This document shows positions 1-34,245 of a stretch of 34,245 nucleotides of DNA, one piece after another. Position numbers and translations under genes: made by a program. Origin of the DNA: Methanolobus sp. (GTDB lineage: Archaea > Halobacteriota > Methanosarcinia > Methanosarcinales > Methanosarcinaceae); NCBI RefSeq assembly GCF_030682845.1, contig NZ_JAUXNK010000037.1, forward strand, positions 1-34,245. The letters run 5' to 3'. The notes beneath the pieces were generated by a model that was not told the origin of the DNA, made no database searches, and saw only the letters and a program-made list of their open reading frames with translations. Each line of letters begins with the position of its first letter. The first letter of the stretch is position 1.

Positions 1-1
1 G

Positions 2-1672
2 CTTGATGTGATGATGCCCGGTATGAATGGTTATCAGGTCTGCGAGCAGATCAAAAGGTTCTCTGAAACCCGTTTCATTCCCGTCGTCCTGGTGACAGCC
101 CTTTCTTCCAGGGAGGACCGTTTGAAAGGTATCGAGTCCCATGCAGATGATTTTCTTACCAAACCGGTTGACAGGCTGGAACTGAAGATGAGGGTGATGT
201 CCCTTCTAAGGATCAAATCCCTTCACGATAAAGTGATATTTGAGCGTGATCAGGCTCAGAACTATCTTGATATTGCGGGTGTCATGATGCTTGTACTCGA
301 CAGGGACCAGAAAGTGATCCTTGTAAATAAGAGAGCGACTGATATACTTGGCTGCGAAGAGGCAGATATTCTGGGCAGTACCTGGTTTGATACTTTTGTA
401 CCGGAGTCTTCAAGACCTGAAGCAAAGCAACATTACTTCAAAGCACTGGATATGAAGAACGAGTCAATACTGTACTATGAGGGCCCTCTGGTTGCAAAGA
501 ACGGGGAAGAGAAGATCGTATCCTGGTACAGCAAGCCTATCAGGGATGCTCATGGTTGTCATGTTGGTGTCCTGAGTTCCGGGGAGGACATAACCCTGAG
601 AAAAAAGGCAGAGGAAAGCCTTCAGGAAAGGACGGCAGCAGTCGAATCTTCTATAGACGGTATAGCCATTCTGGATGAGAATGGAAAACACGCTTACTTG
701 AACCGTGCCTATGCCGGCATCTGGGGCTACGGCCGCCCACAGGAACTCGCTGGCAGGTCGTGGAAAGATCTCTATGATGAACATGAGTTAGTGAGATTTA
801 AAAATGAGATAGTTCCGGAGTTAACCACTGAAGGTGTCTGGAGGGGAGAAGCACTCGGGTTAAAGAAAAATGGCACCACTTTCTTTCAGGAAATATCCCT
901 GACCCGCCTCGAGAAGGGATGTATATGTGTCGTAAGGGATACGACCAACCGCAAGGAAGCAGAAAAACAGTTGCAACAATATGCTCAAAGTCTCAAATAT
1001 TCAAATGACCTGAAAGATCTATTTATAGATATAATGGGGCATGACCTCCTGAATCCTGCAGGAATTGCCAAAGGTTTTGCAGGGATGCTTTTGCAGGCTG
1101 AGGACGATGCTGATAAATCCCGCAGGCTCAGGATCGTAGACGATAACCTGTCACGCCTTATCAATATGATAGATTCTGCTGCCCAGTTCGCCAAGCTCGA
1201 GGATACAAGCGATCTTGAATTCCGTAAGATGGACCTTGGAGCTATACTGCGTGATTCGGCAGATAATTTTGGGATACAGCTGGCTGAAAAGAACATAATG
1301 ATGGATATAAGGTTCAAAGGTCACTATCCTGCAAGGGTCAACCCTATTGTTGAAGGGGTCTTTGCTAACTACATTTCAAATGCCATCAAGTATGGCCCCT
1401 CTAATAGCAGTATAATCCTTGAGATCGGAGATAATGGCAGCGAATGGAAAGTAAATGTAAGGGATTTCGGGGATGGGATACCTGATGCTGATAAAACGCT
1501 TGTTTTTGATCGCTTTAAGAGACTGGAGCAAAAGAAGAAAGGGGTAAAAGGTACAGGACTTGGTCTTGCTATCGCCAAGAGGATAGTTGACCTTCATGGT
1601 GGCAGGGCTGGCGTGGAAACCGGTCCGGCTGGAATTGGCAGCGTATTCTGGGCTACATTCAAAAAGGCTTGA
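2..1672 (+). CDS. hybrid sensor histidine kinase, 5' end outside window
   Basis: This is a signal-transducing histidine kinase whose N-terminus lies before base 1; the frame is open from base 2. It opens inside a receiver domain: the phospho-acceptor Asp is the second visible codon (LD-VMMPGMNG) and the conserved Lys is in FLTKPVD. Two PAS domains follow, at about residues 90-205 and 210-325 of the visible part. A HisKA-like segment then carries the phospho-acceptor His in FIDIMGHDLLNP. The HATPase domain shows an N box (NYISNAIKYGP), a G1 box (DFGDGIPD) and a G2 box (GTGLGLAIAKR). No transmembrane segment is visible, so it is probably a cytosolic sensor. The ligand and partner regulator are unknown. 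The gene stops about 40 bp before the right end of the IscB element, so the insertion spared it. Confidence 0.9.
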   Translation, partial: LDVMMPGMNGYQVCEQIKRFSETRFIPVVLVTALSSREDRLKGIESHADDFLTKPVDRLELKMRVMSLLRIKSLHDKVIFERDQAQNYLDIAGVMMLVLDRDQKVILVNKRATDILGCEEADILGSTWFDTFVPESSRPEAKQHYFKALDMKNESILYYEGPLVAKNGEEKIVSWYSKPIRDAHGCHVGVLSSGEDITLRKKAEESLQERTAAVESSIDGIAILDENGKHAYLNRAYAGIWGYGRPQELAGRSWKDLYDEHELVRFKNEIVPELTTEGVWRGEALGLKKNGTTFFQEISLTRLEKGCICVVRDTTNRKEAEKQLQQYAQSLKYSNDLKDLFIDIMGHDLLNPAGIAKGFAGMLLQAEDDADKSRRLRIVDDNLSRLINMIDSAAQFAKLEDTSDLEFRKMDLGAILRDSADNFGIQLAEKNIMMDIRFKGHYPARVNPIVEGVFANYISNAIKYGPSNSSIILEIGDNGSEWKVNVRDFGDGIPDADKTLVFDRFKRLEQKKKGVKGTGLGLAIAKRIVDLHGGRAGVETGPAGIGSVFWATFKKA

Positions 1673-1720
1673 ATCCGTATCCGGGCCATCTCTCACCTTC
1701 ATGAAGACTAAGCAAGGAAA

Positions 1721-1742
1721 CCCATTCCCTTTAGGGGATGGG
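1721..1742. repeat. right-end hairpin of the IscB element
   Basis: An imperfect palindrome with 9-nt arms (CCCATTCCC and GGGGATGGG) and a TTTA loop. It is identical over 22 nt to the copy at 3204-3225. On the plus strand all nine positions can pair, with one G-T wobble; on the minus strand the same position is an A-C mismatch. Subterminal hairpins are the recognition sites of single-strand transposases in the IS200/IS605 group. The iscB stop codon falls at the arm/loop boundary. Confidence 0.8.
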
Positions 1743-2987
1743 AGGAATTGCGTCACTCCTTTTTATTTCCATAAGTATTGTTCGTCTGGCTGTCAATAGT
1801 ATAAGTTCTTTGCATTTTGCGGAACGGTGAACTATTTTTCCTGATAACGTCCTGAGGTCAAAGTATCCTGATTTTCTCCGACCAAATATGAAGCATTTGG
1901 TGTTATTGTAGAGAACTTTATCGAATAATCTGAATCCTTGAACTATATAAGGGGACTGGTTCAGTTTTCGTGTGCCATTTTTCGATGGATTTGCTTTGTG
2001 GATCTGTCGATTATGCTTACGCATCTGTTTTTGTAGGAAATGATAAGGAAGTCTTATTGCATTGAGATTCCCTGCTATGCAGAATGCATCGATCCGATGT
2101 GATTTTGGCAGGTTGTTCTGTATTCTGGTGTCCTTGGTAATGTATCCGAATGTGTTCTTCACATCAGTATACTTAGATTTGAGTTCCTTGAGTAGATATT
2201 TCCTCATTATTCCCATGAATGTCTGATGCTTGAAACCATTGATTTTCTGTAGATTTAGGATTATCTTTCCTTTATGGTATTGATCATGACATGTTTCACA
2301 AAGAGTTAGCAGGTTGTCAGGTCGGTTTCCTCCTGTTTTCCTTGATTCGATGTGATGGATATTGAGTATCGGATCCTTTGATTTTCCCTCACAATGCCGA
2401 CATTTGTGATCATCTCTAAACAGAACATATTCTCTTACGTTCCAGAATCCAAGTTGTTCTCCCTGCTGATATTCTACTTCTGAAATATCCGGATTCTTAA
2501 TCTTCTGGATATCAAACGCTGCAGTCTCAATAACGATAGATGTTATTGGCAATATCCTGTGAACGTTCTCTATCACCTTCAGGTGAGCTACTATCCTGTT
2601 CCTTATTGTTGGAGCTATCCATCCTGGTTTCTTTGATTTTGTTCTGTTATTGAACCTCTTTTGTCTGTATCTTGTTTTCCTGTTCCTCCGGCTTTTTCTT
2701 AATTCTCTTCTTGTTGATATCAGATCGGTTACATCTGTTCTCAGCTGTACTTCCGATGAGAAAAGTTCTTTGTTCTCAGTCGTTGCAGAAAGACCAATGA
2801 ATTTGCTTCCAGCATCCACTCCCAGAACAACTGGCTGTGTATAACCACTGCTACCGTAAAGTAGCTGCAGGGTAAAAGGCTCCCGCTTTACAACTTTAGC
2901 CTTTCCTGCTTTCAGCAGCTTCCTTGTTTTCCCTGGCGAACAGGGCATTAATGGTCTTCCATGTTTGTTAATTATGTAGACTAACAT
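1731..2987 (-). CDS. iscB: IscB RNA-guided nuclease (RuvC plus HNH)
   Basis: IscB is the OMEGA nuclease related to the ancestor of Cas9; it cuts DNA under guidance of an omega-RNA. The 418-residue protein starts with the PLMP domain (GRPLMPCSPGKTRKLLKAGKA). RuvC-I has Asp58 (VLGVDAGSK). An Arg-rich bridge helix lies at about 91-115. RuvC-II has Glu154 (IVIETAAFD). The HNH insert spans about 190-240, with C196/C199, H211/H212, an Asn in NRPDN, and C230/C233. RuvC-III has H297 and D300 (SHRIDAF). About 110 residues follow as the probable TAM-recognition part. All catalytic residues appear intact. I chose the ATG at 2987 over that at 3002 because a GGAG site lies 8 nt ahead and family proteins begin at this point. 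The C-terminus reads into the right-end hairpin. No transposase gene is linked. Confidence 0.93.
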   Translation of the reverse strand: MLVYIINKHGRPLMPCSPGKTRKLLKAGKAKVVKREPFTLQLLYGSSGYTQPVVLGVDAGSKFIGLSATTENKELFSSEVQLRTDVTDLISTRRELRKSRRNRKTRYRQKRFNNRTKSKKPGWIAPTIRNRIVAHLKVIENVHRILPITSIVIETAAFDIQKIKNPDISEVEYQQGEQLGFWNVREYVLFRDDHKCRHCEGKSKDPILNIHHIESRKTGGNRPDNLLTLCETCHDQYHKGKIILNLQKINGFKHQTFMGIMRKYLLKELKSKYTDVKNTFGYITKDTRIQNNLPKSHRIDAFCIAGNLNAIRLPYHFLQKQMRKHNRQIHKANPSKNGTRKLNQSPYIVQGFRLFDKVLYNNTKCFIFGRRKSGYFDLRTLSGKIVHRSAKCKELILLTARRTILMEIKRSDAIPPIP

Positions 2988-3009
2988 TCGGTCTATCTCC
3001 ATTTAGGAG

Positions 3010-3233
3010 TTGTAATCCTTCGCCAATGTTATCCTGGCTTGTTAAGCATGAAACACTGTTCTTACCCAACAGAACTGTTTAATCACATGCAACAGAGCTA
3101 CAGACTAGGATTAACATCTGTAGGTGTTATGACCAGGATAACGTAGTTCTTGTTCTTTACAAACAATTACTGAGGCTAGTCAACCAGAGCTTGTTTACAC
3201 AAGCCCATTCCCTTTAGGGGATGGGTAGTTGAC
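3010..3233 (-). ncRNA. putative omega-RNA scaffold of IscB
   Basis: The minus strand between the deaminase gene and iscB folds into nested stems. GTCAAC (3233-3228) pairs with GTTGAC (3184-3179) and encloses two hairpins (3204-3225 and 3189-3204). A short hairpin lies at 3150-3166. A perfect 10-bp pair (3142-3133 with 3037-3028, GTTATCCTGG/CCAGGATAAC) encloses a 7-bp hairpin (3098-3123) and a long stem (3046-3090). This order, including the CCAGG pairing just before the nuclease start, matches the layout I recall for characterised IscB omega-RNAs. The 5' guide would be the bases immediately above 3233, which lie in the deaminase coding region. The 3' end is approximate. Expression has not been shown. 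Confidence 0.72.
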
Positions 3234-3661
3234 TTGCCTATGTCCTCGTACCAGAGATCCGGCTTATTCTTGATGAATTGTTTCATAATTTCCTTGCACT
3301 CGGCAAGATCGAGGTTTATTACCTCTATCCCCTGCTCTTTCATGAAATCAGGGGCTCCCTGGAAATTCTCCGCTTCTCCGACAATGACCTTCCTGATGCC
3401 AAATTGCACGGCTGCGCCCGCACAAAGGTAACAGGGCATCAACGTTGAGTAAAGGACTGTGTCATTGTACTTGCCAATCCTCCCCGCATTTCTGAGGCAA
3501 GCGATCTCTGCATGTGCCAGAGGATCGTTTTCCTGTACCCTCATATTATGTCCACGACCGACTATCTCTCTGTTCCTTACAAGGACTGACCCTATGGGAA
3601 TGCCTCCTTCAGCAAGCCCTTTTTTTGCTTCATCAATTGCGCATTGCATAAACCTGTCCAT
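3176..3661 (-). CDS. cytosine/guanine deaminase-like protein with element-derived tail
   Basis: A zinc deaminase of the CDA fold, most like yeast-type cytosine deaminase. The zinc and catalytic residues are visible: H50-A-E52 (LAHAEI), and C77 and C80 (MPCYLC). The family part ends at residue 143 with WYEDIGK, which matches the WFEDIG(E) end of yeast cytosine deaminase. The last 18 codons (from STTHPLKG to the stop at 3176) lie inside the left end of the IscB element, so the insertion replaced the original stop. A strong ribosome site (CCGGAGGAG) precedes the ATG. A TATA-like run lies about 55-70 bp upstream, with a 6+6 inverted repeat between. The substrate could be cytosine, guanine or a related base. 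The active site looks intact. Confidence 0.85.
   Translation of the reverse strand: MDRFMQCAIDEAKKGLAEGGIPIGSVLVRNREIVGRGHNMRVQENDPLAHAEIACLRNAGRIGKYNDTVLYSTLMPCYLCAGAAVQFGIRKVIVGEAENFQGAPDFMKEQGIEVINLDLAECKEIMKQFIKNKPDLWYEDIGKSTTHPLKGMGLCKQALVD
3204..3225. repeat. left-end hairpin of the IscB element
   Basis: This is the second copy of the 22-nt palindrome found at 1721-1742. Here it forms one of the two hairpins enclosed by the GTCAAC/GTTGAC stem of the predicted omega-RNA. It is translated in the deaminase frame as part of the added C-terminal tail. Confidence 0.78.
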
Positions 3662-3690
3662 GATCTGCTCCTCCGGGTTAAGTGCTTATG

Positions 3691-3732
3691 TATACATTTA
3701 GTGTATAGTGGCATATATATTTATATAATTCT
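3691..3732 (-). promoter_or_regulatory. deaminase promoter with inverted repeat
   Basis: On the minus strand an A/T run (3713-3730) serves as a TATA-like element. About 20 bp downstream lies an inverted repeat TATACA-N5-TGTATA (3691-3707), where transcription would start. Its position suggests an operator, but the regulator is unknown. Confidence 0.45.
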
Positions 3733-3797
3733 TTTAAAGTTGTCATCTGAAGTGCAATGGCAAAAATTTCAGCATATAGCTGCCATCAGGATCTGCC

Positions 3798-5024
3798 TTA
3801 AGACTGCACCTTCTTCTCAAGCCTGAAAACTTTGTCATTCTTCCGGGCCACACCGTCAACTGCCAGCCCTACATCCTGCCCTTTCTCTGCAGCAGTAATG
3901 CTTTCCCCTTTTGCGACCAAAGAACATACTTCCTGCTCAATATAGGTCGTACTGCCTTCGATAACTATCCTGTCTCCAAGTCCTATCCCGTCTTCTGTGA
4001 GCTTGATTGAAGCAGCTCCCATTTTCGGGAAATAGTTAACCACTATGCCGACAGCCTGCTTCTTCACTGGTGAGACATTCATGGCCTGATCACAGGCCAG
4101 ACCCTCAGGACCAGGGTTGCCAAAATAGAATCCGGTGGAAAAACCGCGGTTATATTGCCGTCCCAACTCTTCTTTCAGCAGGCCGGCAGTTTCGCGGGTA
4201 TAAGTGCCTTTTATGAAGTCATCTATGGCTTTCCTGTAGCATTTCGAGACCGTATGTGTATATCCGGTGTCACGCAGCCTGCCTTCTACTTTAAAAGCAT
4301 CTATCCCGGCTCCCATAAGCTCCGGAATATGTTCTATCATGCAGAGGTCCTTGGCATTAAGGAGGTACTTTCCTTCAAGGCCGACCTTTTCACCCCTGTC
4401 GGAATAAAGAGACCATTCCCAACGGCAGGGCTGGCTGCATTCACCACAGTTCCCGGACTTCCCCAGCAGGTGTGCGGAAAGGTAACATCTGCCTGATATT
4501 GCCTGGCACATGGCCCCGTGGACGAATACTTCGAGCTCCATGTCTGTGTGCGCCCTGATAACTTTTATCTGTGCAAGGCTTAACTCTCTTGCAAGCACGA
4601 CCCTGCTTGCTCCCAGGGACCTGTAGAATTCGGCGCTCTGCTGGTTCGATACATTGGCCTGGGTGGAGATGTGTATCCTCAGGTCGTGCTCGTGCGCCTG
4701 CATTATGGTTGCAGGGTCCCAGGCTATGACAGCATCAACCCCTGCAGATGCTGCGGTTTCCAGCACACCGCCAAGCTCATGCAGGTCATGCGGATAAATC
4801 ACGGAATTGATCGCAAGATATCCCTTCATACCATATCCATGCACCTGTTCCATAAATCCTGGGAGGTCTTTGGATGTGATCTCTCTTGCCCTTGACCGCA
4901 GACTGAACCTGTCGATCGAAAAATAAGCCGCATCCGCGTGATCCTTGCAGGCTCCAAGGGATGCCGGATTACGCACTCCCATTACCAGTTCTGGGATTGT
5001 TTGTTGTTCTTTGGGCTCAGGCAT
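3798..5024 (-). CDS. U32-family peptidase-like protein
   Basis: A 408-residue protein of the U32 family (peptidase family U32/PrtC-like). Several members are now known as Fe-S-dependent tRNA, rRNA or quinone hydroxylases rather than peptidases. The N-terminal half is a TIM-barrel-like region (VDAVIAWDP, IHISTQANVSNQQSAEFY, VVLARELSL). The cysteine signature follows at about residues 190-225 (AMCQAISGRCYL, then GNCGECSQPCRW) and would hold an iron-sulfur cluster. A C-terminal beta domain (about 330-405) has the form often seen in this family. It is transcribed in the same direction as the deaminase, 136 bp away, but the deaminase has its own promoter. The substrate cannot be told from the sequence. 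Confidence 0.85.
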   Translation of the reverse strand: MPEPKEQQTIPELVMGVRNPASLGACKDHADAAYFSIDRFSLRSRAREITSKDLPGFMEQVHGYGMKGYLAINSVIYPHDLHELGGVLETAASAGVDAVIAWDPATIMQAHEHDLRIHISTQANVSNQQSAEFYRSLGASRVVLARELSLAQIKVIRAHTDMELEVFVHGAMCQAISGRCYLSAHLLGKSGNCGECSQPCRWEWSLYSDRGEKVGLEGKYLLNAKDLCMIEHIPELMGAGIDAFKVEGRLRDTGYTHTVSKCYRKAIDDFIKGTYTRETAGLLKEELGRQYNRGFSTGFYFGNPGPEGLACDQAMNVSPVKKQAVGIVVNYFPKMGAASIKLTEDGIGLGDRIVIEGSTTYIEQEVCSLVAKGESITAAEKGQDVGLAVDGVARKNDKVFRLEKKVQS

Positions 5025-5114
5025 ATTTTGTTAAGCGGAGCTATGGCTTAAATTACTTGTGTCATCTGCTCAACTGAATTTGTTATGTTGTCAAGTTATC
5101 TTTGATGCAGGTAA

Positions 5115-5173
5115 CTTATATATACAATTAAACACTATATCGCAATGTCGACTAATATTAGGCATGCCTAATA
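5115..5173 (+). promoter_or_regulatory. feoA promoter with 18-bp perfect palindrome
   Basis: A TATA box (CTTATATATA, 5115-5124) is followed by the perfect palindrome TATTAGGCATGCCTAATA (5156-5173), which lies at or just after the expected start of transcription. The core TTAGGC-N2-GCCTAA resembles operators of DtxR/IdeR/MntR-type metal repressors. Its place ahead of a FeoA-domain gene supports iron control. The repressor identity is inferred. Confidence 0.65.
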
Positions 5174-5212
5174 GGCGGATGAGACCCACTTGGAATAATA
5201 AGAGGTAAATAA

Positions 5213-5449
5213 ATGGCTCCAATAATGCCACTGGCAATGATGCAGGAAGGCAAGGTCAGTAAGATCATATCGATCAATGCAGGCCGTTCACTTGTGAATC
5301 GCCTGAAGTCAATGGGGTTTATAGAGAATTCCTTTCTCAGGATAAAGAAGGATAACATGGGTGCTATTATTGTGGACATCAATGGTTGCAACTATGCACT
5401 TGGCAAAGGCATGGCCTCAAAGATCATGGTGCAGGAATGTGCGACATGA
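5213..5449 (+). CDS. feoA: FeoA-domain protein
   Basis: A 78-residue protein made of one FeoA (SH3-like) domain, with the typical pattern of GKVSKIISINAGRSLVNRLKSMGF followed by a beta-rich half. FeoA acts at the cytosolic face of the FeoB ferrous iron transporter; related domains also occur in DtxR-type regulators. No feoB follows in this window, so its partner lies elsewhere or it acts alone. A good ribosome site (AGAGGT) precedes the ATG. The perfect palindrome between TATA box and gene suggests metal-dependent repression. Confidence 0.85.
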   Translation: MAPIMPLAMMQEGKVSKIISINAGRSLVNRLKSMGFIENSFLRIKKDNMGAIIVDINGCNYALGKGMASKIMVQECAT

Positions 5450-5621
5450 TCTGACCTATTTTCTCTTTGGTGTCTTTTGACAGTGTTTCTATAGACATGT
5501 AGCTTCCATTTCCAATGGTTGCTGCCAAGTTACACTCAATTCTATTTTACCCTCCAAAATAATATTTATAACCAACAATTATAAATGTCTATAATAATCT
5601 AAGAGAACTGGTGATTCATAC

Positions 5622-5816
5622 ATGATATGGGGATTCTCAGCACTTAACAGTGAACAGGTAAAAGCTATCAACGAACTTGAAGATAAAATGGGTATAACCT
5701 TACTGGCATTCTCTGATGCCAATCTCAAATATGCCGACCTCTCTGCAGAGGACTTGGAAGAAGTGCACCGACTCGAGAAGGAGTTAAATCTCTCTCTGGT
5801 TGCCGTCAAGGTTTAA
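5622..5816 (+). CDS. small protein of unknown function (64 aa)
   Basis: A short acidic protein that I do not recognise. It is predicted to be mostly helical, with a Leu-rich heptad-like stretch in its second half (AEDLEEVHRLEKELNLSL). There is no signal peptide, membrane segment or cysteine. It looks real because a TATA box (AATATTTATA, 5561-5570) lies about 55 bp upstream, a GGTGAT ribosome site precedes the ATG, and the stop is followed by a T-rich tract. It stands alone between feoA and the convergent pyrK. A link to iron is possible only by position. Confidence 0.6.
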   Translation: MIWGFSALNSEQVKAINELEDKMGITLLAFSDANLKYADLSAEDLEEVHRLEKELNLSLVAVKV

Positions 5817-5937
5817 TTTGAAGAGGTTTCTACCAACAACTTTCTTATTGTTTTTTAAATAATCCGGTTTTAGTTTCCGAATTTATGGTCGGCGACACCA
5901 CAAAATAATCCTTCTTACGTCGGTGAGGTGGAACCAC

Positions 5938-6720
5938 TCACATCATCTTTTTGTTCCCGCTGGCCCCTCTCATATATTTCCCAAATTCAGAGCCAACGAG
6001 TTGCATTCCGTTGAACACAGGCCCGTCCTTACATACCCGCAACCCTTCGGTGTCCATGCAACAGGCACCGCATACTCCGATGCCACATTTGAAATACCTA
6101 TGCAGGCTGAACTCGGTCTTAGCAAGAGCACCCTGCTTTTCAAGAATGTCAAAGACGCGCTTCATCATCATCTCAGGTCCGCAGGTGTATATCCTGTCAT
6201 ATCCCGAAGCATCTATCTCGCAGAGCACGTCTGTGACAAAGCCGCAACGATGTGCCGAGCCATCATCAGTGGTCATGTGAAGCCCTTTGCAGGGTGTGAA
6301 CCTGTCCAGGAACAGCAGTTCGTCCGCATTCCTTGCACCCATGATAGTAGTCACACAGGTGTCCTGGGACATAGCATGTTCTGCTAGCATGGCTATTGCT
6401 GCAGTTCCAACGCCTCCGGCCACGATAAGTATGTTCTCGTCTTTGCCGGGAAGTGTGAATCCCTTTCCAAAGGGTCCCCGTATGCCCAGATGGTCTCCTT
6501 CCTTCATCTCAAAGAGCTTTGCAGTTGCGTCTCCTACCTTCTGGACGGTGATGGCGTTCCTGTAGGACAGGGTCATGGGTATTTCATCGGTACCCCTGAT
6601 CCAGACCATGACGAACTGGCCGGGACGTGCCTCATCAACACTCCTGTCAAAAAAGAATGTCTTATTGGAAGGTGATTCCTGTACTATCTTCGTTATCTTC
6701 ACATCTATGGGGTACATCAT
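5938..6720 (-). CDS. pyrK: dihydroorotate dehydrogenase electron transfer subunit
   Basis: PyrK carries electrons from the PyrD subunit of class 1B dihydroorotate dehydrogenase to NAD+ in pyrimidine synthesis. The 260-residue protein has a ferredoxin-reductase-like FAD domain (RPGQFVMVW, then PMTLSYR), an NAD-binding domain ([11 protein letters not shown], later [10 protein letters not shown]) and a C-terminal [2Fe-2S] site ([11 protein letters not shown], then RVCKDGPVF). Its ATG overlaps the pyrD stop by 4 nt with a GGAG site ahead, so the two are translationally coupled. The initiator could also be the second Met, 3 bases on. Confidence 0.95.
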
Positions 6721-7619
6721 GCTCTCCTGTGGGCAAGCCCGACAATATCGCTGGTATCCCTGTATCCGCCGGAGGAGATGAAACTCTCAATACCATCCGC
6801 AACCGTCCGGAATATCTCCGGTCCGTCGTATACCGCAGAACCAATCTGCACGGCTGACGCGCCAGCCATCATCATCTCCACGGCATCCTCCCATGTCGAT
6901 ATCCCACCAACGCCGATAACAGGGATTTCAAGGGCTGCATACAGGTCGTATACGCACTTGATGGCTACGGGTTTTATCGCCCGGCCGGACAATCCTCCGA
7001 ATCTGTTACCTAATACGGGATATCCACTGTGGATATCTATAGCCATCCCGCGCACGGTGTTTATGGCAACTACGGCATCAGCGCCTCCTCTCTGCGCCGC
7101 CTTGCCTATGGATACAATGTCAGTTACGTTAGGAGTGAGTTTGACCCATACAGGAAGCTCAGTGATATCGCAGACTGCAGCCGTTATCTCTTCCACGGCA
7201 CATGCATCGCAACCTATGGAAGCGCCATAGCCTTGTGCATGGGGGCAGCTCACGTTGAGCTCAAAGGCGTCAGGGCCTGCATCAACAAGGCCGTCCGCGA
7301 CTATGGCGAACTCTTCTGCATTCCCCCCGAATATGCTGGCTATTACCGGGACATCCGCTTCCCTCTTTGTTATCTCAATCTCTCTTGAAAAATCAGGGTA
7401 TGATGGGTTTGGAAGCCCCATTGCATTCAGGAAACCATATCCCAAGTTGATCATACTTGGGTTGCTGTGTCCTTCCTTTGGTTCCGGTCCGATGGATTTT
7501 GTAACCACTGCGCCAGCCCCCTCCCACGCGATCCTTGCAAGGGATGCGCCTGTAGTGCCCATGACACCCGCAGCCAGTATTGTCGGATTATTCAGCCTTA
7601 TTCCTGTGATTTCTATCAT
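6717..7619 (-). CDS. pyrD: dihydroorotate dehydrogenase, catalytic subunit (class 1B)
   Basis: PyrD oxidises dihydroorotate to orotate with FMN. The 300-residue protein shows the class 1B N-terminus ([20 protein letters not shown]), the ELNVSCPH motif, the catalytic Cys region ([11 protein letters not shown]), [11 protein letters not shown] and the phosphate-binding [11 protein letters not shown] placed the start at the Met of MIEITG by family comparison. A longer in-frame start at 7646 would overlap hemC, and neither has a clear ribosome site. It follows hemC by 13 nt and overlaps pyrK by 4 nt, so pyrimidine genes are the tail of the heme cluster. Confidence 0.93.
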
Positions 7620-7632
7620 ATTATCGCTATTT

Positions 7633-8553
7633 TCAGATTTGCGCATTAAGCTGACAGACTGCTTGCTGTACAAGCTCCTTCCCGCCCAGCTCTACCATTC
7701 TCATTCCGAGTTCCCTAGCGTAACTTTCGTAACCTTCCACAGGGATCACTTCATCAATGCGCACCTGCTCGGAACCGTCAAGAGAAAGCACTTCTGCCAG
7801 AACATGCAGTTCGTAATCATTGATGAAATGTGTGAACGAACCAACCGGTGCCGTGCATCCTCCTTCCACGTAGGCGACAACTATGCGCTCAATGGAAGTC
7901 TCTATCCTGGTCTTTTGGTGATCCAGCTTTGAGGTTACTTCTTCTGCCTCGCTCCCGGCTACGGTGACCACTGCTATAGTGCCCTGGTTAGCCGAAGGGC
8001 AGAAATGGTGCGGGTCAAGGCGTTGCACATCCAGGTCCCAGTTCATGCGCTGCAATCCGGCCTCAGCCAGAAGGATGCCGTCATACTGGCCTTCTTCAAG
8101 CTTCCTTATCCTCGTGTTGATATTGCCCCGCAGGTCATGGACCGCAAGGTCCGGGCGGTATCGCAGTATCTGTGCGCGTCTGCGCATGGAGGTTGTCCCG
8201 ATTATGGCATTCTCCGGAAGCTCTTCCAATTTGGAGCCGTCCGTTGTCAGGAGCACATCGCAGGGTGAATCCCGCTTGATGACCGCTGACGTTGAGAGCC
8301 TCTGCGGCCTGACGGTGGGCATATCTTTCATCGAGTGAACTGCAATATCCACATCCCCTTCCAGCATCCTGTCGTCAAGCTCCCTCACAAAGGCGCCCAC
8401 TCCGGCAATCTCGTGCAGGGGGCGGTCTGTGAAGGTGTCGCCGGTTGTCTTTATGATCTTCCTGGTGGTCTGTACGCCCAGTTCCGCCAGTTTGCGCTCG
8501 ATGCTTGTAGCCTGTGCAAGGGCAAGGTCACTTCCGCGGGTTCCTATTATCAT
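7633..8553 (-). CDS. hemC: hydroxymethylbilane synthase
   Basis: HemC joins four porphobilinogens into hydroxymethylbilane on a dipyrromethane cofactor. The 306-residue protein begins IIGTRGSDLALAQA and carries the catalytic Asp region (VHSMKDMPT), the RRRAQILRYRPDL segment and the cofactor-binding Cys (VEGGCTAPVG). The ATG at 8553 has a GGAGA site ahead; the open frame runs further upstream into hemL but that part is not family sequence. It lies 13 nt after hemL and 13 nt before pyrD. Confidence 0.96.
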   Translation of the reverse strand: MIIGTRGSDLALAQATSIERKLAELGVQTTRKIIKTTGDTFTDRPLHEIAGVGAFVRELDDRMLEGDVDIAVHSMKDMPTVRPQRLSTSAVIKRDSPCDVLLTTDGSKLEELPENAIIGTTSMRRRAQILRYRPDLAVHDLRGNINTRIRKLEEGQYDGILLAEAGLQRMNWDLDVQRLDPHHFCPSANQGTIAVVTVAGSEAEEVTSKLDHQKTRIETSIERIVVAYVEGGCTAPVGSFTHFINDYELHVLAEVLSLDGSEQVRIDEVIPVEGYESYARELGMRMVELGGKELVQQAVCQLNAQI

Positions 8554-8566
8554 TGCATTCTCCGGT

Positions 8567-9832
8567 TCACCTGAGGTTTGCCTCGTATGCAGCAAGGGTT
8601 CTCTCGATATCTTCTTCCGTGTGGGCCGTGGACAGGAAATTAGTCTCGAACTGAGAGGGCGGCAGGAATACGCCACTGTCCAGCATCCTGAAGAAGAATC
8701 CCAGGTATCCTTCCTTGTCGCACTTAAGTACTTCCTGGTAGTTCAGTGGTTTATCACCAAAGAATATCTTGAACATAGAGGATATGCCGCAGACATTGTA
8801 ATTAAGCCCCAGGTCCGTAACGATCTCAGTCAGCCTGGCTCTGAACATGTCGCCGGTGGCGTTAAGTTTCCTGTGGACATCTTCCTTCTCAAGCACATCC
8901 AGTACTGCCAGCCCAGTGGCAACCGAAGCCGGGCATCCGCTATAGGTACCTGCCTGGTACACACCTCCGGAAGGTGCTATCATCTCTATGATCTCTTTCT
9001 TTCCTCCGAACACTCCTATTGGCAGGCCGCCGCCGATTATCTTTCCAAGGGTGGTCATGTCGGGTGTGACGCCGTAGTATTCCTGGGCGCCTCCCATGGC
9101 AAGCCTGAAACCAGTGATGACCTCGTCGAAGATAAGGACCACATCGTTCTCTTCCGTGACCTTGCGCACGTCACTTAGGTAATCTCCTTCGGGGAGTACA
9201 GGTCCGATGTTCCCCAGCACCGGCTCTATTATCAGTGCTGCCACATCTTCCCTGCTCCTTTCGATCACATCTGTCAGTGCCTCGATATCATTGAATGGCA
9301 CCTGTAGGGTGTGCTTGGTGAAGTCGGCCGGAACTCCAAGCGAGTCGGGCTTGCCCAGCGTTGTGGCGCCTGACCCTGCCTGTACAAGGACTGCATCATG
9401 AGCTCCGTGGAAGCCGCCTTCTATCTTGATGAATTTGTCCCTGCCTGTGAACCCCCTGGCCGCACGCAGTGCGCTCATGGTAGCTTCGGTACCTGTGGAC
9501 ACGAACCTGAGCATATCGATGCTCGGATACATGCCAGCGATCCTTTCAGCAAGGTTCACCTCAAGCTCTGTGGGTGTGCCGTACAGCCAGCCTTTATCGA
9601 GCTGAGCTATGATGGCCGCTTTTATCCCGGGATGGGCATGTCCCAGGATATTCGGGCCGTATGCGAGGCAGTAATCGATATACTCATTTCCGTCGATATC
9701 CCTTATCTTTGAGCCGGAAGCGGACTCGGTATAGAATGGGTACGGCTTGATAGCCCTGACCGGGCTGCTGACTCCCCCGGGAAGGAGGGTCCTTGCTTTC
9801 TTGTATAATTCTCTTGACTTGTCTAAGGACAT
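8567..9832 (-). CDS. hemL: glutamate-1-semialdehyde 2,1-aminomutase
   Basis: HemL is the PLP enzyme that turns glutamate-1-semialdehyde into 5-aminolevulinate. At 421 residues it has normal family length. Visible signatures are [18 protein letters not shown] at the N-terminus, [31 protein letters not shown], and the Schiff-base Lys in [13 protein letters not shown]. An AGGTGAT ribosome site precedes the ATG. It lies 33 bp after the TIR-like gene. In related archaea hemL usually follows hemB closely, so the genes between them here interrupt the usual heme order (family knowledge from memory). Confidence 0.96.
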
Positions 9833-9865
9833 AGGATCACCTTGATATGGATTAATTTATGCTTC

Positions 9866-10504
9866 TTAGAATTTAATTAGAAGTGCTTCGACACTGTTCT
9901 TTGCCCTACCTTCAATAGATGCAGCCTTATAAACATTTTCTGCTTTCTCTCGGTATATCTTATCACCAGTGATCAGGTAGGCCCTTCGAAGGTAGTCAAT
10001 CGACAAAAGCGGATTATTTTCCAATATCTCAGACATCAAATCATAATGATCAGCAAACTTGAAAAATGCATCAAAGAACTGATCTAACTTTTTTTCAAAA
10101 CCGCTTCCGTACTCGACGTATTCTGTTCTTACAAAGTCCGATGGCACTTTTGATTCTTTTGTCTTGATGACTAGAGTTTCCTTTCCATATGCCTGCATTA
10201 GCCCAATCTCATAGAATATATTCGACATTGTCAGTGCAGACATCTTTTCATCAATAATAGCAATACCAAGTGGGACAGCTATTATCATGTTCCATATCTT
10301 CGCCAAAAAGTCTCTTCCAGTAACTACACTTTCAGCATCAATTTCAGCAATTTGATATTTATTTAACACTTTTCTTAATGAATCCCTTATATTCTCAATT
10401 TCAGGAGAGACAGGTTGGCCTAGCTTTGTCATGATGAAACAAGTTCTTGGCCTGTAATCAATGTGACAATTAGGGACATCACCATGAGGGCTATAGAGAA
10501 TCAT
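9866..10504 (-). CDS. TIR-like / nucleoside-deoxyribosyltransferase-like protein
   Basis: A 212-residue protein whose first 150 residues follow the pattern of the TIR-like and nucleoside deoxyribosyltransferase-like folds. There is a first strand (RTCFIMTKLG), a second helix with GRDFLAKIWNMI, a third strand (GIAIID), then SNIFYEIGLMQAYGKETLVI, where the Glu of FYEIG matches the catalytic Glu of NAD- or nucleotide-cleaving members. The last 60 residues are helical, perhaps TPR-like. Proteins of this fold often act in antiphage defence, but no partner gene is adjacent, so function is open. It looks richer in A/T than the heme genes and has its own TATA box near 10570. Both suggest later arrival. 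Confidence 0.6.
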   Translation of the reverse strand: MILYSPHGDVPNCHIDYRPRTCFIMTKLGQPVSPEIENIRDSLRKVLNKYQIAEIDAESVVTGRDFLAKIWNMIIAVPLGIAIIDEKMSALTMSNIFYEIGLMQAYGKETLVIKTKESKVPSDFVRTEYVEYGSGFEKKLDQFFDAFFKFADHYDLMSEILENNPLLSIDYLRRAYLITGDKIYREKAENVYKAASIEGRAKNSVEALLIKF

Positions 10505-10567
10505 TGTTTTCCCGTGTTTGAATATGACATCTTGTTAGTGACTTCTGATTTCCGTATCTAATAGCAT

Positions 10568-10579
10568 AAGTATATAATG
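10568..10579 (-). promoter_or_regulatory. TATA box of the TIR-like gene
   Basis: On the minus strand CATTATATACTT lies about 65 bp ahead of the start codon of the TIR-like gene. This would place the start of transcription near 10548, giving a leader of roughly 45 nt. It suggests the gene is expressed independently of the surrounding heme operon. Confidence 0.45.
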
Positions 10580-10602
10580 TCAGGGTCTGAAAAATTAGAA
10601 AG

Positions 10603-10749
10603 CTACTGGCTCCTCTTTCTTGCGATGGGGATATTCTTGTAGGGTCCTTCTGTTTTTTTGTGATCAAGTATCCTGCCAGCATCCCTATCTATTTTCACAT
10701 AGCGTCCCGATTTCGGGTTCTTAACTTGGACTATATCTCTGTCTGCCAT
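10603..10749 (-). CDS. small basic protein of unknown function (48 aa)
   Basis: A 48-residue lysine- and arginine-rich protein. It starts MADRDIVQVKNPKSGRYVKI and ends PYKNIPIARKRSQ. I do not recognise a named family. The regular beta-like pattern (VQVKNPKSGRYVKIDRDAGRIL) and the conserved-looking Lys/Arg tail suggest a nucleic-acid or protein contact. It lies between hemB and the TIR-like gene in the same direction, with a weak TATA-like box (TTCTTATAACC) upstream. It is too short for ordinary gene finding. The start at 10749 is the only good ATG. Confidence 0.65.
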   Translation of the reverse strand: MADRDIVQVKNPKSGRYVKIDRDAGRILDHKKTEGPYKNIPIARKRSQ

Positions 10750-10848
10750 TTGCCGTCACTAATCTTTGATACGTAAATTCTGTAAATGAAAATTTATGTC
10801 TCAGTGGTTATAAGAATGGCGCTAGGATGAAGCTTTAATCTCGTTGTC

Positions 10849-11823
10849 TCATTTAAGTATCCGTGCCATATCTTTTGCGAAATAGGTCAGTATCATATCC
10901 GCACCAGCTCGCTTTATCGAAAGCAGGGACTCGTACATAACTTTCTTCTCATCCAGCCAGCCGTTCTGAGCAGCCGCCTTGATCATGGCATATTCCCCGC
11001 TGACGTTGTATGCAGCTGTGGGCATCCTGAACTCGGTCTTGACACGATAGATGATGTCAAGGTAGGGAAGTGCCGGTTTTACCATTATTATATCAGCGCC
11101 TTCCATTATGTCCAGTTCAACTTCCCGCATCGCCTCGTCGGAGTTTGCAGGGTCCATCTGGTAGGTCGAGCGGTCACCGAAACAGCATCCGGATTCGGCA
11201 ACATCCCTGAACGGACCGTAGAATGATGAAGAGTATTTTGCAGCGTAGGACATTATGGGTATGTCCGTGAAATTATTCTCATCAAGTGCTGACCTTATGG
11301 CGCCTATCATTCCATCCATCATGCCTGAAGGTGCCACCATATCGGCACCGGCCTTCGCGTGGCTGACTGCCGTTTCCCCGAGCAGTGGGAGGGTGGGATC
11401 GTTAAGCACTTCTTCCTTTTCAAAATCGACCATGCCACAGTGGCCATGATCGGTATATTCACAGAGGCATACATCGGTGATCACTACCATATCCTTGCCA
11501 AGCTCGCTCTTGATCTCACGGACTGCCTTCTGGACAATATCCTCGTCTCCCCAGGCAGAACTCCCATGTTCATTCTTATGCGACGGTATCCCAAAAAGTA
11601 TAATGGCGGGTATCCCCAGATCGGCAGCTTCCTTTGCATCATCGGCTACTTTGCTGAGGGGAAGTCTCTCAACTCCTGGCATTGAGGCTGTTTTCTGGAT
11701 CGTGCTTATAGTCTCATCCACGAACATGGGGTAAATGAGGTTATCGGCTGAAAGTGAGTTCTCCCTCACAAGGTCTCTCATCTTTCCGTTTCTTAGTCTT
11801 CTCATTCTTGTTTCCGGGAACAT
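10849..11823 (-). CDS. hemB: porphobilinogen synthase
   Basis: HemB (5-aminolevulinate dehydratase) condenses two 5-aminolevulinates to porphobilinogen. The 324-residue protein has the zinc cysteine motif ([15 protein letters not shown]), [14 protein letters not shown], one active-site Lys in [14 protein letters not shown] and the Schiff-base Lys in [12 protein letters not shown]. The ATG at 11823 lies inside the end of hemA (22-nt overlap) with GGAG ahead. A second ATG at 11805 would give a 4-nt ATGA overlap, but the [11 protein letters not shown] start fits the family better. Confidence 0.96.
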
Positions 11824-13100
11824 GGTGGCAACTCTCCTTTTATCCTGCTTTTATCATTGCATTTATTTATGTTGAACAGGCGGAAGGCCATGTCCAGCAT
11901 CTCGTCGTCGCACACTTCAGCTGCATTTCTCAGGACCTTCGTAGGCTCTGCAAGTATCTTATTAACAATGGAGTGCGTCAGATCGTCAATTATCTTCTGT
12001 TCTATGTCCCCTATGGTGTGATAGGCGCTCAGTTTAGTGAGCGCACGTTCCTTTTCCATAGTGCGGACCTTATAGAACTGGGCATACATCTCGGATACTA
12101 TATGGTCAGATCTTTGCTGTTTATATTGCTTTATAAGAAGATCGTATTCCTCGTCGATGATAGCCTGCACCTTCTTTGCTTCTTCCATTCGCAGCTCCAG
12201 GTTCTTTTCGTTGATGACACGCAGGTTATCTATATTATAGAGGGTAACGAGAGGAATCGTGCCAATAGTGGGTTCGATGTCGCGGGGATTTGCAATGTCG
12301 ATAAGAAGAAGCGCTTTTTCCCTTGATTCCATCGCCTTGAGCACCTGGGGATGCCTTAGTACAAAGTGAGGTGCCCCCGTGGCGCAGATGACGACGTCGG
12401 CTTTCTTGAGATTCTCTTCTATCTGGTCAAAATGGACCGCATGACCTCCCATGTCATCAGCAAGTTTCTTTGCTGCTGCATAGGTGCGGTTGGCGATGTA
12501 CATGAGTTCTATCTCTCTGTGGGAGAGCGCCCTGGTCACAAGAGTGCCCATTTCACCGGTGCCGATGACAAGCACCATTTTATTCTTGAGATCTCCGACA
12601 GTCTCCTCTGCCAGGTCTACAGCAGCAGAAGCAATGGAAAGGGCTCCCCGGTTTATCTCGGTTTCTGTCCGGACCCTCTTTCCTACCTGGATGGCCTTGC
12701 TGAATGCTGTATCAAGCATTCTTCCGGTCGTACCAAGGTTCTTAGCCACCTGGTAGAGGTCCTTGATCTGTCCCAGGATCTGGTCTTCGCCGATTATCAT
12801 GGATTCAAGACCTGCAGAAAGTCTCAGCAGATGCATGATGGATTCATCGTGGTCATAGAAATCGATGATATTGGAAGAGAGCCCCAATTTCTTTGCAAAC
12901 TGGAACATCACACTGCTGCCCTTATGGGAAACAACGTACATCTCTATCCGGTTACAGGTCTTAAGGACTGCACACTCATGTACCAGTTCATTAGCGTAGA
13001 GTTCCCTGAGGAAGTTATCCAGATCTCCGTCCCATACTTCTTCCATCTCTTCCACGGTTGCCCTGGAATGAGTGATGACCATGCTGGATATCTCAGTCAT
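11802..13100 (-). CDS. hemA: glutamyl-tRNA reductase
   Basis: HemA reduces glutamyl-tRNA(Glu) to glutamate-1-semialdehyde with NADPH and is the entry point of the C5 tetrapyrrole pathway. The 432-residue protein has the catalytic Cys ([13 protein letters not shown]), [17 protein letters not shown], the NADPH-binding loop ([12 protein letters not shown]) and the C-terminal dimerisation helix ([19 protein letters not shown]). It starts 57 nt after sirC and overlaps hemB by 22 nt. The pathway also feeds cobalamin and F430, which a methanogen needs in quantity. Confidence 0.96.
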
Positions 13101-13157
13101 TGGGATACCCCTGACGGACTTTTTCTCAATGCTGAAAACGTGTTATGACCAGACATG

Positions 13158-13832
13158 TTATCGGACTTTCCCGTTTATTTTTTCAGTTACTATACCAAGT
13201 GCTACATTATACCCTTTTTCGTAGGATACTTCAAGACCTTCCCATACTTCGCGGCTCTTGAGCACCTGCCACAGTATGTCTTTCCTGTTATTTTGTTCGG
13301 GGACCTTCTCTTTTAGGTATGTCCTCAGGCTTTCCTGGATACGTATCATATCCTCAAACTGCGGGGTTATGACCTCCTCGATCCTCTGCCTGGCAAACCT
13401 GGAAAAAGCAGGGCTTGAGCCGGAGGTTGATATGCTGATGGTGAGATCGCCTCTTTTGATGACCGAAGGAACGGTGACATCTCCAATGAAATCCACCGGG
13501 TTTGAGAGTATATTCTTTGTCTTTGCTGCAGATACTAACCTCTCATTGACTGACCTGTCATTAGTTGCAGGTATGACGAGGAATGCACCATCTAAAAAGA
13601 TATCTGCCTGCTCATTGGTAAGGTCACTGATATCTGCTTCCACAATTTTTATCTTATTCTCTTCATGCAGCTGCCGGATACAAGGAGTGAAACCCTTACT
13701 GATAACAGTTACATCCGCATACCGGGAGAAGAGCAATGCTTTGCGTTCACTCACGGAACCGCCGCCGAAGATGACTATCTTCCGGCCGGACATGTCTATC
13801 AGTAGTGGTAGGAAGCAGTTTTCTTGTGCCAT
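13158..13832 (-). CDS. sirC: precorrin-2 dehydrogenase / sirohydrochlorin ferrochelatase-type protein
   Basis: This protein oxidises precorrin-2 to sirohydrochlorin with NAD+; some relatives (Met8p, CysG-N) also insert iron. The 224-residue protein has the Rossmann start (KIVIFGGGSVSERKALLF), the central TNDRSVNERL segment, NPVDFIGDVTVPSVIKRGDLTISISTSGSSPAF, and a helical C-terminal part of about 80 residues. Whether it also chelates iron cannot be told from sequence. It lies between ahbB and hemA in the same direction, in line with a siroheme supply role. Confidence 0.9.
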   Translation of the reverse strand: MAQENCFLPLLIDMSGRKIVIFGGGSVSERKALLFSRYADVTVISKGFTPCIRQLHEENKIKIVEADISDLTNEQADIFLDGAFLVIPATNDRSVNERLVSAAKTKNILSNPVDFIGDVTVPSVIKRGDLTISISTSGSSPAFSRFARQRIEEVITPQFEDMIRIQESLRTYLKEKVPEQNNRKDILWQVLKSREVWEGLEVSYEKGYNVALGIVTEKINGKVR

Positions 13833-13893
13833 GCAGTGTACTCCGTAATGTCCATTTGCCTTGAACCGGAACTTAGTTAAACGTTACGACAGT

Positions 13894-14352
13894 TCAGAGG
13901 CGGACCCCGGTCTTCTTGAACTCACGTTCACTGAACAGGAGCCTGTAGTCTTTGATCCCTGTGGACTCAGATATCCTTGCAGCCACTTGCTCACAGTCCT
14001 CTCTGGTGTATGAGTGGACCATTGTAAAAAGGTTGTACTCCCAGCCCGGACGCCGGGGTCTTTCATAGCAGTGAGTGACCTCCGGAAAAGATGCCATTAT
14101 CCTGCCGACATTTTCTACCCTCTCCTCAGGGACGTTCCATATGCACATTGCATTGGCGAGAATACCTATGTCCCTATGGCCTATGGATGCTCCAAACCGT
14201 CGGATCATGCCCTTTTCTTTCATCAGCCTTATTCTTTCCACGACCTCTTCTTCTGAAAGGCCAAGGCGTTGTGCTATGTCCCTGAAGGGTGACCCGGTGA
14301 GAGGGATACCGTCCTGGGTAGCTATTAATATCTGTTCATCGATCGCATCCAT
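13894..14352 (-). CDS. ahbB: siroheme decarboxylase subunit, AhbB-like
   Basis: AhbA and AhbB form the siroheme decarboxylase, which makes 12,18-didecarboxysiroheme in the archaeal and sulfate-reducer route to heme. The family looks like Lrp/AsnC regulators. This 152-residue member has the winged-helix half (DIAQRLGLSEEEVVERIRLMKEKG) and a RAM-like half with HCYERPRRPGWEYNLFTMVH, the beta-subunit pattern as I recall it. The subunit letter is by pattern memory and could be reversed. It sits 49 nt after the partner subunit. Confidence 0.88.
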   Translation of the reverse strand: MDAIDEQILIATQDGIPLTGSPFRDIAQRLGLSEEEVVERIRLMKEKGMIRRFGASIGHRDIGILANAMCIWNVPEERVENVGRIMASFPEVTHCYERPRRPGWEYNLFTMVHSYTREDCEQVAARISESTGIKDYRLLFSEREFKKTGVRL

Positions 14353-14401
14353 ATCTTACTTCACCTGATATTCCCTTACCTGGCAGTTCAACATTTCTAT
14401 T

Positions 14402-14857
14402 TCACTTGATATTGAACCTGACACCAATCTTGAACAGTCTTACCGTGGGCAGATTGATGAATTCAAGTCCTGTCTTCCGGTTAAGCTCTTTGAGGATCTC
14501 ATTTATCCTTTCCTCTCCTGAAGCTGATAGTGTGAACCATACATTGTACTTGTCAGGGCGAAGATAGTTATGGGAAACCTCGGGGTATTCGTCGATACAG
14601 TCTGCGATCTCATCGATCATATCCTCCGGCACATTTACGGCTACAAGCGTACTGGAACCACCTACTCTGTTACGGTTGATGACCGGGCCGATCTTCCTGA
14701 CCGCCCCCTCGTTCTGGAGTCTTTCAAGGCGCCTGATTATCTCTTCCTCACTGATGCCCAGTTCCTCGCCAAGCTTTTGAAAAGGATGGATGTCAAGTGG
14801 AAAATCATGTTGTATTGTGTTGAGGATATTTTTATCCATATCATCAAGGTATATCAT
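14402..14857 (-). CDS. ahbA: siroheme decarboxylase subunit, AhbA-like
   Basis: This is the partner subunit of the siroheme decarboxylase. The 151-residue protein starts IYLDDMDKNILNTIQHDFPL and has the winged-helix part (LGEELGISEEEIIRRLERLQNEG) and the RAM-like part with EVSHNYLRPDKYNVWFTLSA, the alpha-type pattern. The start at 14857 is 5 nt after the ahbC stop; a longer open frame runs into ahbC but is not family sequence. Because it resembles Lrp regulators it is often misannotated as a transcription factor; the two-copy arrangement beside ahbC supports the enzyme role. Confidence 0.88.
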   Translation of the reverse strand: MIYLDDMDKNILNTIQHDFPLDIHPFQKLGEELGISEEEIIRRLERLQNEGAVRKIGPVINRNRVGGSSTLVAVNVPEDMIDEIADCIDEYPEVSHNYLRPDKYNVWFTLSASGEERINEILKELNRKTGLEFINLPTVRLFKIGVRFNIK

Positions 14858-14862
14858 TGGGA

Positions 14863-15918
14863 TCACTGTTTTCTGGGAGTGTATATGCAGTAAGGCTCCT
14901 CGGCCAGGTAGTCTCCGGTCGCCGCATAGGCACGTGCCCGGCATCCTGCGCATACTTTATTGTATTCACAGTCCCCACACTTTCCTTTGAGTCTTGATGG
15001 ATCTCTCAGGTCGTTGAATACCTGCGAGTTCTCCCATATCTCTTTGAAAGGCTGTTCCTTTATGCTCCCGGCGAGGGCTGGCAGGTATCCGCAGGGGTAG
15101 ACTTCTCCAATGCTTGATACAAAGCAGAAACCTGTGCCTCCAAGACATCCTTTTGTCATGGCCTCGTAACCATGGGTCTTTACTGTTATCTCGATGCCTT
15201 CCTTCTTTGCCCGCTGGCGCATTATCCTGAAATAATGGGGTGCGCAGGTTGCCTTTAGCTGTATCTTCGCTGTCTTCTGCTGGTCATAGAACCAGTTCAG
15301 CACCTTCTCATATTCAACAGGAGGTATCTCCTCCTCTTCCAGTTCCTTGCCCCTGCCAGTGGGCACGAGCAGGAATATGTGCAGGGCCTCAGCTCCAATC
15401 TCGGTTGCCAGTTCAAGGATGGCAGGTATTTCAGTAAGGTTACGTTTTGTGATGGTGGTATTGATCTGGAAGCCGATGCCTGCATCCTTGATGGCCCCTA
15501 TGCCGCTCATAGCTTTGTCAAAGGCCCCGGGCATGCACCTGAAATCATCATGGGTCTGCGGGCTTGCTCCGTCAAGGCTCACACTTATCCGTCTTACCCC
15601 TACTTCATTTAGATGTGAGGCGACCTCTGGGGTCACAAGGGTGCCGTTAGTTGCAAGGGCTACTGAGAGGCCTTTCCCAACCGCGTAGCTGGCAAGGTCA
15701 TAGATGTCTTCCCTTACGAGCGGCTCACCGCCGCTGAGTATTAGTATAGGGTTTCCTATCTGCGCTATCTCATCGATAAAGCGCATGGCTTCTTCGGTCG
15801 TAAGCTCGCCGGCTGGCTTCCTGGAAGTTGATGATCCCCTGCAATGTCTGCAGGAAAGGTTGCAGCCTGCTGTTGTTTCCCATGCTATGAGTCTTGGAGG
15901 TTTGGCCATGTTGATCAT
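14863..15918 (-). CDS. ahbC: Fe-coproporphyrin III synthase (radical SAM)
   Basis: AhbC removes the acetate side chains of didecarboxysiroheme to give Fe-coproporphyrin III. The 351-residue radical SAM protein has its cluster motif at C19-x3-C23-x2-C26 (AGCNLSCRHC), the SAM site (ILILSGGEPLVRED) and a C-terminal SPASM-like region with clustered cysteines (CGDCEYNKVCAGCRARAYA). It is first in the minus-strand heme cluster. A TATA box 34 nt above the ATG implies an almost leaderless mRNA, which fits the lack of a ribosome site; MAKPP at codon 4 is an alternative start. No ahbD follows. Confidence 0.92.
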   Translation of the reverse strand: MINMAKPPRLIAWETTAGCNLSCRHCRGSSTSRKPAGELTTEEAMRFIDEIAQIGNPILILSGGEPLVREDIYDLASYAVGKGLSVALATNGTLVTPEVASHLNEVGVRRISVSLDGASPQTHDDFRCMPGAFDKAMSGIGAIKDAGIGFQINTTITKRNLTEIPAILELATEIGAEALHIFLLVPTGRGKELEEEEIPPVEYEKVLNWFYDQQKTAKIQLKATCAPHYFRIMRQRAKKEGIEITVKTHGYEAMTKGCLGGTGFCFVSSIGEVYPCGYLPALAGSIKEQPFKEIWENSQVFNDLRDPSRLKGKCGDCEYNKVCAGCRARAYAATGDYLAEEPYCIYTPRKQ

Positions 15919-15948
15919 TTTGGATTTTTAAGTGAAAGTTCCACTCTA

Positions 15949-15956
15949 GTATAAAT
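15949..15956 (-). promoter_or_regulatory. TATA box of the heme cluster
   Basis: On the minus strand ATTTATAC lies 31-38 nt above the ahbC start codon. Transcription would start within about 10 nt of the ATG, so the heme operon mRNA is probably nearly leaderless. Confidence 0.55.
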
Positions 15957-16254
15957 AGAATGGGGCTATACTAGTCCACACCCATATTAATAATTAGTCA
16001 TCGGTATATGGTCAGGTCCTTTTTCAAAGAGCTGCTGTTACTTGTTTATTCTCACTGGTTATTAATTTGGTGCAATAACCTGCTATCAAAAGTGATATAG
16101 GGGTGAATATGTATTAACGCCTTAAACCTTGCATTTGCATGTACGTGGGTGGTCCTGGCAGTATGTGCCTTTCACCTTGTTCGTACCCGTATCTCTCTTA
16201 ACAGGGAGCTTAGGAATATTGACAGATAATCGGATATCTTCCATGGGTGTTTAG
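15957..16254 (+). other. divergent spacer with a nested hairpin
   Basis: The 336-bp space between divergent ahbC and ccmE (15919-16254) holds no gene I can support. Besides the ahbC TATA box it contains a nested hairpin at 16141-16186: GTACG pairs with CGTAC, GGTG with CACC, and GGCA with TGCC. This could be part of the ccmE leader. The remaining sequence is A/T-rich with no clear repeat. Confidence 0.4.
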
Positions 16255-16635
16255 ATGGATAAGAAACACAAGAGTGTCCTTGCAGTCGCTTTTATTGTTG
16301 TCGTGGGTATTGTATGTCTGTGGAATGTGGACCTTTCACAGGGATATCTGCTGGTCTCCGAATTGCAGGAAGACCCGGATAAGTACGTAGGGCAGAATGT
16401 CAATACCATGGGTAATATAAAGAATGGCACTCTCAATGTTTCGACATCAGGGATCTCTTTTTTGCTGGAGGACCCTGAGGACGAGGCCTACGAGCTGGAA
16501 GTAGTGTACACTGGATCCCTCCCTGCAAACCTTGTCGAAGGCACGAGCTTAAGCCTCAGCGGCAGGATGGTCTCTGAGAACAAGATAGAGGCTAATAAAA
16601 TAGTTATGGGATGTCCTTCAAAGTATAGTGAGTGA
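16255..16635 (+). CDS. ccmE: cytochrome c maturation heme chaperone CcmE, CxxxY type
   Basis: CcmE carries heme to apocytochromes c on the outer side of the membrane. The 126-residue protein has one N-terminal membrane anchor (about residues 7-24) and the OB-fold with the family pattern FLLEDPE, LEVVYTGSLPANLVEG, GRMVSENKIEANKI. In place of the bacterial HxxxY it ends in C-P-S-K-Y, the CxxxY motif known from archaea and sulfate reducers. No ccmA/B/C/F is in the window. It leads a plus-strand group with the prenyl synthase and radical SAM genes. Confidence 0.85.
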   Translation: MDKKHKSVLAVAFIVVVGIVCLWNVDLSQGYLLVSELQEDPDKYVGQNVNTMGNIKNGTLNVSTSGISFLLEDPEDEAYELEVVYTGSLPANLVEGTSLSLSGRMVSENKIEANKIVMGCPSKYSE

Positions 16636-16652
16636 ACAGAAAATAGGACGTT

Positions 16653-17531
16653 ATGATGGAAATAGAGAACCTTGAAGAATACCAGTTAATAAAGGCTTCA
16701 ATGGACGAGCTTGTCGCTTCGATGGAGGAAAGCTCGAAGATGAAAAAGATGCTGCTACATGTTTGCAGTTCCGGTGGCAAGAGCATCCGGCCTATCATAC
16801 TGTTGCTGTGCACTGAAATATGCGGAGGGGAACGTAATAAGAGTGTTAATGCGGCCCTTGCTATCGAACTCATCCATTCTGCGTCTCTGATCCATGATGA
16901 TGTACTTGATGATGGCATTATACGCAGGGGTGTTGAGTCAGCCCATAAGAAATATGGTGTTCCGGCTGCTATATTATGCGGGGATTTCCTGATCTCCAAA
17001 GCCATCTCCCTAATTTCCTCCTATGGCACGGATTCAGTGCTTGAGTTCGGAAGGGCCGGAATGTACATGGCTGAAGGTGAGACCATTGATATCTCAAGTT
17101 CCTGCACGGACTTTGGCAGGAAGAACTATTTCGAATGCATAAGCAAAAAGACGGCCTCTCTTTTCGCGGCAAGTGCTGCCATAGGTGCCTATGTTGCAGG
17201 CGCTGACCGGGAAACGGCAATGAAATTCAGGTCCTTTGGTGAAAACGTGGGCAACGCATACCAGATAGTCGATGACCTGCTGGAATATCTCAATAGGCTT
17301 GAGGATAAGCAGTCAACTTATGAGTCAGTGACCTTGCCGCTTCTCTACAGGAGGAGCATGGGACACGAGGAAGCTGTGAGCCTGACCGTGAAGGAAGTGC
17401 TTCAGCACGTAAAAAATGCAAAAGATGTCCTGCAGGGTTTTGGAGATTCAGCTGCAAAGGATAAGCTTCTCCTGATCACCAACCTGATCACAGTTGATAT
17501 GCTTCCAGCCAGCGTCCTTGAGATGAGCTGA
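16653..17531 (+). CDS. trans-prenyl diphosphate synthase, geranylfarnesyl type
   Basis: This enzyme adds isopentenyl units to an allylic diphosphate. The 292-residue protein has GGKSIRPIIL, the first Asp-rich motif DDVLDDG (SLIHDDVLDDGIIRRG), and a second motif DDLLEYL in which the last Asp of DDxxD is Glu. By place (just before the ATP synthase operon) and size it matches the geranylfarnesyl diphosphate synthase described in Methanosarcina mazei, which serves the methanophenazine side chain. Chain length cannot be read with certainty. The gene starts 17 nt after ccmE with AGGA ahead; ATG at 16653 or 16656 are equally good. Confidence 0.85.
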   Translation: MMEIENLEEYQLIKASMDELVASMEESSKMKKMLLHVCSSGGKSIRPIILLLCTEICGGERNKSVNAALAIELIHSASLIHDDVLDDGIIRRGVESAHKKYGVPAAILCGDFLISKAISLISSYGTDSVLEFGRAGMYMAEGETIDISSSCTDFGRKNYFECISKKTASLFAASAAIGAYVAGADRETAMKFRSFGENVGNAYQIVDDLLEYLNRLEDKQSTYESVTLPLLYRRSMGHEEAVSLTVKEVLQHVKNAKDVLQGFGDSAAKDKLLLITNLITVDMLPASVLEMS

Positions 17532-17576
17532 GTACTTGTTCTTAACCAATTTATACATTTATCATCAGGTGTTTTC

Positions 17577-18767
17577 ATGAAAGTTTATGATAAGTCCGTA
17601 ATAAAGGTGAATGCGAGCACAGAAGATGGAAAAGTTGTGCTTGATACAGAAGGGCCGCTGTCTGCGGTGGCAAAGCCTATAGTAAAGCGCATAAATAGTA
17701 TTTTCCAGGAAGAAAAACCAATTCTTTCCGATGATGAGAGCATAATCTTTTCAACATGGGTCCCGCCCATGCCGGGAGAGGTGTTCAACAGGATGATCAA
17801 CGCGCAGGTGGCTTCTATTCTTAAGAAGAGGGTTCCTGACCAGTTCTCTATCGGCATTACAGGCAGATGTCCCAATAACTGCATACACTGCGGTGCTGCG
17901 GGAATAGTTGCTGACCCGGAGTTGACCCTTGATGAGATCAATCGGACAGTTGACCGGGCGCTTGACCTTGGTAGTTATTATATTTCCTTTGACGGCGGAG
18001 AAACAATGCTTCGCAAAGACCTTGCCCGGATGGTCGCTGCTGTTGACAAGAGCCGTGCTGTAGCTACCTGCTTCACATCAGGTTTCGCTATGAATGAGCA
18101 GAAGGCCGGGGAACTTAAAAAGGCAGGCCTTTTTGCTGCACACATGAGCCTTGACAGTCCTGAAGAAAAGGAGCATGACCGGGTCAGGGGACGTGAAGGA
18201 GCTTACAGGGACACTGTCAACGGCGTGAAATTTGTGCTGGATGCCGGTATCCTGGCTGATCTTTTCGTAGTTGTGTCGCCCCACAATATCGATCATCTTG
18301 ACGGTTTCTACCAGTTTGCGGCTGATATGGGCATGCATGAGATGTCCGTGTACGAGATCGTGGCTGTGGGACGCTGGCTTGAACATGAGGATGAAGTGAT
18401 AACTGAGAAAGATGTAAAGCGCCTGGCGGATTTCCAGAAGTCTGCAAACAGGAAGCCAGAGGGGCCAAGAGTGACCGCTTTACCTTATTTCATGGGGCCG
18501 GACCAGTTCGGGTGTTTTGCAGGCAGGCGCTGGATGCATGCAACAGCGGGAGGGGACGTACTTCCCTGCGCGTATACGCCTCTTTCCTTCGGGAACATCC
18601 GCGAGGAGGACCTTGGAGTTATCTGGGAGCGTATGGGCAGGCATGCTGCATACAAGTCCTCTGCAGATTACTGCATGATGCGTAATCCACAGTTCAGGGA
18701 AAGATACATCCATACTATTCCCAAGGGTGAAAAGCTTCCCTTAAGGCTGGACCTTCGCAAGGAATAA
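17577..18767 (+). CDS. radical SAM protein with SPASM-like C-terminus
   Basis: A 396-residue radical SAM enzyme of unknown reaction. A 95-residue N-terminal extension precedes the cluster motif CPNNCIHC (about residues 100-107), followed by ISFDGGETMLRKDL as the SAM site. The C-terminal quarter has FGCFAGRRWMHATAGGDVLPCAYTP and a further Cys (DYCMM), which could hold an auxiliary cluster. It is not a good match to AhbC or AhbD in its C-terminal cysteines. It follows the prenyl synthase by 45 bp, with AGGTG ahead of the ATG and a possible TATA-like stretch in the gap. The pairing suggests a role in methanophenazine or a related lipid, which is inference only. Confidence 0.75.
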   Translation: MKVYDKSVIKVNASTEDGKVVLDTEGPLSAVAKPIVKRINSIFQEEKPILSDDESIIFSTWVPPMPGEVFNRMINAQVASILKKRVPDQFSIGITGRCPNNCIHCGAAGIVADPELTLDEINRTVDRALDLGSYYISFDGGETMLRKDLARMVAAVDKSRAVATCFTSGFAMNEQKAGELKKAGLFAAHMSLDSPEEKEHDRVRGREGAYRDTVNGVKFVLDAGILADLFVVVSPHNIDHLDGFYQFAADMGMHEMSVYEIVAVGRWLEHEDEVITEKDVKRLADFQKSANRKPEGPRVTALPYFMGPDQFGCFAGRRWMHATAGGDVLPCAYTPLSFGNIREEDLGVIWERMGRHAAYKSSADYCMMRNPQFRERYIHTIPKGEKLPLRLDLRKE

Positions 18768-18774
18768 TATCTTC

Positions 18775-18820
18775 GGGCCCGGATGCATCAATGATGCAGC
18801 ATGAGCCCTTTCTCTTTTTT
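18775..18820 (+). terminator. hairpin and T-tract after the radical SAM gene
   Basis: GGGC pairs with GCCC around an inner TGCATC-AAT-GATGCA hairpin, and the stem is followed by TTTCTCTTTTTT. Archaeal termination depends mainly on the T-tract, so this is a good candidate end for the ccmE-prenyl synthase-radical SAM transcript before the ATP synthase promoter. Confidence 0.55.
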
Positions 18821-18913
18821 CAGGAAGTAATACTTTACTAGTTAAGTTACATTACTCGTTGTTACTGCTGTTTTTCTATAATGACAAATCATTATCTATC
18901 TCCGAATCCAGTT

Positions 18914-18930
18914 TACGAAACCTTTATATC
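18914..18930 (+). promoter_or_regulatory. ATP synthase operon promoter
   Basis: A purine-rich BRE-like stretch (CGAAAC) directly precedes the TATA box CTTTATATC. Transcription would begin near 18952, about 43 nt above the ahaH start codon. No operator-like repeat is obvious. Confidence 0.6.
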
Positions 18931-18994
18931 TGATTTAACACTAGAGGGAATGAATTATTCGGGATATTTATTATCAATCATCACGAGGATTAGC

Positions 18995-19321
18995 ATGGCC
19001 AAAGATAAAATCTTGTCTGAAATAAAAGACGCAGAAGGCAATGCACGAAAAATAGTTGAAAACGGCATAAAGAGCAAACATGACCGTATCAACAGCGCAC
19101 GTGCAGAAGCCCGGGAGATCATAAAGCAGGCTGAAGCCGATGCTCATAGGTCTGCACAGAATGCGATCAAATCTTCTGAAGAGGCAGTTGCTTTGGAAAG
19201 GGAGAAGATCATCAGGGCAGGTAAAAATGACGCGGAGGCAATAGCAATAAAAGCATCTTCCAAAGTGGATAAAGCAGTTGACATGTTACTGACTGAGTTT
19301 GAGAGGGCAGTACATGCTTAA
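18995..19321 (+). CDS. ahaH: A-type ATP synthase subunit H
   Basis: A 108-residue coiled-coil subunit that joins with subunit E to form the peripheral stalk. It is a single long helix rich in Ala, Glu and Lys ([20 protein letters not shown], then [15 protein letters not shown]). I chose ATG 18995 because a GAGGAT site precedes it and family proteins start MAKDKIL-like; the frame is open further upstream into promoter sequence. It overlaps ahaI by 8 nt and leads the operon. Confidence 0.93.
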
Positions 19322-21248
19322 GCCAAAACAGATGAGTCGAGCCGTTATAGTTGGCCATAAGAACATCCTTGAAGAAACGGTCGATGCACTGCATAAAGCT
19401 AATCTTTTCCATATCGAAGACTTTAATGAGGACGGTTCTGATCTTAAAATCGGCAAGCCATTCGAAAGCGGAAGTGAAGTTTCAAAGAAGCTCGTCAAGA
19501 TACGGTCCATTGCCAGCCTTCTTGGTGTAAAGGACGTTGCAGTTGAGAAACAGTGTCCTTCTGAAGTTTGTTCTCAGCTTGACAGTTCTCTTGACAAGCT
19601 TGATGATGAACTGGGAGTACTTGCTGAGAAAAAGCATGTTTTGGAAAACGAACTTAAGGAAATCGGTTCATCCAAGAAAGATCTTCTTCCTTTCATTAAC
19701 ATTGATCTTGATCTTGATCTTTATCGCGGGTATGAGAACCTGGCTGTTTTTGCAGGGCATGTTAAAGAGAATGTTGAACCTTCCATATCAAAGATCACTT
19801 CTTCTTATGAGCTTTATCATGATCAGCACTCAGGTGCTGTAGTACTTTTTGTTGCAAGGGACAAAGCTGCAGATGTTGCTGAAGTGCTTGCAGGTGCTTC
19901 GTTCAAGGAATCAAGGGTGCCTGTCCTCAGTGGTGTACCTTCCAGGCTTCTGGCAGATATCGAACAGAAAGAAGTTGATGTCACCCGGAAGATAGAGGCA
20001 ATAAATACTGAGATAGAAGCCCTGAAACTGAAGTACGCTGACTTCATACTTGCAAGTAATGAGTTACTGTCCATAGAGGTCCAGAAATCAGAGGCACCTC
20101 TGAGGATAGCGACGACTGAAAGCTCATTCCTTATAGATGGATGGCTTCCTACGGAGCAATATGTTGAGATGGAACGAACCGTTAATGCAGCAACAAACGG
20201 TCGTGCATTCGTTTCCCCTCTGGATATCACAAAGCCTGATATTAAAAAAGTACCTATCGAGTACGATAACCCCAAGATCATATCTCCTCTTCAGGAAATT
20301 ATGAATCTTTACGGGCGTCCTACTTACAAGGAAATTGATCCTTCAGCTTTGATATTTATCACTTTCCCGCTCTTATACGGGATGATCCTTGGTGATATAG
20401 GATATGCTCTTATTCTTCTGACACTGGCACTGGCTATAAAGAAGATTGTCTCTTCCGATGCAGTCAAGCCTTTAATGAACATCCTGATATACTGTCAGGT
20501 TTCGACATTATTCTTCGGCATATTATACGGTGAATTCTTAGGATTCCCTCTGGCAGGCTATCATGGCTATCCTGGCCTGATTCCGGGTTTTGAGACAATT
20601 GACCTGTTGGCAACTCCATTCCCCGGTGAAGTTATTGGTTTCCCCTTGCATAGAACTCACCTTGTAATGACATTCATCGTCGCTACTGTCCTTGTTGGTC
20701 TGCTCCACCTGAACCTTGGTTATGCGGTGGGATTCATCAATGAGAAGAGGAAGCACGGTATATCTGCAGCTATCTTCGAGAAGGGAAGCTGGTTTGTTGT
20801 ACAATTCGGTATCCTCCTTACAGTGCTTGGTTACCTCGAGATGCTACCTATCGTAGCGGGAATCGTTGTGTTCCTCATCGGTGTGGTCATGCTTGTAAAA
20901 GGGGAAGGAGTAAAGGGCCCTATCGAATTGCCTTCACTCCTGAGCAACTCATTGTCCTATACCCGTATAATAGCTGTGGGATTGTCATCCATCTCTATTG
21001 CGTCAACTGTCAACCTGATCGCCTTTGGCATGATCTGGCCGCCAGGGTCGCCAATTGGTGGAATGACTATCTTTGCGATTGTAGTGTTCTTATTCGGACA
21101 CGCTTTGAACACTGCCCTGAGTATAATAGCCCCCGGTTTGCATGCGCTCAGGTTACAGTATGTAGAATTCTTCGGTAAATTCTACGAAGGCGGGGGGCGC
21201 AAATACGATCCATTCGGATATATTAGAAAGTACACGGAGGAAAAATAA
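19314..21248 (+). CDS. ahaI: A-type ATP synthase subunit I (a subunit)
   Basis: The 644-residue membrane subunit provides the ion half-channels. Its N-terminal half (about 1-330) is soluble with coiled coils ([20 protein letters not shown]). The C-terminal half has seven or eight membrane segments, including [21 protein letters not shown], the conserved [16 protein letters not shown] with its essential Arg, and [36 protein letters not shown] 19314 has GAGAGG ahead and overlaps the ahaH stop; an upstream TTG is less likely. Confidence 0.95.
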
Positions 21249-21249
21249 A

Positions 21250-21483
21250 ATGGTAACAGAAACAGTAACAATGATGGACCCTTCAGGATTGAAAGCAATC
21301 GGAGCAGCACTCGCAGTCGGACTTACAGGTTTTGCATCAGCATATGCTGAAAAAGAGATCGGTACCGCAGCAATAGGTGCAATGGCTGAGAATGAGAGTC
21401 TTTTCGGTAAGGGTTTGATCCTGACTGTAATTCCAGAAACGATCGTTATCTTCGGCCTGGTAGTTGCATTATTGATGCTATAA
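21250..21483 (+). CDS. ahaK: A-type ATP synthase proteolipid subunit K (c ring)
   Basis: A 77-residue two-helix proteolipid. The first helix is Gly/Ala-rich (AIGAALAVGLTGFASAYAEKEIG), the loop is polar (AAIGAMAENESLFGKG), and the second helix carries the ion-binding carboxylate, Glu in VIPETIVIFGLVVALLML. It is a single hairpin, not a duplicated form. It begins 1 nt after the ahaI stop with a GGAGG site (ACGGAGG) ahead, and is followed by a stable stem-loop before ahaE. Confidence 0.95.
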   Translation: MVTETVTMMDPSGLKAIGAALAVGLTGFASAYAEKEIGTAAIGAMAENESLFGKGLILTVIPETIVIFGLVVALLML

Positions 21484-21487
21484 GTTG

Positions 21488-21514
21488 ATTTAAGAGCATT
21501 TTTTGCTCTTAAAT
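21488..21514 (+). promoter_or_regulatory. intercistronic 11-bp hairpin between ahaK and ahaE
   Basis: ATTTAAGAGCA pairs perfectly with TGCTCTTAAAT around a TTTTT loop, starting 5 nt after the ahaK stop. There is no T-tract directly after the stem (AAATTCATTTTAAAGG), so it is less likely a terminator than an mRNA processing or stability element. It could help give the c subunit more protein than downstream genes. Confidence 0.6.
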
Positions 21515-21535
21515 TCATTTTAAAGGTGAGTGAGC

Positions 21536-22087
21536 ATGGGACTTGAAATTGTTGTTAAAGATATCATGGATGCTGCGCAGGCGGAAGTGACCCGGTTGGA
21601 TCGCGAGGCTGATGCAGAGGCTTCCCTAATTCTGGAGGATGCCAGGCAGAACGCGAAAAAGATCATAGGTGAACGTCTTGCAAAGGCAGAGGATGATATC
21701 CGGAAAATGAGACAGCAAGAAATATCCAGCGCAAATCTTGAAGTAAAGCGCACACTGCTCAATGCACGTAAGGAATTACTAGAGGATGTATATACCCGGG
21801 CTGAAAGATCCATTTCCGCATTTTCCCCTGAAAAGAACAAAGAGCTTCTGAAATCCCTCATTGAGAATAATGAAGCAAGCGGCAAAAGGATATATTCCAA
21901 TGCAGCATCAGAAGAGATTGTAAGGAAACTGACTTCTCTTGAATATGCCGGCAATATAAATTGTCTTGGTGGCATTGTCATTGAGAATGAAGATGGGACT
22001 GTAAGGCTGGATTATACCTACGATGTCATCCTTAAAAGTGTGAGTGAGCAGTTGTTGAAGCAAACATCTGATATCTTATTCGGGTGA
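21536..22087 (+). CDS. ahaE: A-type ATP synthase subunit E
   Basis: The 183-residue subunit pairs with H in the peripheral stalk. Residues 1-95 form a charged helix (EVTRLDREADAEASLILEDA) and the C-terminal part is the globular E domain (NINCLGGIVIENEDGTVRLDYTYDVIL). ATG 21536 is preferred over GTG 21530, since AAAGGTGAG overlaps the GTG. The ahaK-ahaE gap contains the hairpin. Confidence 0.94.
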   Translation: MGLEIVVKDIMDAAQAEVTRLDREADAEASLILEDARQNAKKIIGERLAKAEDDIRKMRQQEISSANLEVKRTLLNARKELLEDVYTRAERSISAFSPEKNKELLKSLIENNEASGKRIYSNAASEEIVRKLTSLEYAGNINCLGGIVIENEDGTVRLDYTYDVILKSVSEQLLKQTSDILFG

Positions 22088-22094
22088 TTTCTAA

Positions 22095-23162
22095 ATGCGG
22101 CTGTTGCAGAAATTTAAGCGTGGCTACGGTTCAGGTTCAAAAGGTCACACTAACTACGCATACACGATACCACGTGTTCGTGCAATGAAAAGTAAGCTCT
22201 TGCCAAAAGAGACTTACCCACGACTCATGAATATGAGCATTGATGAGATAACGAGGTTCATTGGCGAATCCGGTTACAAGGAAGATGTCGATGAGTTGGC
22301 TCTTACCTACGAAGGAGTAGACCTTATTGAACACTCCCTGAACAGGAACCTATCTGTTACCTTTAGGAAACTCCTGAACATCTCCGAGGGAGAGGTCAAT
22401 TTCCTTATTTCGGAATATGTCAAGGAATACGACATCTGGAACATAAAGACGATCTTCCGAGGAAAGTATTGCAGGGCTTCAACAAAGGAAATCCTGGAAT
22501 CTCTCGTCGCGGGAGGAACTCTTACCTATACTTTCCTGTCCAGCCTGGCTGGGAAGGAAGTCGAGGATGTTATATCCGAGTTTGAAGGTACTGAATATTA
22601 TCCGATACTCAAGAACTATAACGGCACAAATCTCTCCGATGTTGAGAATCAGCTTGACAAGTTGTACTACGCTGGTCTCTTTGCCGTGGCAGGTGGCTCT
22701 AAATCAAAAGATCGTAAGCTGTTTGCCAAGTTCATAAGAGCGGGAATTGATATAAAGAACCTGATGATCCTTTTCCGCCTGAAAAGGGCAGGGATCACTG
22801 ACCCTCAGATGATAGGTATCATGATCGAGGGCGGCCTTGAGATCGAACCCAAGGACATACAAAAACTGATGCCACTTTCCTTTGAAGAGTTCATCGAAGA
22901 GCTTGACAATTACTCTTACTGGAAAGAGATATCTGATCTGGTGAATCCGGGTATGCAATCACTGATCGATGTTGAAACACGACTAAAGAAATACAGGCTT
23001 AAATCTGCAGCAAGTTTTTCACATGTTTATCCCCTCTCAATAGTACCAATCATGGACTACATGCTAACCAAGCAGAATGAGGTAAACAACCTGCGGATAA
23101 TAGTGCGTGGCAAAGCCGCCAACCTCAGTGATGAAGTAATCAGGGAACAGTTGGTGATCTGA
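22095..23162 (+). CDS. ahaC: A-type ATP synthase subunit C (rotor adapter)
   Basis: The 355-residue, mostly helical funnel-shaped subunit links the central stalk to the c ring. The family pattern is seen in [25 protein letters not shown] at the N-terminus, [14 protein letters not shown] in the middle and [14 protein letters not shown] at the end. It lies 7 nt after ahaE with GGTGA ahead, and its TGA overlaps the ahaF ATG by one base. Confidence 0.95.
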
Positions 23163-23461
23163 TGGAATTAGCAGTGGTTGGACGCAGCGAGTTCGTGACA
23201 GGATTCAGACTCGCAGGTGTCAGAAAAATATTTGAAGTTAATGATGGCGAACTTGAACCTATTGTGCATAAGATACTTGAGGATCGGGAAGTCGGTATTC
23301 TTGTAATGCACGGCGATGATCTCAATAAACTACCGGAGACGCTGAGGAACACTATCGATGACTCTGTTGAGCCAACTGTTGTGACTCTTGGAGGTAGTGG
23401 TCAAAGTTCGAACCTAAGGGAAAAAATAAAACAATCGGTAGGTGTTGATCTGTGGAAATGA
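23162..23461 (+). CDS. ahaF: A-type ATP synthase subunit F
   Basis: The 99-residue central stalk subunit has the F family pattern: [20 protein letters not shown], then [19 protein letters not shown], with a charged helix at the C-terminus. The start overlaps the ahaC stop by 1 nt, and the stop overlaps the ahaA ATG as ATGA, so both junctions look translationally coupled. Confidence 0.93.
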
Positions 23462-25188
23462 AAGGTGAAATTTATCGAGTGGCAGGCCCTGTCGTTACTA
23501 TTAGAGGTATCAGGCCAAAAATGTACGACGTGGTCCATGTTGGTCACGAAGGATTAATGGGTGAAGTTATCAGGATACAGGGAGACAAAGCCACTGTTCA
23601 GGTATACGAGGACACATCCGGCATCAGGCCGGGAGAACCCGTAGTGAACACTGGAATGTCACTCTCCGTGGAACTTGGCCCGGGTTTATTGGAAAGCATT
23701 TATGATGGTATCCAGAGACCTTTGAGGGTCCTGCAGGAAAAGATGGGTGACTTCATTCAGAGAGGAGTCACAGCTAACGGACTTGACCGTGAGAGAGTAT
23801 GGGAATTCAAACCCATTGCCAAGAACGGCGACTCCGTAAAGGGCGGCGATGTGCTAGGTCTTGTGCAGGAAACTGAGAATATAGAACACAAGATCATGGT
23901 TCCACCTACAGTGTCGGGGACCATTTCTGAGATCAAGTCCGGTAGTTTCAAAGTTGACGAGACTATATGTGTGCTTGCAAGCGGCACGGAAATATCAATG
24001 ATGCAGAAGTGGCCTGTAAGAAAGCCACGTCCAGTGGGCAAGAAGCTCATGCCAAACAGGCCCCTGATCACCGGCCAGAGGATCCTTGATGGTCTGTTCC
24101 CGGTTGCAAAAGGCGGTACAGCGGCTATCCCCGGACCATTCGGCTCCGGAAAGACCGTTACCCAGCAGCAGCTTGCAAAGTGGAGTGACACTGACATTGT
24201 GGTCTACATAGGATGCGGCGAACGTGGGAACGAGATGGCCGATGTGCTTAACGAGTTCCCCGAACTCCAGGACCCCAAGACAGGACGCCCGCTCATGGAG
24301 CGCACAGTGCTTATCGCTAACACTTCAAACATGCCTGTGGCAGCCCGTGAAGCATCTGTTTACACAGGTATCACCATTGCGGAATACTACCGTGACATGG
24401 GATACGATGTATCACTGATGGCCGACTCAACCTCAAGATGGGCAGAAGCAATGAGGGAAATCTCCTCAAGACTTGAAGAGATGCCTGGTGAGGAAGGTTA
24501 TCCAGCATACCTTTCAGCAAGACTCTCCGAGTTCTATGAGAGGGCAGGATACGTGCGCACCCTTGAAGGCAAGGAAGGATCTATCACTGTTATAGGTGCA
24601 GTATCACCACCTGGTGGCGACTTCTCAGAGCCGGTCACACAGAACACCCTGCGTATCGTGAAGGTATTCTGGGCACTGGATGCAAAGCTCGCACAGAGGA
24701 GACACTTCCCGTCCATTAACTGGCTGACAAGTTACAGTCTGTACACACAGGGACTTGCCGACTGGTTCACTGAGAACGTGGCACCTGACTGGGTACCTCT
24801 CAGGGACCATGCAATGGACCTGCTCCAGCAGGAAGCAGAACTCCAGGAGATCGTTCAGCTGGTTGGCTCCGATGCTCTGCCAGAGGACCAGCAGATCGTG
24901 CTCGAGATAGCCCGTATGATCAGGGAATATTTCCTGCAGCAGAATGCTTTCCACCCGGTAGACACATACTGCCCGTTCGACAAGCAGTACAAATTACTGA
25001 AGGCAATCTCCAAGTACGGTGAGATGGCAACAGCAGCACTGGAATCAGGAATCCCGATGAAGGACATCCTGTCCGTGGAGTCAAAGGATGAGCTTGCAAA
25101 GGTCAAGTTCGAAGAGGACTTCCAGAGCGCACTGGACACTGTCATGACCAAGATGGATAAGGAATTCGCACAGCTTGGGGGTAAGTAA
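23458..25188 (+). CDS. ahaA: A-type ATP synthase catalytic subunit A
   Basis: The catalytic subunit makes or hydrolyses ATP. The 576-residue protein has the Walker A loop [14 protein letters not shown], the catalytic region [43 protein letters not shown], and the A-type insert near residues 110-200. ATG 23458 gives a 4-nt overlap with ahaF; GTG 23452 would add two residues. It is more G/C-rich at third positions than ahaH or ahaI, as expected for highly expressed genes. Confidence 0.97.
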
Positions 25189-25190
25189 AA

Positions 25191-26570
25191 ATGACCAAGG
25201 AATATAAGACAATCACAGAGATCTCAGGACCACTGGTGTTCCTTGAGAAGACTGAGCCGGTTGGTTACGGTGAACTTGTTCTCATCAACCTCCCGGACGG
25301 GACCACCAAAAGAGGACAAGTCCTTGATACTTCCGCTGACTTGGTAGCAGTCCAGGTCTTTGAAGGTACGGGCGGACTCAATGAGGAGTCCGGTGTGGTC
25401 TTCACAGGCGAGACGATCAAGCTCCCTGTATCCAAGGACATGCTTGGCCGTATCCTCTCCGGTTCCGGTGAGCCACTGGACGGCGGACCGCGCATTATCC
25501 CTGAGGACAGGGTAGATGTTAACGGTGCATCAATGAATCCATATTCAAGGATGCCGCCGGAGGATTTCATCCAGACCGGTATCTCAACCATCGACGGTAC
25601 CAACACCCTTGTACGTGGACAGAAGCTCCCTATCTTCTCAGGATCAGGTCTTCCCCACAACGAGATAGCACTGCAGATAGCACGTCAGGCAAAGGTTCCC
25701 GGTTCCACCGAGGAATTTGCAGTAGTGTTTGCTGCAATGGGTATTACAAGTGAGGAAGCACAGTACTTCATGGAGGACTTCGAGAAGACCGGTGCCCTTG
25801 AGAGAGCAGTGGTTTTCCTCAACCTTGCAGATGACCCTGCAGTCGAGCGCCTGATCACACCAAGGATGGCACTTACAGCAGCCGAGTACCTTGCATACGA
25901 GCATGACATGCACGTACTGGTTATCCTTACGGATATCACCAACTACTGTGAGGCGCTCCGTCAGATGGGTGCAGCCCGTGAAGAGGTTCCGGGAAGGCGT
26001 GGGTACCCAGGTTACATGTACACTGACCTTGCATCACTCTACGAGCGTGCAGGTGTTATCAAGGGAAGGAAGGGTTCAGTAACACAGTTCTCAATCCTTA
26101 CCATGCCCGGTGACGATATCACCCACCCGATCCCTGACCTTTCAGGCTACATCACCGAAGGACAGATCGTGGTCTCAAGGGAACTGCACAGAAAGGGTAT
26201 CTATCCCCCTATAAACGTACTGCCTTCACTCTCCCGTCTGATGAATTCAGGCATTGGTGCAGGTAAGACCAGGGATGACCACAAGGCAGTCTCTGACCAG
26301 ATGTATGCAGCCTACGCAGAAGGCCGTGACCTCAGGGGTCTGGTTGCAATCGTAGGTAAGGAAGCACTTTCCGAGAGGGACCAGAGGATCCTTGAGTTCG
26401 CAGACCTTTTCGAGGACAGGTTCGTCCGTCAGGGAAGGGATGAGGACAGGACTATCGAGGATACCCTGAACGTCTCCTGGAGCATCCTTGCAGAACTTCC
26501 GGAAGCCCTGCTTACAAGAGTGGACAACAAGTATATCCAGAAGTACCACCCTGCTCACAAGGGTAAGTAA
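25191..26570 (+). CDS. ahaB: A-type ATP synthase regulatory subunit B
   Basis: The non-catalytic partner of A in the A3B3 head. The 459-residue protein lacks a Walker A loop but keeps the fold signatures [39 protein letters not shown] and [23 protein letters not shown]. It begins 2 nt after the ahaA stop. Length and order are normal. Confidence 0.97.
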
Positions 26571-26587
26571 CTGAAAGGTGATCCTAC

Positions 26588-27205
26588 ATGGGCGTAAAAG
26601 ATGTAAAACCAACACGGTCCGAGCTCATTGAGCTCAAGAAGAAGATCAAGCTCTCCCAGGGCGGTCACAAGCTGCTCAAGATGAAGAGGGACGGACTTAT
26701 CCTTGAGTTCTTCGAGATACTGGGCAAGGCCAAGGATGTCAGGACCGAGCTGGATGCCGCCTATGAAGTCGCTTCCCGCAGAATAGCCATTGCAAATGCT
26801 GTTGACGGTACCATTACCGTCAAATCCACTTCTTTTGCCCTTCAGAGCAAACCGGAGATAGAGCTGGAAAGCCGCAATATCATGGGTGTCGTTGTTCCCA
26901 AGATCGAGTCGTCCAGTGTCCACAAAACACTTGATGAGCGTGGCTACGGTATTGTCGGTACCAGTTCCTATACGGATGAAGCAGCAGATTCCTATGAGAT
27001 CCTTGTCGAGAAGATCATCCTTGCAGCTGAGATCGAGACCACCATAAAGAAACTTCTCGAGGATATCGAGAAGACCAAAAGGCGTGTCAATGCTCTCGAG
27101 TTCAAGGTGATCCCCGAACTTCAGGAAGCAATGAACTTCATCAGGCTCCGTCTCGAAGAGATGGAAAGGGAAAACACTTTCAGGCTGAAGAGGATCAAAG
27201 GTTAA
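26588..27205 (+). CDS. ahaD: A-type ATP synthase subunit D (central shaft)
   Basis: The 205-residue shaft subunit turns inside the A3B3 head. Two long coiled-coil helices frame a short beta part: TRSELIELKKKIKLSQGGHKLLKMKRDGL at the start and KRRVNALEFKVIPELQEAM with IRLRLEEMERENTFRLKRIK at the end. It lies 17 nt after ahaB with GAAAGGTGAT ahead of the ATG. Confidence 0.95.
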   Translation: MGVKDVKPTRSELIELKKKIKLSQGGHKLLKMKRDGLILEFFEILGKAKDVRTELDAAYEVASRRIAIANAVDGTITVKSTSFALQSKPEIELESRNIMGVVVPKIESSSVHKTLDERGYGIVGTSSYTDEAADSYEILVEKIILAAEIETTIKKLLEDIEKTKRRVNALEFKVIPELQEAMNFIRLRLEEMERENTFRLKRIKG

Positions 27206-27211
27206 ATCCTC

Positions 27212-27382
27212 ATGAGCACTCCCAATGGTCGCCCAAACCTGGTCGACCGCTTTTTTACAAGACTAACCCGACCTGAGAACCTGGCCAGGATACTCAGGTG
27301 GGCCTGGTTCATTTCTTTGGTCATGCTTGTACTGGGTTATATCATAATTTATACGAAGATCAGGCATATGATCCCGATCTGA
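27212..27382 (+). CDS. ahaG: small membrane protein AhaG of the ATP synthase operon
   Basis: A 56-residue protein in the position of ahaG in Methanosarcina operons. It has a polar N-terminal part (STPNGRPNLVDRFFTRLTRP) and one membrane segment (WAWFISLVMLVLGYIIIY) with a short charged tail. Its role in the enzyme is unclear; it may assist assembly. It begins 6 nt after ahaD and is short enough to be missed by gene callers. Confidence 0.85.
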   Translation: MSTPNGRPNLVDRFFTRLTRPENLARILRWAWFISLVMLVLGYIIIYTKIRHMIPI

Positions 27383-27408
27383 GTTTTTACTTTAAGTATT
27401 CTAACTAT

Positions 27409-27448
27409 CCAGTTCTCTAGCCAAAGGCATGGAAGAGCTTTGGTCTGG
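27409..27448 (+). terminator. weak hairpin after the ATP synthase operon
   Basis: CCAAAG (27421-27426) pairs with CTTTGG (27438-27443), with CCAG/CTGG outside it. T-rich runs lie before and after (GAGTTTTTACTTT at 27381 and GCTTTTTACC further on). It may mark the end of the aha transcript. The rest of the gap to 27646 is A/T-rich and contains TATA-like boxes for the next gene. Confidence 0.35.
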
Positions 27449-27646
27449 ACATATGTGCTTTTTACCTTATTTCAACTTCTAATGCCATGATTTATCCTCT
27501 ACTGATTAAGTTGAAAACCCCTTGTTTCATGAACTTTGTAAAATTATCATTTGCATTTGCCAAATCTATGAGTATTATTATATAGTATACTGTTATTATA
27601 TTTCATCGTATATTTATTAAGTGCTAAATAATCCGAGAGATAAAAG

Positions 27647-29962
27647 ATGAAAAATAAACACTCATTTAATGAAAAAAGACATAAGCAGCTACTATTAGTA
27701 TTTTTAGTGCTGCTGATGTCTGCACTCGTGATTCTTCCAAGCGGATGCCTGGACAAGGATACATATGACCAACAAGTCGATGCTACCGAATCCCATACTC
27801 CAGACGCTGGCAAGGATGAAGTGCCTGAGATAATAGATGTATCAAATGTCACCGATGAACCACAACCCGCAGAAGAACCTGTCGTTCAGACGATAACAGC
27901 GTCCACTTCCGGCAGGAGCGGTTCCTCAGGTTCATCCAGTCCGTCTCCAAGTCCTCATGTGAGCAGGTCTCTCACCGGTTCTGACGATTACACCGAGCCT
28001 ACAGGAACAATTACCGGTGACTTGACAATAACAGGAGATATAACGGGCACTATCACCCTGCCAGTCGGACTGACCGTCAATGGCAATCTCAATGTGAACA
28101 CCCCTGGTGCCACAGTAACCAACAGGGCGAACGTGGGCGGTACTATCAATATCATTGCAGTCAGCGTCAATACATGGAACCAGTACGGCAACGCCAACGG
28201 TATCCAGATGGGTGCTACAAATGCAACATTCTTCTTCTTCTCAGGAAATATTACTCAGGGCCTTAATCTAATCGCCCCATGCAATGTGGTGATTGGTGTA
28301 AATGCTACAGGTCTTCCATTTATAACAGTGACCGAAGATGCCGAAGGTTCTGATATCGATAACCTCGGCAGTGAGGAACTCAACCTGACTACACAGGCCA
28401 ATGTGACTGTGGCTGGAAATGTTAATGCTACAGAAGCTGATGGTTACAATGTCACAGTTAATGAAAGAGTATCAACACCTATAGCTAACCCCACGGCAGG
28501 AACTTATGTGGGGACCCAGAACATTACGTTAACAACAGCAACTGGCGGGGCAACCATACGTTATACTATAGATGGTAATGAACCCACAAATGTCTCTACC
28601 GCTTATGCCGATCCGATTGAAGTAGCAGCAGACATGACAATCAAAGCCATTGGAGTGAAAGAAGGCTTAGATAACAGTGAAGTAACCGAATTCGCATACG
28701 TGATAACGATATTGCCAAGCACTGATGCAGACCTGAGTGCCGTGACAGTAACTTTTGGTACATTAGATCCAGTATTCGATGCAGATACAACTGCTTACAC
28801 AGTCGATGTGGACTATGATGTAACTACAATCAATGTAACTGCAACGTTGTCTGATTCAGCAGCATCAATGGAGATCAATGGCGAAGAAGCAACCAGTGCT
28901 GAAGCCGTGGCAGTTACACTTGAGGGTCCCGGAGAATCTACGGAAATCGTAATTTCAGTAACTGCTGAGGACACAACAACTGTAAAGAACTATACCATTA
29001 CAGTGAACAGGGACTCAGTGCCAGATATCCAGAGTGCTGGTGTAGGCATCACACAAGGCAGTGCAGTATTTGGTTACGAGTTTTTCAGTGACGTGAATGG
29101 CACTGTCCCGATAACTTACAACAATGCAACCATAGCTCCTTACTATCTTAACACCACTGCCTCTACGGTAAGGTTGGAAAGAGGTTCAAATGCAACCGAA
29201 GACATTCCAGTCGGAGACCTGGGTATCGGAGAAGATGGAACCGTAACATACGAGAACCTCACCGAAGTTGAAGCAGCATTCGGAAACCCCGGATTTGTCA
29301 ACAACTGGGGAGGAGCACCAACCCATATCGTGCTGAACCTGACCGGCGGACAGGGAGAGTATGTCTGGACATTTGACACTGTGATCGAGTTCGTTCAGAG
29401 TGACATGGATGCGTTTGGCTCACTTATGAGTCAGGCTTCCCAGGATCTGGCTTCCGTAGCATCAGCTAAGATCGCTATTGATGCAGCAGATTATACCAAC
29501 CTGGTAGTGGATGATACTAACAACCAGACTCAGAAGACCGCAGCAGTTCAGGCAGCAGTTACAACAGCTGTAGATGATGTGACAGTAACAGCCACAGTAA
29601 GCTGGAATGCTGGTACGTCAGAATATGATGTAGCTATCTCCAAGAACGCAGCGAGTGACACTACAAGCATAACCACTGCAACTTTTGTGCTGAGCCAAGC
29701 TTCTCAGGATCTGGCTTCTGTAGCATCAGCTAAGATCGCTATTGATGCAGCAGATTATACCAACCTGGTAGTGGATGATACTAACAACCAGACTCAGAAG
29801 ACCGCAGCAGTTCAGGCAGCAGTTACAACAGCTGTAGACGATGTGACAGTAACAGCCACAGTAAGCTGGAATGCTGGTACGTCAGAATATGATGTAGCTA
29901 TCTCCAAGAACGCAGCGAGTGACACTACAAGCATAACCACTGCAACTTTTGTGCTGAGCTAA
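27647..29962 (+). CDS. large secreted or lipid-anchored surface protein with tandem modules
   Basis: A 771-residue exported protein. The hydrophobic N-terminus (residues 14-33) is followed by Cys34, so it may be a lipoprotein, although the site (ILPSGC) is not ideal. A Ser/Gly/Pro linker lies at about 85-105. Next comes a Thr/Asn-rich beta region with many N-glycosylation sequons. A chitobiase/FN3-like domain (TIRYTIDGNEPTNVSTAY, with KAIGVKEGLDNSEV) and a cadherin-like beta-sandwich domain (LDPVFDADTTAYTVDV to KNYTITVNR) follow. The last 176 residues are two almost identical 88-residue modules. No C-terminal membrane helix is seen. Adhesion or cell-surface function is likely; the partner is unknown. 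Confidence 0.8.
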   Translation: MKNKHSFNEKRHKQLLLVFLVLLMSALVILPSGCLDKDTYDQQVDATESHTPDAGKDEVPEIIDVSNVTDEPQPAEEPVVQTITASTSGRSGSSGSSSPSPSPHVSRSLTGSDDYTEPTGTITGDLTITGDITGTITLPVGLTVNGNLNVNTPGATVTNRANVGGTINIIAVSVNTWNQYGNANGIQMGATNATFFFFSGNITQGLNLIAPCNVVIGVNATGLPFITVTEDAEGSDIDNLGSEELNLTTQANVTVAGNVNATEADGYNVTVNERVSTPIANPTAGTYVGTQNITLTTATGGATIRYTIDGNEPTNVSTAYADPIEVAADMTIKAIGVKEGLDNSEVTEFAYVITILPSTDADLSAVTVTFGTLDPVFDADTTAYTVDVDYDVTTINVTATLSDSAASMEINGEEATSAEAVAVTLEGPGESTEIVISVTAEDTTTVKNYTITVNRDSVPDIQSAGVGITQGSAVFGYEFFSDVNGTVPITYNNATIAPYYLNTTASTVRLERGSNATEDIPVGDLGIGEDGTVTYENLTEVEAAFGNPGFVNNWGGAPTHIVLNLTGGQGEYVWTFDTVIEFVQSDMDAFGSLMSQASQDLASVASAKIAIDAADYTNLVVDDTNNQTQKTAAVQAAVTTAVDDVTVTATVSWNAGTSEYDVAISKNAASDTTSITTATFVLSQASQDLASVASAKIAIDAADYTNLVVDDTNNQTQKTAAVQAAVTTAVDDVTVTATVSWNAGTSEYDVAISKNAASDTTSITTATFVLS
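29435..29962 (+). repeat. two tandem 264-bp repeats inside the surface protein gene
   Basis: The unit 29435-29698 is repeated at 29699-29962 in frame (88 codons). I count only a few base differences (for example TTCCCAG/TTCTCAG, TTCCGTA/TTCTGTA and TAGATGAT/TAGACGAT), and the two modules read the same in protein. The second copy ends with the stop codon. Near-identity suggests a recent duplication or ongoing homogenisation. Confidence 0.95.
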
Positions 29963-29970
29963 AGTAATTC

Positions 29971-30013
29971 AAGAAACCTCCGTACCCCCTCAATAGGGGT
30001 ACGTTTCTTTTTT
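29971..30013. terminator. hairpin terminator after the surface protein gene
   Basis: GTACCCC pairs with GGGGTAC around a short loop, AAGAAAC pairs with GTTTCTT outside it, and the stem is followed by T's (TTTCTTTTTTAT). It lies 8 nt after the stop. As the next gene is convergent, it could serve both strands. Confidence 0.7.
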
Positions 30014-30075
30014 ATAATTCCAAAGTCTAATAGTGGATTCTCTCCATCCCAAAACATACCATCCACAAAAGATCC

Positions 30076-30558
30076 TTACCTTACTTTCTTCTCCTTCACC
30101 ACCCCCAACACCTCCCCCGCGTGCCCCGCTGTCCTCACATTATCCCACACCTTCACCACAATCCCTTCCGGGTCGATCAAAAAAGTGCTTCTCACAGCCC
30201 CCATATACTCCTTGCCGTAATTCTTCTTCATTCGCCAGACGCCGTACTGCTGGTGAACGCTTGTGTCCTCGTCTGAGAGTAGTTTTATTGTGAGCTCCTG
30301 TTTCTGGATGAAGTTCTGGTGCGACTTTATGCTGTCTTTGCTGACTCCCAGGATCACGGCATTCTCGGCAGCAAAATCATCCTTCAGAGCTGAGAAATCC
30401 TTTGCTTCGCGGGTGCAGCCGGCGGTGTTGTCGCGGGGGTAGAAGTAGAGGACTAGCCACTTGCCATAGAAATCTTTCAGGCATACTGTTTCTCCGGTTT
30501 GGTTGGGGAGGCAGAACGAGGGGGCGGGCTGGCCTTCGGTTATGGTGGTGTTTGTCAT
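30076..30558 (-). CDS. bcp: peroxiredoxin of the Bcp/PrxQ type
   Basis: A thioredoxin-fold peroxidase that removes hydrogen peroxide and alkyl hydroperoxides. The 160-residue protein has the peroxidatic Cys48 in YPRDNTAGCTREAKDF and the conserved Arg (MGAVRSTFLID). The usual resolving Cys five residues on is Lys53, so it would act as a 1-Cys enzyme or use Cys16 or Cys26. The ATG at 30558 has AAAGGAG ahead and a TATA-like box near 30590; the open frame continues upstream without family similarity. Confidence 0.9.
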   Translation of the reverse strand: MTNTTITEGQPAPSFCLPNQTGETVCLKDFYGKWLVLYFYPRDNTAGCTREAKDFSALKDDFAAENAVILGVSKDSIKSHQNFIQKQELTIKLLSDEDTSVHQQYGVWRMKKNYGKEYMGAVRSTFLIDPEGIVVKVWDNVRTAGHAGEVLGVVKEKKVR

Positions 30559-30718
30559 GTGTTTCTCCTTTGTGTATCTTCGATCTATAATATGTTCTGA
30601 ATTATCTTCCTGTGTATAAGGTAGGTGGAGGGTCTGATGATATGGAGCTATGTGCCTGTTCTGATGGAAGGCCGGTTTGGGGAGATAAAGCAGGATCATG
30701 CATTTGTAGCAGAGGTTC

Positions 30719-31092
30719 TCAAATTAGAATTTTGGTTTTAAAGCCTATTCTTTTTCATTAAGGTCGGTGCCTTTTCCAGGTCCTTTTTCAGACACGGACT
30801 TACAGATCAACACGATTCATGGTAGTGCTGGAAACTAAGACCGGAAAAAGATAAGATCCGTGTAGATCCCGTGTTAATCTGTGGCTGGATATTTCAGGAG
30901 CAGTTTATTTTAAGACACAGATTTACCGGATTAACACGGATTTGCAGAAACATTGGATTTTAGAACCCAGCAAAGATGAAATCCGTGTAAATCTGCGTAA
31001 ATCCGTGTCTTGATGTCTCAGGGATGAATGCGGATTGTGAAATACTAAGGGACGCCGTCAAATTAGAATACGGGTTTCGGGAGCTAATTTGA
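30719..31092. repeat. repeat-rich spacer with two related inverted repeats
   Basis: The space between the peroxiredoxin and the ABC transporter (30559-31178) has no gene. Two diverged copies of the same inverted repeat occur, built from CACGGATTT/AAATCCGTG-type arms: 30788-30890, and the better kept 30912-31011 (arms 30912-30943 and 30979-31011, beginning AAGACAC and ending GTGTCTT). A 12-bp direct repeat TCAAATTAGAAT lies at 30719 and 31058, flanking the block, and 31058-31092 is itself an inverted repeat (TCAAATTAG/CTAATTTGA). This resembles a miniature mobile element or REP-like array. Confidence 0.6.
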
Positions 31093-31178
31093 TATCCTCT
31101 AGCGTCCTGTCTCTTCACATGAGAAATTATTTATACAGCCGGCAATAGTGGATAATCCATTGTTGCTTAGTGACTGGA

Positions 31179-31847
31179 ATGAAGGAGGGGAGTAAAACGG
31201 AACTGATAAGGATAGAAGGGGTATGTGTCGCGGCGGGAGACAGGAGCATCCTTTCAGGATTTGATATGTCTATTGCCAGGGGGGAGAAAGTGCTCGTCAA
31301 AGGGCGCTCCGGCATTGGCAAGACAACACTTTTCAGGCTGCTGCTGGGGTTCAGGGTGCCTTCCTCCGGCATTCTCTATTTTGAGGGCAGGCAGATGGAT
31401 GCGGTGCTTGCCTGGGATATCCGTAAAAGAGTGGCGCACATTTCTCAGGATAGTGATATTGGTGAGGGGGTGGTAAGGGATATGCTTGAGGAGATATTTT
31501 CCTATAATGCCAACAAGGGGCACTTCGATCCGGAAAAGCTCCGGTCGCTGCTGGCGGAACTTTCCCTTGAGGAAGATGTCCTTGACAAGAAGTTCGAGAA
31601 CCTGTCCGGCGGGGAGAAGCAGCGCATTGCCATCATAATTTCTCTGCTCACAAAAAAGGACATATTCCTCCTGGATGAGATAACATCGGACCTCGATGCG
31701 AAGCTGAAGAGAAAGGTTGTGGATATGTTCGTGGGTAACCCTGCCTGGACCGTGCTTGCAATATCCCACGATTCAGAGTGGGAACGCGAGGGTGTGAGGG
31801 TCATCGACCTTGAGAAACTGCAGGAGGGTGCCGGTGTCTGCAACTGA
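31179..31847 (+). CDS. ABC transporter ATPase, FetA/YbbL-like
   Basis: A 222-residue ATP-binding subunit with Walker A (GRSGIGKTTL), Q-loop (HISQDSD), signature (LSGGEKQR), Walker B and D-loop (IFLLDEITSDLD) and H-loop (ISHD). It overlaps the permease gene by 14 nt, and this pairing matches the FetAB (YbbL-YbbM) exporters linked to iron homeostasis in bacteria. The start is uncertain: ATG 31179 is used; GTG 31170 is possible, and a GGAGGGG run lies just inside the gene. A TATA box (TTTATAC) is near 31130. Confidence 0.85.
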   Translation: MKEGSKTELIRIEGVCVAAGDRSILSGFDMSIARGEKVLVKGRSGIGKTTLFRLLLGFRVPSSGILYFEGRQMDAVLAWDIRKRVAHISQDSDIGEGVVRDMLEEIFSYNANKGHFDPEKLRSLLAELSLEEDVLDKKFENLSGGEKQRIAIIISLLTKKDIFLLDEITSDLDAKLKRKVVDMFVGNPAWTVLAISHDSEWEREGVRVIDLEKLQEGAGVCN

Positions 31848-32625
31848 CATCACTTTGACGGGAATGGTGTTCTGTTTCCTGCTTCTGTTGATACCTGTAC
31901 TTATCAGCCATCACCTTAACCTGAAGCTGATAGGTTCCACTCTTGAGGGTGCTTTCAGGATGACTGTACAGCTTGCTTTTGTGGGTTTCTTCCTCACCTT
32001 TGTTTTTGAGCTCAACAATTCCATGCTCAACATTGTATGGGTGCTGATCATGGTGATCGTGGCATCTTATACAGTCCTGAAGAATTCCCAGTTGAAGTAT
32101 AGTTCATTAATCATACCGCTTGTGACTGCGTTTGCGGTCACGAATGTCGGGATGCTGCTCTATTTCAACAGTTTTGTAATCGGCCTTGACGACCTTTTTG
32201 AGGCGCGGTATTTCATCCCTATAGCCGGCATGGTGATAGGCAATTCCCTTCGGGCCAATATTGTAGGTATCAATGATTTCTGTGACCAGATACAGAGAAA
32301 CGAGAGCCGGTATCTTTCCAGTCTGTCCCTGGGTGCGGAAAAGTACGAAGCTCTCAAACCTTACCTGAGAAAGAGCCTCAGGAACTCTATCAGGCCGACC
32401 CTTGCCAACATGGCGACAGTAGGCATCGTTTTTCTTCCGGGGATGATGACAGGACAGATAATCGGCGGTTCAAGTCCGCTCACTGCAATTGAATACCAGA
32501 TAGCCATAATGATTGCGATCTATGTAGCAACAGTGATGAACGTAATGCTGTGTGTCCTTATACTCATGTACCGGGGTTTTGATGAGTACGGGACTTTCCG
32601 GAAGGATATGCTGAGGGGTGCCTGA
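31834..32625 (+). CDS. ABC transporter permease, FetB/YbbM-like (UPF0014)
   Basis: A 263-residue membrane protein with six or seven helices and the UPF0014 pattern: RMTVQLAFVGFFLTFVFEL near the start, IPIAGMVIGNSLRANIVGIN in the middle, and RNSIRPTLANMATVGIVFLPGMMTGQIIGGSSPL followed by two helices. Starting at GTG 31834 fits a strong AGGAGGG site 6 nt ahead; the TTG at 31810 is less likely. Bacterial relatives export iron and protect from oxidative stress; substrate here is inferred. The peroxiredoxin upstream gives a loose link to oxidative stress. Confidence 0.87.
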   Translation: MSATDITLTGMVFCFLLLLIPVLISHHLNLKLIGSTLEGAFRMTVQLAFVGFFLTFVFELNNSMLNIVWVLIMVIVASYTVLKNSQLKYSSLIIPLVTAFAVTNVGMLLYFNSFVIGLDDLFEARYFIPIAGMVIGNSLRANIVGINDFCDQIQRNESRYLSSLSLGAEKYEALKPYLRKSLRNSIRPTLANMATVGIVFLPGMMTGQIIGGSSPLTAIEYQIAIMIAIYVATVMNVMLCVLILMYRGFDEYGTFRKDMLRGA

Positions 32626-32735
32626 AGTATCCGTACAATACCTACTGCAATATCCCTGGCAACAGCGTTATTATATATACCTGGAAGTGGACTTTCCATT
32701 TACTTTCTTCGTAGTATCAGATTGGAGTATCTATC

Positions 32736-33524
32736 ATGACAGTACTGAGTTTCATTGCCTGCAGGATGTTCGAGGATGAGATCGCCCATATAATCGAGAA
32801 TGATCCTGGTATTGGGAAAATAATAGTTGTGGACAATGAGGACCGTGGCGGTCTTACAGGCAAACTCGACGCTGTCGGATGTACATATGAATTACTTCCT
32901 CTGTTCTCTATTCCTCCAAAGCCTCAAAATGGAGAAGGGGAAGGGCTGACACTTATAGTTTACATGCTTGAGCTGGCACTTCATGCCAGGCCCGATAACC
33001 TAAAGAAGGTCGTCTACGATAAGACCGAAGAACTATCCCGATATGCCGATGGCATTCTTCTGTTCTACGGTCTGTGTGGTAATGTGCTGGGGAAGATCGA
33101 GGAGGATTTCAGTTCAAGTCCCTGCATTGTACGTATTCTGAAAGAGGACAACGGAACAGTTGTCGACGACTGTATAGGCGCTGTGCTTGGAGGCAGGGCT
33201 GCATATCTTGAAAAGCTGACCGGTTCCAGGGGTGTAGGCACTTTCTTCATGACTCCCATGTGGGCAGCCCACTGGCGTGAGATGGTTGTGTCTGCAGGTA
33301 TGACCCAGGACCCCAATGACATAAAGATGTCAAAATTCGTTTTCGATCATGCAGGCTACAAGAATGTTGCCCGGATGGATACCGGTCTGTACTACGAGAA
33401 AGACTTTGATTTCATGGTGGAAGAGTTTGCGCGTCTTTTCGAGTTTAATATCATAGAGATGAGGGCGAGTCCGGCTCTGGTGGAGGACTGTTACAGCAAG
33501 ATGTGTGCTGACCTGAGGAGCTGA
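32736..33524 (+). CDS. DUF1638 family protein
   Basis: A 262-residue cytosolic protein of the DUF1638 family. There is no signal or membrane segment. Conserved-looking cysteines stand in FIACRMF, FYGLCGNVLG, SSPCIVRI and DDCIGAVLGG, and the pattern MTPMWAAHWREM and ARMDTGLYY is typical of the family. In methanogens members often lie near corrinoid methyltransferase genes (from memory), but none is next to this one. It has its own TATA box (TTATATATACC near 32670) and a GGAG ribosome site. Function unknown. Confidence 0.75.
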   Translation: MTVLSFIACRMFEDEIAHIIENDPGIGKIIVVDNEDRGGLTGKLDAVGCTYELLPLFSIPPKPQNGEGEGLTLIVYMLELALHARPDNLKKVVYDKTEELSRYADGILLFYGLCGNVLGKIEEDFSSSPCIVRILKEDNGTVVDDCIGAVLGGRAAYLEKLTGSRGVGTFFMTPMWAAHWREMVVSAGMTQDPNDIKMSKFVFDHAGYKNVARMDTGLYYEKDFDFMVEEFARLFEFNIIEMRASPALVEDCYSKMCADLRS

Positions 33525-33681
33525 CAGAGCGCCCCTCTGTTTTAAAGAGTTCTTTCTTCTCTTTCCTCTAATTACAGTTTGGTATGAAAGTTTTTGAGCA
33601 AAGCTCCTTAAATACTAACTTTTAAATACTCTCGGTCTAATCTTATATATGGGGTTGTAAATTTATAGGGGGTAATAGAAT

Positions 33682-33837
33682 ATGGCAGACTTGATAGGAT
33701 TAGCTATTATATTCCTGATACTGGCTATAATTGCTTATGTATTGGGTGCGCGCGGAGTAGCCGGAATGTCGATGCAGATCGCAAAGTGGCTTGTGATCAT
33801 CTTTATAATACTGGCAATAATTACGTTCTTGCTATGA
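33682..33837 (+). CDS. small membrane protein (DUF1328-like, 51 aa)
   Basis: A 51-residue protein with two hydrophobic helices ([19 protein letters not shown] and [16 protein letters not shown]) split by a polar turn with GARGVAG, the pattern of DUF1328 proteins. A TATA box (CTTATATAT near 33640) and a GGGGG-rich ribosome site precede the ATG. Function is unknown; relatives are sometimes stress-induced in bacteria. It was found by eye, being too short for most gene callers. Confidence 0.75.
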
Positions 33838-33937
33838 CAGGTTCCTGTGGCTAATGGCCTCTGTTAAAAACCTTCATTTTTAAGATATGTCCTTTTTACT
33901 TTTTTTGTATATACTCATCCCTGCACGGAGAGAATAC

Positions 33938-34057
33938 GTGAACCTCCTCCATCTGAAGAGAAAGGCTTCCCGTTTCATCGATCCAGGTTATTACGAAAGA
34001 AGTTCTTTGGCTCTTTCCTTTTCCCGTATCTCGGGGGCGTTAGTGTTTTCTGTTCTT
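33938..34057 (-). ncRNA. putative reRNA 3' scaffold and right end of the TnpB element
   Basis: Directly after the tnpB stop, on its strand, 120 nt of non-coding sequence runs to an imperfect hairpin and the end motif GGAGGAGGTTCAC (33950-33938), the pattern seen at right ends of IS605-type tnpB elements. TnpB guide RNAs use this segment as scaffold, with the guide being the flanking DNA just below 33938. The hairpin has mismatches, so the end may be decayed. Confidence 0.5.
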
Positions 34058-34245
34058 TTATGGAGAACAACAAACACCACTTCCGCTAGTTCCTGTAGCG
34101 TATCTCTGAGTTATGCCAAGTTCCTGTAGTCCTTTGTTAAGAATGTTAATGCTCGCATTGACATCCCTTTCATGGTGCTGACCGCAATGATCGCAGTCAA
34201 ATTCTCTGACAGAAGTGTCTTTGACCTTAACATTCTTATGTCCAC
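34058..34245 (-). CDS. tnpB: TnpB RNA-guided nuclease, C-terminal part
   Basis: The gene runs out of the window at its 5' side; only the last 61 or so codons are seen. The visible part shows half of the zinc finger (DCDHCGQ) and the RuvC-III motif HERDVNASINIL with the catalytic Asp, then a tail ending GSGVCCSP. TnpB is the OMEGA nuclease related to Cas12. The intact motif suggests that the copy is not obviously dead, but most of the protein is out of sight. Confidence 0.88.
   Translation of the reverse strand, partial: GHKNVKVKDTSVREFDCDHCGQHHERDVNASINILNKGLQELGITQRYATGTSGSGVCCSP

What the first reader, a model, noticed from the sequence alone, without database searches (positions are those of the whole stretch)
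1712..3233. Complete IscB element with an intact nuclease and a readable omega-RNA fold
All RuvC and HNH residues are present (D58, E154, H211/H212, H297/D300). The 200 nt ahead of the gene fold into nested stems, including a perfect 10-bp pair and a GTCAAC/GTTGAC stem enclosing two hairpins. Stem order matches the known IscB omega-RNA layout as I recall it. IscB in a methanogen at this length (418 aa) would be a useful small archaeal nuclease to characterise.
Basis: partly seen in the sequence, partly recalled or inferred. Interest (0 to 1): 0.72.

Follow-up and report, generated by a model that had tools for sequence, protein, structure and literature searches.

The report
Ordinary intact IscB element in Methanolobus
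A methanogen genome carries a complete, once-mobile IscB element, a small jumping gene that makes an RNA-guided DNA-cutting enzyme and its guide RNA; it is a sound new example of a known kind that is common in related archaea.

Summary
The gene at 1731-2987(-) encodes a 418-aa IscB with every catalytic residue named. The region ahead of it is not just foldable: 3009-3233(-) matches Rfam HEARO, the IscB omega-RNA family, over its full length (160 bits, E 2.8e-34). Homologues show heavy compensatory change in the stems and in the nexus pseudoknot. The host is a Methanolobus. A second copy (89% protein identity) lies elsewhere in the genome. Congeners without the element give two empty sites that fix the ends: the element is 1703-3233, 1,531 bp, inserted directly 5' of ATGA at the stop codon of a deaminase gene. 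The sequence 5' of the element is the presumed guide, and ATGA the presumed TAM. The likely role is transposon retention: IscB recuts the empty donor site, restoring the element. Cutting and transcription were not tested. The novelty claim is weak: 21 of 112 genomes of this archaeal family carry HEARO RNA, one has 63 IscB matches, 418 aa is an ordinary length, and published surveys already report IscB-HEARO in archaea. This lineage sits inside a mostly bacterial IscB clade, suggesting acquisition from bacteria. New member of a known kind.

The parts
1703..3233 (-). Whole IscB element, 1531 bp, from GTCAAC (left end) to ...TTAGTCTTC (right end)
   Evidence: Homology to a second copy with unrelated flanks ends near these points; empty sites in congeners and, for the second copy, in G044
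1731..2987 (-). iscB, 418 aa: PLMP, RuvC, bridge helix, HNH, C-terminal WED/TAM-interacting region
   Evidence: NCBIfam guided_IscB 368.9 bits, cut-off 175; Pfam RRXRR and HNH; OgeuIscB and other IscBs in the PDB by sequence and fold
3009..3233 (-). omega-RNA scaffold (HEARO, RF02033)
   Evidence: 160.2 bits, E 2.8e-34, gathering 83; covariation on 46 sequences
3013..3018 (-). 3' arm of the nexus pseudoknot (GGATTA), pairs with TAATCC at 3108-3113
   Evidence: Covariation score 0.702 against 0.198 shuffled and at most 0.161 slid
3108..3113 (-). 5' arm of the nexus pseudoknot (TAATCC)
3234..3249 (-). Presumed guide (first 16 nt 5' of the element: ACGAGGACATAGGCAA), the end of the deaminase gene
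   Evidence: Position known for IscB guides (established knowledge; PMC9640706); no other exact match in the genome, one with 2 mismatches
1699..1702 (-). ATGA at the right junction, presumed TAM; directly follows the guide in the empty site
   Evidence: same motif after the right end of 15 bacterial copies
1721..1742 (-). Right-end hairpin CCCATCCCCTAAAGGGAATGGG
   Evidence: Identical to the left-end hairpin
3204..3225 (-). Left-end hairpin CCCATCCCCTAAAGGGAATGGG, inside the omega-RNA
3176..3661 (-). Host gene: nucleoside/tRNA deaminase family; its last codon and stop (AAA TGA) are split by the insertion, so the frame now runs on into the omega-RNA
   Evidence: Pfam dCMP_cyt_deam_1; intact end in congeners

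Best explanation
This is a complete IscB (OMEGA/HEARO) element of the IS200/IS605-like kind. Shown here: an intact IscB gene, a structurally conserved omega-RNA directly 5' of it, matching hairpins at both ends, two copies in one genome at unrelated sites, and empty sites in congeners reading guide-ATGA. Inferred: a TnpA Y1 transposase supplied in trans moves the element as single-stranded DNA to sites 5' of ATGA. The omega-RNA transcript starts in the flanking DNA, so its 5' guide copies the last nucleotides before the insertion. IscB with this RNA cuts DNA carrying guide plus ATGA, that is, the resealed donor site or an empty sister allele, and repair from a chromosome with the element restores it. 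The filled site is spared because GTCA stands where the TAM was.
For: Family and residues; fold search top hits are all IscB or IsrB. HEARO match. On a sequence-only MAFFT alignment of 46 relatives 86.4% of cells pair, 45 of 60 pairs have a double change, score 0.505 against 0.214 shuffled and at most 0.139 slid; pseudoknot likewise. Second copy at G000:C97, 87% DNA identity, different flanks. Empty sites: GGTAA-ATGA in G050 and GGGAA-ATGA in G047 against GGCAA-element-ATGA here; CTCAC-ATGA in G044 against CTCAC-element-ATGA for copy 2. ATGA follows the right end in 3 of 3 Methanolobus copies. ATGA fits the NNRR TAM of OgeuIscB (PMC9640706).
Against: No transcription, cleavage or transposition data. 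No tnpA in the element; of three Y1 matches in the genome one is intact but lacks these end hairpins, one has an in-frame TAG, one is a fragment. The TAM is inferred from insertion sites, where transposase target choice and nuclease TAM cannot be told apart. At copy 2 about 75 bp right of the ATGA are missing relative to G044, so that junction is not a clean insertion.
Confidence: 0.88

Rival explanations
1. The element is an immobile relic: the RNP may still cut, but no transposase in this genome can move the element any longer.
For: No tnpA inside or beside the element; the genome's Y1 genes are few and mostly damaged; only two copies, 87% identical in DNA, so not very recent.
Against: Two copies at unrelated sites and sites empty in congeners show past movement; the reading frame and all catalytic residues are intact in the window copy, and the frames of copy 2 and of the Methanolobus sp. 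Soudan_28 copy are open throughout.
Confidence: 0.35
2. The IscB RNP has been kept by the host for another role, such as regulation of the deaminase gene or defence, rather than transposon retention.
For: The insertion sits exactly at the stop codon of a host gene and the guide matches that gene, so self-targeting regulation can be imagined.
Against: The guide is simply whatever flanks the insertion; copy 2 and the Soudan_28 copy have different guides. The site is empty in the congeners examined.
Confidence: 0.05
3. The fold ahead of the gene is chance pairing and the gene an ordinary HNH endonuclease.
Against: Rfam E 2.8e-34, folding z -5.1, covariation, IscB-specific model at twice its cut-off.
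Confidence: 0.01

Closest known systems
OgeuIscB and its omega-RNA (PDB 7XHT, 7UTN, 8CSZ; PMC9640706)
   Same: Same domain order; catalytic residues D61/E193/H247/H340/D343 correspond to D58/E154/H212/H297/D300; same RNA stems and nexus pseudoknot; NNRR TAM compatible with ATGA
   Different: 418 against 496 aa; presumed TAM ATGA read from genomes only; activity untested
HEARO RNA and ORF systems (Rfam RF02033; PMC9755519)
   Same: Full-length match to the RNA family, RRXRR-HNH protein
   Different: Nothing of substance; a member
Methanolobus sp. Soudan_28 element (L010; G050:C2)
   Same: 90% protein identity, same end hairpins, ATGA at the right junction
   Different: Different insertion site and guide
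IscB-HEARO elements of bacterial genomes (Selenomonadaceae, Sutterella, Duodenibacillus)
   Same: About 56-63% protein identity, same RNA, ATGA after the right end where it could be seen
   Different: Bacterial hosts; often inserted directly at start codons

Membership tests
IscB (OMEGA RNA-guided nuclease) | Match to a curated IscB model | tested here: met
   NF040563 368.9 bits, cut-off 175
IscB (OMEGA RNA-guided nuclease) | RuvC and HNH catalytic residues | tested here: met
   D58, E154, H212, H297, D300, matching OgeuIscB D61, E193, H247, H340, D343
IscB (OMEGA RNA-guided nuclease) | N-terminal PLMP domain and arginine-rich bridge helix | tested here: met
   PLMP motif near the N-terminus and RRELRKSRRNRKTRYR region in the sequence; Pfam RRXRR 218.5 bits
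IscB (OMEGA RNA-guided nuclease) | C-terminal WED/TAM-interacting barrel | tested here: met
   Predicted strands at 356-409 with pLDDT about 90; fold alignment to OgeuIscB. Overall model only moderate, pLDDT 74
IscB (OMEGA RNA-guided nuclease) | RNA-guided DNA cleavage | not testable with these tools
   Needs biochemistry
HEARO / IscB omega-RNA | Full-length covariance-model match above gathering score | tested here: met
   160.2 bits against 83
HEARO / IscB omega-RNA | Stems and nexus pseudoknot kept by compensatory change | tested here: met
HEARO / IscB omega-RNA | Transcribed in the host | not testable with these tools
   No RNA-seq held
IS200/IS605-like mobile element | Defined ends, no target duplication, insertion next to a fixed short motif | tested here: met
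   Empty sites with ATGA once only
IS200/IS605-like mobile element | Y1 transposase in the element | tested here: not met
   Only iscB and the RNA lie within 1703-3233; Y1 genes elsewhere in the genome. Absence of a nearby tnpA is usual for IscB elements (PMC9755519)

The most novel reading that the evidence does not exclude
Methanolobus acquired a bacterial-type IscB element that still cuts with an ATGA TAM in an archaeal cell, while in Methanosarcinaceae relatives dozens of IscB-less omega-RNA elements, each with its own guide, are served in trans by a few IscB lineages.
Probability: 0.3. Interest if true: 0.45.

Novelty: new member of a known kind. Interest (0 to 1): 0.2.

Why it matters
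It gives a clean, genome-derived prediction (guide, TAM, ends) for an IscB from a family of archaea with genetically tractable members, so archaeal IscB function could be tested directly. By itself it adds one more member to a well-described family.

Tried and rejected
The element's own transposase was sought: the Y1 gene on contig C97 has no hairpin like the element's ends; a tnpA-tnpB element on C91/C81 has a similar palindrome in the opposite orientation and an in-frame TAG, so the link is unproven. The careful tree did not finish; the quick tree was used. Papers on the original ISC, OMEGA and HEARO discoveries are not held, so statements about them rest on other papers or memory. A second target for the guide in the genome was sought; only a 2-mismatch match was found, no more than the reversed control pattern gave.

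Full report
Check of the observation. NCBIfam's RNA-guided endonuclease IscB model scores 368.9 bits against a cut-off of 175, Pfam gives RRXRR and HNH, and the best sequence matches in the PDB are OgeuIscB and other IscBs. OgeuIscB's catalytic residues are D61, E193, H247, H340 and D343 (PMC9640706), which correspond to D58, E154, H212, H297 and D300 here. All five are conserved in at least 101 of 102 relatives. A predicted structure (mean pLDDT 74) matches IscB structures first, with a confident C-terminal barrel.

The RNA. cmscan finds one Rfam hit in the window: HEARO, RF02033, at 3009-3233(-), positions 1-211 of 211, 160.2 bits, E 2.8e-34. HEARO is the RNA later recognised as the IscB omega-RNA (PMC9755519). 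The sequence folds at -74.8 kcal/mol, z -5.1. A similar RNA lies directly ahead of iscB in all 78 relatives examined with upstream sequence, though some of those matches are partial and one (L085) is short and weak. On a MAFFT alignment of 46 of them, made without structure, 86.4% of cells pair, 45 of 60 pairs show changes on both sides, and the covariation score of 0.505 exceeds every shuffle (mean 0.214) and all slid registers (at most 0.139). The nexus pseudoknot known from OgeuIscB is also here: TAATCC at 3108-3113 with GGATTA at 3013-3018. In 34 relatives this pairing is kept by compensatory change, score 0.702 against 0.198 shuffled and at most 0.161 slid. The structure came from the Rfam model and this sequence, which favours register 0 to some extent, but the number of double changes does not follow from that.

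The host and the element's ends. The window is contig 54 of a 2.87-Mb genome. The nearest relative with a named record is Methanolobus sp. Soudan_28 (its 89,172-base contig appears as G050:C2). A second copy on contig 97 is 89% identical in protein and 87% in DNA, with unrelated flanks. Several congeners have the same gene order without the element. Their deaminase gene ends GGTAA-ATGA (G050) or GGGAA-ATGA (G047), and here the element stands exactly between GGCAA and ATGA. For the second copy, G044 reads CCAGCCTCAC-ATGA where this genome reads CCAGCCTCAC-element-ATGA, although about 75 bp to the right differ. The element is thus 1703-3233, with no target duplication. All three Methanolobus copies and 15 copies in four bacterial genomes have ATGA directly after the right end. 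In the bacteria ATGA alone could be the element's own end, but the Methanolobus empty sites show that it belongs to the target.

How it most likely works. From established knowledge of IscB, the guide is the flank just 5' of the omega-RNA scaffold and the TAM lies 3' of the target. The empty site is therefore exactly guide plus TAM, and the filled site has GTCA in place of the TAM. This fits the transposon-retention model (peel, paste and cut) known for the related TnpB elements; its application to this element is inference. The transposase is not in the element. The genome has three Y1 matches: one intact without matching hairpins, one with an in-frame TAG (a pseudogene, or read as pyrrolysine, which was not tested), and one fragment.

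Novelty. In the same archaeal family 21 of 112 genomes have HEARO RNA and 20 of these 21 have an IscB match; one single-contig 4.1-Mb genome has 63. [quoted passage not shown] The length is typical. What is somewhat distinctive is descent: in a quick tree the five Methanolobus rows form one clade (100) inside a clade of 69 rows of which 63 are bacterial (99), apart from the IscBs of other Methanosarcinaceae. The sample was gathered with this protein as query, which favours its own neighbours, so transfer from bacteria is likely rather than proven. The element is a new member of a known kind.

Noticed in passing
Genomes G081 and G097 (loci L092, L093, L111, L155-L181): Many near-identical omega-RNA elements of about 336-341 bp without iscB, each with a different 5' flank (guide); 21 that fit a search pattern (which itself required GTGA at the end) have 21 different flanks. 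41 and 36 matches in the two genomes, with only 40 candidates scored of 154 and 58. Looks like a swarm of non-autonomous omega-RNA elements guided in trans.
   Followed up: partly
G000:C91:61629-61943 (L008) and C81 start (L137): tnpA-tnpB element of the IS605 kind with an in-frame TAG in tnpA and an end palindrome (CCCATACCCTTTAGGGTATGGG) close to the IscB element's hairpin; contigs break inside it.
   Followed up: partly
window 3176-3661: The deaminase gene lost its last codon and stop to the insertion and now reads on into the omega-RNA before a TAG.
   Followed up: partly
L015, L021, L023, L026, L033, L037, L043, L047, L051, L053, L063: In Sutterella and Duodenibacillus the ATGA after the element looks like the start codon of the next gene, so insertions sit exactly between leader and start codon.
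   Followed up: no
G049:C43 (L091, L144): A third Methanolobus genome has an IscB of the other, Methanosarcina-like lineage (34% identity), with one in-frame TGA.
   Followed up: no
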